Shown here: positions 1-64,000 of the stretch, one piece after another
Position numbering within the stretch: the stretch's first letter is position 1
How the letters are laid out: every line of letters starts with the position of its first letter
Source: Rhizobium sp. FKY42
GTDB lineage: Bacteria; Pseudomonadota; Alphaproteobacteria; Rhizobiales; Rhizobiaceae
Assembly (NCBI RefSeq): GCF_005222835.1
Contig: NZ_STGA01000062.1
Span: 1-64,000 of the forward strand
Length of the DNA: 64,000 nt
Direction: 5' to 3'
Program-made: the position numbers and the translations under genes
The notes under the pieces: generated by a model
What the model was told of the DNA's origin: nothing
The model's database searches: none
What the model saw: the letters and a program-made list of their open reading frames with translations, nothing else

Positions 1-25
1 GGTTCAAATCCTGCCCCCGCAACCA
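1..25 (+). tRNA. 3' end of initiator tRNA-fMet (partial)
   Basis: The window opens inside a tRNA. Visible are the end of the T stem and loop (GGTTCAAATCCTGC), a 7-nt acceptor strand CCCCGCA, discriminator A and an encoded CCA. An A at the last acceptor position, which would face C1, is the hallmark of bacterial initiator tRNA, and the segment matches the initiator tRNA 3' end I know from other bacteria. The anticodon lies outside the window, so the identity rests on the acceptor strand only. Confidence 0.8.
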
Positions 26-46
26 ATAATCCCGGCGATAACAAAG

Positions 47-64
47 AGCCCCTGACAAGGGGCT
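47..64 (+). terminator. hairpin after tRNA-fMet
   Basis: AGCCCCT, loop GACA, AGGGGCT form a 7-bp GC-rich stem 21 bases after the tRNA. There is no clear T run after it, so it may be a processing or weak termination hairpin. Confidence 0.45.
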
Positions 65-83
65 TAAGACGAATTCTCACTGA

Positions 84-221
84 TTAGAACCTATTTGCCC
101 ATTCTCTACGTCCGATGGACATGATGCGCCAGGGCTGGCTTTCGCGCTTGCGCCAAGCGTCACAGCAGTGGGCAACGATATCGTCATAGGATTTGAAGAT
201 CCGGTTCGATAGCCAGTTCTC
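84..221 (-). pseudogene. IS630-family transposase, C-terminal fragment
   Basis: Read on the minus strand, this stretch encodes about 45 residues (ENWLSNRIFKSYDDIVAHCC and onward, ending WANRF and a TAA stop at 84-86). This is the characteristic tail of IS630-family DDE transposases. The frame is cut at about 221-222, exactly where the IS66 inverted repeat GTGAGCGTCCGG begins, so the rest of the gene was lost when that element inserted or rearranged. It is a dead remnant, too short to appear as an ordinary open frame. Confidence 0.8.
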
Positions 222-222
222 G

Positions 223-240
223 GTGAGCGTCCGGCGAACG
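223..240 (+). repeat. left inverted repeat of IS66 element A
   Basis: GTGAGCGTCCGGCGAACG marks the left tip of the element. It pairs with the right tip at 2690-2706 over the core TGAGCGTCCGG. Confidence 0.7.
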
Positions 241-267
241 CATTTCCGGGTTCTGGAGAGATGGATG

Positions 268-573
268 CTATAGGCCGCGTTTCATCTCATCGGCCATGAT
301 GCGGTTGATTATTTCAGGATCGCATTGTGTCTCGACGAGGAACTCGCGGATAGCGCGGTCCCACGTCCTGATGTCGGCGAGTAGGCTTTGAAGTTCTTCG
401 ATGCCGTTCTCGGTCAGACCCTTCGTGCCATCCTCACTGCCATCACTGACGTAGACCAGTTCGCCTTCGCAGATGTTGTCCGAGTTTGCGGTGATTTCCT
501 CGATCAGTTCGAGGTTCTCGCCGATCATGCCGGCGACGTGGCTGAGCGTGTAGATGAACCGTGAGCGTGCCAT
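268..573 (-). CDS. hypothetical passenger protein of IS66 element A
   Basis: A 101-residue acidic protein beginning MARSRFIYTLSHVAGMIGEN if started at 573, where GAGG lies 7 bases upstream; TTG at 591 or ATG at 588 are alternatives without such a site. It sits directly downstream of the tnpC remnant, inside the left inverted repeat, so it travels with the element. I recognise no domain. It is mixed alpha-helical with several Asp/Glu-rich turns and no signal peptide or membrane segment. I believe similar small frames follow tnpC in other rhizobial IS66 copies, which suggests a passenger gene, but its role is unknown. Confidence 0.55.
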   Translation of the reverse strand: MARSRFIYTLSHVAGMIGENLELIEEITANSDNICEGELVYVSDGSEDGTKGLTENGIEELQSLLADIRTWDRAIREFLVETQCDPEIINRIMADEMKRGL

Positions 574-587
574 CAGGCGGCCTCGCA

Positions 588-797
588 TCAAGCTTTTGCC
601 GGCGTCCAGTTCCAGGGCAGCAGGTCTTCAAGTCGATCCTTTGGGTGATCCTGGATCCGGGTGAGGACATCTGTCAGGTAGACCTCCGGATTGTGGCCGT
701 GCAGTTTGACCGTCTCGATGATGGTCAGAATGTTGGCGATGCGCTCACCGCCCTTGTCCGAGCCGGCAAACAGCCAGTTCTTTCTTCCAATTCCCAT
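588..797 (-). pseudogene. tnpC: IS66 TnpC transposase, C-terminal fragment
   Basis: The last ~70 codons encode GRKNWLFAGSDKGGERIANI followed by a segment rich in ETVKLHGHNPEVYL and DHPKDRLEDLLPW, the typical end of the IS66 DDE transposase. Homology begins abruptly near 797; upstream sequence in this frame no longer resembles TnpC and instead reads as a plus-strand gene of the recombinase module. The catalytic DDE core is therefore gone and the fragment cannot transpose by itself. The stop codon overlaps the possible upstream starts of the passenger frame. Confidence 0.8.
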
Positions 798-1279
798 TCC
801 CCGTTCATTCTGCCCATGTCGGCGATGAAGTCGAGGTTCATTATCGCTGGCATCCGTATTTCGGCCAGAACGTAATCGTTCGCCGTATCGAAGAACGCGC
901 GACAGGTCGATTTCTGAAGGTTTTGGGACCGTCAGGCGTGGTGGTTTCGATTGCCGGGTGGATGATCGACCCCGTGGTGTGCGGCGGCATGACCATGGGA
1001 CCACCAGGCGTCGATCTCGTGGCGCTGATCGAATTGAACAGGCTGGTCACCAGGACCGACAAGCCTGCAGTCTTTCGAAGTGGACTTAGAATCACTCAGG
1101 AGGACCATCATGAGAACCCGCAATACGCTGATGCCGGCGTCCGGCCGGCAGCTCGACCTGATGTTCAAAACCCAGACGCTCGACGGACTGAGCGAGAAGG
1201 ATCGCAAGAAGGCGATATCAACGCTGGCTTGCCTGCTGATGCAGGCCGCAGGCCTCCTCGTCGAGGAGTTCAACGATGA
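797..1279 (+). pseudogene. 5'-truncated accessory protein of the recombinase module (DUF5372-like)
   Basis: A plus-strand frame is open from the IS66 junction to 1279 and encodes VEVHYRWHPYFGQNVIVRRI, then a stretch ending SIAGWMIDPVVCGGM and VDLVALIELNRLV. The pattern HP-x2-G followed by a W-x2-DP motif recalls DUF5372 proteins encoded next to serine recombinases; this family link is from memory and tentative. No in-frame start codon exists between the junction and about 923, so the 5' end seems lost. The last ~55 codons overlap the next gene in another frame. Function is unknown. Confidence 0.45.
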
Positions 1280-1289
1280 CCAGCAATGA
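1110..1289 (+). CDS. small conserved accessory protein of recombinase module
   Basis: A 59-residue protein starting MRTRNTLMPASGRQLDLMFK and ending LLVEEFNDDQQ. The start at 1110 is supported by AGGAGG at 1098-1103, 6 bases upstream. The 3' end overlaps the recombinase start at 1276 by 14 bases, implying translational coupling. It is helical, with an amphipathic middle (LSEKDRKKAISTLACLLMQA). It has no membrane or DNA-binding motif that I recognise. Its constant position just before a serine recombinase suggests a directionality or assembly factor, which is inference only. Confidence 0.6.
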   Translation: MRTRNTLMPASGRQLDLMFKTQTLDGLSEKDRKKAISTLACLLMQAAGLLVEEFNDDQQ

Positions 1290-2238
1290 TATGATTCCGA
1301 CAGCGCTGCTCTCGCGCAAAGCTGTCGTCTACGTGCGTCAGTCCTCTCAGTCACAGGTTCTGACCAATCTGGAAAGCCAGCGACGGCAGTACGATCTTGT
1401 TGACGTTGCATGACAACACGGCTTCAGCGACATCGAGACCATAGACGACGATCTCGGACGCTCTGCAAGCGGAACGGTCGCGCGTCCTGGCTTCGACCGT
1501 CTTGTCGCGCTGTTGTGCGCCGGCAAGGTTGGCGCCGTTTTATGCTTCGATGCCTCTCGGCTCGCCCGCAACGGCCGCGATTGGCATCACCTGCTCGAAC
1601 TATGCGGCCTGGTCGAAGCCCGCGTCATTGACCATGACGGCGTCTACAATCCGTGTCGACCCAATGATCGGCTCCTGCTTGGAATGAAGGGCAGTATCAG
1701 CGAGTTCGAACTCGGCGTACTCAGAGCCCGCATGCTCGATGCCGCCAGATCGAAGGCGCGCCGTGGAGAATTGCGGCTTTCCGTTCCATTCGGTTACATC
1801 TGGCATCGAGAAGCGGGGCTCGGGCTTGATCCCGATCTGCGATTGCAGGAGGGTGATCCGGTCTGTCTTCGCCCGCTTCCATGAGCTTGGCAGCGCACGC
1901 CAGGTACTATTGTCGATGACATTGGACAATATCCACTTCCCGCGACCGTCGGACGAAGGACGCATGACCAGCTTTGTCTGGACCCCGGTCCGTTACCGGA
2001 ATGTCATCGGCATCCTGAAGAACCCCTTCTATGCGGGCGTCTACGTCTATGGAAAGAGCGAGAAGCGGACTGCCATCGTTGATGGGAGGGCACGGCGCAG
2101 CTACGGGCATGGCAAGCCGGTTGGCGCCTGGGAAGTGATGATCAGGGACCATCACGAAGGTTACATCAGTTGGGAAGAGTATGAGCGTAACCAACAGCAA
2201 CTGGCGCTGAACAATTATGGTCGCTCAGGCGGGACCAA
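1276..2238 (+). pseudogene. large serine recombinase, broken by nonsense codon and frameshift
   Basis: The frame from ATG 1276 gives the catalytic start AVVYVRQSSQSQ with the nucleophilic Ser motif (Y-x-R-x-S), then LESQRRQYDLVDVA and a TGA at 1411-1413 where an Arg CGA would fit; translation resumes in the same frame with DDLGRSASGTVARPGFDRL and FDASRLARNGRDW, all resolvase-domain signatures. Near 1849-1853 an extra G in a G run shifts the frame; the other frame continues VIRSVFARFHELGSARQVLL and into the recombinase domain (NPFYAGVYVYGK). The sequence stops abruptly at about 2238 against IS66 tnpA, so the zinc-ribbon and C-terminal parts are absent. It is a dead gene. Confidence 0.85.
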
Positions 2239-2239
2239 A

Positions 2240-2602
2240 TCATGCCGCCTCCACGCAAGCGACCAGCGGACCAAGCAGCTTCAACTCAACGTCAGCCGGA
2301 ACCTTCATGCGCCGACCGTTTCGCAGCAAGATCTCGACGATCGCCGGCCTCGTTGCCGCCGTAGTCGGCTGGCATGAGCCAACCTCCTCGGTGATCTCCA
2401 CCGGGAGGAACACCGTCGGCCGATCGGCATAGCTGAAGGATTGCCGCCATAAGCGGATCTGCCCAGGATGAATGTCGTGCCGGCGCGCCACATCGCCAAT
2501 GCGAGCACCGGGCTCATCAGCTTCCGCAAGTATCCTCAGCTTCGCCTCGTCAGACCAACGCCGTCTGCGTTCGGTACCGGACATGAGCTCCATGCGAGCC
2601 AT
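2240..2602 (-). CDS. tnpA: IS66-family accessory protein TnpA (element A)
   Basis: A 120-residue protein starting MARMELMSGTERRRRWSDEA, with a helix-turn-helix (LRILAEADEPGARIGDVARR, then H-x4-QIRLWRQ) characteristic of the TnpA subunit of IS66 elements. I chose ATG 2602 because the family begins just before the RRWSDE motif. The stop TGA overlaps an ATG, as where tnpB normally begins, but tnpB is missing: the next bases belong to the recombinase module. TnpA is intact yet without TnpB and TnpC. Confidence 0.8.
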   Translation of the reverse strand: MARMELMSGTERRRRWSDEAKLRILAEADEPGARIGDVARRHDIHPGQIRLWRQSFSYADRPTVFLPVEITEEVGSCQPTTAATRPAIVEILLRNGRRMKVPADVELKLLGPLVACVEAA

Positions 2603-2677
2603 GAAACCTCTTTGTTCTGGTATTAATGTCAGCATTAATGCTGGTTCGAATACCAGAACATCGCCTGATTTCCCCGA

Positions 2678-2854
2678 TCAGCAAAAACAGCTCACCGGAC
2701 GCTCAGCGATGAAGGCGTCCTTTTCGGCGACGACCGCCTGCTCATGCTGACGGGCGGCACGCTCGACCGAAAGTTCGAACTGCATCGCGGCAAACGCCTT
2801 CACCACCTCTGGCGGAAGGTCCGGAAACTGGCTGAGATCAAGCGGCGATGACAT
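2678..2854 (-). pseudogene. tnpC: IS66 TnpC transposase, N-terminal fragment (element B)
   Basis: From ATG 2854 the minus strand encodes MSSPLDLSQFPDLPPEVVKA and continues through a helical segment ending AEKDAFIAE, the usual N-terminus of IS66 TnpC. At about 2706 the frame runs into the right inverted repeat of element A and ends a few codons later at 2678-2680. Element A therefore interrupts this gene; the remainder of tnpC is not found on the other side. Confidence 0.75.
2690..2706 (-). repeat. right inverted repeat of IS66 element A
   Basis: Minus-strand CTGAGCGTCCGGTGAGC mirrors the left tip at 223 and lies inside tnpC of element B. Confidence 0.7.
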
Positions 2855-2916
2855 GCGCCCTTATCGCAAGGCAGCACAAAAAAGCCAAACAAAACAATGC
2901 AAAGACGGCCGGATAT

Positions 2917-3270
2917 TCACCCCGCCGCCGACGGCGCGGCAACCCGTCGTGCCATCACCCGTCGCCAGTCAAGACCTTCGAACAAAGCCTCATACTGACC
3001 CCTGGAAAGACGCATCGTCCCATCCTGAACCTTGGGCCAGGCAAAGCTTCCCTGTTCGAGGATTTTGTAGATGAGTACCAGCCCTGTGCCATCCCACACC
3101 AGGATCTTCAGACGATCACCACGCTTCGACCGGAAGGTCACCATCACCCCGGAATGCGGGTCGAGCTTCAACCCGGTCTGCACCATCAGAGCCAGCGCCT
3201 GATGCCCGCAGCGGAAGTCAACCGGCCGCGTTGCAATCAGGATCGGCAGGCGTTGGCCTGCGACGATCAT
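2917..3270 (-). CDS. tnpB: IS66-family accessory protein TnpB (element B)
   Basis: A 117-residue protein of the IS66 Orf2/TnpB family. Visible hallmarks are TRPVDFRCGHQALALMV near residues 14-30 and the central KILVWDGTGLVLIYKILEQG. It starts MIVAGQRLPIL with the start overlapping the end of tnpA (ATGA), and full family length is kept. TnpB is needed with TnpA and TnpC for IS66 transposition; its biochemical role is not established. Some members show D-M/F-R-K at the position that here reads DFRC. Confidence 0.85.
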   Translation of the reverse strand: MIVAGQRLPILIATRPVDFRCGHQALALMVQTGLKLDPHSGVMVTFRSKRGDRLKILVWDGTGLVLIYKILEQGSFAWPKVQDGTMRLSRGQYEALFEGLDWRRVMARRVAAPSAAG

Positions 3271-3725
3271 GAGGCTCCTCGCACAGCGCGAACCAGAGCA
3301 GCGACCCGGTCAACCGGCACATCGCAAGGAATACGCATCACAACGTCTGAGCCAATCTCCAACGTCAACACCGATGATCCCGCCTGCGGCACTTCGCAGG
3401 CCAGCTTTGGCAACGACAAGGGATTGACAGGCTCAAGGCTCTCCGAAGCGATTGCCAGAGGCACGAATGCAGGATCGCCACCATCATGCGGCGACAAAGT
3501 CGTGGCCGCCGCAAGCGGCAGGGCCAGAATACCGTCGCGCACCTGACGTCGCCAATCGGAAAGCTGGTTTGCTACAACACCGTGACGACGAGCGACATCC
3601 ACGACACGCGCACCAGGCTCAAGGCTTTCCGCGACAATGCGAGCCTTCACGTCATCCGGCCACCGCCGGTTACCGCGGCGCGGCTCAACGACATCATAGC
3701 GACCAACAAATCCATCATCCGCCAT
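3267..3725 (-). CDS. tnpA: IS66-family accessory protein TnpA (element B)
   Basis: A 152-residue protein starting MADDGFVGRYDVVEPRRGNR at 3725, where GGAG lies 6 bases upstream; ATG 3761 is a less likely start. A helix-turn-helix spans roughly residues 25-60 (DDVKARIVAESLEPGARVVD, then RRHGVVANQLSDWRRQ). The C-terminal half (LTLEIGSDVVMRIP and onward) is the second conserved block of IS66 TnpA. It is intact and overlaps tnpB by 4 bases. Confidence 0.85.
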   Translation of the reverse strand: MADDGFVGRYDVVEPRRGNRRWPDDVKARIVAESLEPGARVVDVARRHGVVANQLSDWRRQVRDGILALPLAAATTLSPHDGGDPAFVPLAIASESLEPVNPLSLPKLACEVPQAGSSVLTLEIGSDVVMRIPCDVPVDRVAALVRAVRGAS

Positions 3726-3840
3726 GCAAATCTCCAGATAAAGCTGGAAACCTTCTCGCATGCCCAGCTTTGCTCAAAAAGCAGCGGATCCAATGGGACA
3801 CAGACGGCGCTTACGATGAGGACCAGGTTTCCCCAAAATG

Positions 3841-3864
3841 AGTTGACGCTACACAGCGTCAACT
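3841..3864. repeat. perfect 10-bp inverted repeat
   Basis: AGTTGACGCT and AGCGTCAACT are separated by ACAC. The palindrome lies 27 bases outside the tip of element B, between the mobile region and kduD. No T run follows it, so it is unlikely to be a simple terminator; it may be the scar of another element. Confidence 0.5.
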
Positions 3865-3921
3865 TCGCTCCTACCCACGAGCCCAACAGCCATCACCAAC
3901 AAAGCGAACTAAAGAGTACCG

Positions 3922-3956
3922 TGAAAAATGGTGTGAACCCTTCAACGGCTCACACC
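3922..3956 (-). terminator. Rho-independent terminator after kduD
   Basis: On the minus strand GGTGTGA (3956-3950) and TCACACC (3936-3930) form a 7-bp stem about 10 bases beyond the kduD stop, followed by ATTTTTC. Confidence 0.7.
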
Positions 3957-3966
3957 AAGGCATCCG

Positions 3967-4719
3967 CTACCTCGCAAGCCAACCGCCATCGACAGCCAGT
4001 ACCTGACCGGTCACATAGCCACTGGAAGGAGAGGCGAAGAACAGGGCTGCCGTGTCCAGGTCTGAGGGAGTGCCCCATCGGCCAGCCGGAATGCGCTCGA
4101 GGATTGATCGGTTTCTGCTCGGGTCGTTTCTCAACGCTTCCGTATTGTCGGTATCCATATAGCCCGGTGCAATCGCATTGACCGTGATCCCCTTGGCCGC
4201 AAGCTCATTGGCCATGAGCTTCGTCAGACCGGCAACCGCGTGCTTGCTCGAGGTATAGGACGCAACGCGAATGCCGCCCTGGAAGGACAGAAGCGAGGCG
4301 ATATTGATGATTCTGCCTGCGATCTGCTTGTTGACCATATGCTTGACGACCGCCTGCGAGAGCATGAAGGTGCTCTTCAGGTTGATATTCATGATGTCGT
4401 CCCAGTCCTGCTCCGAAAAGTCGGTGAAATCCGCTCGACGGATCTGTCCCGCGTTGTTCACCAGAATATCGATGTTGGCGGTTTCCGTCAGTTTGTTGAC
4501 GACATCGGCAAGGCCGCCTGGATCGGTGAGATCATAGACGATTTCTTCGAAATTACGGCCCGCATCGGCAATCTTCTGTGCTGTCTCACTCATGGAACGA
4601 GAGCCGAGAGCTATGATGTCGGCACCCGCATTGGCGAGTGCCAGTGCCAATCCTTGGCCCAGTCCTGTTCGCGCGCCGGTCACCAAGGCGCGCTTTCCAC
4701 TCAAATCGAAGAGATTCAT
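3967..4719 (-). CDS. kduD: 2-dehydro-3-deoxy-D-gluconate 5-dehydrogenase KduD
   Basis: A 250-residue short-chain dehydrogenase that interconverts 3-deoxy-D-glycero-2,5-hexodiulosonate and 2-keto-3-deoxygluconate with NAD, in the cytoplasm. The Rossmann motif TGARTGLGQG lies at residues 14-23, NNAG follows in the middle, and the catalytic Ser/Tyr/Lys set appears as IASLLSFQGG and YTSSK. Length is normal for the family. It is the last gene of a regulator-kduI-kduD run, only one base after kduI, and ends before a clear terminator. KduI and KduD act consecutively on the unsaturated uronate released from pectin-type oligosaccharides. Confidence 0.95.
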   Translation of the reverse strand: MNLFDLSGKRALVTGARTGLGQGLALALANAGADIIALGSRSMSETAQKIADAGRNFEEIVYDLTDPGGLADVVNKLTETANIDILVNNAGQIRRADFTDFSEQDWDDIMNINLKSTFMLSQAVVKHMVNKQIAGRIINIASLLSFQGGIRVASYTSSKHAVAGLTKLMANELAAKGITVNAIAPGYMDTDNTEALRNDPSRNRSILERIPAGRWGTPSDLDTAALFFASPSSGYVTGQVLAVDGGWLAR

Positions 4720-4720
4720 C

Positions 4721-5569
4721 TTATTTGAGCTCCTTCATCGGCACGAAGTCCATATCGGTGAAGGATTGGTTGTCACCGGCCATGCTCCAGATAAACGCAT
4801 AGGAGCCGGTACCCGAACCACAATGAATCGACCAAGGGGGAGAAACTATGGCCTGTTCGTTTCGGATGATCAGATGGTTCGTCGCCTGAGGGCGACCCAT
4901 CAGATGCACAACGAAGGCTTCTTCCGGAATTTCGAAATACACATAGGCTTCCATACGCCTATCATGCAGATGGGCTGGCATCGTGTTCCAGACGCTGCCT
5001 GGCTCCAGGCGTGTCAGACCCATCAGTAGCTGGCATGTCGGCAGAACCTTGGGGTGGATGTATTGATAGAGCTTGCGCTTGTTACACGTCAGTTGATCAC
5101 CAAGATTGTTCTCGATGGCATCGCTCTTGCTAATGATGCGGGATGGGAATGCTGCGTGAGCGGGCGCGCTGTTAATGTAGAATTTCGCGGGCGCCGACGG
5201 ATCGACGCTCTCGAAGCTAATGTCCTTGACGCCCAGGCCGAGATAGAGGCCGTCCTGGAAGTCCACTTCGTAAACGGTGCCATCAGCTGTCACCTTGCCC
5301 TTGCCGCCGATGTTGATGAGGCCGAGTTCACGGCGCTCCAGCAGAAAATCTGTCCCCACCACCTTGGCCAGTTCGGGGCCAATCTGCACGGCCTGCGACG
5401 TTGGCATTACGCCAGCAATCAACATACGGTCATAATGCGTATAGGCCGCATGGATTTCACCGGCGACAAACAGACGTTCGATCATGAAATTCTCACGCAA
5501 TTCTGCGCTCGTCATGCGTTCAGATTGCGAGTAATGGACGGCGTGCCGCGTCTCAATGGTGGTTGTCAT
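4721..5569 (-). CDS. kduI: 5-dehydro-4-deoxy-D-glucuronate isomerase KduI
   Basis: A 282-residue cupin-type isomerase converting 5-keto-4-deoxyuronate to 2,5-diketo-3-deoxygluconate. Family signatures are the opening ETRHAVHYSQSERM, the zinc-binding block MPAHLHDRRMEAYVYFE (two His and a Glu) and the later PPWSIHCGSGTGSYAFIW (last His ligand). I chose ATG 5569 because AGGGAG lies 9 bases upstream; an earlier in-frame start at 5593 would overlap the regulator. The gene follows the regulator by 16 bases and precedes kduD by one, so the three form an operon. Confidence 0.95.
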   Translation of the reverse strand: MTTTIETRHAVHYSQSERMTSAELRENFMIERLFVAGEIHAAYTHYDRMLIAGVMPTSQAVQIGPELAKVVGTDFLLERRELGLINIGGKGKVTADGTVYEVDFQDGLYLGLGVKDISFESVDPSAPAKFYINSAPAHAAFPSRIISKSDAIENNLGDQLTCNKRKLYQYIHPKVLPTCQLLMGLTRLEPGSVWNTMPAHLHDRRMEAYVYFEIPEEAFVVHLMGRPQATNHLIIRNEQAIVSPPWSIHCGSGTGSYAFIWSMAGDNQSFTDMDFVPMKELK

Positions 5570-5585
5570 TCTTTCAAACTCCCTG

Positions 5586-6290
5586 TTATTCAAAGATGTC
5601 CGGATGCGCCCCTTCGAGGGCGGGAAGGTCTTGCAACAATTCGGACAGGTGATTCTTCATTGCGGCTTCTGCGGCCTCGACGTTGCGGGCATCCAGAGCG
5701 GCAACGATGGCCTTATGTTCCTGAAGCAGCTTCCTAAGTGTTTCTTCCTTGCCCAGTGAAAGGCAACATGCCCTATCGATATGGGCCTTTAGGTCTTCCA
5801 CAACGTTCCACGCCATCATGAGGCCCGCACCATCGGCAAGCGTGCGATGGAACAGATCATCGTAGCGGCGAAATTCCGTGCGATCGCCTGCCTCTACGGC
5901 GCGTTCCTGTGCCTTTAGGCAATCGTCCAGCCGACTACGAGCATGAAAGTGGAACGAAGCGCAGGCGTAGCGAATCACCGCAGTTTCAATGGCTTCGCGA
6001 ACAAAGGCGGCCTGCATGAGCTTGGCCACGGAGATCTTCGCCACCACGGCACCGCGCTGCGGCAAAATCTCAACCAGCCTGCTCTTGGAGAGCGCGATCA
6101 GAGCTTCCCGGCCGGGTTGTCGCGAGGAACCGTAGCGCTCGCCTATTTCTTGCTCGGATAGCCGAGAGCCAGGCGGCAGGACGAGGGTGAGGATGTCGCC
6201 CCGAAGCTGCCGCTCCACGCGTTGCGTTACGCTTTCCGATGCAGCCTTGCCTGTCATCCAGCTCATATCCTCTATTGTTGTCACTTCCAT
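5586..6290 (-). CDS. GntR-family (FCD) transcriptional regulator of the kdu operon
   Basis: A 234-residue protein with an N-terminal winged helix (residues ~20-85, LPPGSRLSEQEIGERYG) and a C-terminal FCD ligand domain whose metal-binding set is visible as D-x3-H in DLFHRTLADG and the His of QEHKAIVAAL and KNHLSEL. The recognition-helix motif reads SSRQPGREAL; most relatives have P-V-REA, so Gly here is unusual. It heads the kduI-kduD operon and is presumably its repressor, responding to a uronate-derived sugar acid. Starts at 6290, 6266 or 6257 are all possible; GAGGAT precedes the latter two. Confidence 0.85.
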   Translation of the reverse strand: MEVTTIEDMSWMTGKAASESVTQRVERQLRGDILTLVLPPGSRLSEQEIGERYGSSRQPGREALIALSKSRLVEILPQRGAVVAKISVAKLMQAAFVREAIETAVIRYACASFHFHARSRLDDCLKAQERAVEAGDRTEFRRYDDLFHRTLADGAGLMMAWNVVEDLKAHIDRACCLSLGKEETLRKLLQEHKAIVAALDARNVEAAEAAMKNHLSELLQDLPALEGAHPDIFE

Positions 6291-6359
6291 ACAGTTTCAT
6301 ACTTCGACATTCAAGGTTGTTTTGAGCTGTTCGGATCCGTTGCCGAAAGAGCGGCAACA

Positions 6360-6404
6360 GCATGTCGCGTTCAATCGTCCTCGATTGAACGATAACGTAC
6401 ATGC
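6360..6404. repeat. palindromic intergenic repeat, copy 1 (RIME-like)
   Basis: GCATGT (6360-6365) and ACATGC (6399-6404) enclose TTCAATCG, loop TCCT, CGATTGAA. The same layout recurs at 20860-20903 with compensating base changes in the inner stem. The surrounding 6291-6519 spacer shows no gene. Confidence 0.7.
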
Positions 6405-6519
6405 GGCAGGAAAAGATCGAAAGCGCGGCTCTACTGGATCCAATAAGGTGCGCCGCGCTTTAGAACCTCGGGCGAATTGCCTCAGATTTGTCGGCCGAGG
6501 CTTTAGCGGTCGGCACACG

Positions 6520-7470
6520 TTACCGTGCAGGTTGAGAAGGGAAAATTTGATGTAGATCACCACTGACAGAGGTGAGAATTTCGCCTTGCTTTAGCCATTC
6601 CACAGCAAGCGGCCAGAGCTTTTCGCGATAGCGATCGTGAAAAAAGGCGAAGTGACCGATAGTCTTTTCGTCTATGGTTTCGGGTTTCAACCTGAGAAAA
6701 TGCCGATCGGCATTTTCGTAATAGCTGAGCAGCCGTTCGGTAGCAGAAACAGTTGCGAATGGATCATCGGTCGTTGCGATGGCAAGGATAGGCGCGGACA
6801 GACCGAGCATGTTTTGCTTCAGATCCGCTGCAGCCGCTTCAGTGCGGCTACGCGGTTTGCGTCTAATCGAGCGTTCGAAAGCTGGTCCCATTCTGCTCCA
6901 GTCGAGAGCAACGCCAGCTGGCGTATCTTCCATCCAACCCAGTTTTTTCGCTGGAAAGTAGCCGCAAAGCCTTGTCAGCAACGGCATTACGACATGCCAG
7001 CGCCAGAGCATTGCCCATTTTTGCTCGTCCGCATAGTCGCGGTAATGGGCGAACTGAGCACCGACCATGAGCACACGCTGAACCAGATGATTTGATTGCG
7101 CGAGCCCAAGTGCAAAGCCACCTATGGAGTGGGCGACCGCATGGATCCTGGCATCGGGTGAAAGCTGGCGAATGTACCGAAGAGCGCCTTCGAGATCCTT
7201 CTCGCCCCAGTCTGCCCAATCGGCACTACAGTCTTTCAAGGATGGTGGGCGAGATTCGCCGATACCTCGATAGTCATAGGTCAAAACGTCGTAGCCATGC
7301 TCGAACAAATACTGCGCAAAGCGCGCATAGTAGCGGCAGCGCACGGACGTGGCGCAGGTTATGAGCACAAAAGGTCTGTTTTTGACTTCTCCAGAACGCC
7401 AGACGAAGCCGCCGAGAGAGTAGCCGTCAGTGGCTTCAAAGCGGATCGACTGTTCTATCCAATCTTGCAT
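6520..7470 (-). CDS. alpha/beta hydrolase, COG4757-like
   Basis: A 316-residue cytoplasmic alpha/beta hydrolase. The strand-loop leading to the oxyanion hole (FVLITCATSVRCRYY), the YDYRGIGES turn and the nucleophile elbow AHSIGG (near residue 115) are all visible; Asp in ATTDDPFA and His in TIGHFAFF would complete the triad. It is monocistronic, flanked by a repeat-bearing spacer on one side and a LysR gene on the other. Substrate cannot be told; the family is listed as predicted hydrolases. Membrane segments and a signal peptide are absent. Confidence 0.8.
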   Translation of the reverse strand: MQDWIEQSIRFEATDGYSLGGFVWRSGEVKNRPFVLITCATSVRCRYYARFAQYLFEHGYDVLTYDYRGIGESRPPSLKDCSADWADWGEKDLEGALRYIRQLSPDARIHAVAHSIGGFALGLAQSNHLVQRVLMVGAQFAHYRDYADEQKWAMLWRWHVVMPLLTRLCGYFPAKKLGWMEDTPAGVALDWSRMGPAFERSIRRKPRSRTEAAAADLKQNMLGLSAPILAIATTDDPFATVSATERLLSYYENADRHFLRLKPETIDEKTIGHFAFFHDRYREKLWPLAVEWLKQGEILTSVSGDLHQIFPSQPAR

Positions 7471-7565
7471 GCTTCATGTTCCTCAGCTTGGGAGATCATG
7501 AAGAGAAGTTCGAACCGCTGCAATTCATCAAAAGTGTAGCTTCCTGCAGTATCGTGATCGCCCGT

Positions 7566-8480
7566 CTATTGGCGGAGCTTTCGCTGCGCAACCTCACGCG
7601 TACGACCGGCAAGCGTTTGGAAATGTGCGGACCTTGCGCTCGTTCTTCGCCAGAAGAAGCCGATTTCTCGATGGGCCGGCCAATCCGAAATCTCCTTCAG
7701 GACAATGCTTGGCTCTCTGATCATTTCAGACAAGGCGTATAATTCTGGAAACAGTGACAGACCCATCTCAATGGATACCATCTGCCGCAATGTATCGAGG
7801 CTGGTTCCCTCGTAATCTTCCGCCATGATGGCGCCGGATACGGTTGCAAGTTCCCGCACATTCTCCAGCAGCCGGTGGCCCTTGCCGAGTGTGAGGAGCG
7901 TTTCGCTCTTCAGATCCTTCAACGCGACCGTTTTTCTGTCTGCCAGTCTGTGCCTTGATGACACGCCCAGGAAAATTCGCTCAACGCAAATCTGTTCGAA
8001 AGTGAAGATGTCTTCATTCTGCGGCTTCTGACCAAGGGCGCAATCAATGGCGCCATTCAGGACCTGATCTTCCAGGAAAGCTGGACGATCTTCCCGAACG
8101 TGCAGCCGAAGCGTCGGATAGGCTTCATGCAACTGAGGCAATACCGAAGGCAGAAGATAGGGCCCGAAGGTTGGCACGACACCGAGGCGGATGAGACCAC
8201 CCAGATTATCGCGTCCCGACGTCGCAATGGCCACGATCTCGTCCAGCGTGGAAAGAATGGTGCGCGCTGCGGCAGCGATTTGATGCCCGACGGGGGAGAG
8301 GGTAATCGCTCCGGGCGTGCGTTCGATAAGGCTCACATACAGTTGTTTTTCCAAGAGCGCAAGTTGTACGGACAGCGTGGGTTGGGAGACATGGCAACGC
8401 TCGGCGGCGCGACCAAAGTGACGGGTAGCGTCTAGCGCTACAAGATACTCCAGTTGGCGGTGTGTCGGTCTGAATGGCAT
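7566..8480 (-). CDS. OxyR-like LysR-family regulator lacking redox cysteines
   Basis: A LysR protein of 304 residues (from ATG 8480) or 313 (from ATG 8507). The HTH reads HFGRAAERCHVSQPTLSVQL and the effector domain aligns with OxyR over DLKSETLLTLGKGHRLLEN and SLDTLRQMVSIEMGLSLFPE. In E. coli OxyR the segment is GHC-x8-C (C199, C208); here the positions are Arg and Ala, so peroxide sensing by that disulfide is impossible. An OxyR-type box lies 2 bases before ATG 8480 and would sit inside the gene if 8507 were used, which favours 8480. No katG or ahpC is adjacent. It may sense something else or act constitutively. Confidence 0.85.
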   Translation of the reverse strand: MPFRPTHRQLEYLVALDATRHFGRAAERCHVSQPTLSVQLALLEKQLYVSLIERTPGAITLSPVGHQIAAAARTILSTLDEIVAIATSGRDNLGGLIRLGVVPTFGPYLLPSVLPQLHEAYPTLRLHVREDRPAFLEDQVLNGAIDCALGQKPQNEDIFTFEQICVERIFLGVSSRHRLADRKTVALKDLKSETLLTLGKGHRLLENVRELATVSGAIMAEDYEGTSLDTLRQMVSIEMGLSLFPELYALSEMIREPSIVLKEISDWPAHREIGFFWRRTSARSAHFQTLAGRTREVAQRKLRQ

Positions 8481-8481
8481 A

Positions 8482-8500
8482 TGATAGATATTGTCTATCA
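8482..8500. promoter_or_regulatory. OxyR/LysR-type operator
   Basis: TGATAGA, 5 bases, TCTATCA is a perfect inverted repeat and contains ATAG-N7-CTAT, the half-site unit of OxyR. It touches the start of the LysR gene, so binding would probably autoregulate it, and it lies 70 bases from the divergent small gene at 8570. Confidence 0.6.
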
Positions 8501-8569
8501 AAGTCATTGTGTCAATGAATTGGAACTATCGTTCCATTTTTGTGATGCTGCGCGCCATTGGAGGTAACG

Positions 8570-8734
8570 ATGACGCCGCTGTTGAAAGCCCTGAAGAATC
8601 GCTATTCGCTTATAGAGCGCAAGATTGAGCTGGAAGCGAATATGCCCCAGCCAGATCCACTTCGCATCATGGAGTTGAAACGCTTCAAAATGCAGATGCG
8701 AGACCAGATCACTTGGATGGAGCGTTCGCCGTAG
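8570..8734 (+). CDS. small DUF465-like protein
   Basis: A 54-residue protein starting MTPLLKALKNRYSLIERKIE, with GGAGG 6 bases before the ATG. It has two charged helices joined by a PQPDP turn and a LKRFKMQMRDQI end, which is the DUF465 (YdcH-like) pattern of a short helical hairpin. It is divergent from the OxyR-like regulator, with an operator-like palindrome between. The function of this family is not established. Confidence 0.7.
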   Translation: MTPLLKALKNRYSLIERKIELEANMPQPDPLRIMELKRFKMQMRDQITWMERSP

Positions 8735-8797
8735 TCGGCTGTGGAGGGTTTCTGATAAATCTCTGTATTTAAAGTAATTTTCTATCCAGCGAAATTC

Positions 8798-9160
8798 TCA
8801 GCTCGTTTCCTTGTAAAAGGCGCCGATGGCAAGAAGAAGCCAACCAGCGATCATGCCAAGGCCTCCCATGGGCGCCGCCATAGGAAACAAGGCGCCATGG
8901 CCGAAATGGCGAGATAGCAGATCGCCAGCAAAGAGCATGGTTCCAATCGCCAGGACAAAGGCTGAAAGGTGCGCGGTCTTGAGCCGCGCTCCGGCTATCC
9001 AAAGCCCAAGAAGAACAGGCGCATGGGCAAGACACATGGCGGAGGCAGAGCCGAGCAGGCGCGTATCTTCACCATGACTTGCCGCAGCAGCAAGCATGAC
9101 GCCAGAAGCACCCAGAAAGCCGGAGAGCATCAGGATGAGGGGACGTGTACGTTCCAGCAT
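8798..9160 (-). CDS. DUF423 family small membrane protein
   Basis: A 120-residue inner-membrane protein beginning MLERTRPLILMLSGFLGASG with about four hydrophobic helices and the conserved pattern AAASHG near residue 30 and PMGGLGMIAGWLLLA near the C-terminus, both typical of DUF423 (YgdD-like) proteins. Its ATG overlaps the stop of the upstream globin gene (TGATG), so the two are translationally coupled. Longer starts in this frame would run inside the globin gene. The molecular role is unknown. Confidence 0.85.
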   Translation of the reverse strand: MLERTRPLILMLSGFLGASGVMLAAAASHGEDTRLLGSASAMCLAHAPVLLGLWIAGARLKTAHLSAFVLAIGTMLFAGDLLSRHFGHGALFPMAAPMGGLGMIAGWLLLAIGAFYKETS

Positions 9161-9561
9161 CAGGCTTGATCCTCCCCGCGGTTCTGCATGTGGTGCGCCA
9201 GACGCTCTACTGGAGCCCAGATGATCTCGCGCAGTTTCGGATTGGATATCGTCTCCTCCATGGCGCGGGAGAAGCAGAGAAGCCATTCATCGCGCTCCGC
9301 AACACCGATTGCTGCGCCGAAGTGGCGTGCTCTCAAACGTGGATGGCCGTATTTCTCGACATAGACCGGAGGACCGCCAAGGTAGCCCGTCAGGTAGTCG
9401 TAGAGCTTGGCCTCGCTGCCCGAGAGATCCTTCGGATGAATGGCGCGGCAACGGGCAGCCTCAGGCAGTTCATCCATCAACTGATAGAAGCGTTGCGTTA
9501 GCCTGCGAACCGTCGAATCTCCGCCGATTGCTTCATAGAGAGTTATCGTGTCGCCGCTCAT
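9160..9561 (-). CDS. group II truncated haemoglobin (2/2 HbO type)
   Basis: A 133-residue truncated haemoglobin that would bind haem and O2 or NO in the cytoplasm. Seen are LYEAIGGDSTVRRLTQRFY at the start, the loop LYDYLTGYLGGPPVYVEKYG, the proximal-His segment HPRLRARHF and the Trp of ERDEWLLCF, which is the G8 tryptophan of group II. The short pre-F helix motif GGPPVY also supports group II. It overlaps the following DUF423 gene by one base, a pairing that hints at a shared job near the membrane. Confidence 0.9.
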   Translation of the reverse strand: MSGDTITLYEAIGGDSTVRRLTQRFYQLMDELPEAARCRAIHPKDLSGSEAKLYDYLTGYLGGPPVYVEKYGHPRLRARHFGAAIGVAERDEWLLCFSRAMEETISNPKLREIIWAPVERLAHHMQNRGEDQA

Positions 9562-9643
9562 CTGCTGCTCGCCATCGTTTTCCCGCTTATCGAGGTAGCG
9601 GCAAGCCGGGACATGAGCAAGCGGTCGTTATGCCACGGGCGAG

Positions 9644-9826
9644 TTATTCGGAGCCCGCATCCACGTCATCCGCCTCTTTGTCAGGCAGAGCGCCAGTTCC
9701 CGGTGTCTTTTCCTCGTCTGTCAGCTCGTCTCGCGCATGCGGTCCCGCAGGCGGAGTTTCCTTTTCAGGCACTGTATTCTGCTTCGTCTGCTCAACGGCC
9801 GTCTGGGCGGCTTTGTCTTCGGTCAT
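9644..9826 (-). CDS. small acidic hydrophilic protein
   Basis: A 60-residue protein starting MTEDKAAQTAVEQTKQNTVP with GGAG 7 bases upstream. It is almost free of hydrophobic residues and rich in Glu, Asp, Lys, Pro and Thr, so it is probably disordered. It lies alone between the globin gene and the ABC exporter. I recognise no family; coding is supported by the ribosome site and composition. Confidence 0.55.
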   Translation of the reverse strand: MTEDKAAQTAVEQTKQNTVPEKETPPAGPHARDELTDEEKTPGTGALPDKEADDVDAGSE

Positions 9827-9875
9827 GGAAGGTCTCCGTTTGCTTTGGACAACGAAAACCCGGCATAGAAGTTCC

Positions 9876-11771
9876 TCAGGTCAGGGCCGGAGCCTCACCG
9901 CCCTCGATCATTTCATCGGGAATGTCGTCGAAGGAGGCATAGTTGAGGTTATAGAGCTTTGAATAGAGCTTTTCGTTACGCATCAGTTCCGTGTGGTTGC
10001 CGCTCTCGATCAGTTCGCCGTTCTGCAACACGATAATGCGATCAGCCTCGCGAATCGTTGCCAGCCGATGTGCGATCACCAAGCCTGTGCGTCCCTCCAG
10101 AAGCTTGACCAGTGCCTTCTGGATCAGCATTTCCGTATAACTGTCGATGTTGGCGGTTGCCTCGTCGAGAACAAGGATCTTGGCATCCGCGACAAGGGCA
10201 CGGGCGAAGCTGATGAGTTGCCGTTGGCCGAGTGACAGGTTTCCGCCCCGTTGGCCCAGCAGGCTGTCATAGCCCTCTGGCATGCGCATGATGAACTCAT
10301 GGGCGCCCACGGCCTGGGCGGCCTCGATGACCTGTTCGCGCGTGGCGTCCGTTTTGTGATAGCGAATATTTTCCAGAACGCTTCCGGTAAACAGGAATGG
10401 CTCCTGAAGCACCATTGCAATCTGACGGCCGAGCGATTCCTGCGTCAGGTCGCGTACATCATGACCGCCAACCAAGACAGAGCCCTGTTGCACATCATAG
10501 AAGCGGTGGATCAGCGACATGCAGCTGGATTTGCCGGAGCCGGTCGGACCAACCAGAGCGACCGTTTCGCCGGGATTGACCCGGAAGCTGACATTCTTCA
10601 GCACCGGGTGCTTGGGATTATAGCCGAACACGACATCGCGGAACTCGACGGAGCCATCCATATCCGGCGAAAGAACGGTCGCATCTGGTTTGTCCTTGAT
10701 GTCTACCGGCACATCCAGGACGTCTGTCAGGCGCTGACCGGAGGCCATGGCGCGCTGCATCACCGAATATTGCAGGGTAAGAGACCGGATAGGGTCGAAG
10801 AAGCGTTGGATGTAGAAGAGGAAGGCGACCATGACGCCCACGTCCAGTGCCTGATTGAGAACACGCGCACCGCCGACAACGATAACCAGGGCCATGGCAA
10901 TGCCGGTCAGCGTATCTACAATCGGCACCATGACCTGCGCCAGACGCGCTGCATGCAGGTGGGTGCGCAGGTTCGCCTTGGCCTTGTCATCGAACAGCAT
11001 GAAATTCACGCTCTGGCGATCCATGCCCTGTACGGCGCGAACACCATGAATGGCCTCTGCCAGAGCACCGCTGGCGATGGAATTTGTTTCATGCGCAGCC
11101 ATGAAGGAAAGCCGTGCCTTCGGCAACCAGAACAGGCGCACGACAAACAGTACCGGCAGAGCCGAGAGTGTAAGCAGGCCAAGTCCAAAATCGAGATAGA
11201 GCATCACGGCCACGATGCCGATCAAAAGCGTGATATCGCCGACCGAGAGCACCGAGGTTTCCAGAAATTCCTGCATGGAATTCACATCGCCCTGCAGGCG
11301 CGACATCAGCCGTCCGACCTCCGTCTTGTCCATGAAGGAGAGCGAAACACGCTGCAAATGGGTGAACATTGCGCGGCGGATATCGAACAGCACGTCCTCG
11401 GCAACATTGCCGACCAGGGTTTCCTGTGCGTAGGAAGCCACGAAGTTGATCAGGATCGCAATGAGAAAGGCAGCGAGTGCATAGAGCAGGACATTGTCTC
11501 GTGCGCCTTGCTGCATGCCGTGGTCGATCGCGTAGCGAATGATCAAGGGAATGATCAATTGCATGGCGGTGAAGGCCAGTACCGCAGCTACCGCCAGCCA
11601 GACCTTGTGTTGATAGGGCTCGACGAAAGCCCAGATCCGCTTGATGATGTTTTTGTCGAAGACCTTGCCGAAGATCTCCTCTTCGATCCGGTGGGAGCCT
11701 ACCACAGCGCGGGGCGGGCGGCGTCCGTCATCGCGAATGTCCGAGCGTTCGGTTTCGAGTTCCTCTGCCAT
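9876..11771 (-). CDS. ABC exporter half-transporter, consensus ATP-site subunit
   Basis: A 631-residue exporter with a six-helix membrane domain (about residues 55-345) fused to an ATPase domain. Walker A is GPTGSGKS at 408-415, the signature is LSLGQ at 512-516 (non-canonical second Gly) and Walker B ends LDE with catalytic Glu 537. It follows the other exporter gene by 10 bases with GGAGG before its ATG, so the two form a heterodimer. The substituted signature would serve the degenerate site of the partner, as in known heterodimeric exporters such as TM287/288. Substrate is unknown; drug or lipid export are the usual possibilities. Confidence 0.9.
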   Translation of the reverse strand: MAEELETERSDIRDDGRRPPRAVVGSHRIEEEIFGKVFDKNIIKRIWAFVEPYQHKVWLAVAAVLAFTAMQLIIPLIIRYAIDHGMQQGARDNVLLYALAAFLIAILINFVASYAQETLVGNVAEDVLFDIRRAMFTHLQRVSLSFMDKTEVGRLMSRLQGDVNSMQEFLETSVLSVGDITLLIGIVAVMLYLDFGLGLLTLSALPVLFVVRLFWLPKARLSFMAAHETNSIASGALAEAIHGVRAVQGMDRQSVNFMLFDDKAKANLRTHLHAARLAQVMVPIVDTLTGIAMALVIVVGGARVLNQALDVGVMVAFLFYIQRFFDPIRSLTLQYSVMQRAMASGQRLTDVLDVPVDIKDKPDATVLSPDMDGSVEFRDVVFGYNPKHPVLKNVSFRVNPGETVALVGPTGSGKSSCMSLIHRFYDVQQGSVLVGGHDVRDLTQESLGRQIAMVLQEPFLFTGSVLENIRYHKTDATREQVIEAAQAVGAHEFIMRMPEGYDSLLGQRGGNLSLGQRQLISFARALVADAKILVLDEATANIDSYTEMLIQKALVKLLEGRTGLVIAHRLATIREADRIIVLQNGELIESGNHTELMRNEKLYSKLYNLNYASFDDIPDEMIEGGEAPALT

Positions 11772-11781
11772 CTCGCCCTCC

Positions 11782-13689
11782 TCAGCCGGTCAAAATGTCA
11801 TCGTCTGGACGAATCTGCAGGTCGTAAAGCGCGCGGTAACGCCCGTTCAGCGCCAGCAATTGATCGTGCGTTCCCTGCTCTACGATGCGGCCTTCCTCAA
11901 CAAAGAGGATCTTGTCCGCGTGCATCAGTGAACTCAAACGATGCGCAACCACGATGGTGACGCGGTCGCTGGCATAGCGGCGCATGGCGCTTCGGATACG
12001 CTGTTCGGTGGCAGCATCGATGGCAGCTGTCGAATCGTCGAACACCATCACCGCGGGCTTCAGCATCAGCGCGCGGGCAATGGAGAGACGCTGGCGCTGA
12101 CCGCCGGATAGCGACACACCCCGTTCTCCTACGACTGTCCCGTAACTCGATGGCAGACCTAGCACGTAATTGTGCAGTTGTGCGCTCTCGCTTGCCTTGG
12201 CAATGCGGTTCTCGTTGGCCCAGGGGTCGCCATAGGCGATGTTGTTTTCAATCGTGGTCGTGAACAGAAAGCTGTCTTGTTGCACGACCACCACGGAACG
12301 GCGCAGGGACTTCAGCGAAACGTCCTTGATATTCTGCCCATCGATCGTGATGCGACCTGTATCCACGTCGTAAAAACGTGGAATGAGGTGGGCAATCGTG
12401 GATTTGCCGCTGCCCGGTGGGCCGACGATTCCTATCGTTTCGCCGCGGTTTGCCTCAAAACTTATGCCATTCAGCGTCGGATTTTCGGGGGCGGAAGGAT
12501 ATGCAAAACCGACGTTTTCAAACCGCAGCCTGCCCTCGGTTATAGTCAGTTCCGGCGCCTTCGGCGCGTCCTTGACCGCGATATCCATGTCGAGAAGACC
12601 GAAGAGGCGCGCACCGCAGGTAGACGCACGTGCAAAGGCATTCACCATCAGGCCAAGCTGGCGCACCGGCATTTGCAGGATGGTCATGAATGTCAGGAAA
12701 GAGGCAAGTGTACCAACTGTTATTTCGCCGGCAATCACCTTGCTTCCACCCACCCACAGGACAAGGCCCATGGAGATGAAGAAGGAGAGATTCATGGCGC
12801 TGGTATTGGCAACGCGAATGCCCACGCGTTGATGGGCAAGCTCTAGCGCATTGCGGGATGCCGCATCGAATTTGGTCAATTCATGGTCCTGTGCCGCGAA
12901 AGCGCGAACGACCCGGATGCCGCCGAGGTTCTCTTCCATCACGCGCGTCAACACCTGTAGGCGCTCTTGCAAATCCAGCCAGGTCGCGCGCAACCTCAAC
13001 TGGGCGACCGACGACCGCCAGCCAACGAAGGGTACGAAACTGAGCGCCAGAAGGCCCAGGAGAAGATCTGTCGATAACAGCAGATAGGCGCCAATACCGA
13101 TCAGCACGGATAGTAGAACCATGCGAACCAGGGCCGTGGAGAAATACATGCGCACGCCTTCCAGATCGAGAAGGCCGATGGTGATAAGATCCCCGGAATG
13201 AACACTGTCATGGAAACTGAAGGAGAGCCGCTGGATCTTTTCGTAGCAGGCAAGACGAAGCTCATAGCCTATGTGGTGGCCGACCGCCTCGCTGAAGTAG
13301 TTCTGCACCATGGTGAAAAGACCGCGGAGGATGCTCGCTGCCAGAAGCAGAATCGCTGTGACCAGAAGTGCATCCTGCGCATCGGTATTGGAGGAATCTC
13401 CCGCCACGATGCCCTGCGCCTGATCGATTGCCCGACCCAGCAGTTGCGGAATCATCAGCTGAAAACCGGACGCAATGAAAGTGGCACCAATGGCGAAACT
13501 TGTTTGCCAGGGGTGGCGTAGGGCCATCACGGTGATGCGGGTGATGATGGAGAGGCCTTTGCCCCAACCGGCAGCCTTGACGTGTGCGATCGATGCAGCC
13601 GAGCTCACGCCGCTGCCTGAAGAAACAGTCGTCACAGTGGTATCCAGCAATTCTATTGCCACCGATGTTGCCACCGGCGGAACATTCAC
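11782..13689 (-). CDS. ABC exporter half-transporter, degenerate ATP-site subunit
   Basis: A 635-residue exporter with a long N-terminal stretch (residues 1-50), a membrane domain to about 350 and an ATPase domain. Walker A is GPPGSGKS at 423-430 and the signature is canonical LSGGQ at 527-531, but Walker B ends FDD: the catalytic Glu is Asp 552. Its partner supplies LSLGQ, so exactly one of the two composite ATP sites is degenerate. It is the first gene of the pair; the 230-base spacer upstream separates it from the frc operon. Confidence 0.9.
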   Translation of the reverse strand: MNVPPVATSVAIELLDTTVTTVSSGSGVSSAASIAHVKAAGWGKGLSIITRITVMALRHPWQTSFAIGATFIASGFQLMIPQLLGRAIDQAQGIVAGDSSNTDAQDALLVTAILLLAASILRGLFTMVQNYFSEAVGHHIGYELRLACYEKIQRLSFSFHDSVHSGDLITIGLLDLEGVRMYFSTALVRMVLLSVLIGIGAYLLLSTDLLLGLLALSFVPFVGWRSSVAQLRLRATWLDLQERLQVLTRVMEENLGGIRVVRAFAAQDHELTKFDAASRNALELAHQRVGIRVANTSAMNLSFFISMGLVLWVGGSKVIAGEITVGTLASFLTFMTILQMPVRQLGLMVNAFARASTCGARLFGLLDMDIAVKDAPKAPELTITEGRLRFENVGFAYPSAPENPTLNGISFEANRGETIGIVGPPGSGKSTIAHLIPRFYDVDTGRITIDGQNIKDVSLKSLRRSVVVVQQDSFLFTTTIENNIAYGDPWANENRIAKASESAQLHNYVLGLPSSYGTVVGERGVSLSGGQRQRLSIARALMLKPAVMVFDDSTAAIDAATEQRIRSAMRRYASDRVTIVVAHRLSSLMHADKILFVEEGRIVEQGTHDQLLALNGRYRALYDLQIRPDDDILTG

Positions 13690-13871
13690 GGAGAAGATGG
13701 TCGGAACAGGAACTCTCTGGAAGAGAGACTAATAGAGACCGATTCTTCCTATATTGGAAGCTGCAGCTTGAAAATTGCTAAAATGGCCGAAAGTGCGGCA
13801 CGTCAGACAGGTGACACAATTTTGAGATTATTTGTCAGATGTGTGGCGGAAATGTCATCATGAAAAGAAGA

Positions 13872-13899
13872 GGCCGCGCTTGGGGTTCAAGGCGCGGCC
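13872..13899 (-). terminator. Rho-independent terminator of the frc operon
   Basis: On the minus strand GGCCGCGC, a 12-base loop, GCGCGGCC is followed by TCTTCTTTT, 24 bases after the frcA stop. Confidence 0.8.
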
Positions 13900-13922
13900 C
13901 AAGAGACTGAAGCGTCAGGAGA

Positions 13923-14699
13923 TCACGCTGCCAGTGGTTCCGGAGATTTTGCTCCGGTCATGAATGCGACCGCATCGGACATCGAGTAGTCCTTGGGATT
14001 GATGACGGTCAGACGTTTTCCGAGGCGGTGAATGTGAATGCGGTCCGCCACTTCGAACACATGCGGCATGTTGTGCGAGATGAGCACGATAGGAATGCCG
14101 CGCGAGCGGACATCGAGAATGAGTTCGAGAACGCGGCGGCTTTCCTTGACGCCAAGTGCTGCGGTCGGTTCATCGAGGATGATGACCTTCGAGCCAAAGG
14201 CGGCTGCGCGTGCAACGGCTACGCCCTGACGCTGACCGCCGGAAAGCGTTTCCACTGCCTGGTTGATGTTCTGGATGGTCATCAGGCCAAGTTCTGAAAG
14301 CTTTTCGCGCGCAAATTTCTCCATCGCCGGACGGTCCAGCTTGCGGAAGACGCTTCCCATGACGCCGGGTTTGCGGATTTCACGACCAAGGAACATGTTG
14401 TCCGCAATCGAGAGCGCCGGTGAGAGAGCGAGGTTCTGGTAGACCGTCTCAATGCCGGCCTGTCTCGCTTCGATCGGGGAGCGGAAGCTCACCGCCTTGC
14501 CTTCCAGCTTGATCTCACCTTCATCAGGATTGATCGCACCCGAAATGGCCTTGATGAGCGACGATTTGCCAGCGCCGTTATCGCCGATGACCGCCAGAAT
14601 TTCACCCGGATAGAGATCGAAATCTGCGTGATCGAGCGCCGTCACCTTGCCGTAACGCTTGACCAGTCCACGGGCGGAAAGAATGGGTTCCTGTGCCAT
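13923..14699 (-). CDS. frcA: fructose-type ABC importer, ATP-binding protein FrcA
   Basis: A 258-residue single-domain ATPase of the carbohydrate CUT2 group. Walker A is GDNGAGKSS near residue 40, the signature LSGGQRQG and Walker B VIILDEPTAALG follow. It closely matches the FrcA I know from Sinorhizobium. Unlike most CUT2 ATPases, which are double length, Frc uses a single-domain ATPase. The ATG at 14699 shares its A with the permease stop (TAATG). It energises uptake of fructose and possibly ribose or mannose. Confidence 0.92.
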   Translation of the reverse strand: MAQEPILSARGLVKRYGKVTALDHADFDLYPGEILAVIGDNGAGKSSLIKAISGAINPDEGEIKLEGKAVSFRSPIEARQAGIETVYQNLALSPALSIADNMFLGREIRKPGVMGSVFRKLDRPAMEKFAREKLSELGLMTIQNINQAVETLSGGQRQGVAVARAAAFGSKVIILDEPTAALGVKESRRVLELILDVRSRGIPIVLISHNMPHVFEVADRIHIHRLGKRLTVINPKDYSMSDAVAFMTGAKSPEPLAA

Positions 14700-15781
14700 T
14701 AGCCTGCTACCTTTCTGATCCACTGGTCGATTGCCACGGCTGCGATAATGAGAAGGCCGATGAGCATATAGGTCCATTGCGGGTCGGTGCCGATGAGGCG
14801 AAGTCCAAGCTGGAACACGCCAACGATCAAGGCGCCGAAAAGCATTCCGAGGATGGAGCCGCGTCCGCCAAAGAGCGAGAGGCCGCCGATCACCACGGCC
14901 GTGATGGATTCGATGTTTGCGAACTGGCCAGCTGTCGGAGAAACCGAACCGATACGGCCGATCAGGGCCCAGCCGCCGAGAGCGCAGATAACGCCGGAGA
15001 TCGTGTAGACAGAAATCAGCATCTTCTTGACGTTAACACCGGCAAGTTCCGCCGCATCCGGATCATCGCCGACCGCATAAAGATGGCGCCCCCAGGCTGT
15101 CGAATTCAAAACATACCAGAGGCCCGCCACCAGCAAGACCATGGCGATCACGCCATAGGTGAAGACGGCACCGCCCAACTGGATGCTTTGCCCGAACAAT
15201 TGCAGCAGAGGTGCGCTTGCCGCGAGATCTTGCGAGCGAATGGTCTCATTGGCCGAATATAGGAAGTTGGATGCAAGAACGATCTGCCACATGCCCAGCG
15301 TTACAATAAACGGCGGAAGCTTCACACGTGCAATCAGGAAACCGTTAATCGCGCCGCACAGGGCACCCACACCAAAACCTGCGAGAATGGCAAGCGGTGC
15401 TGGGACGCCATAATTGATGGCAAGCTGGCCCATTATCACGGAAGACAAAACCATGATCGCGCCGACCGAGAGGTCAATACCCGCCGTAAGGATGACCAGA
15501 GTTTGCGCTGCACCGATGATGCCGACGATCGCCACCTGCTGCAGGATCAGTGTCATAGAAAAGGCCGAGAAGAACTTCGTTCCCAGGATAGAGCCGAAGA
15601 TCACAACCGACATCAAGAGCACCAACAGCGGAACGGCTGCCGGGTTCCCATGAAGAAAATGCTGAAACTTCTGCAGTGCGGTCTTGTCGTGCGTATCGAA
15701 CTGCGCAACCTGCGTCGAACTACCTGACAGAACCTTTTCATATTCGAGATGTGGCTTGGTGGCGGCTTGTGGCTCGCTCAT
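14699..15781 (-). CDS. frcC: fructose-type ABC importer, permease FrcC
   Basis: A 360-residue permease with about ten membrane segments after a ~50-residue cytoplasmic N-terminus. The CUT2 signature is present (LTAGIDLSVGAIMVLSSVI, later NSTAWGRHLYAVGDDPDAAE, the EAA-like loop). ATG 15781 has AGGGAGG a few bases upstream; the longer frame to 15874 is not supported. It lies between frcB and frcA, with a stem-loop in the frcB-frcC spacer. Confidence 0.92.
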   Translation of the reverse strand: MSEPQAATKPHLEYEKVLSGSSTQVAQFDTHDKTALQKFQHFLHGNPAAVPLLVLLMSVVIFGSILGTKFFSAFSMTLILQQVAIVGIIGAAQTLVILTAGIDLSVGAIMVLSSVIMGQLAINYGVPAPLAILAGFGVGALCGAINGFLIARVKLPPFIVTLGMWQIVLASNFLYSANETIRSQDLAASAPLLQLFGQSIQLGGAVFTYGVIAMVLLVAGLWYVLNSTAWGRHLYAVGDDPDAAELAGVNVKKMLISVYTISGVICALGGWALIGRIGSVSPTAGQFANIESITAVVIGGLSLFGGRGSILGMLFGALIVGVFQLGLRLIGTDPQWTYMLIGLLIIAAVAIDQWIRKVAG

Positions 15782-15921
15782 GGTTTTCCTCCCTAGGGCA
15801 TCATCACTGGATGCGAGGGCCGGCATGCAGGTCACGAACCTCAAATCGCCGGCGATGGAAAATTCATTCTTCAATCGGAGAAGGTATTCAGCACGTTATC
15901 GCTGTTTGCTCTCTAAATGGA

Positions 15922-15939
15922 GGGCGGCCGAAGCCGCCC
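15922..15939 (-). promoter_or_regulatory. intercistronic UUCG hairpin between frcB and frcC
   Basis: On the minus strand GGGCGGC, TTCG, GCCGCCC forms a very stable 7-bp hairpin 31 bases after frcB. The tetraloop and lack of T run suggest an mRNA-stabilising or partial-termination element that keeps the binding protein more abundant than the permease. Confidence 0.65.
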
Positions 15940-15970
15940 GCCGATCTTGTCTCTCAACGGTAGTGAGGCA

Positions 15971-16996
15971 TCAGCCCCAGCACTTCGCAGTGCCTTCCTT
16001 CGTGTCGATGGAAGGAACGCCCTTGGCGGGCTTGTCGGTGACCAGCGAAACGCCGGTGTCGAAGAAGTTCTTGCCTTCGGTTGGCTTCGGCTTGGTGCCA
16101 TCCTTGGCGAAGGCTGCAATCGCTTCGATGCCCTTCGATGCCATCAGCAGCGGATATTGCTGCGATGTTGCACCGATCACGCCTTCCTTGACGTTCTTGA
16201 CACCTGGGCAGCCGCCATCCACGGACACGATGAGCACGTCCTTCTGTTTGCCAACTGCCTTCAGTGCCTCATAAGCACCGGCAGCTGCCGGTTCATTGAT
16301 GGTGTGAACGACATTGATACCCGGATCTTTCTGGAGAAGGTTTTCCATCGCCGTACGACCGCCCTCTTCGTTACCGTTGGTAACGTCGTGGCCGACGATG
16401 CGCGGATCCTTTTCGTCGCCGATGCGGTTAATGTCGCCAACATCAATGCCGAAGCCCTTCATGAAGCCCTGGTTGCGCAGAACGTCAACAGAAGGCTGTG
16501 CCGGGGTCAGGTTGAGGAAGGCAACTTTCGCCGTCTTCGCCTTGTCGCCGAGTGTTGCTGCTGCCCATTTGCCGATCAGCTCACCAGCAAGAAGATTGTC
16601 GGTCGCGAAGGTTGCATCGGCAGCAGAGATAGGATCCAGGGGAGTGTCCAGTGCGATCACGAGGACACCGGCCTTGCGCGCCTTTTCAACGGCAGGAACA
16701 ATGCCCTTGGTGTCGGAGGCCGTCAGAAGGATACCCTTTGCGCCGTCTGCGATGCAGGTTTCTATTGCAGCGACCTGGCTTTCGGAGTCGCCGTCGATCT
16801 TGCCGGCATAGGACTTCAGTGTCACGCCCAGTTCCTTGGCCTTTGCAGTCGCGCCTTCCTTCATCTTGACGAAGAAGGGGTTGGTGTCCGTCTTGGTGAT
16901 AAGGCATGCGGAAACGCCGGCTGCAGAGGCCGGAGCAGCAAAGGCAACGCCAAGTGCGAGTGTCGCGAATGCAGCTGTCAGAACGGTTTTCTTCAT
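15971..16996 (-). CDS. frcB: periplasmic fructose-type binding protein FrcB
   Basis: A 341-residue binding protein of the ribose/galactose type. A signal peptide is clear ([20 protein letters not shown] then ASA-A cleavage near residue 26). The mature part shows the two-lobe pattern with [15 protein letters not shown] at the start and [25 protein letters not shown] precedes the ATG. It is first in the frcBCA operon, behind a good sigma-70-type promoter and an operator next to the divergent ROK regulator. Confidence 0.93.
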
Positions 16997-17102
16997 GGAA
17001 CTTCCTCCCAGGTTAACTCAGGATCCGCGCGGCGGATCTTGTTCGGGCCTCGACCGGTTTCAAGCACCAGACGCCTCCTCCAAGCCGCCTGCCCGTGGCC
17101 CT

Positions 17103-17131
17103 CATAATGTCGAAACTTCTCATACTGTCAA
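17103..17131 (-). promoter_or_regulatory. frcB promoter
   Basis: Minus-strand TTGACA (17131-17126), a 17-base spacer and ATTATG (17108-17103) fit a sigma-70 promoter, about 107 bases before the frcB start. Confidence 0.6.
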
Positions 17132-17133
17132 TA

Positions 17134-17154
17134 AATAAATCCAGTTGATTTATT
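17134..17154. promoter_or_regulatory. candidate operator of the ROK repressor
   Basis: AATAAATC, 5 bases, GATTTATT is an AT-rich perfect inverted repeat that abuts the frcB -35 box and lies upstream of the divergent ROK gene. AT-rich palindromes are typical ROK-family sites. Confidence 0.55.
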
Positions 17155-17213
17155 AATTCTTGATCGATAGGTTGGGGCTTGAGGAGCTTGGGTGCCTTAA
17201 GGGAGGGGTGGCC

Positions 17214-18446
17214 ATGACTGTCCATGACAACTCCAGCGATAGCGTCGTTCTGCCGCCTGCTGTCAGCTTTGCGGGCGGTTCCAATCAGGTGCGCGTACGT
17301 GCACACAACGAAAGATTGGTCCTTTCGCTTGTGCGTCTGCACGGATCGCTTTCCAAGGCAGACATCACCAGAGCCAGTGGTCTTTCTGCTCAAACCGTTT
17401 CCGTTATCATGCGCTCCCTCGAAAATGATGGTCTTCTGCTGAGAGGCGAACCGGTACGCGGGAAGGTGGGGCAACCTTCCATTCCCATGCGTCTCAATCC
17501 TGATGCGGTCTTTTCCTTTGGGGTGAAGATCGGGCGGCGCAGTGCTGATGTCGTGCTGATGGATTTCATAGGGCGGATCCGCCATCAGTTCCGACAGACT
17601 TATGCCTACCCAAAGCCGGGTGAAATCATCGCCATCATCATGTCGGGGATCGAGTCGATTGAAGCCCGACTGGATCGGGATATCCTGTCGCGCATCGCCG
17701 GTATCGGGATTGCAGCACCCTTCGAGCTCTGGAACTGGGCTGAAGAAGTCGGCGCCCCTCCAGGGGCCATGGATGAGTGGCATGGTGTCGATCTCCAGGC
17801 CGAAATTGCTGTCCGGGTTCGCCATGCGGTTCACCTTCAGAACGACGCAACGAGTGCCTGCGGTGCGGAGCTCGTCTTTGGTGTCGGTCCTTCCTATCCT
17901 GATTTCGTCTATTTTTTCATCGGCTCCTTCATCGGCGGCGGCATTGTCCTGAATTCGGCGGTCTATTCGGGCCGAACGGGCACCGCCGGCGCGCTTGGTC
18001 CCCTGCCGGTGCGTGGCAAGAACGGCGAGAACCGGCAGCTTCTGGATATCGCTTCGATCTTCGTCCTCGAGAAGCTGCTCCTCGAGCGGGGCATCGATCC
18101 ACAGCCTCTCTGGTATTCGGCTGACGAGTGGGTCGACTTTGGTGAACCGCTGGAACTGTGGATTCGCGATACCGCAGAGGCGCTTGCGCAAGCCATTGTC
18201 GCATCGGCCTCCGTCATTGATTTTGGTGCTGCAGTCATCGATGGCGGTTTTCCTGGCTGGGTGCGAAAGCGCGTCGTGCAGGCAACGAGGGAGGCGGTTA
18301 CCCGGCTCGACCTGCAGGGTGTCATCATTCCCGATATTCTGGAAGGTGGGGTGGGCGCTCAGGCGCGTGCCATTGGTGGCGCCAGTCTTCCGATCTTCGC
18401 CCGCTACCTCATCGACCAGAACGTACTTTTCAAGGAACTCGCCTGA
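17214..18446 (+). CDS. ROK-family transcriptional repressor (FrcR-like)
   Basis: A 410-residue protein with an N-terminal winged helix (SKADITRASGLSAQTVSVIM, around residues 48-67) and a ROK sugar-kinase-like domain containing VGQPSIPMRLN, HLQNDATSACGAEL and the glycine-rich FFIGSFIGGGIVLN. The Cys-rich zinc motif common in ROK proteins is absent; the region reads GALGPLPVRGKNGEN. ATG 17214 has GGGAGG upstream; a TTG at 17160 would add 18 residues. Divergent from frcBCA and overlapping the FucU-type gene, it is very likely the repressor of sugar import. Confidence 0.88.
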   Translation: MTVHDNSSDSVVLPPAVSFAGGSNQVRVRAHNERLVLSLVRLHGSLSKADITRASGLSAQTVSVIMRSLENDGLLLRGEPVRGKVGQPSIPMRLNPDAVFSFGVKIGRRSADVVLMDFIGRIRHQFRQTYAYPKPGEIIAIIMSGIESIEARLDRDILSRIAGIGIAAPFELWNWAEEVGAPPGAMDEWHGVDLQAEIAVRVRHAVHLQNDATSACGAELVFGVGPSYPDFVYFFIGSFIGGGIVLNSAVYSGRTGTAGALGPLPVRGKNGENRQLLDIASIFVLEKLLLERGIDPQPLWYSADEWVDFGEPLELWIRDTAEALAQAIVASASVIDFGAAVIDGGFPGWVRKRVVQATREAVTRLDLQGVIIPDILEGGVGAQARAIGGASLPIFARYLIDQNVLFKELA

Positions 18447-18874
18447 TGCTCAAGGGTCTCAATCCATTGCTCAGCCCGGAACTGCTCTTTACCCTGCGTG
18501 CCATGGGGCATGGAGATGAGCTGGCAATTGTCGATGGCAATTATCCGGGTCTCGAACATGCGCGGCGGCTGGTGCGGCTGGACGGCCATCACCTGATTCC
18601 GGTCCTGGATGCAGTTCTGTCGGTCCTGCCGATCGATGACTTCGTCCCGGAGGCCATTTTCCGCTCGACTGTCGGCAAGGACCGAGATGCACTCGATCCT
18701 GTTCACGAAGACATCATCGCCTGCTGCGGGCGGCACGAACCCAAGCAACCTGTCGTCCCGTTGCTCGGCCCGGACTTTTACCCGCGCGTGAAGGCGGCAC
18801 ACACCGTAATTCAGACAAGCGAGCCTCGGCTCTATGCGAACGTTATTCTCAAGAAGGGTGTCATTTATCCTTGA
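18446..18874 (+). CDS. RbsD/FucU-family sugar mutarotase
   Basis: A 142-residue protein of the RbsD/FucU family, which interconverts sugar anomers or pyranose and furanose forms. The motif MGHGDELAIVDGNYP (catalytic His 22 and Asp 24) and the C-terminal YANVILKKGV are conserved. The ATG overlaps the ROK stop (TGATG), so it is translated with the repressor. Its substrate is presumably the sugar taken up by FrcBCA; calling it specifically L-fucose mutarotase would be overreach. Confidence 0.85.
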   Translation: MLKGLNPLLSPELLFTLRAMGHGDELAIVDGNYPGLEHARRLVRLDGHHLIPVLDAVLSVLPIDDFVPEAIFRSTVGKDRDALDPVHEDIIACCGRHEPKQPVVPLLGPDFYPRVKAAHTVIQTSEPRLYANVILKKGVIYP

Positions 18875-18940
18875 GAGGGGCGGGTGCTGCCGTACCATCT
18901 GGGGCGGACCTGCGGCAGTACCCGTACCAGTTCTGCAAAG

Positions 18941-18969
18941 AAAAAGACCGGCAAATCGCTTCGCCGGCC
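18941..18969 (-). terminator. terminator after dctM
   Basis: On the minus strand CCGGC and GCCGG pair around a 10-base loop and are followed by TCTTTTTCTTT, about 30 bases after the dctM stop. It also lies between two converging operons. Confidence 0.7.
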
Positions 18970-18996
18970 AAGCTCCCATGGGGGATGTGTCGCATC

Positions 18997-20277
18997 TCAC
19001 CGAAACAGGCTGGGCAGCCACAATGAAAGTGCGGGCACGTAGGTCACGAGCATGAGCACTGCAACACTGGCACCAAAGAAGGGCCAGATGGTGCGCATGG
19101 CTTCGCGAATGGTAATTTTTCCGACGGCACAGGCGACGAACAGCACCGTTCCCACGGGCGGTGTGTTGAGGCCGATACCTGCATTCAGGATCATGATGAC
19201 GCCGAAATGAACCGGATCGATCCCGAAGGCTTTCACCACCGGTAGCAGAACCGGCGTCGAAATGATGACCAACGGCGCCATGTCCATGAATGTGCCGAGG
19301 ATCAGCAGGATGATGTTGATGACCAGCAGCACGATGATCGGATTGTCTGAAATCGCCGAAATTGCGCTGATCATCAGGCCCTGCACCTGAAGGAATGCCA
19401 TCAGCCAGGCAAAGGATGCAGCCGTGCCGATGACCAGCAAAACCATGGCTGTTGTGCGCACGGCACCCATGACGGCTTCGACGAAGCCATGCCAATCAAG
19501 TTCGCGGTAGACGAACATGGCCACCAGCAGTGCGTAGAGCACAGCGATGCAGGAGCTTTCCGTTGCCGTGAAGACGCCGGAGCGAACACCGCCGAAAATG
19601 ATGGCAATCAGCAGAATGCCGGGCGCTGCGGAGACAAAGTAATACAGAACCTTGGCAAAGCCTGGAAAGGGCTCTGAAGGATAGCCGCGCTGCTTGGCCA
19701 CGAACCATGCCGTGAACATCAAGGCGGCTGCCAAAAGAAGTCCGGGAATGATGCCTGCCGTGAAGAGGTCCGCAACGGACACATTTCCACCAGCTGCGAT
19801 CGAGTACAAAATCATGTTGTGCGATGGCGGGATCATCAGGGCAATGATGGCTGCATTGGCAGTCACGTTGACTGCATAGCCACGGTCATAGCCGCGCGCC
19901 GCCATTTGCGGGATCATCAAACCACCGACGGCTGATGCATCCGCCACGGCAGAGCCGGAGATACCACCGAACAAGGTGGATGCGACCACGTTCACCTGCC
20001 CCAGACCGCCGCGTAGGTGGCCGACAATGCCGGCAGCGAAGCGGATGAGACGCGTGGCGATACCGCCGCGCACCATGAGGTCTCCGGCGAAAATGAAGAA
20101 GGGAATCGCCATCATCGCGAAGACGTTCATGCCAGAGTTCATCTGCTGGAAGATGACAATGGGCGGCAGGCCCATATAGAGAATGGTGGCAAGTGAGGCG
20201 ATACCCAGGCAGAAGGCGATGGGCATGCCGATCAGCATGAGCAGGGTGAAGGACCCGAAGAGGATCGTATAGGCCAT
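18997..20277 (-). CDS. TRAP transporter large permease (DctM)
   Basis: A 426-residue inner-membrane protein with about 12 hydrophobic helices, typical of the TRAP DctM subunit. Landmarks are the opening FGSFTLLMLIGMPIAFCLGI, the IPFFIFAGDLMVRGGIA segment, FGGISGSAVADASAVGG and GLNTPPVGTVLFVACAV. Its ATG overlaps the dctQ stop (TAATG). It ends the operon beginning at kdgD, and the substrate is most likely galacturonate or a related sugar acid. Confidence 0.93.
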   Translation of the reverse strand: MAYTILFGSFTLLMLIGMPIAFCLGIASLATILYMGLPPIVIFQQMNSGMNVFAMMAIPFFIFAGDLMVRGGIATRLIRFAAGIVGHLRGGLGQVNVVASTLFGGISGSAVADASAVGGLMIPQMAARGYDRGYAVNVTANAAIIALMIPPSHNMILYSIAAGGNVSVADLFTAGIIPGLLLAAALMFTAWFVAKQRGYPSEPFPGFAKVLYYFVSAAPGILLIAIIFGGVRSGVFTATESSCIAVLYALLVAMFVYRELDWHGFVEAVMGAVRTTAMVLLVIGTAASFAWLMAFLQVQGLMISAISAISDNPIIVLLVINIILLILGTFMDMAPLVIISTPVLLPVVKAFGIDPVHFGVIMILNAGIGLNTPPVGTVLFVACAVGKITIREAMRTIWPFFGASVAVLMLVTYVPALSLWLPSLFR

Positions 20278-20798
20278 TATGCTGCCTCCAGAACTTCAGT
20301 GTCAGCAGCAGGCTCTAGATCGAGTGCCACGTCGATAAAGCGTTCAAGGCCGAAAAGAGCGATCATTGCGCCACCCACGATCAAGGGGAAAAAGTCGACG
20401 CCGCCGGGCCAGCCCAGAACGGGAATGGTTGCGCCCCAGGTGCCTGCAGAAAGCTGGACGCCATAGTAAACCATGGCGGCGCCAAAAAAGGCGACGAGCC
20501 CGAGGCTTACCAGATCCATCAGGCGCTGGATCGAGCGGGGCATGGCATAGCGCACGATATCAAGGCCGAGATGCACGCTCTCACGCACACCGACCGCGGC
20601 GCCCAGCATGATGAACCACAGCATGAGGTGTAGCGAGAGCGGCTCGGACCAGCTGGGAGAATCGTTCAAAACGTAGCGGGCAAAGACCTGCCACCCGACG
20701 ATTCCGGTCATCAGGATGATGCCGGTCCCTGCAATGTAAAGCGAAAGCCGACTAAGCCCGGCCAGGAATGGGCGGATGCCCAGCATGAATTTTCTCAT
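20277..20798 (-). CDS. TRAP transporter small permease (DctQ)
   Basis: A 173-residue protein with four membrane helices and the family motif FARYVLNDSPSWSEPLSLHL, followed by VGVRESVHLGLDIV. It forms the membrane complex with DctM, whose gene overlaps it. A 188-base spacer with a palindromic repeat separates it from dctP. Confidence 0.92.
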   Translation of the reverse strand: MRKFMLGIRPFLAGLSRLSLYIAGTGIILMTGIVGWQVFARYVLNDSPSWSEPLSLHLMLWFIMLGAAVGVRESVHLGLDIVRYAMPRSIQRLMDLVSLGLVAFFGAAMVYYGVQLSAGTWGATIPVLGWPGGVDFFPLIVGGAMIALFGLERFIDVALDLEPAADTEVLEAA

Positions 20799-20859
20799 TT
20801 CCCCGAATTCCTTCTGCGCTACTGTCAGATCAAGCGCATTGAAAAAGCCGGCTCCTAAT

Positions 20860-20903
20860 GCATGTCGCGCTCAACCGAATTCGGTTGAGCGGAACGAACA
20901 TGC
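20860..20903. repeat. palindromic intergenic repeat, copy 2 (RIME-like)
   Basis: GCATGT and ACATGC enclose CTCAACCG, loop AATT, CGGTTGAG. The layout and outer sequence equal the copy at 6360, while the inner stem differs by paired changes. A second nested palindrome (TACAGCG/CGCTGTA) follows at about 20918-20960. Both are in the dctQ-dctP spacer. Confidence 0.7.
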
Positions 20904-20986
20904 ATCATTTCAAAGTCTTACAGCGTCGTTCGTGCGTTCAATGGAACGCCCGGCGCTGTAGGGCGAGCCGGCTTGCAATCGTCGTG

Positions 20987-21964
20987 TTACTTGACGTCCT
21001 GGATGCGGGTCAGCAGATCCTTGAGCTTCGGATCGGTGACGAACTTGTCATAGACCGGCTTCATGGCAGCCGAAAATTCGGCCTTGTCGACCTTGATGAC
21101 GTTCACACCACCGGCACGAACCTTTGCTTCGGAGGTCTTTTCGCGCGCGCTCCAGAGTTCACGCATCTTCGCAACAGATTCTTTGGCTGCAGCCTTGATG
21201 ATCTTCTGATCTTCCGGCTTCAGCTTGTCCCAGGAGATCTTGGACATGACCAGGATTTCCGGGTTCAGCGAGTGTTCCGTCAGTGTGTAGTTCTTCGCGA
21301 TTTCGTAGTGACGGGCCGATTCGTAGGAAGGCCAGTTGTTTTCCGCACCATCGACAACGCCGGTTTCCAGCGAGGAGTAAACCTCACCCATCGGCATGGG
21401 CGTCGGGTTGGCGCCGAAAGCCTGCATCATGGCAATCCAGAGGTCGGACTGCTGGACACGAATTTTCAGGCCTTTGAGGTCCGAAAGTTTCTGGATTGGC
21501 TTCTTCGTTGTGTAGAAGGAGCGGGCACCGGAATCGTAATAGGCAAGACCGACGAGACCATGCGGCTCGAATGCCTTGAGGATCTCATCGCCGATCGGGC
21601 CGTCAACCGTCTTGTGCATGTGTTCTGTCGAGCGGAACAGGAACGGCATGCCGAGCACGACCGTTTCCTTGACGAGGTTGTTGAAAGGCGCAGCGTTGAC
21701 GCGGTTGATATCGATGACGCCGAAACGGGTCTGTTCGATCGTATCCTTCTCGCTGCCAAGAACGGAATTGTTCATGACCTGAATGTTGATGCGGCCACTG
21801 GTGCGCTCTGACACGAGCTTGCCCATGTATTTGACCGCATCGACGGTCGGATAGCCGTCTGGGTGAATGTCGGCCGAGCGCAAGGTAATCTGCTGCGCCT
21901 GTGCTGCTAGTGCCGTGCTCATGGCAAAGCCAATCGCGAGGCCAAGAATCTTGGTCAGTTTCAT
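20987..21964 (-). CDS. TRAP transporter substrate-binding protein (DctP)
   Basis: A 325-residue periplasmic protein with a signal peptide (MKLTKILGLAIGFAMSTALA, cleavage after AQA). The DctP fold is recognised by KYMGKLVSERTSGRINIQVM, LSDLKGLKIRVQQSD (with the Arg that binds carboxylates) and GVVDGAENNWPSYES. AGGAGG precedes the ATG. Placed among galactarate-pathway enzymes, it probably captures galacturonate or galactarate. Palindromic repeats lie on both sides of the cistron. Confidence 0.92.
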   Translation of the reverse strand: MKLTKILGLAIGFAMSTALAAQAQQITLRSADIHPDGYPTVDAVKYMGKLVSERTSGRINIQVMNNSVLGSEKDTIEQTRFGVIDINRVNAAPFNNLVKETVVLGMPFLFRSTEHMHKTVDGPIGDEILKAFEPHGLVGLAYYDSGARSFYTTKKPIQKLSDLKGLKIRVQQSDLWIAMMQAFGANPTPMPMGEVYSSLETGVVDGAENNWPSYESARHYEIAKNYTLTEHSLNPEILVMSKISWDKLKPEDQKIIKAAAKESVAKMRELWSAREKTSEAKVRAGGVNVIKVDKAEFSAAMKPVYDKFVTDPKLKDLLTRIQDVK

Positions 21965-22025
21965 GCTTTCCTCCTGTTGTCGCGTGGTCGTTCTCCTCCA
22001 ACCACGCTGTTTATGTAGGCGTGTC

Positions 22026-22127
22026 TAAAGCGTGTCGCGATTTTTCAGATTCGCTCCTGACGCTTTAAGTGTTTGTCTTACCGCATGTCGTTATCGCAAA
22101 ACCGCCGCACACTTTTGCGCGCCATGC
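22026..22127. repeat. rhizobial RIME-type mosaic repeat
   Basis: Two palindromes in tandem: TAAAGCG/CGCTTTA at 22026-22067, and GCATG with GCAAAA inside against TTTTGC and CATGC at 22083-22127. The second is a well-known rhizobial intergenic palindrome. It ends one base from the gli stop codon, in the gli-dctP spacer. Confidence 0.85.
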
Positions 22128-22128
22128 T

Positions 22129-23001
22129 CTAGCCCTGCCACTTGGGCAGGTTGAAAAGTTCTTCCGGGTTCTCGATGAGTGCCAGATGCCTGCTCTTTTC
22201 GTTCGGCAGCCAGCCGAGAACAGTTTCCAGCAGGGCAATGTCGTCCGGATAATCCTTCTGTTCCTTTGCGAGATTGTGAGGCCAGTTGGTGCCCCAGACG
22301 ATGCGCTGAGGCGCATAGGCCGAGATAAGGCGCGCGATGGCTGCCACGTCGTCGTAATCCGGGCCGCCGGTCTTCGAGCTTTCATACACTCCGGCAAACT
22401 TGAACCAGCAGCGTCCCGTATCAATCAGTCTCTTGACTGCATCGACATGTGGGCTGTCCGGCGTTATGCCACAGAAGAACTTGCCATGGTGATCCAGCAC
22501 CCAACGGGAACGCAGCCGCAGAAGCCTTGGCTCGTGATCCAGAATGTTGCTGCCGTCGAACTGAACGGCCAGCATCCAGTCGCGTGCGGCAGCTTTGGCA
22601 TCCAATACTTCTAATGCAGAAAGATCGGTTGCGCCGCCGGGTAGATCCATGATCCGCAGGCCAATTACACCTGCTTCGCCCAGTGCATCAAGTTCTGCAT
22701 CGGAAACATCCGGTCCAACAGCCGCCACGCCCCGCGCCAAGTTGCCCATGGCGTTTAGGCAGGCAACCGTATTGCCATTGTCCCGTTGCTGCGCATTGCC
22801 CTGGGTGATGATGACCCTGTCGATGCCAAGCCATGTCATAAACTCGCGGTACTGATCCGGCGTCGGCAGGTCGCCCGCCGGCAATCCCGGACCGCCGGGA
22901 AGAGCCGGATAACCGGGCAGATACATGTGCATCTGCGTATCGACCGCGCCTTTCGGCAGGGAAATGCAAGGCTTGCGGCCAGTGGTCGGGCGAACGAGCA
23001 T
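22129..23001 (-). CDS. gli: D-galactarolactone isomerase (amidohydrolase superfamily)
   Basis: A 290-residue amidohydrolase-fold enzyme similar to 2-pyrone-4,6-dicarboxylate lactonase and to the galactarolactone isomerase described from Agrobacterium, which turns D-galactaro-1,5-lactone into the 1,4-lactone. Seen are DTQMHMYLPGYP near residue 21 (the first His of the usual DTHxH is Gln), FKFAGVYESS and the end block RIVWGTNWPHNL. The ATG at 23001 overlaps the gci stop (TGATG). Its neighbours catalyse the previous and next steps, which makes the assignment firm. Confidence 0.88.
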   Translation of the reverse strand: MLVRPTTGRKPCISLPKGAVDTQMHMYLPGYPALPGGPGLPAGDLPTPDQYREFMTWLGIDRVIITQGNAQQRDNGNTVACLNAMGNLARGVAAVGPDVSDAELDALGEAGVIGLRIMDLPGGATDLSALEVLDAKAAARDWMLAVQFDGSNILDHEPRLLRLRSRWVLDHHGKFFCGITPDSPHVDAVKRLIDTGRCWFKFAGVYESSKTGGPDYDDVAAIARLISAYAPQRIVWGTNWPHNLAKEQKDYPDDIALLETVLGWLPNEKSRHLALIENPEELFNLPKWQG

Positions 23002-24137
23002 CACGCGTCCTTCATCTTGAATTCGGCGAGCGCATCGCGGTTGATTTCAATGCCGAGACCTGGACCATCGGGAATTGTGACGACGCCGTCAACATGCTCG
23101 ATCGGGGTCTTGACGATAGCCTGTCGGAACGGATTATCTGTGCGGTCGAACTCGAGGATCGGCTCGATTGGGTTGACGCGCACGGGGCTCGGGATCATCG
23201 CAGCCATGAACTGAAGTGCAGCGGCAATGTGAACGGCCGTTCCCCACACATGCGGCACGACGCGAACACCATGCAGTGCTGCCAGATCGGCAACGCGCTT
23301 TGCTTCCGTAAAGCCGCCAACGCCTGCAAGATCAGGCTGAAGGATATCGACGCAACGCGTTTCGACCGGCTCACGCATGCCCCAACGGGAATGCCATGTT
23401 TCACCACCGGCAACCGGGATTGGCTGGCGCTGGCGGACCTCGCGATAGGCGGCCAATTGTTCCGGCACGACTGGCTCTTCGAACCAGTCGAGGTTGAGTT
23501 CCGCGGCGGCCTGACCGAAGCGGACGGCTTCCACCACGTCGTAACCGTGGTTTGCGTCTACCATGATGCGCATGTCGGACCCGACGGCATCGCGCGCAGC
23601 CCGAACGACGCGCAGGTCTTCCTCGACCCCGAAGCCGATTTTGATCTTGGTGGCGTGGAAACCTTCCTTCCAGTAGCGGGCAACGTCCGTCGCATTGTCC
23701 TCTACGCGGTCGACGCCGTCACGCTTGAAGCTGCCTGTCGCATAGGCCTTCACACTTTCCCGGAAACGCCCGCCGAGCAGGATAGACACAGGCACGCCGA
23801 AATGCTTGCCCTTGATATCCCAGAGCGCGATGTCGATGCCGGACAGTGCTGTGACAGCAAGACCGCGCTGACCCTGATCGCGCAGTGCGTTGTAAAGGCG
23901 AGCCCAGATCTTTTCCGTTTCGAGCGGATTTTCGCCGATCAGCCAGTTGGCATAGGCCTGAACCACGGCCGCATTGGGCCTTGCTGGCCCAAGGCATTCG
24001 CCCCAGCCCGTCGTGCCGTCGTCGCACACGATCTCCACCAGAATATGTGCTCGGCGGTCGAAGCGCATGGATGCGCTCTCGAATGCCACGTCGAGCTTGT
24101 GCTCCAACAGATGCGTGCGAACTTCGGCAATCTTCAT
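23001..24137 (-). CDS. gci: D-galactarolactone cycloisomerase
   Basis: A 378-residue enolase-superfamily enzyme of the mandelate racemase subgroup that opens D-galactaro-1,4-lactone to 3-deoxy-2-keto-hexarate. The N-terminal cap is followed by the barrel with KIKIGFGVEED (Lys 164/166), metal ligands Asp 194 (MVDANHGY), Glu 220 (WFEEPV) and Glu 246 (AGGETW), and the late His of PHVWGT. It matches the Agrobacterium Gci sequence closely. It is second in the kdgD operon; a palindromic element precedes it. Confidence 0.92.
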   Translation of the reverse strand: MKIAEVRTHLLEHKLDVAFESASMRFDRRAHILVEIVCDDGTTGWGECLGPARPNAAVVQAYANWLIGENPLETEKIWARLYNALRDQGQRGLAVTALSGIDIALWDIKGKHFGVPVSILLGGRFRESVKAYATGSFKRDGVDRVEDNATDVARYWKEGFHATKIKIGFGVEEDLRVVRAARDAVGSDMRIMVDANHGYDVVEAVRFGQAAAELNLDWFEEPVVPEQLAAYREVRQRQPIPVAGGETWHSRWGMREPVETRCVDILQPDLAGVGGFTEAKRVADLAALHGVRVVPHVWGTAVHIAAALQFMAAMIPSPVRVNPIEPILEFDRTDNPFRQAIVKTPIEHVDGVVTIPDGPGLGIEINRDALAEFKMKDA

Positions 24138-24154
24138 AGTTTTTTCCCGTTGCA

Positions 24155-24186
24155 GCGTTTCATCCGCACCAGGTCGGATGAAACGC
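24155..24186. repeat. 12-bp palindrome in the kdgD-gci spacer
   Basis: GCGTTTCATCCG, 8 bases, CGGATGAAACGC is a perfect inverted repeat occupying the whole centre of the 69-base spacer between kdgD and gci. It resembles rhizobial palindromic repeats and could be an mRNA processing site. Confidence 0.75.
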
Positions 24187-24206
24187 CCAGTCTTCAGTCA
24201 GTTGGA

Positions 24207-25148
<942 letters not shown>

Positions 25149-25186
25149 TCAATTTCGTATAGACTCAACATACAAGTGTCAATAAC

Positions 25187-25939
25187 TTATCTTACAAATT
25201 GCCGCTGCTCTCGGAGAAGCGTGCGGTAGCGGGATTGGCTGCCGCGCAGATGGCGTCGCATTGCATCGCGGGCTGCGTCTTCATCCCCAGCTGAAATGGC
25301 GGAAATGATTGCATTATGCTCCTCGTTCAGCAGTTTGATATAGGCAGCCTGATCGGCTTCCGATTCTTCATTTCGAAGCGCTGCACGGGGGATGATGTTC
25401 TTGCCGATCAGCGACAGGAAATCCCTGAAACGTGAATTGTTTGTCGCTTCTGCGATGGCCAGATGAAGAGCGAAATCCGCCTCGCTGGTGGGCTTGTTCG
25501 CATCAAGACAGGCCTGCACTGCATAATGACGCTCGAAAATAACCTCTTCCTGCGCAGGAGAGCGGCGAAGAGCAGCAAGGCCTGCCGCTTCCACTTCTAC
25601 CGCCGTGCGCAGCTCCAGAAATTCGATGACGGAGGAAACACGCGCATAGTCAATGTTTTCGATCGACATGGGGGCAGGGCTGCTAGCAACCGGCGGCTCC
25701 AGTACAAAAACGCCGGCGCCCTGACGCGCCTCCACGAGGCGGTCCGCCCGCAGTGCAGCGATAGCCTCGCGCACAACCGTTCTGCTCACGCCATGCTTTT
25801 CGCCCAGTTGCGCTTCGCTCGGCAGCTTCGTGCCGGGCGGATAGTGCCCTGCAGTGATTGACTGCCGCAGAACGTCGCCCAGTCGCGAGGCCAGCGTGCC
25901 TGCACCGCCCGGTGTCCCGCTCTTGCCTGCAATTGCCAT
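25187..25939 (-). CDS. FadR/GntR-type FCD regulator of galacturonate use
   Basis: A 250-residue regulator with winged helix (LPSEAQLGEKHGVSRTVVRE) and FCD domain (metal-binding DFALHLAIAEATNN, EEHNAIISAI and RRHLRGS). I place the start at ATG 25939, 6 bases after AAGGAG; ATGs at 25963 and 25945 are also in frame. It lies between kdgD and udh, transcribed like kdgD, and most probably represses both. The effector is likely a galactarate-pathway intermediate. Confidence 0.87.
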   Translation of the reverse strand: MAIAGKSGTPGGAGTLASRLGDVLRQSITAGHYPPGTKLPSEAQLGEKHGVSRTVVREAIAALRADRLVEARQGAGVFVLEPPVASSPAPMSIENIDYARVSSVIEFLELRTAVEVEAAGLAALRRSPAQEEVIFERHYAVQACLDANKPTSEADFALHLAIAEATNNSRFRDFLSLIGKNIIPRAALRNEESEADQAAYIKLLNEEHNAIISAISAGDEDAARDAMRRHLRGSQSRYRTLLREQRQFVR

Positions 25940-26016
25940 GGACATCTCCTTCAAGGCCTGCATCTCCGGATGGTCTGCTTCGCCCGCCTATACATCAATG
26001 CAATAGCTGTAGCGTG

Positions 26017-26044
26017 TTGACGCGCTTCTGCCAACATGTATGAT
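26017..26044 (+). promoter_or_regulatory. candidate udh promoter
   Basis: TTGACG, 16 bases, TATGAT resembles a sigma-70 promoter 57 bases before the TTG start. The -10 region overlaps ATGTATGATG, possibly part of the FCD operator. Confidence 0.5.
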
Positions 26045-26100
26045 GAGTTGACCCGGCGAGCCTACGAGTTGTGGCGCGCTGCCTGCCGATGGAGGAAATC

Positions 26101-26898
26101 TTGAAACGACTGTTGATCACCGGTGCCGCCGGCGCGCTGGGGCGTGCCATGCGCACGCGCCTTGCCGATGTGGCCGATATTCTGCGCCTGTCAGATATCA
26201 GCAATCTGGGTGAGGCCGGACCGAACGAGGAACTCGTCCAATGCGATCTGGGGGATGCGGAAGCGGTGCACAGACTGGTCGAGGGATGCGACGGGATCGT
26301 GCATCTGGGTGGCGTGTCGGTTGAGGACAAGTTTTCCAAGATCCTGAATGCAAACCTGCTCGGCCTGTACAATCTCTATGAAGCGGCACGCGCCAACGGC
26401 CATCCGCGCATCCTGTTTGCCAGTTCCAACCACACAGTCGGCTTCTACCGTCAGGATGAGAAGATCGACGCGACATCACCAACGCGGCCGGATGGTCTCT
26501 ACGGCGTTTCCAAATGTTTTGGCGAGCAGCTCGCCCGCATGTATTTCGAGAAATTCGGGCAGGAAACGGCATTGGTTCGTATCGGCAGCTGCATGGAAAA
26601 GCCGAGTAATCATCGCATGCTGTCGAGCTGGATGTCTTACAACGACTTTAAACTCCTGATCGAATGCACATTCCGTGCGCCGATGTTGGGTTGCCCGGTG
26701 GTCTGGGGTATCTCGAACAATGATGCGGCGTGGTGGGACAATTCGCACGCCAGCTATCTGGGCTGGAAGCCGCAGGACAATGCCGAGCACTATCGTGCGG
26801 AAATCGATGCAGCGCTTGGCAAACCTGATCCGAAAGCTGCGCTTCATGTTTATCAGGGCGGCAATTTCGTTAACGATCCTATTTTCAAGGAAGGTTGA
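26101..26898 (+). CDS. udh: uronate dehydrogenase (NAD), TTG start
   Basis: A 265-residue NAD-dependent extended SDR that oxidises D-galacturonate or D-glucuronate to the aldaro-lactone. The Rossmann motif TGAAGALGR starts at residue 7, GCDGIVHLGG follows, and the catalytic set is SSNH near 108 and Tyr 134-x3-Lys 138 (YGVSK). The known Agrobacterium enzyme starts right before KRLL; here that codon is TTG 26101 with GGAGG 5 bases upstream. An ATG 12 bases earlier and a GTG at 26071 lack such spacing. It feeds GLI and Gci encoded nearby. Confidence 0.92.
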   Translation: MKRLLITGAAGALGRAMRTRLADVADILRLSDISNLGEAGPNEELVQCDLGDAEAVHRLVEGCDGIVHLGGVSVEDKFSKILNANLLGLYNLYEAARANGHPRILFASSNHTVGFYRQDEKIDATSPTRPDGLYGVSKCFGEQLARMYFEKFGQETALVRIGSCMEKPSNHRMLSSWMSYNDFKLLIECTFRAPMLGCPVVWGISNNDAAWWDNSHASYLGWKPQDNAEHYRAEIDAALGKPDPKAALHVYQGGNFVNDPIFKEG

Positions 26899-26908
26899 CA
26901 TTGCTGCC

Positions 26909-26939
26909 GCAGGAGCCGTTTGGCGGGGGCGGCTCCTGC
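26909..26939. terminator. bidirectional terminator between udh and the Mo enzyme
   Basis: GCAGGAGCCG, an 11-base loop, CGGCTCCTGC form a perfect 10-bp stem between two converging genes, followed by ATCTTTCTC on the plus strand. Confidence 0.75.
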
Positions 26940-26946
26940 ATCTTTC

Positions 26947-27612
26947 TCAATCGTCGGAATAACGTTCTTCCGCCCATGGGTCGCCACGCATGTGGTAACC
27001 ATTCTTTTCCCAGAAGCCTGGTCTGTCCTGCCGTGTGAATTCGATGCGGGTCAGCCACTTGGCGCTCTTCCAGAAATAAAGATGCGGAACAACTAGGCGC
27101 ATGGGGCCGCCATGTTCGGCGGTCAGCGGTTCACCCTGCCAGTGTGTGACAAGCATGGCGTCTTCCACGGCAAAGTCCGACAGAAGAAGATTGGTCGTGT
27201 AGCCGTCATAGCTCGTCAGCATCACAGCATCTGCATCTTCTTTCGGGTGAACCTGATCCAGCAGATCTCTGGTCGTTACGCCGGTCCATTCATTGTCATA
27301 GCGCGACCAGGTGGTAACGCAGTGAATGTCCGTCGTGAGTTTCGATTGCGGCAGCGCCTGAAATTGTTCCCAATTGAACGTCAGCGGATTTTCCACTTCG
27401 CCTCTGATGTCGAGCCGCCACTGCATTGCGGAGATAACAGGCTGTTGCCCAAGGTCCAGGACCGGCCAGTTCGTGACCAGATGTTGGCCCGGTGGCAGAC
27501 GATCCGTCTCCGGTCGTGTGATCCTGCCTGTCAGAAACTTTCCCTCTGCCGCCCACTTCCGTTTGGTTGCGGTGAGTTTTGTTGTTTCAGGCTGGCTGGG
27601 TTCGTCCGCCAT
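26947..27612 (-). CDS. sulfite-oxidase-family molybdopterin protein
   Basis: A 221-residue protein with the sulfite oxidase Mo-cofactor fold and nothing else. The Mo-ligand Cys is Cys 98 in TDIHCVTTWSR; LTAEHGGPMRLVVPHLYFWK is the conserved cofactor-binding end. There is no twin-Arg or Sec signal, so it is probably cytoplasmic, unlike MsrP/YedY. Its substrate is unknown. It is divergent from modABC with a ModE-type box between, so molybdate supply and this enzyme are probably co-controlled. Confidence 0.85.
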   Translation of the reverse strand: MADEPSQPETTKLTATKRKWAAEGKFLTGRITRPETDRLPPGQHLVTNWPVLDLGQQPVISAMQWRLDIRGEVENPLTFNWEQFQALPQSKLTTDIHCVTTWSRYDNEWTGVTTRDLLDQVHPKEDADAVMLTSYDGYTTNLLLSDFAVEDAMLVTHWQGEPLTAEHGGPMRLVVPHLYFWKSAKWLTRIEFTRQDRPGFWEKNGYHMRGDPWAEERYSDD

Positions 27613-27692
27613 GGATCCTGCCTCATATGTTCGTCATCCGGTTCAATGTGTGGCGACTAAAGGTGGCTGTCCAGACGCTGATCGATTTCTTT

Positions 27693-27716
27693 CATTATAT
27701 CGAGACGGATATAATG
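27693..27716. promoter_or_regulatory. ModE-type operator
   Basis: CATTATATC, 6 bases, GATATAATG is a perfect inverted repeat containing the TATAT-type half-sites expected for ModE. It lies 58 bases before modA and 81 before the divergent Mo-enzyme gene, so it could control both. Confidence 0.7.
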
Positions 27717-27773
27717 CTGGATTGTCGAGCGAGATTCGCTATATTCACGCAGATATTTCGATCGGGAGAGTCT

Positions 27774-28556
27774 ATGAAAACCCGCCGTCTGGTCATCAAA
27801 CTCGCCGCTTCCATTTCTCTGTCAGTCCTTCTCGTTCTGCCGACACAGAGTTTTGCGGCTGAAAAGATCACCGTCTTCGCCGCCGCCAGCATGAAGACGG
27901 CGTTGGATGCAGCCAATGTTGCCTACACGGCCAAGAGCGGTAATCAGGTCGTGGTTTCCTACGCTGCGAGTTCGGCACTGGCCAAACAGGTAGAGGCGGG
28001 CGCTCCTGCTGATGTGTTCATCTCTGCCGATCTTGACTGGATGGACTATCTGACGAAGAAAAACCTGATCAAACCAGATAGCCGCAAGAACCTGCTTGGC
28101 AACCGCATTGTGCTCGTCGCCCCTAAGGACAAGGCAAAGCCGGTCGATATAAAGGCCGGGTTCGATCTTTCCGCGCTGGTGGGAGATGGCAAGCTTGCCA
28201 TGGGTGCCGTCGATAGCGTTCCCGCTGGCAAATACGGCAAGGCCGCGCTGGAAAAGCTTGGTGCCTGGAGTGCTGTTGCGCGGAAGGTGGCCGGTGCGGA
28301 AAATGTTCGCGCGGCAGTTCTGCTCGTATCGCGGGGTGAAGCGCCCTACGGCATCGTCTATCAGACGGACGCAGCCGCTGATCCCGGTGTTTCCATCGTC
28401 GGTACCTTCCCTGCTGATAGTCATCCCGCCATCATCTATCCGGTTGCCCAATTGACCGAAAGCAAGAGTGCAGCAGCAACTGATTACCTGAAGTTCCTGT
28501 CTTCCGTTGAAGTTTCTGGCTTTTTCACAGCGCAGGGCTTCACAATCCTCAAATGA
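27774..28556 (+). CDS. modA: molybdate-binding periplasmic protein ModA
   Basis: A 260-residue binding protein. Start ATG 27774 (MKTRRLVIKLAASISLSVLL) has GGGAGAG upstream and gives a proper signal peptide with cleavage after SFA. The mature protein starts AEKITVFAAASMKTAL and contains GAPADVFISADLDWMD, both ModA signatures for oxyanion binding. The long open frame upstream to 27579 is not supported. First gene of modABC behind the ModE-type box. Confidence 0.92.
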   Translation: MKTRRLVIKLAASISLSVLLVLPTQSFAAEKITVFAAASMKTALDAANVAYTAKSGNQVVVSYAASSALAKQVEAGAPADVFISADLDWMDYLTKKNLIKPDSRKNLLGNRIVLVAPKDKAKPVDIKAGFDLSALVGDGKLAMGAVDSVPAGKYGKAALEKLGAWSAVARKVAGAENVRAAVLLVSRGEAPYGIVYQTDAAADPGVSIVGTFPADSHPAIIYPVAQLTESKSAAATDYLKFLSSVEVSGFFTAQGFTILK

Positions 28557-28611
28557 TGCCCTCGCATAACAGCCTCCACGCGGTTAAAGTTTTCACAAAC
28601 GGGGCGCTTGC

Positions 28612-29313
28612 GTGGAATTGCTAAGTCTGAGTGAGGAGGAGTGGACGGCGATCAGGCTCAGCCTGAAGGTGGCCAGTGTTGCCGTCCTTACCAGCCTGCC
28701 GCTGGGTGTGCTGGTTGCCTATCTTCTGGCGCGCAAGCGCTTTTGGGGTCATGCGCTGCTCAATGGCATCGTTCACCTGCCGCTGATCCTCCCGCCAGTC
28801 GTGACTGGCTATCTGCTGCTGATCGCTTTCGGGCGCCGCGGGTTCATCGGTTCATTTCTGGAAAGCACCTTCGGGCTGATTCTGTCCTTCCGCTGGACCG
28901 GGGCGGCGCTGGCCTGCGCCGTCATGGGCTTTCCGCTTCTGGTCCGCTCTATTCGTCTTTCGATCGAGGCTGTGGACGGAAAGCTGGAAGAGGCGGCTGC
29001 GACATTGGGTGCATCGCCGGTCATGGTCTTTCTGACGGTCACGTTGCCGCTGATTTTACCCGGCATCATCGCCGGTCTTGTTCTCGCTTTTGCAAAAGCC
29101 ATGGGCGAGTTTGGTGCCACGATCACCTTTGTTTCCAACATTCCCGGTGAAACGCAAACACTGTCCGCTGCCATATACACTTTCACCCAAGTGCCGGGGG
29201 GGGATGCGGGTGCTCTGCGCCTGACGCTTATTTCGATCGCAATTTCCATGGCCGCGCTCCTGCTTTCGGAAGCGCTGGCGCGCCGTGTCGGAAGAAGGAT
29301 CGAAGCCGAATGA
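28612..29313 (+). CDS. modB: molybdate ABC permease ModB (GTG start)
   Basis: A 233-residue permease with five to six membrane helices. It begins at GTG 28612 (MELLSLSEEEWTAIRLSLKV). The EAA loop reads LEEAAATLGASPVMVFLTV and the end GEFGATITFVSNIPGETQTL is typical of ModB. The last 4 bases overlap the modC start (ATGA). Confidence 0.92.
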   Translation: MELLSLSEEEWTAIRLSLKVASVAVLTSLPLGVLVAYLLARKRFWGHALLNGIVHLPLILPPVVTGYLLLIAFGRRGFIGSFLESTFGLILSFRWTGAALACAVMGFPLLVRSIRLSIEAVDGKLEEAAATLGASPVMVFLTVTLPLILPGIIAGLVLAFAKAMGEFGATITFVSNIPGETQTLSAAIYTFTQVPGGDAGALRLTLISIAISMAALLLSEALARRVGRRIEAE

Positions 29314-30389
29314 CCTTCACAGTAGAGATTCGTCATCGACAGGGCGGTTTTCGCATTGAGGCGGAATTCGCTTCCGAGGGAGGTGTGACGGCACTCTTCG
29401 GGCGTTCCGGCTCTGGCAAAACATCCGTGCTACGCATTGTCGGCGGGTTGGTGAGACCTGATCACGGGCGCATACTCGTCGGCGATCAGGTGCTGCTGGA
29501 TACGAACAAGGGCATCTGCTTGCCCCCGCATCGACGGGGTCTGGCTTACGTCTTTCAGGAGCCGCGGCTGTTTCCGCATCTGACCGTTCGCCAGAACCTA
29601 GGCTACGGTCAGTGGTTCGCGCGCAGTCGATCCTCTTTCGCCGATCCTGAAAAGATCATCAGCATGCTTGGGCTGGAGGCGCTGTTGCCGCGTCGTCCTG
29701 GCCTTTTGTCGGGCGGTGAGAAACAACGTGTCGCCATTGGCCGGGCGCTTCTGGCCGCTCCGCGTATTCTTTTGATGGACGAGCCACTGTCGGCGCTGGA
29801 TGAGGCGCGCAAGGCGGAAATCCTGCCCTATATCGAGCGGCTGCGCGATGAGTTGAACCTGCCTATCCTCTATGTCAGCCATTCGGTGGGCGAAGTGGCA
29901 CGTCTGGCCGACCACGTCGTCGCCATGGCGGATGGGCGTGTGACTGGCATCGGCGGCGCTTCCGAGATCCTCGGTATGCAGACGATGGCGACGGGGCGGG
30001 AGAGCGGCAGCGTTCTGGAAGGGCTGGTGCGGTTGCATGGTGAAGATCCCGACCTTGCGGCCATTGAGCTTCGCGGCTGCTGCCTCCTCGTTCCGCGCGG
30101 CGATCTCCATGAAGGGCAAAAGCTTCGCGTCCATATTCCTGCCCGCGAGGTTTTGCTGGCGACCGCAGAGCCACACGGGATCTCCGCCCTCAATGTGCTC
30201 AGGGGTGAAATCCAAGCCCTGACAGGTTCGGACGGTGGCGCGGTGGATTTAACGCTTCTGTGCGGCGAAGAAGTGCTACGCGCCCGTATTACCGGTCTTT
30301 CTGCCAAGCGGATGGACCTTGCGGTAGGGCAATCCATTCACGCAATCATCAAGACGGTTGCGCTGAATGCACCGGGTCTAGCGCACTGA
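29310..30389 (+). CDS. modC: molybdate ABC ATPase ModC
   Basis: A 359-residue ATPase. Walker A is GRSGSGKTS near residue 32, the signature LSGGEKQR and Walker B ILLMDEPLSALD follow, and a TOBE/Mop domain occupies the last ~70 residues (ALNVLRGEIQAL to IKTVAL), where molybdate binds to inhibit transport. Its 3' end overlaps modE on the other strand by 41 bases. Confidence 0.93.
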   Translation: MTFTVEIRHRQGGFRIEAEFASEGGVTALFGRSGSGKTSVLRIVGGLVRPDHGRILVGDQVLLDTNKGICLPPHRRGLAYVFQEPRLFPHLTVRQNLGYGQWFARSRSSFADPEKIISMLGLEALLPRRPGLLSGGEKQRVAIGRALLAAPRILLMDEPLSALDEARKAEILPYIERLRDELNLPILYVSHSVGEVARLADHVVAMADGRVTGIGGASEILGMQTMATGRESGSVLEGLVRLHGEDPDLAAIELRGCCLLVPRGDLHEGQKLRVHIPAREVLLATAEPHGISALNVLRGEIQALTGSDGGAVDLTLLCGEEVLRARITGLSAKRMDLAVGQSIHAIIKTVALNAPGLAH

Positions 30390-30747
30390 TCGTGCTGCGA
30401 TGTTCATTCAGCCAATTGAGGTCGTCTGCAAGCGCGTTTTGGAGGATCTCTTCCATGTGACGGAAGCGGCTGATCAGTTCCTCGCCAAACTCGGTCAGCT
30501 GCGCTCCACCGCCTTGCTTGCCGCCGCGCTGGGATTCAACTGAAGGTTCTTCGAACATCGTGTTGATCGCATCCACTAGCAGCCATGCCCGCCGGTACGA
30601 CATATCCATCCGGCGACCGGCAGCGGAGATGGAGCCAGTGTCGCGGATATGCTCAAGAAGCTCGATCTTGCCGCGCCCAAGCCGCTCTCCAGGCGGAAAC
30701 GAAACTTTCAGCAGCGGTTTCAGGGTCTGATCGGGCGGATTTGCCAT
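30349..30747 (-). CDS. modE: short ModE-type regulator, DNA-binding domain only
   Basis: A 132-residue LysR-like winged-helix protein equal to the N-terminal half of ModE: GKIELLEHIRDTGSISAAGR, then MSYRRAWLLVDAINTMF and GGAQLTEFGEELI. The Mop molybdate-binding domains of full ModE are absent, so it must sense Mo by another route or a partner. ATG 30747 (MANPPDQTLK) is preferred over 30777. It is convergent with modC, tail-overlapping by 41 bases, and is the presumed ligand of the box at 27693. Confidence 0.85.
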   Translation of the reverse strand: MANPPDQTLKPLLKVSFPPGERLGRGKIELLEHIRDTGSISAAGRRMDMSYRRAWLLVDAINTMFEEPSVESQRGGKQGGGAQLTEFGEELISRFRHMEEILQNALADDLNWLNEHRSTISALDPVHSAQPS

Positions 30748-30909
30748 GGCGTAGATGAACCTATGCGGAGATGTCAAGAGGTCAACAGGCGTCCATTGTG
30801 GCCGAGCGTCATCATGCTTTCAATTGACAACCATACGTTAACGACAGAAGACTTTGCCGATCGGCGATCATTGCCGACATTGCCGTTCATGCTGCGGTGG
30901 GAGGACATC

Positions 30910-33900
30910 ATGTCGAAGCGAATCTCGTTTGCGGTCGCCTCTTTTCTGGCTCTTGGCCTTCTCGGTCCCGCTCAAGCGCAGCAAGCAATAAAGGCACCAC
31001 AGTCGAACCGGACAATCGAGACGGTTGAGGACAGCGATTACATCGGCTTCGACCTGAGGACGGTCAAAAACGTTACGCTCCAGCAGTGCCAGACGGCCTG
31101 CATCGACGATAAATCCTGCCGCGCCTTTACCTTCAATGTGAAGGCGAAATGGTGTTTCCTCAAATCTGATTACAACCAGCTGAACAGCTTTGCCGGCGCA
31201 GTTGCCGGCAAGATCGTTGTCGCCAACAGCCAGCCGGATATCGGTGCGCCGCCAGCGCTTTCCATGGTTGGCGATGAGGCGACCAATCAGGCTGCTGCTC
31301 TTCGCGATGAATTGGCCGTTCCGCCAGAACTGGAAGGGCAGGGGCTGGAAAGCCTGAAGGCGCTCGCGCAGCTTGAATTCGTCAATGGCAATCCACCCGC
31401 CGCGATAAACGCGCTGACGGCGGCGCTCAACATCGAACCGGATGATGCGGGCCTGTGGAGCGAACTGTCGCGTGCGTCCGCTCAGATTAAGGATGATGCG
31501 GACGCCAAGGCACGGGCTGTTTCTGCTGCGATCAATGCCTATGATGCCTCCCGAACAGCACAAAGCCGCGCCGAGGCGCTTGCTTTGCTGGGCGATGCGC
31601 TTCATGCGCAGGAAAACCACCGGGGCGCTATTGATGCGCTGAAGGAAAGCCTGGCGCTTATTCCTTCCAAGACCGTACAGGCACGTTACAACGACCTCAA
31701 GGAGCGCTTCGGCTTCCGCGTTGTCGGTAACAGCGTGGATAATGATGCGGCAAGCCCGCGCGCCTGCGTGCAGTTTTCAGAAGCGCTTTTGAAAACCGGC
31801 ACCGATTACGGCCAGTTTGTCGTCCTCAACGGTCAGGCCCCGCAGGCGGTCGAAGCCAAGGACAAGCAGATCTGCGTCGAGGGTCTGAAGCACGGCGAGC
31901 GATACAAGCTGACGCTTCGCCGCGGCCTGCCCTCAATCGTTGGCGAAAACCTGCAAGCCGCCGTCGATTTGAATGTCTATGTCAAGGATCGCTCACCCGC
32001 TGTTCGCTTCACAGGTGACAGCTTCGTTCTGCCATCCACGGCGAGGCGCGGTATTCCGATAGTTTCGGTCAACACCACCAGCGCCAAGCTGAAGCTTTAC
32101 CGCATCGGTGATCGGAGTATTGCGCCGCTGCTCGCCAATTCGCAGTTCCTGACCCAGCTGGATGGTTATACCGCCGGTCAGGTGGAGCAAAGCAATGGCG
32201 AACTGGTCTGGCAGGGCTCCATCGACATTGCACAGGACATCAACAAGGATGTGGTGACGAGCTTCCCGGTCGATGAGGTTTTGCCGAAGCGCAAGCCCGG
32301 CGTCTATGTGCTGACGGCGGCGACTGGCACGGGCACTGTGAATGAATGGGACAACAAGGCGACGCAGTGGTTTGTCGTGTCCGATCTGGGCTTGAGCACT
32401 TTCGCCGGAACCGATGGGCTGAGTGTTTTTGTGCGATCGCTGGGTTCCGCCGAACCGGCAGTGGGCGTTGATCTGCAATTGCTCGCCAAAAACAATGAAG
32501 TTCTCGGCACCGCCAAAACAGATGCCGATGGCAAGGCTGTGTTCAGCGCCGGTCTCATTCGCGGCACGGCCAGCATGGTTCCAGCCGTCTTGATGGCCTC
32601 GAAGGGCGGCGAGGATTTCGTTTTCCTCGATATGACGCGCGCAGGCTTCGACTTGTCCGATCGCGGCGTGACGGGCCGTCCGGCTCCGGGTGCTATCGAC
32701 GTTTACGCCTGGACGGAGCGGGGCATCTATCGCCCGGGTGAAACGGTTCATGCGGCGCTTCTGGCGCGAGATGTGACATCCAACGCCATCGAGCAATTGC
32801 CACTGACCTTCGTGTTTCTGCGCCCGGATGGTGTTGAAGACCGTCGCATGACCGGCACGGGAACGCTGGGCGGCTATGCCGTGGATCTGCCGGTTCTGGC
32901 CAGCGCCATGCGCGGCACCTGGACAATGCAGGTGTTCACAGACCCTAAGGCGACCGCAATTGCCGAGAAACGCTTCCTCGTCGATGACTTCGTGCCGGAC
33001 CGGATCGAATTCGACCTGAAAAGCGAGGCAAAGGAAATCATCGTCGGCGAAAAGACGCCGGTGACCGTCGATGGCCGCTATCTCTATGGCGCACCTGCTG
33101 CCGGACTGGGCCTTGAAGGGGAGATCGTGCTGAAGCACACGCGTCAGCGCGAGACTTTCAAGGGCTATTTCTTCGGTCTGGCAAATGAAGAGGCGAGTGA
33201 GGCCGAGCGGTTGCCGCTCGAAGCGCTTGATCCGCTGGACGAGCAGGGCAAGGCCAGTTTCGATGGCGGGTTGACCGAGCTTGCCTACACCACCCAGCTG
33301 ACCGATGCGAACATCGTGGTCCGCCTGAAAGAGGGTGGCGGTCGCGCTGTGGAGCGCACGCTGACACTGCCTGTTCGCGCCGATGGTGACCGTATCGGTA
33401 TCAAGCCGGAGTTTTCCGGCGATCTTGCCGAGAACACTGTGGCGAATTTCAATGTCATCATGATTGGTGCCGATGGCCAGAAGCGTGCCGCCCCTGGCCT
33501 GTTGTGGAAGCTGGTGAAAATCGAGCGCGATTATCAGTGGTATCGCGAAGGAAATTCCTGGCGTTATGAGCCAGTCAATCGCACCAAGCAGATCGCGAAT
33601 GGCAAGGTGGATGTGGCCGCCGTCGATGGGGGCAAGATTGCTGTACCCGTTCAGTGGGGTCGCTATCGCCTGGAAGTGACGGGGAGCGGGCAGGACGCGC
33701 CTGCCTCCAGCGTCGAGTTCGATGCGGGTTGGTTCGTGACCGCAAGCTCGACCGAGACGCCGGATGCGCTGGAAATCGCACTGGACAAGGCCTCCTATAA
33801 GGTTGGTGAAACGGCGAAACTGAAAGTATCCTCCCGCTATGCCGGTCAATTGATGATCGCCAATGGCGCTGAGAACCTGATTTCCGTCCAAAATGTCTCG

Positions 33901-36381
33901 ATCGGTGAAAAGGGCGGCGAGGTTTCCATTCCCGTCACCAAGGAATGGGGTGCGGGGGCCTATGTCACCGCCTCGCTTTATCGTCCCGGCAATGCGCGGG
34001 AAAGCCGCATGCCGATGCGCGCCATCGGCGTCACCTGGTTGAAGGTGGACCCGCAGGATCGGGATCTCACGGTGTCGCTGACAGCGCCAGAAAAAATGCT
34101 GCCGCGCCAGCCGCTTCAGATCGGCGTGGATGTGAAAGGTGCAGGCGTGGGGGAAGAGGCCTATGTCACGGTTGCGGCTGTCGATGTCGGTATCTTGAAC
34201 CTCACGCGCTATGAGCCGCCTGCGCCTGACAACTGGTATTTCGGCCAGCGCCGTCTCGGCCTTGAAATCCGCGATATCTATGGTCGCCTGATCGATGGCT
34301 CGCTGGGGGCGACCGGCAAGCTGCGCACCGGCGGCGATGGCGGAAGTGTTGCGCTTCAGGGAAGCCCGCCGAAAGAAAAGCTGATTGCCTTCTTCTCCGG
34401 CATCGTTCGTGTTGGGCCGGATGGCAAGGCCAATGTCAGCTTCGATATCCCACAATTCAACGGCACGGCCCGCGTGATGGCCGTCGCCTGGACGAAAACG
34501 GCAGTCGGCCATGGCACGAAGGATGTGGTGATCCGCGATCCGGTCGTCGTGACCGCCAGCCTGCCGCGCTTCCTTGCCCCCGGCGATGAGGCCATGTTGC
34601 GGCTCGATATCGCCAATACGGATGCACCGGCGGGCGACTATCAGGTATCGCTTGCGGCAAGCCCGCAAATCAGCGTCACGGGGGCGAATGCGTCCCGCAC
34701 GATCAAGCTGAATGCCGGTGCGAAAAATACGGTCAACCTTGCGATCAAGGGCGTGCGTGTTGGTGATGGATCGCTGACGGTGACCTTGGCTGGAAACGGT
34801 CTTGCGCCCATGCAGCAGCGTCTGGAACTGCCGGTGCGCCCGGCAGTTCTGCCGGTTACTGAAAAGCGCATCATCTCGCTGGCCCCGAACCAGAGCCTAA
34901 CGGTGGATGGCAATCTGCTGGCGGATGCGCAATTGCAAGGCGCGAGCCTGACGCTTGGCGTGGCCCGTTCGGCAGATTTCGACATTCCCGCGCTGCTGAT
35001 GTCGCTCGATCGTTACCCCTATGGTTGCGCAGAGCAGACGACCAGCCGTGCGGTGCCGCTGCTTTATCTGTCCGAGCTTTCCAAACAGAGCGGCATGGCA
35101 GACGATCCCGACGTGAAGAAGCGGGTTCAGGATGCCATCTACCGCGTTCTCGCCTATCAGTCTTCCTCCGGCAGCTTCGGTCTCTGGGGACCGGGATCGG
35201 GGGATCGCTGGCTGGATGCCTATGTGACTGAATTCCTGACGCGGGCGCGCGAGCAGGGTCTCGATGTGCCGGATCAGGCGCTGGTGCAGGCACTGGAAAA
35301 CCTGCAGAATTCGCTGGCCTATGAGGTGAACATCAAGGATCAGGGCGAACAGGTTTCCTACGCGCTCTATGTTCTTGCCCGAAACCGCAAGGCCTCGATC
35401 AGCGATCTGCGTTACTATGCGGATACAATGCTGAACGACTTCCCGACGCCGCTTGCGAAGGCACATCTGGCGGCTGCCCTTTCGCTTTACGGCGATGCGC
35501 AGCGCTCGAAGATGGTCTTTGCGTCGGCTCTTCAGATGACGGAACAGGCTGTTGCAACACCGGTCAGCCTGTCGCGGTCGGATTATGGCTCCACCTTGCG
35601 CGATGGTGCAGCGGTTCTGGCATTGGCGGCGGAAAGCCGTCCGGTTCCGGCCATTGTTCCGCAACTGGCGGCAGCCGTGGCCAACGAAGCCCGCAAGAAG
35701 AAGTATATGAGCACGCAAGAGCAGGTCTGGATGCTGTTGGCGGCGCGGGCACTGCAGAATGGCGATAGCGGCCTCAAGGTGGATGTGAACGGACAGGTGA
35801 CGGCCGGTGCCTATCGCCAGCGGATGACGGGTGATGAATTGCTGGCCAAGCCGGTGACGCTGACCAACCGCGCGGCGGAGCCTGTCTCTGCAGTTATCAC
35901 CACCTACGCCTCGCCCAAGCAGCCACCGGCCGCGGGTGGCAACGGCTTTGCCATCAGCAGGGCCTATTATACCCTGGATGGACAGGAGGCGAATGTCACG
36001 CAGGCGAAGCAGAACGAGCGCTATGTCGTTGTGCTGACCGTGAATGAAACGAATGACTGGCCGTCGCGCCTGCTCGTTCAGGATCTGTTGCCAGCGGGCT
36101 TCGAGATTGACAATCCGAACCTTGTCGATAGCGCCCAGCTGACGAATTTCGAATGGGTCGGACAGGTGCAAGTGGCTCATACGGAGTTCCGCAACGACCG
36201 CTTCGTCGCCGCCTTTGACCGCAACAAGGGCGATAATCGCGAGTTTTCGCTGGCCTATGTGGTGCGTGCAGTGACACCGGGAACCTATGATCACCCTGCT
36301 GCGAATGTCGAGGACATGTATCGTCCGGAACTGTCGGCGCGCACGGCGGCAGGGCGCATGCAGGTTCAGGAAGCGCAGTAG
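30910..36381 (+). CDS. secreted alpha-2-macroglobulin family protein with PAN domain
   Basis: An 1823-residue protein with a signal peptide (MSKRISFAVASFLALGLLGP, cleavage after AQA). Unlike E. coli YfhM no lipobox Cys is present, so it is soluble in the periplasm or anchored otherwise. Residues ~30-105 form a PAN/apple module (CQTACIDDKSCRAFTF, with CFLKSDYNQ); a helical repeat region follows, then the MG domains. The thioester motif GCAEQ has its Cys at residue 1373, so covalent trapping of proteases is possible. GGGAGG precedes ATG 30910. It lies 5 bases before pbpC, the standard pairing for periplasmic defence and cell-wall repair. Confidence 0.93.
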   Translation: MSKRISFAVASFLALGLLGPAQAQQAIKAPQSNRTIETVEDSDYIGFDLRTVKNVTLQQCQTACIDDKSCRAFTFNVKAKWCFLKSDYNQLNSFAGAVAGKIVVANSQPDIGAPPALSMVGDEATNQAAALRDELAVPPELEGQGLESLKALAQLEFVNGNPPAAINALTAALNIEPDDAGLWSELSRASAQIKDDADAKARAVSAAINAYDASRTAQSRAEALALLGDALHAQENHRGAIDALKESLALIPSKTVQARYNDLKERFGFRVVGNSVDNDAASPRACVQFSEALLKTGTDYGQFVVLNGQAPQAVEAKDKQICVEGLKHGERYKLTLRRGLPSIVGENLQAAVDLNVYVKDRSPAVRFTGDSFVLPSTARRGIPIVSVNTTSAKLKLYRIGDRSIAPLLANSQFLTQLDGYTAGQVEQSNGELVWQGSIDIAQDINKDVVTSFPVDEVLPKRKPGVYVLTAATGTGTVNEWDNKATQWFVVSDLGLSTFAGTDGLSVFVRSLGSAEPAVGVDLQLLAKNNEVLGTAKTDADGKAVFSAGLIRGTASMVPAVLMASKGGEDFVFLDMTRAGFDLSDRGVTGRPAPGAIDVYAWTERGIYRPGETVHAALLARDVTSNAIEQLPLTFVFLRPDGVEDRRMTGTGTLGGYAVDLPVLASAMRGTWTMQVFTDPKATAIAEKRFLVDDFVPDRIEFDLKSEAKEIIVGEKTPVTVDGRYLYGAPAAGLGLEGEIVLKHTRQRETFKGYFFGLANEEASEAERLPLEALDPLDEQGKASFDGGLTELAYTTQLTDANIVVRLKEGGGRAVERTLTLPVRADGDRIGIKPEFSGDLAENTVANFNVIMIGADGQKRAAPGLLWKLVKIERDYQWYREGNSWRYEPVNRTKQIANGKVDVAAVDGGKIAVPVQWGRYRLEVTGSGQDAPASSVEFDAGWFVTASSTETPDALEIALDKASYKVGETAKLKVSSRYAGQLMIANGAENLISVQNVSIGEKGGEVSIPVTKEWGAGAYVTASLYRPGNARESRMPMRAIGVTWLKVDPQDRDLTVSLTAPEKMLPRQPLQIGVDVKGAGVGEEAYVTVAAVDVGILNLTRYEPPAPDNWYFGQRRLGLEIRDIYGRLIDGSLGATGKLRTGGDGGSVALQGSPPKEKLIAFFSGIVRVGPDGKANVSFDIPQFNGTARVMAVAWTKTAVGHGTKDVVIRDPVVVTASLPRFLAPGDEAMLRLDIANTDAPAGDYQVSLAASPQISVTGANASRTIKLNAGAKNTVNLAIKGVRVGDGSLTVTLAGNGLAPMQQRLELPVRPAVLPVTEKRIISLAPNQSLTVDGNLLADAQLQGASLTLGVARSADFDIPALLMSLDRYPYGCAEQTTSRAVPLLYLSELSKQSGMADDPDVKKRVQDAIYRVLAYQSSSGSFGLWGPGSGDRWLDAYVTEFLTRAREQGLDVPDQALVQALENLQNSLAYEVNIKDQGEQVSYALYVLARNRKASISDLRYYADTMLNDFPTPLAKAHLAAALSLYGDAQRSKMVFASALQMTEQAVATPVSLSRSDYGSTLRDGAAVLALAAESRPVPAIVPQLAAAVANEARKKKYMSTQEQVWMLLAARALQNGDSGLKVDVNGQVTAGAYRQRMTGDELLAKPVTLTNRAAEPVSAVITTYASPKQPPAAGGNGFAISRAYYTLDGQEANVTQAKQNERYVVVLTVNETNDWPSRLLVQDLLPAGFEIDNPNLVDSAQLTNFEWVGQVQVAHTEFRNDRFVAAFDRNKGDNREFSLAYVVRAVTPGTYDHPAANVEDMYRPELSARTAAGRMQVQEAQ

Positions 36382-36386
36382 GCGCC

Positions 36387-38477
36387 ATGGGCAGGCGGCT
36401 GAAATGGTGGCTGGCAGGTGGAGCGGGGGTCATGCTCGCGGCTGCGCTTTGCCTGCCGTTGGCAATTGATGCCGCTGACCGGGCCTATCCGCCCCCGCTG
36501 GATGCGGCACGGATTGCCTCCCCGGAGGTGCGCGATGCAGACGGGCAACTGCTGCGCGCCTTTGCCACGAAAGACGGGCTATGGCGGCTGAAGACGCGGG
36601 CCAGTGATGTCGATCCGCAGTTCATTCGCATGCTGATTGCTTACGAGGATCATCGTTTTTACCAGCATCCGGGCGTGGATATTCGGGCGTTGGGGCGTGC
36701 GGCGTTTCAACTGGTTACGCATGGGCGCATCGTATCGGGCGGCTCCACCCTTTCCATGCAAGTGGCCCGCCTCATCGAGCCACGAGAAAGCCGCTCCGTC
36801 TTCGCCAAGCTGAGGCAGATGGTGCGCGCGCTACAGATCGAGCGCCGTTTTTCCAAAGCGGAAATTCTCGATCTCTATCTGACACTGGCCCCCTATGGCG
36901 GCAATCTGGAAGGGGTACGGGCAGCAAGTTTCGCCTATTTCGGCAAGGAGCCGAAACGGCTTTCGGTGGCGGAGGCCGCTCTTCTGGTTGCTTTGCCACA
37001 ATCGCCCGAAGGCCGGCGGCCGGATCGCTTTCCCGATACCGCCAAGGCTGCGCGGGCTCGCGTTCTCGCACGCGCCCATGTGGAAGCAGCCGTGGGGGAT
37101 GGCGAGGCAGAACGCGCCGCGCTGGTTGCTGTGCCACGCGAAAGGCGGCAGCTGCCGGCGCTTGCCGCGCATCTGGCGGAAGTTGCGCTACGCAAGAAGC
37201 CAGGCGAATCACTTTACCCGACAACATTAAGGAAGCCGGTGCAGGACGCGCTGGAACGCGTGGCGCGAGAGGCAGGCGCGCGGCTGCCGCCCAAGGTATC
37301 GCTCGCCATGATGATGGCGGATTCGACCACGGGCGAGATTATCGCCGATGTCGGTTCCGCCGATTACTTCGATGCCTCGCGCTCCGGCTGGATCGATATG
37401 ACGCGCATCAACCGCTCGCCGGGGTCGACGCTGAAGCCGTTCATCTACGGCCTCGCCTTCGAGGAAGGGCTGGTGGCGCAGGAAACCATCATCGAAGATC
37501 GCCCGTCTGATTTCTCCGGCTATCGACCGAAGAATTTCGACATGAGCTATCAGGGTGATGTCAGCATTCGCCAGGCGTTGCAACTGTCGCTCAATGTGCC
37601 AGCGGTGCGGGTTCTGGATGGTGTTGGCCCCAGCCGTCTGATGGTTCGTTTCCGGCGGGCGGAAGTTCAGCCCGTTCTGCCGGTGGGCGAAGCGCCGGGG
37701 CTTGCCATCGGGCTCGGCGGTGTCGGCATGACCTTGAAGAATCTCGTTCAGCTCTACGCAGGTCTTGCCAATCAGGGCTGGCCGGTGAAACTCGGCGATG
37801 GGGTGCGCGAGCAGCCGAAGCGGGATGGTATGCAGCCACTGCTTGAGCCTTCTGCCGTATGGCAGGTGACGGATATTCTCTCCGACGTTCTTCCCCCACA
37901 AGGAAGCCCAAAGCTCGGCCTCGCCTACAAGACCGGCACCAGCTACGGCTACCGCGATGCCTGGTCGGTTGGTTATGACGGACGCTATGTGCTGGGTGTG
38001 TGGGTTGGCAGGCCGGATAATGGCGCGGTTCCTGGCATTACAGGCTATGGCACGGCGGCCCCCATTTTGTTCGAGGCTTTTGCCCGCTCCGGCCTTGCCA
38101 TCGCGGGCCATCCTTCCGCACCACCCGGTACACAGCGGTTGGCGCTGACGGATCTGCCGATTGGTCTCAGGCGCTATTCGGTCATGGCGAATGGCCTGCT
38201 GCGTTCCACCTCACGGGAACCGGCCCCGCAGATCGTCTATCCTCCCGAAGGTGCCAGAGTGGATCTTGGAGCGCGCAGCGGCGAGGAGATTGCGCCGCTG
38301 ATGCTGAAATTGCAGGGCGGACGGGCACCCTTTCGTTGGTTGGCGAATGGCAAGCCGCTGGAGGATATGGCACGCACACGCAATTCCGAATGGAAGCCGG
38401 ATGGGGCGGGCTATTCGACGCTCACGGTCATTGACGCTCGCGGGCGCGCTGCAACAGTACGAGTGTTTATTGAATAG
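36387..38477 (+). CDS. pbpC: penicillin-binding protein 1C
   Basis: A 696-residue class A PBP anchored by one N-terminal helix (residues ~7-28). The glycosyltransferase domain has Glu 87 in EDHRFYQHPGVD; the transpeptidase domain has the active Ser 347 in SPGSTLKP, SLN as the second motif and KTGTS with Lys 515. A C-terminal ~90-residue BiPBP_C domain follows. It is co-transcribed with the macroglobulin gene, suggesting joint repair of damaged murein. Confidence 0.95.
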   Translation: MGRRLKWWLAGGAGVMLAAALCLPLAIDAADRAYPPPLDAARIASPEVRDADGQLLRAFATKDGLWRLKTRASDVDPQFIRMLIAYEDHRFYQHPGVDIRALGRAAFQLVTHGRIVSGGSTLSMQVARLIEPRESRSVFAKLRQMVRALQIERRFSKAEILDLYLTLAPYGGNLEGVRAASFAYFGKEPKRLSVAEAALLVALPQSPEGRRPDRFPDTAKAARARVLARAHVEAAVGDGEAERAALVAVPRERRQLPALAAHLAEVALRKKPGESLYPTTLRKPVQDALERVAREAGARLPPKVSLAMMMADSTTGEIIADVGSADYFDASRSGWIDMTRINRSPGSTLKPFIYGLAFEEGLVAQETIIEDRPSDFSGYRPKNFDMSYQGDVSIRQALQLSLNVPAVRVLDGVGPSRLMVRFRRAEVQPVLPVGEAPGLAIGLGGVGMTLKNLVQLYAGLANQGWPVKLGDGVREQPKRDGMQPLLEPSAVWQVTDILSDVLPPQGSPKLGLAYKTGTSYGYRDAWSVGYDGRYVLGVWVGRPDNGAVPGITGYGTAAPILFEAFARSGLAIAGHPSAPPGTQRLALTDLPIGLRRYSVMANGLLRSTSREPAPQIVYPPEGARVDLGARSGEEIAPLMLKLQGGRAPFRWLANGKPLEDMARTRNSEWKPDGAGYSTLTVIDARGRAATVRVFIE

Positions 38478-38481
38478 CCAA

Positions 38482-38525
38482 GCATTCCCAGGAAAAGTGG
38501 GCACCGGTTTTCCGTCCGGGAATGC
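38482..38525. repeat. rhizobial palindromic repeat between pbpC and cobB
   Basis: Nested inverted repeats: GCATTCCC pairs with GGGAATGC, and inside them GGAAAA pairs with TTTTCC around an 11-base centre. This is a common rhizobial intergenic palindrome. It begins 4 bases after the pbpC stop and is followed 11 bases later by the cobB stop from the other side, so it may also help termination. Confidence 0.8.
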
Positions 38526-38535
38526 GTCCATAAAA

Positions 38536-39870
38536 TCAAAATGTTGTTCGCGCTATGGCGTGAAAGAAGGTGCCGCTCACATGGCCGCGTCTGCCGCCGG
38601 AAAGGCCAAGCGGCTGGCCGGTTCCATCCGCGATTTCGGCAAATGGATCATCGCGTCCGGGGTCTGTGACGCTTGCATAGTGAAATTCGTGGCCGCGTAA
38701 AACATCGCCACCCGAACCCAAAGGCCCATCGGCCAGAAGGCGAACCTGTCTATACCCGAGGTTCATCTTGCGCTTGGCGAAACTGGTGGAGTGGCTGAGT
38801 AGCGCAGTCATGACATGGCGCACGCCGTCGGCGTCCACCAGACCGGTTCCCAGCACCATGAAGCCACCGCACTCGCCGTGCACCGGTTTCATCTGGGCAA
38901 AATGCCGGATTCGATTGCGGAAGCGGTTTGCGGCGGAAAGCTTGCCTGCATGAAGCTCGGGATAACCGCCAGGAAGCCAGCAGATGTCGCAATCAAGCGC
39001 CGGACCTTCATCGTTCAGTGGTGAGAAAGGCACAAGTTCCGCCCCTTGCGCGCGCCAGTGGGCACCCAGATGCGGGTAGAGGAAGGTGAAGGCGGCGTCC
39101 GACGCAATCGCGATCCGCTGGCCGGGGGGAGGAATGGCAGCGGCGGCATCGCCACGCCGCAAAGAAACGGGCTGCGCCAGTGCAAGCACGGCATCAAGAT
39201 CGACCGATGTTTCCATCACATCCGCCAGCCGGTCGATATAGTCCTGAATGCCGCCGTGCTCGCTGGCCTGCACGAGACCCAGATGCCGCTCCGGCAGAGC
39301 CAGCGCGTCGCTGCGCAGAACAGCACCCACCACGGGCATGCCTGCAGCCTCGATGGCCGTGCGCGAAAGGCGTATGTGTCGCTCGCTGCCCGCCCTGTTG
39401 ATGATGATACCCTTGGTGCGGACTTTCGCATCGTAATGCTTGAAGCCAACCGCGACAGCCGCTGCCGTCTGGCTCTGGCCCGATACATCCAGCACCAGCA
39501 GCACCGGAATATCCAGAAGCCGCGCCAGATCGGCGGCGGAGCCGGTACGCCCTGCGCCGCCATCAATGCCATCGAACAGGCCCATGGCGCTTTCAATCAG
39601 CAGCAGATCCGTATCGTCTGCGGCCTGGCCCAGCAAATGGGCCACCAGATCCGGCTCCATGGCCCAGCTATCCAGATTGAGACCTTCCAGACCAGTCGCC
39701 GCCTGATGGAAGCCGGGATCGATATAATCAGGCCCGGATTTCACGCCGCGCACCCGAATGCCACGCCGCGCAAAGGCGCGAAGCAAGCCAATGGTAACGC
39801 TTGTTTTTCCGGAACCGGAACGTGGTGCGCCAATGATGAGGGCTTTGGGGTTGAGTCGGCTGTCTGTCAT
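38536..39870 (-). CDS. cobB: cobyrinate a,c-diamide synthase CobB
   Basis: A 444-residue ATP-dependent amidase that amidates cobyrinic (or hydrogenobyrinic) acid at a and c using glutamine. The P-loop-like ALIIGAPRSGSGKTSVTIGL is at residues ~9-28; the glutaminase half has the triad Cys in VHGECGGFMVLG and a His in the last third. The start at 39870 (MTDSRLNPK) or 39876 is followed by 22 bases to the divergent cbiD; upstream codons in the same frame are antisense to cbiD. It is transcribed alone toward pbpC. Confidence 0.92.
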   Translation of the reverse strand: MTDSRLNPKALIIGAPRSGSGKTSVTIGLLRAFARRGIRVRGVKSGPDYIDPGFHQAATGLEGLNLDSWAMEPDLVAHLLGQAADDTDLLLIESAMGLFDGIDGGAGRTGSAADLARLLDIPVLLVLDVSGQSQTAAAVAVGFKHYDAKVRTKGIIINRAGSERHIRLSRTAIEAAGMPVVGAVLRSDALALPERHLGLVQASEHGGIQDYIDRLADVMETSVDLDAVLALAQPVSLRRGDAAAAIPPPGQRIAIASDAAFTFLYPHLGAHWRAQGAELVPFSPLNDEGPALDCDICWLPGGYPELHAGKLSAANRFRNRIRHFAQMKPVHGECGGFMVLGTGLVDADGVRHVMTALLSHSTSFAKRKMNLGYRQVRLLADGPLGSGGDVLRGHEFHYASVTDPGRDDPFAEIADGTGQPLGLSGGRRGHVSGTFFHAIARTTF

Positions 39871-39892
39871 GCTCATGCTTTTGCCAGTGACG

Positions 39893-41053
39893 ATGCTCAA
39901 CCGCAACGATATAGATGCATTCATGGACGTTGAAGGCAAAGAACTACGTCGTGGCTGGACCACGGGAACCTGTTCCGCTGCGGCGGCGAAGGCGGCCTGC
40001 CTTGCCCTGATGGGCCGAGGTTTCCCCGAAATGGTTGAGATTACCCTTCCCGGAGGCCAGAGACCGGCTTTTTCGCTTGCTTTGGAAGAGCAGGGCGAAG
40101 ACTTTGCCCGTGCCGGGATCATCAAGGATGCAGGCGACGATCCGGATGTCACGCACGGCGCTTTGATTATCGCGACCATCCGTCGCGGTGAACAGGGAAA
40201 GGGACTGCAGTTCTTAGCCGGCAAAGGTGTTGGTACCGTGACGCGCCCCGGCCTTCCCATTCCACCGGGCGAACCGGCCATAAACCCTGTTCCGCGCCAG
40301 ATGATTGCCGCCGCGATTGTTGAAGTGACCGGAGGCGATACGGATTTCGATGTGGAGATTTCCATTCCCGATGGAGAGGTGCTAGCGCAGAAAACTCTGA
40401 ATCCAAGGCTGGGCATTGTCGGTGGCCTCTCCGTGCTTGGCACCACCGGCATTGTCATTCCGTTTTCCTGTTCGGCGTGGATTCACTCCATCTGGCGCGG
40501 CATCGATGTGGCACGCGCTGAAGGGCTGCCCCATGTCGCCGGTTCCACCGGCATGACCACGGAAAAGGCAGTGCAGGCGTATCACAATCTGCCTGAAACC
40601 GCGCTTCTCGACATGGGCGATTTCGTCGGTGGCATGTTGAAATATCTGCGCAAACATCCGGTTCCGAAAGTGACTGTTGCGGGCGGTGTCGCCAAGATGA
40701 CAAAGCTCGCGCAGGGAATGCTGGATGTGCATTCCAAGCGTGGGCTTGCGGATCTGCAGGCATTAGCGAAGGTGGCTGCTGAAGCCGGAGCGGATGCGGC
40801 CTTGGCCGATGAGATTGCCAAGGCCAATTCGGTGCTGCACGCATTCCAGCTGGCCGAGGTACGCGGTATTCCGTTGGGCAATCACATTGCCGGTCTTGCT
40901 TGGAAAACGGCAGCCAAAGCCTTGCAGACGCCTGAGATTGCGCTGGAGGTGCTGGTGTTTGACCGTCAGGGAAAGCTGGTCGGTGAAGCGCCGTTCACAC
41001 TGTCGGATCAGGTTTCTGCGCTACCCTTGCCCGACCTGAACCGTCGCACGTAA
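39893..41053 (+). CDS. cbiD: precorrin-5B/cobalt-precorrin-5B C1-methyltransferase CbiD
   Basis: A 386-residue CbiD protein recognised by [17 protein letters not shown] near residue 20 and [18 protein letters not shown] in the middle. CbiD belongs to the anaerobic route but replaces CobF in many alphaproteobacteria with otherwise aerobic Cob sets. The start could be ATG 39893 or ATG 39923; neither has a strong ribosome site. Its 3' end overlaps cobM on the other strand by 46 bases. It is the lone plus-strand gene between cobB and cobM. Confidence 0.9.
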
Positions 41054-41781
41054 TCCGGGCTGTAAAGCGCGCTCTCACGAAAATCTTCCGCCTGCAGACC
41101 AGGCCCGACGAAGATCAGCGCCGTGCGCTCGATCGGTTCTGCAGCCACTTGAGCTGCGATGGTGGACAGCGTGCCGCGCAGAATCTTCTCATCCGGCCAG
41201 CTTGCCTTGACCACGATGGCGACGGGGCAGTCTGCACCGTAATGCGGCGTCAGCTCCGCAACGATCTTGTCCAGCGCGTGGATGGCGAGGTGAATGGCGA
41301 GCGTAGCACCTGTGGCGGCGAAGTTCGCCAGATTTTCTCGGTCCGGCATTTTGGACGCGCGGCCGGACACGCGGGTGAGGATCAGGCTTTGCGCCACTTC
41401 TGGAATGGTCAACTCACGCTTCAGCGCGGCGGCGGCAGCCGCAAACGAAGGTACGCCCGGCGTCAGCGTATAATCGATGCCGAGCCGGTCCAGCCGGCGC
41501 ATCTGTTCGGCGACAGCACTCCACACCGAGAGATCGCCGGAATGCAGGCGTGCGACATCCTGACCCGCTTCCTGGGCAGCAATGTACTCTGCCTCGATTT
41601 CATCGAGCGACAGCGAAGCGGTATCAACGATGCGTGCATCTTGCGGGCAGTAATCCAGAAGTTCGCGCGGCACGATGGACCCGGCGTAAAGGCATACAGG
41701 GCAGCGCGCGATAAGGTCACGGCCACGCACGGTTATGAGGTCTGCGGCACCGGGGCCTGCGCCAATGAAGTAAACGGTCAT
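41008..41781 (-). CDS. cobM: precorrin-4 C11-methyltransferase CobM
   Basis: A 257-residue SAM-dependent tetrapyrrole methyltransferase. The family start [20 protein letters not shown], the CLYAGSIVP segment, the [10 protein letters not shown] motif and [12 protein letters not shown] are all seen. It is last in the cobL-cobE-cobM run, its ATG overlapping the cobE stop (ATGA), and it overlaps cbiD tail to tail. Confidence 0.94.
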
Positions 41782-42164
41782 AAGCTATTCTCCGAAATGG
41801 CAATGGCGCAGGTGACGCCTCGCGAAACGTGGCGGGGGCCGACAAGGCGGGCGGTTGGTCCGGCTGCTGCAAGGGCTGCGGCTTCTGACAGACTGGGCAG
41901 GCCGGTATGGGCAAGGCTTAATTCCGAGCGGGTGAGTGTTCGGGACGTAACGGCTTGCAAGGCTTCATCCGGCAGAATGAGGAAATCGGCACCAAGCTGA
42001 TTTGCAGCTTCGCGAATGCCTTCTTCTTCTGCCTTGATGCCGCCGGTCGCGATGAAAAGCGGATGGGCAAGCTTGAGATCATGCGCTTGCAAAGCTTCAT
42101 CGATGACCGCCAGCACCACAGCCGCTGCTGTGCCTTTCCGGCAGCCAATGCCAAGCGCCATCAT
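41778..42164 (-). CDS. cobE: CobE / CbiG C-terminal-like protein
   Basis: A 128-residue protein starting [20 protein letters not shown], matching CobE, which resembles the C-terminal domain of CbiG. Its exact role in the aerobic pathway is not settled. The ATG at 42164 overlaps the cobL stop (ATGA), and its stop overlaps cobM; an upstream start at 42182 would lie inside cobL. The motif GIGCRKG and the SIASLALA-like block (here [11 protein letters not shown]) are kept. Confidence 0.88.
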
Positions 42165-43402
42165 GCCTTTACCCAGGCCCATTGCGTTACCGGCATGGCA
42201 GCGCGCCAGCCGGTCATGGGACCAACGGGCTCGGCGCGATCTATGGACAGCCGGATAAGCTTGCCTCCAAGCCGCACCTGTGCATCGAGAAGGACCCGCT
42301 CCATTTCCAGCGTCACCGCATTGGCAACCAGCCTTCCGCCAGCGGGAAGTGCGGTGATGGCTGCCTCCAGCACGCCATCCTTGCTGCCACCGCCACCAAT
42401 GAATATGACATCCGGTGTCGGCAGCCCAGAGAGTGCGCCGGGCGCCTTGCCCTCCACCACCTGAAGCCCCGGTACGCCGAAGGAGGCCGCATTGCGCCGA
42501 ATTCGAGCGACCCGCTCCTGGTGATGTTCAATGGCAATGGCGCGCATGGAAGGATGCGCCAGCATCCACTCGATGCCGATGGAACCCGCACCTGCACCCA
42601 CATCCCACAGCAGTTCGCCCCTGCGGGGAGCCAGCGCGGAAAGCGTTACCGCGCGAATTTCCCGTTTGGTGATCTGGCCATCATGCTCGAAGAGATCGTC
42701 GGGTAGGCCAAAGCCCAGAGGCAGAATGCGGGCCTGCAGTTGGGCCTGCACCTCGATGGCGATAAGGTTCAGCGGATCAAGGCCAACCAGATCGAAGCTC
42801 GATGCCTTTACCCGGCTTATCTTCTCCCGTTCCCGACCTAGTGCTTCCAGAACCGTGATCCGGCTTTCGCCGAACCCGTTCTCCGCTAGCAGCTTTGCAA
42901 TAGTTGCAGGGCCGTGTTCGTCAGAGGTCAGAGCCAGCACCCTTCGCCCTGGATGCAGAAGGGGCCGGATCAGATCGAGCGACCGCCCGTGTAGTGAAAC
43001 CGTCTCGATATCCTGCAAGGCCCATCCCAGTCGTGATGCCGCCAGCGAAAAGGCGGACGGCGCTGGATAGGCAATGAACTCGCTCGCCGGAACCTGTCGC
43101 GCCAGCGTCACGCCCACGCCGAAGAAGAAGGGATCGCCTGAGGCCAGCACACAGACTTTTCTGCCCCGCAGCGCCGTCACGGACTTCATTTCGCTATCGA
43201 ATGGCTGCGGCCAGGGGCGGGCCTCGCCTGTGATTGCTGCCTTGGCAAGCTCCAGATGCCGTGCGCCGCCGAAGACGAATTCCGCCCTGGCAATCGCCTG
43301 CCTTGCTCTCTCTCCCAAACCGGCAAGACCATCTTCGCCAATGCCGACGATGGACAACCAGATGTCAGCAGGTAGAAGGGATGAGGGCAAATCAGGAGCC
43401 AT
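42161..43402 (-). CDS. cobL: precorrin-6Y C5,15-methyltransferase (decarboxylating) CobL
   Basis: A 413-residue two-domain enzyme. The N-terminal tetrapyrrole methylase domain starts WLSIVGIGEDGLAGLGERAR and has LASGDPFFFGVG; the C-terminal methyltransferase domain has LWDVGAGAGSIGIEWMLAHP and IGGGGSKDGVLEA. Start ATG 43402 (MAPDLPSSLL) lies only 4 bases from the GTG of divergent cobK. Length equals the fused CobL of aerobic producers rather than separate CbiE/CbiT. Confidence 0.94.
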   Translation of the reverse strand: MAPDLPSSLLPADIWLSIVGIGEDGLAGLGERARQAIARAEFVFGGARHLELAKAAITGEARPWPQPFDSEMKSVTALRGRKVCVLASGDPFFFGVGVTLARQVPASEFIAYPAPSAFSLAASRLGWALQDIETVSLHGRSLDLIRPLLHPGRRVLALTSDEHGPATIAKLLAENGFGESRITVLEALGREREKISRVKASSFDLVGLDPLNLIAIEVQAQLQARILPLGFGLPDDLFEHDGQITKREIRAVTLSALAPRRGELLWDVGAGAGSIGIEWMLAHPSMRAIAIEHHQERVARIRRNAASFGVPGLQVVEGKAPGALSGLPTPDVIFIGGGGSKDGVLEAAITALPAGGRLVANAVTLEMERVLLDAQVRLGGKLIRLSIDRAEPVGPMTGWRAAMPVTQWAWVKA

Positions 43403-43406
43403 AGCG

Positions 43407-44171
43407 GTGCACTCCATTCTCATTCTGGGCGGGACGACGGAAGCGCGGCAGCTGGCCGAAGCCTTGCGCGGCATGAACCGTTTCGGGCTGGAGCTTTCGC
43501 TCGCGGGTCGCACCAAGGCCCCCGTGGCGCAGCCGGTTCCGGTGCGTGTGGGTGGCTTCGGCGGAGCGGAAGGTCTTGCCGACTATCTCAAGGCCAATGC
43601 CTTCGATCTGCTGATCGATGCGACACACCCTTACGCGGCGCGCATTTCCGCCAATGCGGCGAAGGCTGCGCAAATTTCTGGTGTACCGTTGGTCGCTCTG
43701 CGCCGCCCCGGCTGGGAGCGGCAGGCAGGTGATCGGTGGACCGAGGTGGAGAGCGTTGAGGCTTCGGTTGCGGCGCTGGGGCGCGAACCGCGCCGCGCCT
43801 TTCTGGCGCTTGGTCGGCAGGAGCTTCTGCCCTTCAAGGCAGCGCCGCAGCATGATTATCTCGTGCGCAGCGTCGATCCGGTGGAGCCGCCGTTGAACTT
43901 GCCAAACGTGCGTTACCTCACAGCCCGTGGTCCCTTCAACGAAGCGGATGAGCAGGCGCTGCTGGCGGAAAGCGGCATCGAGGTGATCGTTTCCAAGAAT
44001 TCGGGCGGTGCCGCCAGTTACGGCAAGATCGCCGCGGCGCGTGCTCTTGCGCTGCAGGTCATCATGATCAAGCGTCCGGTTTTGCCGGAGGTTCCATCGT
44101 TCCAGACGGTCGAGGCGCTCACTGCCCATGTGGATCAGGCCTTCCCACCCATCCAGGAACGTGGTGAATAG
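43407..44171 (+). CDS. cobK: precorrin-6A reductase CobK (GTG start)
   Basis: A 254-residue reductase reading HSILILGGTTEARQLAEALR at the N-terminus, DLLIDATHPYAARISANAA in the middle and VIVSKNSGGAASYGKIAAAR later, all CobK signatures. The best start is GTG 43407, because family homology begins right there; ATG 43350 would overlap cobL. It is a lone plus-strand gene whose 3' end overlaps cobJ by 37 bases. Confidence 0.92.
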   Translation: MHSILILGGTTEARQLAEALRGMNRFGLELSLAGRTKAPVAQPVPVRVGGFGGAEGLADYLKANAFDLLIDATHPYAARISANAAKAAQISGVPLVALRRPGWERQAGDRWTEVESVEASVAALGREPRRAFLALGRQELLPFKAAPQHDYLVRSVDPVEPPLNLPNVRYLTARGPFNEADEQALLAESGIEVIVSKNSGGAASYGKIAAARALALQVIMIKRPVLPEVPSFQTVEALTAHVDQAFPPIQERGE

Positions 44172-44899
44172 ACCAGCGGGGGCTGGCTTTCCCGCTCGAT
44201 CAGTCGTGTTTCCGTGGAACCGACGATGATGCAGGTCGCCATATCAGCTATATCGGAACGCGCTTCGGACAGCGGCACGACGTTGATGCGTTCATCGGGG
44301 CGACCGGCGGCGCGACCGAATATGACCGGAACTGTTCCCGGTAGGTGGGCGCGCAGGATGTCGAAAGCCTGCCCCAGCTGGTGCGGGCGCGCCTTGCTGA
44401 CGGGATTATAGAAGGCCATTACGAAACCAGCTTCCGCGGCGGAAACCAGGCGTTTTTCGATCACGTCCCAAGGCTTGAGGTTATCGGAAAGCGAGATGGC
44501 GCAGAAATCATGCCCCAGTGGCGCGCCTGCCTTTGCCGCCACGGCCAGCATGGCGGTGACACCCGGAACCACGGCAAAATCAACCTTGCGCCATTCCGCC
44601 GGGCCTGCCTCAATGGCCTCGCAGACGGCGGCGGCCATGGCGAAAACGCCAGGGTCGCCGCCCGAGACGACGCACACCTTTCCGCCTTGCGCAGCAAGGG
44701 TGAGGGCGGCACCGGCGCGGGAGATTTCCTCGCGATTGTCGGAGGCGTGGCGGCGCTGGTCGGGGCGCAGATCCAGCCGGTCCACATAGGGGCCATAACC
44801 GAAGAAATCCGTCGTCTCAGCCACAGCAGAAAGAGCTTCCGGCGTGATCTGCTCAGGGCTGCCGGGGCCGAGGCCGACAACGGTGAGTTTGCCCGTCAT
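44135..44899 (-). CDS. cobJ: precorrin-3B C17-methyltransferase CobJ
   Basis: A 254-residue SAM-dependent methyltransferase that contracts the corrin ring. Signatures are VVGLGPGSPEQITPEAL, FFGYGPYVDRL, SGGDPGVFAMAAAV and NPVSKARPHQLGQAF. Its ATG overlaps the cobI stop. It ends the riboswitch-led operon and overlaps cobK tail to tail. Confidence 0.95.
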   Translation of the reverse strand: MTGKLTVVGLGPGSPEQITPEALSAVAETTDFFGYGPYVDRLDLRPDQRRHASDNREEISRAGAALTLAAQGGKVCVVSGGDPGVFAMAAAVCEAIEAGPAEWRKVDFAVVPGVTAMLAVAAKAGAPLGHDFCAISLSDNLKPWDVIEKRLVSAAEAGFVMAFYNPVSKARPHQLGQAFDILRAHLPGTVPVIFGRAAGRPDERINVVPLSEARSDIADMATCIIVGSTETRLIERESQPPLVYSPRSWMGGKA

Positions 44900-45651
44900 G
44901 GCGCAAATCCTTGCGGGCGGGCTTTCCAGCCGGGAACCAGCACCAGCGAGAAATAGGGTGCCGGCGCCGTTTCATCCCGTTCAGCCAGAGGCATGGCATG
45001 GCCGGTGGGCATGGTGCCGCGCTCCACATAGATCGCGCCGCCGAGCTTGCCGGTCGCGGCCAATGCGCGGCGGATCTTCGGCAGGTTGCGGCCAACTTTC
45101 ATGATCACCGCGCCATCGGTTCCGGCCAGTCGCGCCGTCAGTGCGTCCTCGGGCAGAGTGCCGGGCAGAACGCTGAGGATATCGTCGCCCTGCACCAGCG
45201 GCAGACCGGCCAGTGACCAGCAGCCGGACATGGCCGTGACGCCCGGAATGACTTCCGCCGGAAAATGCGGCGCAAGCCGCAGATGCAGGTGCATATAGGA
45301 GCCGTAGAACAGCGGATCGCCTTCGCTTAAGACTGCCACGTTTCGGCCCGCCTGAAGATGCACGGCAATCTCTGCCGCCGATTGATCAAAGAAGCCATCG
45401 ATGGCGCGTTTATAGCTTTCGCTGTCCTTGTCCTCCTCCACTGTCACCGGATAGACGAGCGGCAGTTCGAGGATATCAGCCCGCACATGGGCGTCCACAA
45501 TGGTGCGCCCATTGCCGCGCGTGCCGCGCTTGGCGAAAAAGGCCAACACATCGGCATTGTTCAGCGCCTTGACGGCCTTCAATGTTAGAAGTTCGGGATC
45601 ACCGGGACCGGTTCCGACACCATAGATCTTGCCGGGAATCGCTTCGCTCAT
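44896..45651 (-). CDS. cobI: precorrin-2 C20-methyltransferase CobI
   Basis: A 251-residue SAM-dependent methyltransferase. It starts MSEAIPGKIYGVGTGPGDPE and contains SEGDPLFYGSYMHLH and EVIPGVTAMSGCW. The ATG at 45651 overlaps the cobH stop by 4 bases; the longer open frame upstream is only cobH in another frame. Confidence 0.95.
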   Translation of the reverse strand: MSEAIPGKIYGVGTGPGDPELLTLKAVKALNNADVLAFFAKRGTRGNGRTIVDAHVRADILELPLVYPVTVEEDKDSESYKRAIDGFFDQSAAEIAVHLQAGRNVAVLSEGDPLFYGSYMHLHLRLAPHFPAEVIPGVTAMSGCWSLAGLPLVQGDDILSVLPGTLPEDALTARLAGTDGAVIMKVGRNLPKIRRALAATGKLGGAIYVERGTMPTGHAMPLAERDETAPAPYFSLVLVPGWKARPQGFAP

Positions 45652-46280
45652 AGGCCGGCCCTCGCCAGTGCGTTGACGGCGGCTGCCGTCATGGCTGAGC
45701 CGCCCATGCGGCCCTTTACGATGGCATAGGGAATGCCGTGTCGGCTTTCTGCAAGTGCTTCCTTGCTTTCGGCAGCACCCACGAAGCCGACCGGCATGCC
45801 GATGATGGCGGCAGGCTTCGGGCAGCCCTTGTCCAGCATTTCCAGGAGGTAGAAGAGCGCGGTCGGCGCGTTGCCGATGGCGACGACTGAACCTTCCAGC
45901 CGATCTCGCCACAGTTCCAGCGCGGCTGCAGAGCGTGTATTGCCCACCTGTTTGGCAAGGTCCGGCACCTGCGGGTCGCGCAGCGTGCAGATGACCTCAT
46001 TCTGGGCCGGAAGCCTTGCGCGGGTCACGCCGTGGGCCACCATCTGCGCATCGCAGAAGATGGGTTTTCCTGCCAGAAGCGCATCGCGCGCGGCGGCCAC
46101 AAAGTCGGCTGAAAACTCGAAATGCGCTGCTGCTTCCACCAGTCCGCAGGCATGGATCATGCGGATGGCGACATCCGCTTGTTCCTCGCTGAAACGGGAA
46201 AGATCCGCCTCCTCGCGGATGATGGCGAAGGATTTGCGATAAATCGCATCGCCATCGCGGATGTAATCGTAGTCCGTCAT
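45648..46280 (-). CDS. cobH: precorrin-8X methylmutase CobH
   Basis: A 210-residue mutase producing hydrogenobyrinic acid. Visible are MTDYDYIRDGDAIYRKSFAI, the catalytic His in RMIHACG, IFCDAQMVAHGVTR and IGMPVGFVGAAESKEAL. The start overlaps the cobG stop (TGATG). Confidence 0.95.
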   Translation of the reverse strand: MTDYDYIRDGDAIYRKSFAIIREEADLSRFSEEQADVAIRMIHACGLVEAAAHFEFSADFVAAARDALLAGKPIFCDAQMVAHGVTRARLPAQNEVICTLRDPQVPDLAKQVGNTRSAAALELWRDRLEGSVVAIGNAPTALFYLLEMLDKGCPKPAAIIGMPVGFVGAAESKEALAESRHGIPYAIVKGRMGGSAMTAAAVNALARAGL

Positions 46281-47596
46281 CAAGGTCCTTCGCCAAGTGC
46301 TGCGGCAATCCCGCCGGGACCGAGCCGCACTAGGCAATCATGGTTCGTTTCGCCGTCCCGCCGTGACGTCTCAATGAGGGACGCAAGGGCTCTGAGAGCC
46401 GCTCTCTCATGGCCAGGGGCAAGCTGTTGGATTGGGGTATCCGTGGTTTTGCCGCAGAATACAAGATGGCTGCCGTTTTCGCTGCCCACCAGTGCAAGCG
46501 GCGAGGCGGTGGGATGCGCGCAACCCTTGCCGCAGCCGGAGAGATGAAGCCGGATTGACCCGTCAAAGAGGGAGGAAGTTTCCGCCGCAGCAAAGCGACC
46601 GGCTGCGTGCGTTGCCAGCCGTGCGGAATTGCAGGAAGGCGAACCCGGACAGGCATCAATCTGCCGTAGCGGGTCATCCGCCTTAACGACGAAACCAAGC
46701 TGCGTGGCGACTTTTTGCAGGCTTTGGCAGACCTCTCTGTTTGCGAAGACGAGCAAACTATGATCCGGCGCAGGCCTGATGCTTCCGATGCTGAGTGCTT
46801 CTGCCTGCTTTGCAAACTCCTCAAGCGTGCCCGCTTTCGTCTGGCCGAAGGGCAGGGCAATTCGCAGGGTGTGCAGATTCAGCCCAAGTGCAAAAGGCCC
46901 GAACGGGTTCTGGCGGAGTAGGATTGCTTGAGCCGTGATAGGTTTCAGATGGCGCAGCACATCTTGCGGAAGCGTGGCAGGATCGATCTGCCGCCCTCGT
47001 GCCTTCGGTCCAAGGCTGGCGAAATGATCCAACAGCGCCGCCACGCAAAGGGCCGCGTTTTCATCCCTTACAGAACCGATGACGTGACCGGTCTGGAATG
47101 TGCCGCCGAGGAAGACCGTCCATTCGGCCTCCTCAGTCGCGACCAGCCGGATATCGGCCAGCAGATCATCAAGGCGGATCAGCCCATTGGTTTCCAGCAC
47201 GACGGAAAGCTTGGGTGCGAGCCTGCCGCGCAGCGCTCTCGCATGGTCCATGATGGCAAGGCCCAGCGGGCGCGGATCCATGCCCTTTTCAAAGCCTGCC
47301 AGTGGCGACCATTCCACCGCCAAGCCTTCGCGCAGCGGCAGGTCTAGGGCGCGAACATCCGCTTCCAATTTTGCGGCTGAATCTAACGTCAGACCCCGAA
47401 TTTGCAGGTTTCCACGGGCCGAAATATCCAGAATGCCGTTGCCGTGCTCGATGGCGAGCTTGCAGATCGCAGCCAGTTGTTCGGGCGATATGGCCTCTGT
47501 CAGCGCCACACGGGAGAGATAACCATCGCCGGTCAGCATCGGCGCATGGAGGGCTGGACAGGCGCCGCGCGCCATGGAGGAGGCCATCACGTTCAT
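46280..47596 (-). CDS. cobG: precorrin-3B synthase CobG
   Basis: A 438-residue iron-sulfur monooxygenase of the sulfite/nitrite reductase fold that uses O2, marking an aerobic pathway. The nitrite-reductase half-domain motif ISARGNLQIRGL is near residue 60; cluster cysteines are seen in DACPGSPSCNSAR and HLSGCGKGCAHP. Four bases overlap the cobN stop. Length is normal. Confidence 0.93.
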   Translation of the reverse strand: MNVMASSMARGACPALHAPMLTGDGYLSRVALTEAISPEQLAAICKLAIEHGNGILDISARGNLQIRGLTLDSAAKLEADVRALDLPLREGLAVEWSPLAGFEKGMDPRPLGLAIMDHARALRGRLAPKLSVVLETNGLIRLDDLLADIRLVATEEAEWTVFLGGTFQTGHVIGSVRDENAALCVAALLDHFASLGPKARGRQIDPATLPQDVLRHLKPITAQAILLRQNPFGPFALGLNLHTLRIALPFGQTKAGTLEEFAKQAEALSIGSIRPAPDHSLLVFANREVCQSLQKVATQLGFVVKADDPLRQIDACPGSPSCNSARLATHAAGRFAAAETSSLFDGSIRLHLSGCGKGCAHPTASPLALVGSENGSHLVFCGKTTDTPIQQLAPGHERAALRALASLIETSRRDGETNHDCLVRLGPGGIAAALGEGP

Positions 47597-50500
47597 CGCC
47601 GCGCCCTCGCATGGGCAGAGCCGTGCAGCATTTCGAGATCACGATCCACGGAGTTGCGGCGCGGCTGCCAGAGCCCGCGACGGCGGGCAGACATCAGCCG
47701 TTCTGCGATGGAGCGGGCGGCTTCCGGGTTCTGGTCCAGCACGAAGTCCCTCACCCGTTCATCGGCCACATAGGCATCGTAGATGGCTTCGATCAGACTT
47801 TGCGGAACCGCTTCCGTTGTCTCGGCAAAACCGACGAGGCGATCCACCGTCTCGGCAAATTCCGCAGCACCTCGCGGGCCGTGGCGCATCTGGCCGCTGA
47901 TGAAGCGCGGGTTGATGGCGCGGGCGCGCACCACCCGCGTCACGGCTTCCGCTACGGAACGGGCGCGGGGTTTTTGCGGGTTGGTGGTATCGAGTGAAAT
48001 CAGATCCGCCTTGCCGCCGAGGGCTGCCACGGCTGCGGCAAAGCCACCGATAAAGGCCACATCGCCGGAACCATCCAGCAGGTCGCGGCCCGGATCGTCG
48101 CCGGTATGCACCAGCAGATCCGCTTGCCGCACCCGTTCGGTAAAGGCTTCGGAAGCTTCAAAGCCATCACCATCAGGCCCGCCAAAGGCATGGCTGGTCA
48201 TGGAAAGATAGGCGCGGCCCAGCTCCTCACGCGCCTGCCAGTCGCCGGAGGAAAGCTTTTCCTCGATGCCGGAGCCATAGGTTCCGGGAGCCGAACCGAA
48301 AATGCGCGGTGGGATTTGCCCGTGCCGCTTCGCCACTTCAGCCAGCGGATTGTCGCCCTCCGCTTCTTCGCGGGTTGCGATGGAACGCGTCGCAGCATCC
48401 AGCAGCGCAATCAGAGAGGGGAACATATCGCGAAACAGGCCGGAAATGCGGAAGGTGACATCCACACGCGGGCGGCCCAGCTGCGCGGGGGGCAGAACTT
48501 CAATGCCGGTCACCCGTCCGGTCGCGGCGTCCTGAACCGGTCTCGCTCCCATCAGCGCCAGCCCCTGTGCCGCTTCCTCGCCGCCGCTGCGCAAGCTGGC
48601 ACTTCCCCAGAGATCGATCACAAGGCTTTTCGGCCAGTCGCCATGGTCTTGAAGATAGCGGCGGATCACTTCGTCGGCGGCCAGTCTGCCCAGCTCGAAG
48701 GCGGTGGGCGTCGGCATAGTGCGCGGGTCGGACGCGTAGAGATTACGGCCTGTGGGCAGAACATCGCGGCGGCCACGGGCAGGCGCACCGGAGGGGCCGG
48801 GGCGAATAAAGCGGCCATCGAGCGCGGCCAGCAGCGCCTCGCGCTCGGCTTTCGCACTTTGCAGTCGCAGCGGATCGGTTTCGCCTTCATCGGCGCGGCC
48901 AAACACATGCTGGCCGTCCTTTATGGCAAAATCCTTGAGGTCGCAGAGAAAGGCGTCAATTCGGGAAAGGGCGGTATCGGGGTCTTCCTCGCGGGAAATC
49001 CCGGCTTCTGCCGCCAGCCCAGTTTCCTCCGCCGTTTCAACGATCAGCTTGGCCAGCCGGTCGCGGCGCTTGCGGTCCAGGCCGTCGGCCTGCGCATATT
49101 CGTCCACCAGCAATTCCAGCTTTTGCTGGGCGGGGGAAAGCCCTGCCGTGGCCAGCATAGGCGGCAGATGCCCGATGGTCTGGGCGGCAATCCGCCGCTT
49201 GGCGACGGCCGCCTCGCCGGGATTGGAGACAATGAAGGGGTAGAGAACCGGCAGATAACCAGTCACGATGTCCGGGAAACAGTTTTGCGACAGCGCGACA
49301 TTCTTGCCCGGCAGCCATTCCAGCGTGCCATGGGCGCCGACGTGAATGATGGCCTGCGTGCGCAGCTCCCTCTGCATGAAGCAGCCGAAGGCCAGCAGCG
49401 CATGGCGTGGCGGGCGGGCGGGGTCGTGATAATCCGTGCGACGATCCGCCTCGCGACCACGGTCCGGGGCCAATGCGACGGTCACATGACCAAATTGCAC
49501 GGCGCGGAAATGGAATGCGCTCCCTGCATATGCTTCGTCGGCATCATAATTTCCCCAAGCGGCTTGCACGGCAGAACGTGCCTCTTCGGGAAGCGTGCGC
49601 AAATAGTCCGAATAGACCTGCGCATCCAGCTTTTCCGTCCGCCGCAACACGCGGTCCATCAGGTCTTTGGCGGTCGCTGGTATGTCGCTCACCGCATAAC
49701 CTTCGGCCTGCAGGTCTCGCAGCATTTGCAAAACGCTTTCCGGCACATCGAGGCCGACTGCATAGCCGGTTCGGCCATCGGCACCGGGATAATCCGGCAT
49801 CAGAATGGTGATCCGTCGCTGCGCTTTCGGCGTGGCATAAAGCGCCAGATGCTTGAGAATGCGATCAGCCGTCGCCTCCACCCGATCCGGCTCTGGCGCA
49901 TTGGCAAAGCCGGTGAAGCCGAAATCTTCGCCCGCTTGCCGTTCCGCCTTGAAGGACAAAACACCTGCCAGAATGCGCCCATCCAGTTCCGGCAGGACCA
50001 CATGCATGGCAAGATCGGAGGGTCCAAGTCCGCGCTGGTTTTCCGCCCAGGCCTGCCGCTTTGTCGTCGCAATCACGGTTTGAAACACCGGCACGCCAAG
50101 CACATCGAACAGCGTCTCGCCCTCCAGTTCTGCATTGCTGGCAAAGGCGGTGGCGGTGATGATGGCCGTAGGCTGCAAAGGGGCTAGCATATCCCGCACA
50201 TGGGTCAGCGTTGCAGCGTCCTTGAGGCCCGGAACGAAGATGGGCAGAACGCAAACGCCTTGATCTTCCAGAGCCTCCACCAGCGCATTGATGGGTTCGA
50301 CATCGCTGGCCAGCAGCATGGAACGATAGAAGAGCAGCGGCAGAAGTGGCTTGTCTGCACGTTCGCTCAGGGTCTCGTCCAGCGATACCACGCCGTGATG
50401 AGGCCGGTAGAGGCCAAGCTTGGGAACGTCGGTTGCCTCTGGCACGGCAGTGACGATGTCTCCAGATAGCCTTTTTATAAGTCGGCTAACAAGTCGATCC

Positions 50501-50952
50501 AGATTATCCGGTCCACCGGTTCTGAAGAAGGCCAGCACCGACTGGATTGCCGGAAGATCCACGGTCGAAGCCGCTTCCAGCCGCTCATCGCGCTCGCTGC
50601 ATTCTCCGGGCAAAAGGTAGAGCGGAATATTCCGCTCTCTAGCGATACGCGCCAGCTCATCCACGCCATAGCGCCACCGGTCATAGCCGCCGAGAATGCG
50701 CACAAGGATCAGCTTTGCGTGCCGCGCCACCTTGTCGATCCAGAGATCGACCGACATGGGGTGGCGCAGATCGGCAAGCTGGGCAAGGCGAAGAGTGGGG
50801 CGTGCGCCTTCCAGCCGGCTCCAGGCGCTGGCGACCCCGTTCAGGTCGCTATCGGTGAAGGACAGCACCACCACATCCCCCGGCGTCTGGTTCAGATCAA
50901 CCGGTTCGATCAGATCGTCAAGCGACGAGGATGTGGTGGCGAGAATATGCAT
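47593..50952 (-). CDS. cobN: cobaltochelatase large subunit CobN, shortened
   Basis: An 1119-residue CobN that inserts cobalt into hydrogenobyrinate diamide with CobS and CobT. Conserved landmarks are MHILATTSSSLDDL, IIHVGAHGTLEWLPGKNVAL, RPGPSGAPARGRRDVLPTGR and MRHGPRGAAEFAETVDRLVG. Compared with the ~1275-residue Pseudomonas denitrificans protein, the segment between KDGQHVFGRADEG and ALLAALDGRF is over a hundred residues shorter, so the linker is missing rather than an end. The start overlaps the cobW stop (TGATG). cobS and cobT are not in the window. Confidence 0.93.
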   Translation of the reverse strand: MHILATTSSSLDDLIEPVDLNQTPGDVVVLSFTDSDLNGVASAWSRLEGARPTLRLAQLADLRHPMSVDLWIDKVARHAKLILVRILGGYDRWRYGVDELARIARERNIPLYLLPGECSERDERLEAASTVDLPAIQSVLAFFRTGGPDNLDRLVSRLIKRLSGDIVTAVPEATDVPKLGLYRPHHGVVSLDETLSERADKPLLPLLFYRSMLLASDVEPINALVEALEDQGVCVLPIFVPGLKDAATLTHVRDMLAPLQPTAIITATAFASNAELEGETLFDVLGVPVFQTVIATTKRQAWAENQRGLGPSDLAMHVVLPELDGRILAGVLSFKAERQAGEDFGFTGFANAPEPDRVEATADRILKHLALYATPKAQRRITILMPDYPGADGRTGYAVGLDVPESVLQMLRDLQAEGYAVSDIPATAKDLMDRVLRRTEKLDAQVYSDYLRTLPEEARSAVQAAWGNYDADEAYAGSAFHFRAVQFGHVTVALAPDRGREADRRTDYHDPARPPRHALLAFGCFMQRELRTQAIIHVGAHGTLEWLPGKNVALSQNCFPDIVTGYLPVLYPFIVSNPGEAAVAKRRIAAQTIGHLPPMLATAGLSPAQQKLELLVDEYAQADGLDRKRRDRLAKLIVETAEETGLAAEAGISREEDPDTALSRIDAFLCDLKDFAIKDGQHVFGRADEGETDPLRLQSAKAEREALLAALDGRFIRPGPSGAPARGRRDVLPTGRNLYASDPRTMPTPTAFELGRLAADEVIRRYLQDHGDWPKSLVIDLWGSASLRSGGEEAAQGLALMGARPVQDAATGRVTGIEVLPPAQLGRPRVDVTFRISGLFRDMFPSLIALLDAATRSIATREEAEGDNPLAEVAKRHGQIPPRIFGSAPGTYGSGIEEKLSSGDWQAREELGRAYLSMTSHAFGGPDGDGFEASEAFTERVRQADLLVHTGDDPGRDLLDGSGDVAFIGGFAAAVAALGGKADLISLDTTNPQKPRARSVAEAVTRVVRARAINPRFISGQMRHGPRGAAEFAETVDRLVGFAETTEAVPQSLIEAIYDAYVADERVRDFVLDQNPEAARSIAERLMSARRRGLWQPRRNSVDRDLEMLHGSAHARARR

Positions 50953-51989
50953 CAGGCGGCCAGCAACTTCCCGATCTTCTCGGCGTCGATGCCCTTTTCA
51001 CCGATCACGACAAGGCGAGAACGGCGGTCTTCACCGGCACGCCAGGCACGGTCGAAATAATGGTTCACGCGGGGGCCAACCGCCTGCACCAGAAGCCGCA
51101 TCGGCTTGCCGGACACTTCCACATAACCCTTGATGCGCAGAACCTTTTCGGTATCCGTCACATCGGCAATCCGCTTGGTCAGTTCTTCGGGGCTGGCAAT
51201 GGCCGGGATATCCAGCACGAAGCTGTCGAAGTCATCGTGCTCGTGGTCCAGCTCGTCATCGTGATGGGTCTTGCGGTTCTCGATATCGTCTTCCACTGCC
51301 AGACCAAGCCCGATGAAAATGGCCGGATCAATCTGACCGTTCTGGGAATTCACGATGCGTACGGCACGAGGAAGGTGGTCCTCCACATGGGCGCGGGCCT
51401 TTTTCAGATACGCTTCATTCAACAGGTCTGACTTGGTGAGGATCACCAGATCGGCGCAGGCGATCTGGTCTTCGAAGACTTCTTCCACCGGGTCGTCATG
51501 GTCGAGCGACTGGTCTTCTGCCCTTTGGGCGGCGAGCGCCTCCATGTCATCGGCCACGCGGCCTTCGGCGAGCGCCAGACCATCGACAACGGCAACGACG
51601 CCATCCACCGTTACCCGGCTTTTCACGCCCGGCCACTGGAAGGCCTGAACGAGCGGTTTCGGCAGGGCAAGGCCCGAGGTTTCGATCAGGATGTGATCGA
51701 CCTTGGGTTCCATGGCGAGAATCTTGTCGATGGCGGGCACGAAGTCATCGGCCACCGTGCAGCAGATGCAGCCATTGGCCAGTTCGATGATATTGTCTTC
51801 CGGGCAGTTTTCGATACCGCAGCTCTTCAGGATTTCGCCATCAATGCCGACATCGCCGAATTCGTTGACGATGACAGCAAGGCGCTTGCCTTTGATGTTT
51901 TCCAGCGCATGGCGCAGCAGCGTGGTTTTACCGGCGCCAAGAAAGCCGGTGACGACGGTGCAGGGCACGCGGGCGAGCGAGTTGGTCAT
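50952..51989 (-). CDS. cobW: CobW, G3E-family GTPase of cobalamin synthesis
   Basis: A 345-residue metallochaperone-type GTPase. The P-loop is GFLGAGKT at 15-22, the metal site GCICC has Cys 74, 76 and 77, and a His/Asp-rich stretch (THHDDELDHEHDD) separates the GTPase from the C-terminal domain. CobW is thought to deliver cobalt to the chelatase. The neighbouring cobN supports this. Its ATG overlaps the DUF1636 stop. Confidence 0.94.
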   Translation of the reverse strand: MTNSLARVPCTVVTGFLGAGKTTLLRHALENIKGKRLAVIVNEFGDVGIDGEILKSCGIENCPEDNIIELANGCICCTVADDFVPAIDKILAMEPKVDHILIETSGLALPKPLVQAFQWPGVKSRVTVDGVVAVVDGLALAEGRVADDMEALAAQRAEDQSLDHDDPVEEVFEDQIACADLVILTKSDLLNEAYLKKARAHVEDHLPRAVRIVNSQNGQIDPAIFIGLGLAVEDDIENRKTHHDDELDHEHDDFDSFVLDIPAIASPEELTKRIADVTDTEKVLRIKGYVEVSGKPMRLLVQAVGPRVNHYFDRAWRAGEDRRSRLVVIGEKGIDAEKIGKLLAA

Positions 51990-52435
51990 GAAGTCTGTCC
52001 TTCGACGTTTGTAAGAATTGGTTGAAGCGGCGGAATGCGGGCAATCATACCGCGCTTGAGGGCGTGCGGGCGACCCTTCCAGGGCATCAGGCCATCGGTG
52101 GAACCGGCCAGCAGGCGCGCACCTTCCAGCAGGTCTTCGGCCGCATCGGTGGTCAGGTCACCGAAGACGTAGGACCAGCCATTTGCGCTCTGGATGCTGG
52201 CGCTCAGGGCTCGCTTGCAATTGGCAAGACAGGCGACGGAGCGGATTTCAACCCCCTCAGCGAACAGCGATTTCGCACGATCGGCCAGCACGGCACCATC
52301 GCGCGGTGCATCGGCAGCTTCCTGGCCGCTGCGGCAGGTTTCGCAGACATAAACGACCACGTGGGGTGCTGCGTCCGTTCCGGCCCGTTTCAAATCTTGT
52401 CGTATAGAAAGATCCAAGAATCCACCCCAAATCAT
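51986..52435 (-). CDS. DUF1636 family Cys-rich protein, first gene of the riboswitch operon
   Basis: A protein of about 149 residues from ATG 52435; the exact start is unsure because the longer frame to 52687 would run through the riboswitch. The core reads VVVYVCETCRSG and later VACLANCKRALS, so four Cys arranged C-x2-C and C-x3-C, as in thioredoxin-fold [2Fe-2S] proteins. It is the first cistron after the B12 riboswitch and overlaps cobW by 4 bases. DUF1636 has no established function; context points to a role in cobalt handling or an electron-transfer step of corrin synthesis. Confidence 0.85.
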   Translation of the reverse strand: MIWGGFLDLSIRQDLKRAGTDAAPHVVVYVCETCRSGQEAADAPRDGAVLADRAKSLFAEGVEIRSVACLANCKRALSASIQSANGWSYVFGDLTTDAAEDLLEGARLLAGSTDGLMPWKGRPHALKRGMIARIPPLQPILTNVEGQTS

Positions 52436-52531
52436 TGTTGCAATGGGGCGCATCCATGTCAGGTTACTCACCTCACATGGTTTGATACATCCTTGCCCGG
52501 AGCACCCCGCCCGGCGGATTTCATGCATAAA

Positions 52532-52725
52532 CGGCAGGTCTCCTGGCTCGCGACCATCGTGCCTGCGCCGCCTTCCCGAAGCATTCTTCAGTGGCATTGT
52601 GCGCCGGACGCTCCAACCCGGTTCAACAGGTGGAAGGCCGCTTACAGTTGCGGGGGCAGCCGTGGCTTGGGCGAAACACCGCACCACGTTCCCTCTTAGC
52701 TTTTCCCGTTGCCGGGAAAAGACCG
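52532..52725 (-). ncRNA. cobalamin (AdoCbl) riboswitch
   Basis: The minus strand shows the conserved order: GGTGCGG, GGCTGCCCCCGCAACTGTAA, AATGCCACTG, GGGAAGGCGGC and finally the B12 box GAGCCAGGAGACCTGCC at 52549-52533. It ends about 97 bases before the ATG of the DUF1636 gene and leads the DUF1636-cobW-cobN-cobGHIJ operon, so B12 would shut off the operon. The 5' edge at 52725 is approximate. Confidence 0.95.
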
Positions 52726-52852
52726 TTCACAGCCGTTCACTATGCCCTTGTGCAACTTGCTGTCAATGGTGATTGCAGCAGGGGTGATTGTCGCCTGAGG
52801 TGTTTCGACTATAGTCCGCCGCTCGAATGAAGAGCACAGCGAGGAGAGGCCA

Positions 52853-53467
52853 ATGAAGGAGATTGACGAGAGCGAAGCGGAACGTCATCGCCGCAAGATG
52901 GCCAATCGCAAGGCGGTGCAAGATGCGGAAGTGGCCTCCAAGACCATCGAGAAGGGTTTGCTTATCGTCAATACGGGACCGGGCAAGGGCAAATCCACGG
53001 CGGCCTTCGGGCTTGCTCTGCGTATGCTGGGCCATGGGCGAAAGGTCGCAGTCGTACAATTCATCAAGGGCGCCTGGGATACGGGCGAGCGCGTGGCGCT
53101 TGAAGCTTTCCGTGATCGCGTGATCTGGCATACCATGGGCGAGGGCTTCACCTGGGATACGCAGGACCTCAAGCGCGATGTTGCCGCCGCTGAACGCGCC
53201 TGGGAAAAGGCGTTGGAAATGATGGCGCTGCCGGATGTGGGCCTGCTCATCCTCGATGAACTGAACATCGCGCTGCGTTATGATTATCTTGATCTCGAAA
53301 AGGTCGTCGCGGATTTGACGGCTCGCAGGCCGGATCTGCATGTGATCGTCACGGGTCGCAATGCCAAGGCGCCGCTGATTGAAGCGGCTGACATGGTGAC
53401 GGAAATGACGCTGGTGAAACACCATTTCAAGGCAGGCGTGAAGGCACAGGCTGGAATCGAATTCTGA
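52853..53467 (+). CDS. cobO: cob(I)yrinic acid a,c-diamide adenosyltransferase CobO
   Basis: A 204-residue adenosyltransferase of the BtuR/CobO type. The unusual P-loop [14 protein letters not shown] is near residue 40, followed by [24 protein letters not shown] and [19 protein letters not shown] precedes the ATG. It overlaps cobQ (TGATG) and is divergent from the riboswitch operon. Confidence 0.94.
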
Positions 53468-54936
53468 TGGTGACGAATCCTGCCAAGGCATTGATGTTTC
53501 AGGGCACCGGCTCGGATGTTGGAAAATCCCTGCTGGTCGCTGGGCTTGCGCGTGCCTTTACGCTGCGCGGCTTGAAGGTCTTGCCGTTCAAGCCGCAGAA
53601 CATGTCCAACAATGCTGCCGTGACCGCTGATGGCGGGGAAATAGGCCGGGCGCAGGCGCTGCAGGCGCGCGCCGCGAAGGTGCCCCTGTCTGTGCACATG
53701 AACCCGGTTCTCCTGAAGCCGCAGAGCGAAGTCGGCGCGCAAATTGTCGTGCAGGGCAAGGTGCGCGGCAATGCCAAGGCAGCTGAATACCAGCACATCA
53801 AGGCCGGGCTCATGCCAGCCGTTCTGGAAAGCTTTGAGCACCTGAAGGCCCAGGCTGATCTGGTGCTGGTGGAAGGGGCAGGCAGCGCGTCCGAGGTTAA
53901 TCTTCGTCGCAACGACATTGCCAATATGGGCTTTGCACGCGCCGCTGATGTGCCTGTCGTACTGATCGGCGACATTGATCGCGGCGGTGTCATCGCCAGT
54001 CTTGCAGGCACGAAGACGGTGCTTGACCCCGATGACGCGGCGATGATCCTTGGGTTCATCGTCAATCGCTTCCGGGGCGATCCGAGCCTGTTCGATGAGG
54101 GCATGCGGATGATCGAGGGTTTCACGGGCTGGCGCCCAATTGGTTTGTTACCGCATTTCCCGGAAGCTTCGCGGCTTCCGGCAGAAGATGCGCTGGCTTT
54201 GAACTCGAAGCCTGCAGCAAAACCGGGGGCGAAGATCCGCATCGCGGTGCCGATCCTGCCTCATGTTTCCAATTTCGATGATCTGGACCCGCTGGACGCC
54301 GAGCCGGATGTCGAGTTGATCCGTGTCAGGCCCGGCGGTGTCCTGCCTGCCGATGCGGATCTCGTTCTTCTGCTGGGGTCCAAGGTGACGATTTCCGATC
54401 TGCAGGCACTGAAAGCTGCAGGTTTCGATATCGATATTGCCGCCCATGTGCGGCGGGGAAAGCCGGTTCTTGGCCTGTGCGGTGGTTACCAGATGCTGGG
54501 GAAAAGCGTCGTCGATCCTGACGGTATCGAGGGACCGGCAGGCGCAGTTGAGCCGGGGCTTGGCCTTCTGGATGTTGAAACGCGGCTGACCGGAGACAAG
54601 CGCCTCGTGGCCGTACAGGGCAAGACGACGGATGGTATTTCTTTTGCCGGCTATGAAATGCATGTGGGTGAAACGGAAGGTGTTGATTGCGCCCGCGCCT
54701 TTGCAGTGATCGAGGACCGGACTGAGGGAGCGCAATCGAAATCCGGTCTCGTTGCCGGCACCTATGTTCACGGCCTTTTTGCGGATGATGCCCAGCGTTC
54801 TGCCTGGCTTAAAAAGTTGGGCGGAGAGGCGTCACGGCTGGATTACGAACAGGGCGTGGAAGAGGTTCTTGATCGGCTGGCCGCGCATATGGAGCGGCAC
54901 CTCGATCTCGATCTGCTGCTCACATTAGCGCGCTAG
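53467..54936 (+). CDS. cobQ: cobyric acid synthase CobQ
   Basis: A 489-residue glutamine amidotransferase that amidates b, d, e and g side chains. N-terminal ATP-binding [20 protein letters not shown] and [14 protein letters not shown]; glutaminase Cys in [12 protein letters not shown] and the His of GTYVHGLF. Normal length. Its 3' end overlaps cobD on the opposite strand by 17 bases. Confidence 0.95.
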
Positions 54937-55891
54937 TCGCTACCGCCAGCAGACCAAAGAGAGCGATGAGCAGAAGATCGGCAGTGCGGGATAGGGTCAG
55001 CGCCCGGCGAATATCCGCGGCTGTGGCCTCGCGGCGTCCTCCTTCGCCCATGAAATGGTCATCTACCAATTCGCCGCCATAGACGCGGGGTCCGGCAAGG
55101 GCGAGACCCAGCGCACCCGCCATGGCCGCTTCCGGCCAGCCGGCATTGGGTGATTTGTGCTTGGCCGCATCGCGACGCACCGCCTCCCATGCTTTCCGGT
55201 GCGATGCGCCGGGTGTCATGAAGGCAGCTGCGGTGAACAGAAGCGCGGTCAGTCGCGAGGCTGGCAGGTTGATGAGATCGTCGAAGCGGGCCGCTGCCCA
55301 GCCATAGGCATAGTAGCGCTCATTCTTGTGGCCGATCATGCTGTCAGCTGTGTTCGTCGCCTTATAGGCGGTGCCGCCAGCCAGACCCAACAGACCCAGC
55401 CAGAGCGCTGGGGCAGTGATGCCGTCTGAGAAGTTTTCGGCAAGGCTTTCGATCGCTGCGCGGCACACCCCTGCCTCATCCAGCTGGTCGGGGTCTCTGC
55501 CAACGATCATCGAAACCGCCTTGCGTCCGGCCTCCAGTCCGCCGGTTTCCAGCGCATCGGCCACGGCGCGCACATGGTCCTCAAGGCTTTTCTGAGCCAA
55601 AAGACTGGATGACAGGAGCGCTGCCAGCAGAATACCGAGCGGCAGCAGAAACAGCATGCCCTCAAGGCTTGCGGCCAGAGCGATGGTCAGCGCGAGCAGA
55701 AAGATGAAGCAGAGCAAGCCGTTGCGTCGCCGCGTCTCAAAACTCTCGGACGCTATGTTGAAGCGCGCTTCCAGCCTGGAGATCAGTTTGCCGATCCAGA
55801 TCACCGGATGGCCAATGCGGTCCACCAGCCATTGCGGATAACCCAAGAGCCGTTCAATAACGAGAGCGATAAAGGCAAGCGTGAAAGCCAT
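54920..55891 (-). CDS. cobD: adenosylcobinamide-phosphate synthase CobD (CbiB)
   Basis: A 323-residue membrane protein with several hydrophobic helices that attaches aminopropanol phosphate to cobyric acid. Signatures are [55 protein letters not shown] and [18 protein letters not shown] 55891 and the ATG of divergent cobC share a single CCATGG. No clear ribosome site precedes it. Confidence 0.93.
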
Positions 55892-56936
55892 GGAATTCGA
55901 AATGCAGCCAGAAAAACACAAACGGATCGACCACGGAGGAAGTTTGATGCGGGCAGTGCGGGAGTTTCCCGATGCGCCAACACCTTGGATCGACCTGTCC
56001 ACCGGTATCAGTCCGCATTCTTATGGCTATTCACCGATCCCTGCCACCGCTTTCTCACGTTTGCCGGAACCTTCGGCGCTTCTTGATCTCTGTGCAGCGG
56101 CAGCGCGCTGTTACGGCGCGCGCGCCGGGGACAATCTAGCCGCGGCTCCCGGCACCCATCTGCTGGTGCCAATGATTGCACAGCATGCTTTTGGCGGACG
56201 TGCTGCCTCCAGCGTGAAGGCCGCAATCCTTTCGCCCACCTATGCGGAACATGCGCAAGCCTGCCGGATGGCCGGTTTCAAAACCGTGGAAACAGATGAT
56301 TTCGATGCCCTTTCACAAGCGGATCTCGCTCTAGTCGTCAATCCGAACAATCCGGATGGGCGGTTCACTCCCGATTCCGATCTGTTGGCGCTTTCGCATA
56401 AGCTGGCGGCAAAAGGTGGAATGCTGATTCTCGATGAAGCGTTTCGGGATGTGCTGGATGAACCTTCCGCTTTGGTGGCAGATGTTCATGTGGGGCTCTC
56501 AGTCCTCCGCTCCTTCGGCAAGTTTTATGGTCTGGCGGGTATTCGTTTGGGCTTTGCCGTCACCGAACCGGATCTTGCTCAAGGTTTACGACAGCGGCTC
56601 GGGCCATGGGCCATTCCCGGTCCGGCGCTGCATATCGGTCTGGAGGCGCTGACAGATGTTGAATGGCAAGCAGCAATGCGGCGCCAGCTGGCGGATGAGG
56701 CTGGCAGGCTGGACGCTATGCTGAATGAGGCGGGTTTGATCGTGGCAGGCGGCACCCCGCTGTTTCGTTACGTGCGCGATCCCAGCGCGCAAGCTCTATA
56801 TCAGCATCTGGGACATGCTGGAATTCTGGTTCGCCGCTTTGCCGAGCGGCCTGATTGCTTACGGATCGGCTTGCCAAAAGGTGAAGAGTGGGCACGGCTG
56901 CAAGCGGCTCTCTGCACAGCAAACTGGCAGCGTTGA
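55890..56936 (+). CDS. cobC: L-threonine-O-3-phosphate decarboxylase-type CobC
   Basis: A 348-residue PLP-dependent aminotransferase-fold enzyme that supplies the aminopropanol linker. Conserved are IDHGGSL near the N-terminus, WIDLSTGISPHSY, NPNNPDGR and the Lys in SFGKFYGLAGIRLGFA. Starts at 55890 or 55902 keep the conserved DHGG; an ATG at 55947 has the best GGAGG but would remove it, since that GGAGG is part of the DHGG codons. Head-to-head with cobD. Confidence 0.9.
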   Translation: MEFEMQPEKHKRIDHGGSLMRAVREFPDAPTPWIDLSTGISPHSYGYSPIPATAFSRLPEPSALLDLCAAAARCYGARAGDNLAAAPGTHLLVPMIAQHAFGGRAASSVKAAILSPTYAEHAQACRMAGFKTVETDDFDALSQADLALVVNPNNPDGRFTPDSDLLALSHKLAAKGGMLILDEAFRDVLDEPSALVADVHVGLSVLRSFGKFYGLAGIRLGFAVTEPDLAQGLRQRLGPWAIPGPALHIGLEALTDVEWQAAMRRQLADEAGRLDAMLNEAGLIVAGGTPLFRYVRDPSAQALYQHLGHAGILVRRFAERPDCLRIGLPKGEEWARLQAALCTANWQR

Positions 56937-57016
56937 ACCCTGCAGGAAAGATTTGCAATCCATGCGGTGTGGGATAGGTTCTGGTCCATTCGAAACTCCG
57001 CATGCAGGTGAATCCG

Positions 57017-58450
57017 ATGTCCATGAGCAATAACCTTCCTGAAGTCTTCGATGCTGTCGAGAAGAAGAAGGAGGCGTTCATCGGATTGGCAAACCGCGTC
57101 TGGGAGACGCCGGAAACCTGCTACATGGAAACGCAATCGGCTGCCGCGCACCGAGAGATGCTGGAGACTCAAGGTTTTCGCATCACGGAAAACGTTGCGG
57201 GTATCCCGACAGCCTTGATCGGAGAAGCAGGAGAGGGCGGTCCGGTCATAGCCTTCCTTGGCGAATATGATGCGCTGGCCGGTCTCAGCCAGAAGGCCGA
57301 TGTTTCGCATTTCGCGCCGTTAGCACCGAATGCAAACGGCCACGGCTGCGGACATAATCTTCTGGGCTCCGCATCGCTGCTCGCAGCCACAGCGCTGAAG
57401 GATTGGCTGCAGGCTACAGGCACACCCGGTCGTGTTCGCTATTACGGCTGCCCGGCAGAAGAGGGCGGTGCCGCCAAGGCCTTCATGGTGCGGGCTGGCG
57501 CTTTTGAGGATGTCGATATCGCCATTTGCTGGCATCCGAGCAATTTCGCCGGCGTGCAGCGGGAGACCTCGCTTGCCAATTGCCGCATCGATTTCACCTT
57601 TCGGGGGCGCGCGTCGCACGCTTCTGCCAGCCCGGAGCTGGGGCGCAGTGCGCTGGATGCCGTCGAACTGATGAATGTCGGTGTCAACTATCTGCGTGAA
57701 CACATGCAACAGGATTGCCGCATTCACTACGCGCTTCTGGACGCAGGCGGCATTTCTCCAAATGTGGTGCAGGCCTATGCCAAGGTGCGTTACGTGGTGC
57801 GCGCGCCAGAACTTCCCGGCCTTTTCTCGCTGATCGAGCGGGTGAAGAAGGTGGCTGAAGGTGCCGCCCTGATGACCGAAACCACCATGGAAAGCACCAT
57901 CCTCGCTGGCGTTTCCAACCTTGTGGTCAATAGGCCGCTGATGGATGTCATGCAGGATATCTGGCAGAGCCTTGGCACGCCGCAATTCGACGAAAAGGAC
58001 AAGGCCTTCGCAAAATCGATCCGCGATACTCTGTCTGTCGAAGACATTGCCGCCAGCTGGGCGCAGGAGCGTCTGGAGGCGCGAGACGATCTGGCGCTGC
58101 CGGATTTCATTTTGCCGGCTCATAACGAATTGCGCCAAATGGGCGGATCGACCGATGTGGGTGATGTCAGCTGGGTGGTGCCAACCGTGCAGGCCTATGG
58201 CCCAACGCTTGCCATCGGCACGCAACTGCACACCTGGCAGGTGGTGGCGCAGGGCAAGAGTTCGCTTGCACACAAAGGAATGGTTGCAACGGCCAAAGTC
58301 ATGGCAGCAACTGGCCTTGCTGCCATTGAAAGCCCGCAGCTTCGTGAAGCTGCCTGGGCCGATCTGAAGAAGAGATTGAAGGGTCAGCCCTATCGCAGCC
58401 CGATTCCGGACGGTGCCGAGCCTCCCGTCGCTGCCATGACGATCAAGTAA
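57017..58450 (+). CDS. M20 amidohydrolase, AbgB-like
   Basis: A 477-residue zinc amidohydrolase resembling p-aminobenzoyl-glutamate hydrolase subunit B. Metal ligands are seen in GHGCGHNLLG, EYDALAG, AEEGGAAK and CWHPSNF; the dimerisation domain starts DFTFRGRASHASASPELGR. ATG 57017 has GGTGA upstream; 57002 is also possible. It stands alone after cobC and ends 1 base before a 32-bp palindrome. Substrate may be an N-acyl or aminobenzoyl amino acid. Confidence 0.85.
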   Translation: MSMSNNLPEVFDAVEKKKEAFIGLANRVWETPETCYMETQSAAAHREMLETQGFRITENVAGIPTALIGEAGEGGPVIAFLGEYDALAGLSQKADVSHFAPLAPNANGHGCGHNLLGSASLLAATALKDWLQATGTPGRVRYYGCPAEEGGAAKAFMVRAGAFEDVDIAICWHPSNFAGVQRETSLANCRIDFTFRGRASHASASPELGRSALDAVELMNVGVNYLREHMQQDCRIHYALLDAGGISPNVVQAYAKVRYVVRAPELPGLFSLIERVKKVAEGAALMTETTMESTILAGVSNLVVNRPLMDVMQDIWQSLGTPQFDEKDKAFAKSIRDTLSVEDIAASWAQERLEARDDLALPDFILPAHNELRQMGGSTDVGDVSWVVPTVQAYGPTLAIGTQLHTWQVVAQGKSSLAHKGMVATAKVMAATGLAAIESPQLREAAWADLKKRLKGQPYRSPIPDGAEPPVAAMTIK

Positions 58451-58451
58451 T

Positions 58452-58483
58452 GTCTACATGTCTAGATATCTAGACATGTAGAC
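58452..58483. repeat. perfect 32-bp palindrome
   Basis: The left arm GTCTACATGTCTAGAT is followed immediately by its exact reverse complement, with no spacer. Each arm is two 8-base units of the form GTCTANAT, so there are four phased half-sites. It lies 1 base after an M20 gene stop and 69 bases before cls. No T run follows. A multi-site operator seems more likely than a terminator. Confidence 0.9.
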
Positions 58484-58552
58484 TGGTGACTTTCGCGTGG
58501 GACGTTGTCTGAGGCGATTGCGATTTCCTGCGCCGCGCCTATATCGTGAAGC

Positions 58553-60013
58553 ATGCTGGATTTCCTGTCGCCCTATTGGCCGCACATCGTTTTCGTCTTG
58601 TCGGTCGTCATGGGTGCGACTGCGGCCATTCATGTCGCGATGACGAAGGAGGAAGTTCGCTCAGCGGTGGGCTGGGTGGGCGTTATCCTCCTCTCCCCCA
58701 TCATCGGCGCTTTGCTCTATCTCATCGCGGGTATCAACCGGGTTCGTCGCAAGGTCATCTTCAATCGACGACGCCTGAGACAGGGTGGAGTGCTTGCCCA
58801 CCTCGATAATTACGATGCCGATGACATTAGCGTGGCCATGGAATTTGGTCGTCGTTTTCTGGCGATGAAGACACTTGGCGATCGTGTGGCACGCCATCCG
58901 ATGACCAGCAGCAATGAAATAGAATTGCTGGATGGTGGCGATGCGGCGTTCGAGGCCATGCTGTCTGCCATTTCCGCAGCCAAGCGCAGTATCATCCTAG
59001 AAACCTATATCTTTGATCGTGACAGGATTGGTCGTCGCTTTGTTGCCACTCTGGGAGAAGCGGTCGCGCGCGGCGTTCAGGTGCGCGTTCTGATCGATGC
59101 CGTTGGCGCGCGTTACTCCGTGCCCAGTGTTCTCGGCATGCTGAAGGATGTCGGCATCAGCGTCGCAGTGTTCAACGGAAATGTCATCGTAGGGCTCCGT
59201 CAGCCTTACGCGAACCTGCGCACCCACCGGAAAATCATGATCGTCGACGGTGCTGTGGCGTTTACCGGCGGCATGAATATTCGCGAAGATTTCTCCCGCG
59301 CATGCAAGGGTGAAGGCTGCGCGATCGACACGCATTTCCGCATTACCGGTGCGGTCGTTGCTGATCTTTTCGCCATTGCTGCCGAAGACTGGCACTATGC
59401 CAGCGATGAGATTCTCGACGGCGAAGAATGGCAGATTGCAGCCCCAGCCCACGCGCCGGGGCATGCCAAGCTCATTCGGGCGGTCGCCTCCGGGCCAGAC
59501 CGTAGTGTGGAAACCAATCACAAGATGCTGATGGGTGCCTTTTCCGTCGCCCGCTCCAATATCCGCATTGTTTCACCCTATTTCCTGCCGGATCGCGAGT
59601 TGATCAGCGCTATGGCGACTGCAGCACGTAGAGGCGTGACGGTGGATATCGTCGTTCCCGCTTCCAATAACCTGACGCTGGTTGACAGGGCCATGACCGC
59701 ACAGTTCGATCAGGTTCTGAAAGGGCATTGCCGGTTGTGGCGCGCATCCGGTCCCTTCAACCATTCCAAGCTTCTGGTGATTGACGGGCGCTGGGCCTAT
59801 GTCGGTTCCTCCAACATGGATCCGCGTTCGCATCGGCTGAATTTCGAGGTTGATCTGGAGGTGTTCGATCTTTCGTTTGCCGAAATTCTGGAACAACGGA
59901 TCGATCGGTCAATCGAAACTGCAAGTCAGGTCACACTGGAGCAACTGCGAACCAGACCCTTTGCGGTGCGCCTCTTCGAGCGAATTCTATGGCTTGGTTC
60001 ACCCTATCTTTAA
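58553..60013 (+). CDS. cls: cardiolipin synthase
   Basis: A 486-residue phospholipase-D-type synthase. Two N-terminal helices (residues ~8-28 and 38-62) anchor it in the inner membrane; the two HKD motifs are THRKIMIVDG (His 225) and NHSKLLVIDG (His 404), each followed by G-x-N/S-N (GGMNIRE, GSSNMDPRS). Full family length. The 102-base upstream spacer carries the 32-bp palindrome. The EEP gene follows 77 bases later. Confidence 0.92.
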   Translation: MLDFLSPYWPHIVFVLSVVMGATAAIHVAMTKEEVRSAVGWVGVILLSPIIGALLYLIAGINRVRRKVIFNRRRLRQGGVLAHLDNYDADDISVAMEFGRRFLAMKTLGDRVARHPMTSSNEIELLDGGDAAFEAMLSAISAAKRSIILETYIFDRDRIGRRFVATLGEAVARGVQVRVLIDAVGARYSVPSVLGMLKDVGISVAVFNGNVIVGLRQPYANLRTHRKIMIVDGAVAFTGGMNIREDFSRACKGEGCAIDTHFRITGAVVADLFAIAAEDWHYASDEILDGEEWQIAAPAHAPGHAKLIRAVASGPDRSVETNHKMLMGAFSVARSNIRIVSPYFLPDRELISAMATAARRGVTVDIVVPASNNLTLVDRAMTAQFDQVLKGHCRLWRASGPFNHSKLLVIDGRWAYVGSSNMDPRSHRLNFEVDLEVFDLSFAEILEQRIDRSIETASQVTLEQLRTRPFAVRLFERILWLGSPYL

Positions 60014-60090
60014 GCTGAGGAACCAATCTGTCTCTGGCGGAATATGAGACTAGTATTATATGCATATAATAAGGCAGCAAACGTGAGCGC

Positions 60091-60909
60091 ATGACCAAAC
60101 CGAACACCATACCCGCCCATATCATCGCGTCTATTCGAAACCGAAAGAACCGTAAGAGTGGGGCATTGGATATTGTTCTGCCGGAGGAGCAGGGTCTCAA
60201 GGTTGCCTCCTACAATGTTCACAAATGCGTCGGCGTGGATGGAAAATTCGATCCCGCCCGCATTGCCCATGTCATTCGCGAGATCAATCCGGATGTGATT
60301 GCCCTTCAGGAGGCCGATACGCGCTTTGGCGAGCGGCGAGGATTGCTCGATCTACACTGGATCGAGCGTGAGACGGGGCTCTGTCCGGTGCCGATCAGCG
60401 GTATTGCCAAGGCTCATGGCTGGCACGGCAATGTGCTCTTTTTTCGCAATGGTGCCGTCCGGGACGTTCATCCGGTCAAGCTGCCCGGGCTTGAGCCGCG
60501 CGGAGCGCTGCTGACGGAACTGGAACTGGCGGATGGGACTGTCTTGCGGGTGGTTGCCGCACATCTGGGTCTTTTGAATAGATCGCGGCAAAGCCAGGCA
60601 CGCATGATTCTGGACTTGCTGCAGTTACGCGATGAGCAGCCGACGCTTCTGATGGGCGATCTGAACGAATGGCGGCTTGGCAATCGTTCCTCGCTAAACT
60701 CGCTTGCATCCAAATTTCGCGGAATGCCTTCGGCGGTCCCAAGCTTTCCCTCGCGGCTGCCGGTTCTGGCGCTTGATCGCATCATGTGTTCACATGAAGG
60801 GCTGATCGAACAGGTGCATGTTCATGATACGGCTCTGGCACGCATTGCTTCGGATCATCTGCCGATAAAGGCGTTGTTGCGGACGCATTCGGTTGTGCAG
60901 GCAGAGTGA
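60091..60909 (+). CDS. endonuclease/exonuclease/phosphatase family protein
   Basis: A 272-residue EEP-superfamily enzyme. Motifs are VASYNVHKCVGVDG, ALQEADTRFG (metal Glu), VVAAHLGLLNRSRQSQ, LLMGDLNEW (Asp, Asn) and the terminal ASDHLPI (Asp-His). No signal peptide. EEP proteins of this type commonly sit next to cardiolipin synthases and may act on phosphodiesters or lipids; here the genes are in the same direction. Substrate is unknown. Confidence 0.85.
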   Translation: MTKPNTIPAHIIASIRNRKNRKSGALDIVLPEEQGLKVASYNVHKCVGVDGKFDPARIAHVIREINPDVIALQEADTRFGERRGLLDLHWIERETGLCPVPISGIAKAHGWHGNVLFFRNGAVRDVHPVKLPGLEPRGALLTELELADGTVLRVVAAHLGLLNRSRQSQARMILDLLQLRDEQPTLLMGDLNEWRLGNRSSLNSLASKFRGMPSAVPSFPSRLPVLALDRIMCSHEGLIEQVHVHDTALARIASDHLPIKALLRTHSVVQAE

Positions 60910-60912
60910 GTA

Positions 60913-62013
60913 TCAGCCTCGCAGCTTTGCTGCCACCTCTTCCGCAATAGCAAGTGAAGCAGTCAACCCCGGGCTCTCAATTCCGAAGAGATTCACGAGG
61001 CCGTCGATCCCATGCGCTTGCGGGCCATCGATTCGAAAATCCGCCGCCGGATCAGACGGGCCGGAAATCTTGGGCCTGATGCCGCTATAGCCGGGAACTA
61101 GCGCATTGCGAGGCATTTCGGGCCAATAGCGCTGGACGGCGTCTTCGAAGCCCTCGACGCGCTTCGGATCAACTTCATAGTCAATCTCATCCACCCATTC
61201 GACATCAGGACCGAAACGCGCCTGTCCGCCAAGATCGAAGGTCAGATGCACGCCCAGTCCGTGCGCGTGCGGAGCTGGATAGATGAGATGGCTGAAGGGT
61301 GCACGGCCCGTCAGCATGAAATAGTTGCCCTTTGCATAGCCGGTTTGCGGAATGGCCGACACCGGCAATCTCTCGATGCAGGTGGCGACACGGCTGCCGT
61401 GAAGACCTGCGGCGTTGACGAGCATCCGGCTGGTGATCGTCACGGGATCTGCGCCGCCGACCCGGATCTCAAAACCTCCTGCGATCGGAGTTGAACCCTC
61501 GAAAGGTGCGTGAAGGGCAATGGAGGCTCCCGCATCCTCCGCATCGCCCTGCAATGCTAGCATGTATCCATGGCTATCGATGATACCGGTGGAAGGAGAA
61601 TAGAGAGCTGCAACGCAGTTTAGCGCTGGTTCGAGCTGTCGTGCCTGCCGCTTATCCAGCATCACCAGATCCAACACGCCGTTCGCCTCGCCTTTGCGCT
61701 GCAAAGCCTCGATGAGATAAAGCTCCTCGGCAGAGGTTGCCACGATCAACTTTCCACATTTGCGGTGCGCTATGCCGTGGGATGTGCAATAGGCATAAAG
61801 CTCCGCCTTTCCCCGGACGCACAGATGCGCTTTCAGGCTGTCTTTCGGATAATAGAGACCCGCATGAATGACCTCGCTGTTGCGTGATGAGGTCTCAGTG
61901 CCGATGGCGCCTTCCTTCTCGAGGATGAGCACCGAGTGACCGGACCGCGCAAGTTTGCGCGCACAGGCGAGGCCCACGACGCCTGCTCCTACCACTACAA
62001 CGTCTATGTCCAT
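60913..62013 (-). CDS. lhgO: FAD-dependent oxidoreductase, L-2-hydroxyglutarate dehydrogenase-like
   Basis: A 366-residue DAO-family flavoprotein. The dinucleotide-binding motif [16 protein letters not shown] begins near residue 6; [20 protein letters not shown] and the C-terminal [12 protein letters not shown] are characteristic of the LhgO/L2HGDH group. It would oxidise L-2-hydroxyglutarate or a similar 2-hydroxy acid and feed electrons to quinones. ATG 62013 is used; a TTG 9 bases earlier is possible. Convergent with the EEP gene, 3 bases apart. Confidence 0.82.
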
Positions 62014-62191
62014 GACCCTCAAAATCCTTCCGAAATCAGACTCCCGCCTGGCGCAGCATATTTATTGCGTGGTTAGCTCTCCGGCGAAAGGATATTTCCA
62101 GACAGGCGATACTGGAGAAAGGAAATCTCTATCAATCTGGTCGTGTTAAGGTAATGTTACAGAATAAGGCGACAATGTGACGGAGGATCTC

Positions 62192-62335
62192 ATGACCCAG
62201 TCCTTGCAACATCTTCCCGCGGAGCTTGCCGCTCCGGGATCGGCCAGAATCGGCTATCCGGCCTTGCTACCCACCCTTCTGGCCTTCGCCGCAATAGCTT
62301 TCATTGGCGCTGTAACCCTTGGTCTCATCGCTTGA
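62192..62335 (+). CDS. 47-residue single-helix membrane protein
   Basis: The frame starts MTQSLQHLPAELAAPGSARI with GGAGG 5 bases upstream of ATG 62192 and ends with one hydrophobic helix (PTLLAFAAIAFIGAVTLGLI). Two hairpins follow directly, the second a strong terminator, so this looks like a complete tiny transcription unit. I recognise no family; it could modulate a membrane complex. Confidence 0.65.
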   Translation: MTQSLQHLPAELAAPGSARIGYPALLPTLLAFAAIAFIGAVTLGLIA

Positions 62336-62336
62336 G

Positions 62337-62358
62337 CCGAACGGTGCGCACCGTTCGG
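62337..62358 (+). repeat. perfect 22-bp palindrome
   Basis: CCGAACGGTGC is followed by its exact complement GCACCGTTCGG, one base after the stop of the 47-residue gene. It may stabilise the short mRNA or bind a regulator. Confidence 0.7.
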
Positions 62359-62364
62359 ATCTTG

Positions 62365-62401
62365 AAAAAGCCCTTCCGTGCCGCCCGCGGAAGGGCTTTT
62401 T
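62365..62401. terminator. strong bidirectional terminator
   Basis: AAAAAGCCCTTCCG, a 9-base loop, CGGAAGGGCTTTTT gives a 14-bp stem with a T run on both strands, ending both the small gene and the convergent M20 gene. Confidence 0.92.
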
Positions 62402-62404
62402 CGT

Positions 62405-63568
62405 TCAATCATTCTTCAGGTAAGCTTCTACCGTTTCCACCCACATGGATACGCCAATCGGCAAGGCATCGTCATTGAAGTCGAACTTCGGATGATGCAG
62501 GGGTGGATCGCGGTCCGTCCTGCCGGTCCCGAGCAGGATGTAGCTGCCGGGTGTCTCTGCCAGCATGAAGGCGAAATCCTCGCTGCCCATACTGGGGCGC
62601 GGCAGATCCAGCACATTCTCTGTTCCGACGACCCGTTGTGCCACGCTGCGGATGAACTGTGTCTGTTCAACGTGGTTGATTGTAGGCTCGTAGCCGCGTT
62701 CGTAATGGATGGTGGCGCTCATGCCATAACTTGCGGCCTGTCCTTCTGCGACTTCTCGCACACGCGTCTCCAGCATGTCTCGAACCTTGGGGTCGAAGGA
62801 GCGGATGGTGACGGCAAGCTCCGCGCGTTCCGGAATGACATTGCTGGCCTTGCCGGAATTGAAAGCGCCGACGGTAATGACCGCCTGATCCATCGCGTGG
62901 AGGTTACGTGTCACGATCGTCTGCAAGGCCATGACGATGCTTGCGCCGCAAACGATTGGGTCGAGCGCATCCTGCGGTTCGGCCCCGTGTCCACCACGAC
63001 CGTTGACCACAATCAGGCATTCATCGGCTGCGGCCATCATTGGCCCTTCCTTCACGGCGATCTTGCCGAAGGGAATGGATGGATCATTGTGGAGACCAAA
63101 AACCACGTCGCAGGGGAAGCGCTTGAACAGCCCGTCCTCGATCATGATCTTGGCTCCGGCGAAGTTTTCCTCGGCCGGCTGAAAGATCAGATGAACCGCG
63201 CCATCAAAATTACGGCGCTCCGACAGCGCCTTTGCTGCGCCCAAGAGGATGGCTGTGTGCCCATCATGGCCGCAGGCATGCATCAGGCCCGGCGTCTGGC
63301 TGGCGTGATCGAGGCCGGTTTCCTCGAAGATCGGGAGCGCATCAATATCAGCGCGGATACCAATCGCGCGGTCGCTCGAACCGTTACGAAGTGTGGCGAC
63401 GATCCCGGTCTTGGCCAGGCCGCGGGTAACTTCCCAGCCCATCTGCGTCAGTTGATCGGCGATGAAGTCGGAAGTTTTGAACTCGGACAGGCCCAATTCC
63501 GGATTCTGATGAAGGAAGCGCCGTAGCGCCACGAGTTCCGGCATGTCGTTCGAGATCTGGAGTGTCAT
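62405..63568 (-). CDS. M20D amidohydrolase (hippurate/IAA-amino acid hydrolase type)
   Basis: A 387-residue metal-dependent amidohydrolase. Visible motifs: LRRFLHQNPELGLSEFKTSD, IRADIDALPI, the metal Cys/His in MHACGHDGHTA, FQPAEENFAGAKIM and the late MGSEDFAFML. It hydrolyses N-acyl or N-aromatic amino acids; which one cannot be told. In a plant-associated bacterium an indole-3-acetyl-amino-acid substrate is conceivable but unproven. Confidence 0.88.
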   Translation of the reverse strand: MTLQISNDMPELVALRRFLHQNPELGLSEFKTSDFIADQLTQMGWEVTRGLAKTGIVATLRNGSSDRAIGIRADIDALPIFEETGLDHASQTPGLMHACGHDGHTAILLGAAKALSERRNFDGAVHLIFQPAEENFAGAKIMIEDGLFKRFPCDVVFGLHNDPSIPFGKIAVKEGPMMAAADECLIVVNGRGGHGAEPQDALDPIVCGASIVMALQTIVTRNLHAMDQAVITVGAFNSGKASNVIPERAELAVTIRSFDPKVRDMLETRVREVAEGQAASYGMSATIHYERGYEPTINHVEQTQFIRSVAQRVVGTENVLDLPRPSMGSEDFAFMLAETPGSYILLGTGRTDRDPPLHHPKFDFNDDALPIGVSMWVETVEAYLKND

Positions 63569-64000
63569 ATCATCACCACTGCTGGCAGTTAAGGCATCAT
63601 TAGCAAAGTATGAGACATAGCAGGCTGTACCCTTGCGGGTAAATGCCCTGTACTACCTGCATAAAATTACGCCTCGAATTCAAGCTCCGGCCAAGCGAGC
63701 CAAGAAGACGCTTGAAGAAGAAACATGTTGGTGTCATGGAACTCCGTGCAACGCAGAGAATTGAAGCCCGAGGCCGGTCGACCAACTTGCTGCGCAAGAC
63801 ACGAAATGCATCGCATCCTATATTCCAAAGGGCTGAATATGTTCAGGTTTCATTCATGCCTGTCCGGCTAGTGGCGATAGATGTCAGTATTGGAGAGACC
63901 GTTGATCATCTGCAAGTCTTCCGCCTTCATGTGTCGCACATACCGGCCAGGAAGGCTGCTTACTGTCTGCAAGGCTCACCACCTGCCATTTCCATTTCTG
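63569..64000. other. 432-base right-hand stretch without a clear gene
   Basis: Beyond the M20 start I see no convincing gene to the window edge. It contains a small imperfect stem (TACCC, TTGC, GGGTA, inside GCAGG/CCTGC, about 63624-63664), which may belong to the M20 leader, and a possible tiny minus-strand frame at 63868-63972. Open frames on the minus strand around 63600-63797 look like chance. Confidence 0.5.
63868..63972 (-). CDS. possible 34-residue peptide, DUF1127-like
   Basis: From TTG 63972, preceded by AGGTGG, the frame reads to GRYVRHMKAEDLQMINGLSN and ends DIYRH. The pattern L-x3-NGLS-x2-DI recalls DUF1127 small proteins, but the start is weak and the frame short, so it is only a candidate. 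Confidence 0.22.
   Translation of the reverse strand: MQTVSSLPGRYVRHMKAEDLQMINGLSNTDIYRH

Follow-up and report, generated by a model that had tools for sequence, protein, structure and literature searches.

An exact 32-bp palindrome upstream of cls in Rhizobium sp. FKY42 is probably a PhnF-type operator

Why would an exact 32-bp palindrome lie between two enzyme genes of Rhizobium sp. FKY42, with no regulator gene beside it? The window, by which we mean the whole stretch of 64,000 nucleotides analyzed, contains the sequence GTCTACATGTCTAGATATCTAGACATGTAGAC, a palindrome with no spacer built of four 8-base units (GTCTACAT/GTCTAGAT/ATCTAGAC/ATGTAGAC). A sequence-only reading of this DNA had described the four phased units at 58452-58483, had placed them between an M20 amidohydrolase and a cardiolipin synthase gene (cls), and had seen no adjacent regulator gene. 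The palindrome was found to be exact at that position (Table 1), both genes were identified by family profiles, and no regulator gene was seen among the neighboring open reading frames. One base separates the M20 stop codon from the palindrome, and 69 bases separate the palindrome from the ATG of cls. With up to three mismatches allowed, the palindrome occurs once in the window and once in the whole 4.9-Mb genome, whereas none of 100 shuffles of the window gave any match; by our own arithmetic, which assumes equal base frequencies, 64 kb should contain a perfect 16-bp arm about 1.5e-5 times. The palindrome is real and not a product of chance, as the sequence-only reading had judged.

Table 1. 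Features of the palindrome and its surroundings in the window.
Feature	Position	Strand	Remark
M20 family amidohydrolase	57002..58450	+	TIGR01891, PF01546
Best window match to the phnF-promoter matrix	58450..58477	-	27.3 bits with boxes from other genera only
Perfect palindrome of 32 bp, four 8-bp-phased units	58452..58483	.	Matrix matches on both strands
Core inverted pair TGTCTA-N6-TAGACA	58459..58476	.	Form seen upstream of phnF across the genus
Fourth unit ATGTAGAC, completing the palindrome	58476..58483	.	Altered in both sister species
Apparent cls promoter GATTGC-N17-CTATAT	58516..58544	+	Just before the cls ATG
Cardiolipin synthase (cls), nearest gene downstream	58553..60013	+	TIGR04265, 296.7 bits (cut-off 290)

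A search of the genome with parts of the palindrome, along the lines that the sequence-only reading had proposed, recovered further sites, one of them in the divergent gap between phnF and phnG, on a different contig from the palindrome. The PhnF protein of this genome matches TIGR02325 with 274.5 bits (cut-off 156.8), is present in one copy at E <=1e-50 and carries GntR and UTRA domains (Pfam). Its divergent neighbor is PhnG (TIGR03293), after which, as we read the open reading frames and not from a family search, phnH, I, J and K appear to follow.

The core TGTCTA-N6-TAGACA turned out to accompany phnF throughout the genus. In a sample of 57 genomes, the window's own included, the exact core is found upstream of phnF in all 56 that carry this gene, at 59-96 nt counted from where the PhnF profile begins to match and not from the start codon, and no exact core is present in G078, the sole genome that lacks phnF. 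A single core is present in 52 genomes; G033 has two, Rhizobium lemnae (G020) has three, and the window's genome (G000) and G016 have six each. Away from phnF there are 13 cores, 12 of them in the clade formed by G000, G016 and G020; G033:C6:91115-91132 is the only one outside these three species. The core pattern was defined after the sites of this genome had been seen; a reversed control, ACAGAT-N6-ATCTGT, is absent from 55 of the 57 genomes, with one copy in G021 and five in G016, where it possibly represents a separate repeat family. When one mismatch was allowed, the core did not stand above the reversed control (10 vs 7 in G000, 11 vs 12 in G016, 6 vs 5 in G020), and for this reason only exact cores were used.

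At the level of the family, the PhnF profile finds some match in 286 of 297 genomes and a match above the cut-off in 198. The box was detected by a regular expression in 27 of the 30 best-scoring PhnF loci, which include three from the window's genus, and the other three loci (L084, L085 and L101) carry variants recognized by eye. Such phnF promoters, together with this genome, also served to derive a longer box pattern, which was found in 92 of the 297 genomes, with no more than one box in any row of the table. Between the box and the PhnF match, a TGACA-type repeat was also seen, near 4935-4965 in L032 and likewise in further phnF promoters; it may be a Pho box, which it resembles. In the literature, searched by titles and abstract openings with subscription papers mostly outside its scope, no PhnF box was described for Rhizobiaceae, and the box itself may already be known.

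We scored the palindrome with weight matrices built from phnF promoters. A matrix made from 24 boxes outside the genus, 17 of them distinct, ranks it first in the window, with 27.3 bits compared to 7.8 for the next unrelated place, and gives two further matches on its plus strand (18.6 and 18.1 bits). Addition of three boxes that belong to the window's genus (L078, L080 and L081; 24 distinct 30-mers) yielded 24.7 bits on the minus strand and 15.5 and 15.1 on the plus strand, with the next unrelated place at 5.1 and a peak of 10.0 over 40 Markov windows. By this second matrix the phn operator of this genome is a stronger match than the palindrome (38.3 vs 24.7). The matches on opposite strands suggest that the palindrome is in effect two PhnF-type boxes sharing one common core. 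A third matrix (19 distinct 28-mers) reached a maximum of 13.6 over 20 random 4.9-Mb genomes; applied to places of the genome first located by their core, it gave 39.6 for the phnF-phnG gap, 30.6 for a site inside a gntR gene, 26.5 for cls, 23.3 for a gap between ridA-like and cupin genes, 23.0 for the 3' end of a fosX gene and 15.1, barely above chance, for a site inside a coxE-like gene.

Taken together, the palindrome matches the boxes upstream of phnF better than any other place in the window, PhnF is encoded in the genome, and the motif tracks phnF from genome to genome. The neighbors of the palindrome, M20 and cls, are not phosphonate or phosphate genes, so we use the term PhnF-type site and do not claim that it is proven to belong to the phn regulon. 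The identity of the box, the link between core and phnF within the genus and the multiplied sites described below are the observations that lead us to a reading of the palindrome as, probably, a PhnF-type operator (GntR/HutC) whose regulator would act in trans from its place beside the C-P lyase genes; that PhnF binds the palindrome seems a little more probable still. Binding itself, its cooperativity and the nature of the ligand are what we infer.

The arrangement of the boxes suggests how such binding could take place. Across 27 phnF boxes, centers resembling the HutC consensus score best at offsets of 0, 8 and 16 bp, with means of 4.6, 7.0 and 4.1 of 8, the middle one being the strongest. 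The palindrome extends this 8-bp spacing over four units, and each center fits 5 of the 8 positions of TNGTNTANACNA. Each CTAG, CTAC or GTAG step would then be the center of one HutC-type subsite, with a spacing of 8 bp between successive centers. On this model the core would be bound by PhnF dimers, which would extend from it to the units that flank it on both sides, probably in a cooperative manner, and binding of a phosphonate- or phosphate-type ligand to the UTRA domain would release them. The palindrome and the phnF boxes of the genus and family are alike in core, 8-bp phase and sequence; the palindrome differs in its location, next to cls and remote from the phn genes, and in its four units with exact dyad symmetry, the phnF boxes having three subsites of which the middle one fits best. 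The sequence-only reading had proposed an operator for a dimer of dimers. Its operator part is supported, with PhnF as the proposed regulator, while a dimer of dimers is only possible: the phnF promoters share the core pair and one 8-bp-phased half-site, i.e., three units, and not the fourfold palindrome.

An architecture of this kind has precedents among GntR-family operators. The HutC regulators have the common motif NyGTMTAKACNy, and many operators of the GntR family are reported to have weaker half-sites 7-12 nt off center (PMC4494728). The operator of SdhR, from the HutC subfamily, TCTTATGTCTTATATAAGACATAAGA, is called there a "palindrome with additional symmetry"; it is like ours in general shape and differs in regulator, unit and length. 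NanR, another GntR-family member, binds (GGTATA)3 as three dimers, cooperatively and about half a turn apart (PMC8012715), and its repeat is also written TGGTATAW, with 8 bases (PMC4494728). The closely spaced repeated subsites recall the palindrome, but those of NanR are direct repeats only, and its cooperativity requires a 32-residue N-terminal extension (PMC8012715), while the PhnF of this genome, whose start codon is uncertain, may or may not have extra N-terminal residues. In the dre-sites of NagR and DasR (HutC), of which GTGGTCTAGACCAC was crystallized with NagR, a TCTAGA center is flanked by recognition half-sites, as here, in one dimer site as opposed to a phased array (PMC4333415). 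The PhnF of M. smegmatis represses phnDCE through two sequences in a divergent promoter region (PMC7866108), a likeness drawn from the description and not from the sequence of those sites.

Besides the cls site, the window's genome contains five further exact cores. In this genome and in G016 alike, the cores other than the one at phnF lie at cls, in the ridA/cupin gap, at the fosX 3' end and in two coding sequences. The ridA/cupin site (L049 6977-7004, L066 and L067) lies in a neighborhood that looks like a catabolic cluster, and is preserved in the three species while the remainder of the gap has diverged. The fosX core covers the stop codon of a gene for a FosX-type fosfomycin hydrolase (NF000222, 199 bits, cut-off 170), between convergent 3' ends; a product of this kind hydrates the phosphonate fosfomycin (PMC4790336). 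The site itself (L048 7690-7717, L153) is a tandem array of GTCTAGAT. In the alignment of this locus R. lemnae lacks 16 bp, equal to two 8-bp units, and G016 has the long form; because of the latter, a loss of two units in R. lemnae would be the simpler history, provided that R. lemnae is the sister of G016, a relationship suggested by differences common to both in the alignments and not by a tree. Of the two cores in coding sequence, one is in a gene for a 316-aa protein with a GntR domain (gene, L069 4834-5784; site, L069 5102-5129 = G000:C14:88101-88128), with an identical 26-base site in G016 (L068); it scores 28.5 bits with the matrix that includes same-genus boxes and 32.0 on rescoring. 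The other is an exact core with a perfect TTGTCTAGACAA; each of the three species has it within a CoxE-like VWA gene (L147 5014-5033, L148 and L149).

Given one core in 52 of 57 genomes and three to six in this clade, PhnF-type sites have multiplied here, alongside changes in PhnF itself. The DNA-binding domain of the clade's PhnF (L032 4206-4976) retains NRHTVR; in the region expected to be the wing of this fold, it has K at a position that is Q in 31 of 31 compared sequences, K at one that is R in 30 of 31, and L at one that is R in 28 of 31. The phn box of the clade is CATCTAGACAA, compared to CAACTATACAA and CAACCATACAA as the commonest forms elsewhere, and some other genera also have CTAGACAA at this box. 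A joint change of protein and box is suggestive. In a collection of 84,980 species' genomes, where records of the window's genome or of a very near one may be absent, the clade's box form was found in two stretches, both from R. lemnae (the phnF-phnG and ridA/cupin contigs). We also considered a mobile or dispersed repeat and rejected it, as by eye the sites have no common flanks beyond the box and the boxes differ from one another; in a plasmid search, the best 20 of 63 matched records align from query base 235, i.e., over cls and just before it, and not over the site.

At the cls locus, the likeliest target of the proposed operator would be cls itself, on which the site would act from a position of about -100 to -68. 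The apparent promoter element occurs with equal spacing, with G or C as its first base, in all five relatives in which the cls start was found (L012, L014, L018, L019 and L031, from 27 loci), and a consensus promoter scan near cls detected none. The palindrome does not overlap the promoter, as 32 bases lie between it and the apparent -35 element downstream; with the promoter placed in this way, the mechanism is not obviously one of simple polymerase occlusion. The site might alternatively block read-through transcription arriving from the M20 gene, and action at a distance, activation or no effect at all may also be conceived. Physiological control of cls through this site is a guess, to which we give somewhat less than an even chance.

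A serious alternative to control of cls is a site that PhnF occupies and that is regulatorily idle. Sites for PhnF could have multiplied by drift, by local 8-bp duplication or by relaxed specificity after the wing change, leaving the cls copy as a bystander or as a decoy that titrates PhnF; this account of a site without regulatory purpose is doubtful in our view, but deserves real weight. In the three-species alignment of the cls gap, units 1-3 are identical at 22 of 24 positions and the remaining gap at 64 of 69, so that the site is not kept above its flanks, and the fourth unit (5 of 8) is altered in both of the nearest relatives compared, which makes the perfect palindrome peculiar to this genome. 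The copy of R. lemnae has no exact core and scores 13.5 bits with the matrix that includes same-genus boxes (16.0 and 17.3 on rescoring). Absence from close relatives had been named in advance as evidence against a functional site, and on this point the result is mixed: the cls site is present in both sister species, decayed in one of them, and among the other 54 genomes no exact core occurs away from phnF except in G033. The clade-specific wing residues and the R. lemnae fosX array, shorter by two units, fit the same account, as does the odd placement of other cores, two of six being in coding sequence and one between convergent 3' ends. Against it, the ridA/cupin site has been preserved within a diverging gap, and all six cores exceed, at 15.1 to 39.6, the random maximum of 13.6 obtained with the same matrix.

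Another regulator of the HutC/GntR type with a GTCTAGAC-type motif could also own the operator, for example the GntR protein whose gene on contig C14 itself holds a strong site. HutC regulators have a motif in common, and NagR was crystallized on the site noted above; nevertheless, all 56 genomes with phnF have the core upstream of that gene, the one genome that lacks phnF has no exact core, and that GntR protein has a GntR domain with no UTRA among its Pfam hits, which makes such an owner improbable. Less probable still is a hairpin formed by the M20 transcript at its 3' end, acting either as a stability element or as a terminator, the latter being the function that the sequence-only reading had held out as fatal to an operator. 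The position immediately behind the M20 stop codon would suit it, and a 14-bp stem is predicted, with -24.7 kcal/mol for a 50-base stretch. However, no terminator-like match, i.e., a GC-rich stem followed by a T run, was found in 58300-58700, and no Rfam family matched at E <=1 in 57800-59200. In the relatives the hairpin still forms, but with unpaired positions and a folding energy reduced to -16.3 (G016) and -16.6 (G020); by inspection none of their changes is compensated on both sides, and the motif is also present at the phn promoter. We therefore rejected a terminator or RNA element as the explanation.

In conclusion, a palindrome that had been an orphan is now linked to a named regulator, PhnF, as its probable operator. 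The clade offers a clean natural case in which, over a few species, a bacterial repressor has apparently gone from one binding site to several while both protein and DNA changed. It is conceivable, although rather unlikely, that the clade's PhnF has passed from a local repressor with one site to a regulator with many, its wing and box changed and cls, fosX and a catabolic operon brought within its reach. If so, phosphonate or phosphate status would be conveyed to the membrane lipids through a fourfold, exactly symmetric operator; and if cls does respond, phosphonate/phosphate sensing would be tied to cardiolipin synthesis.
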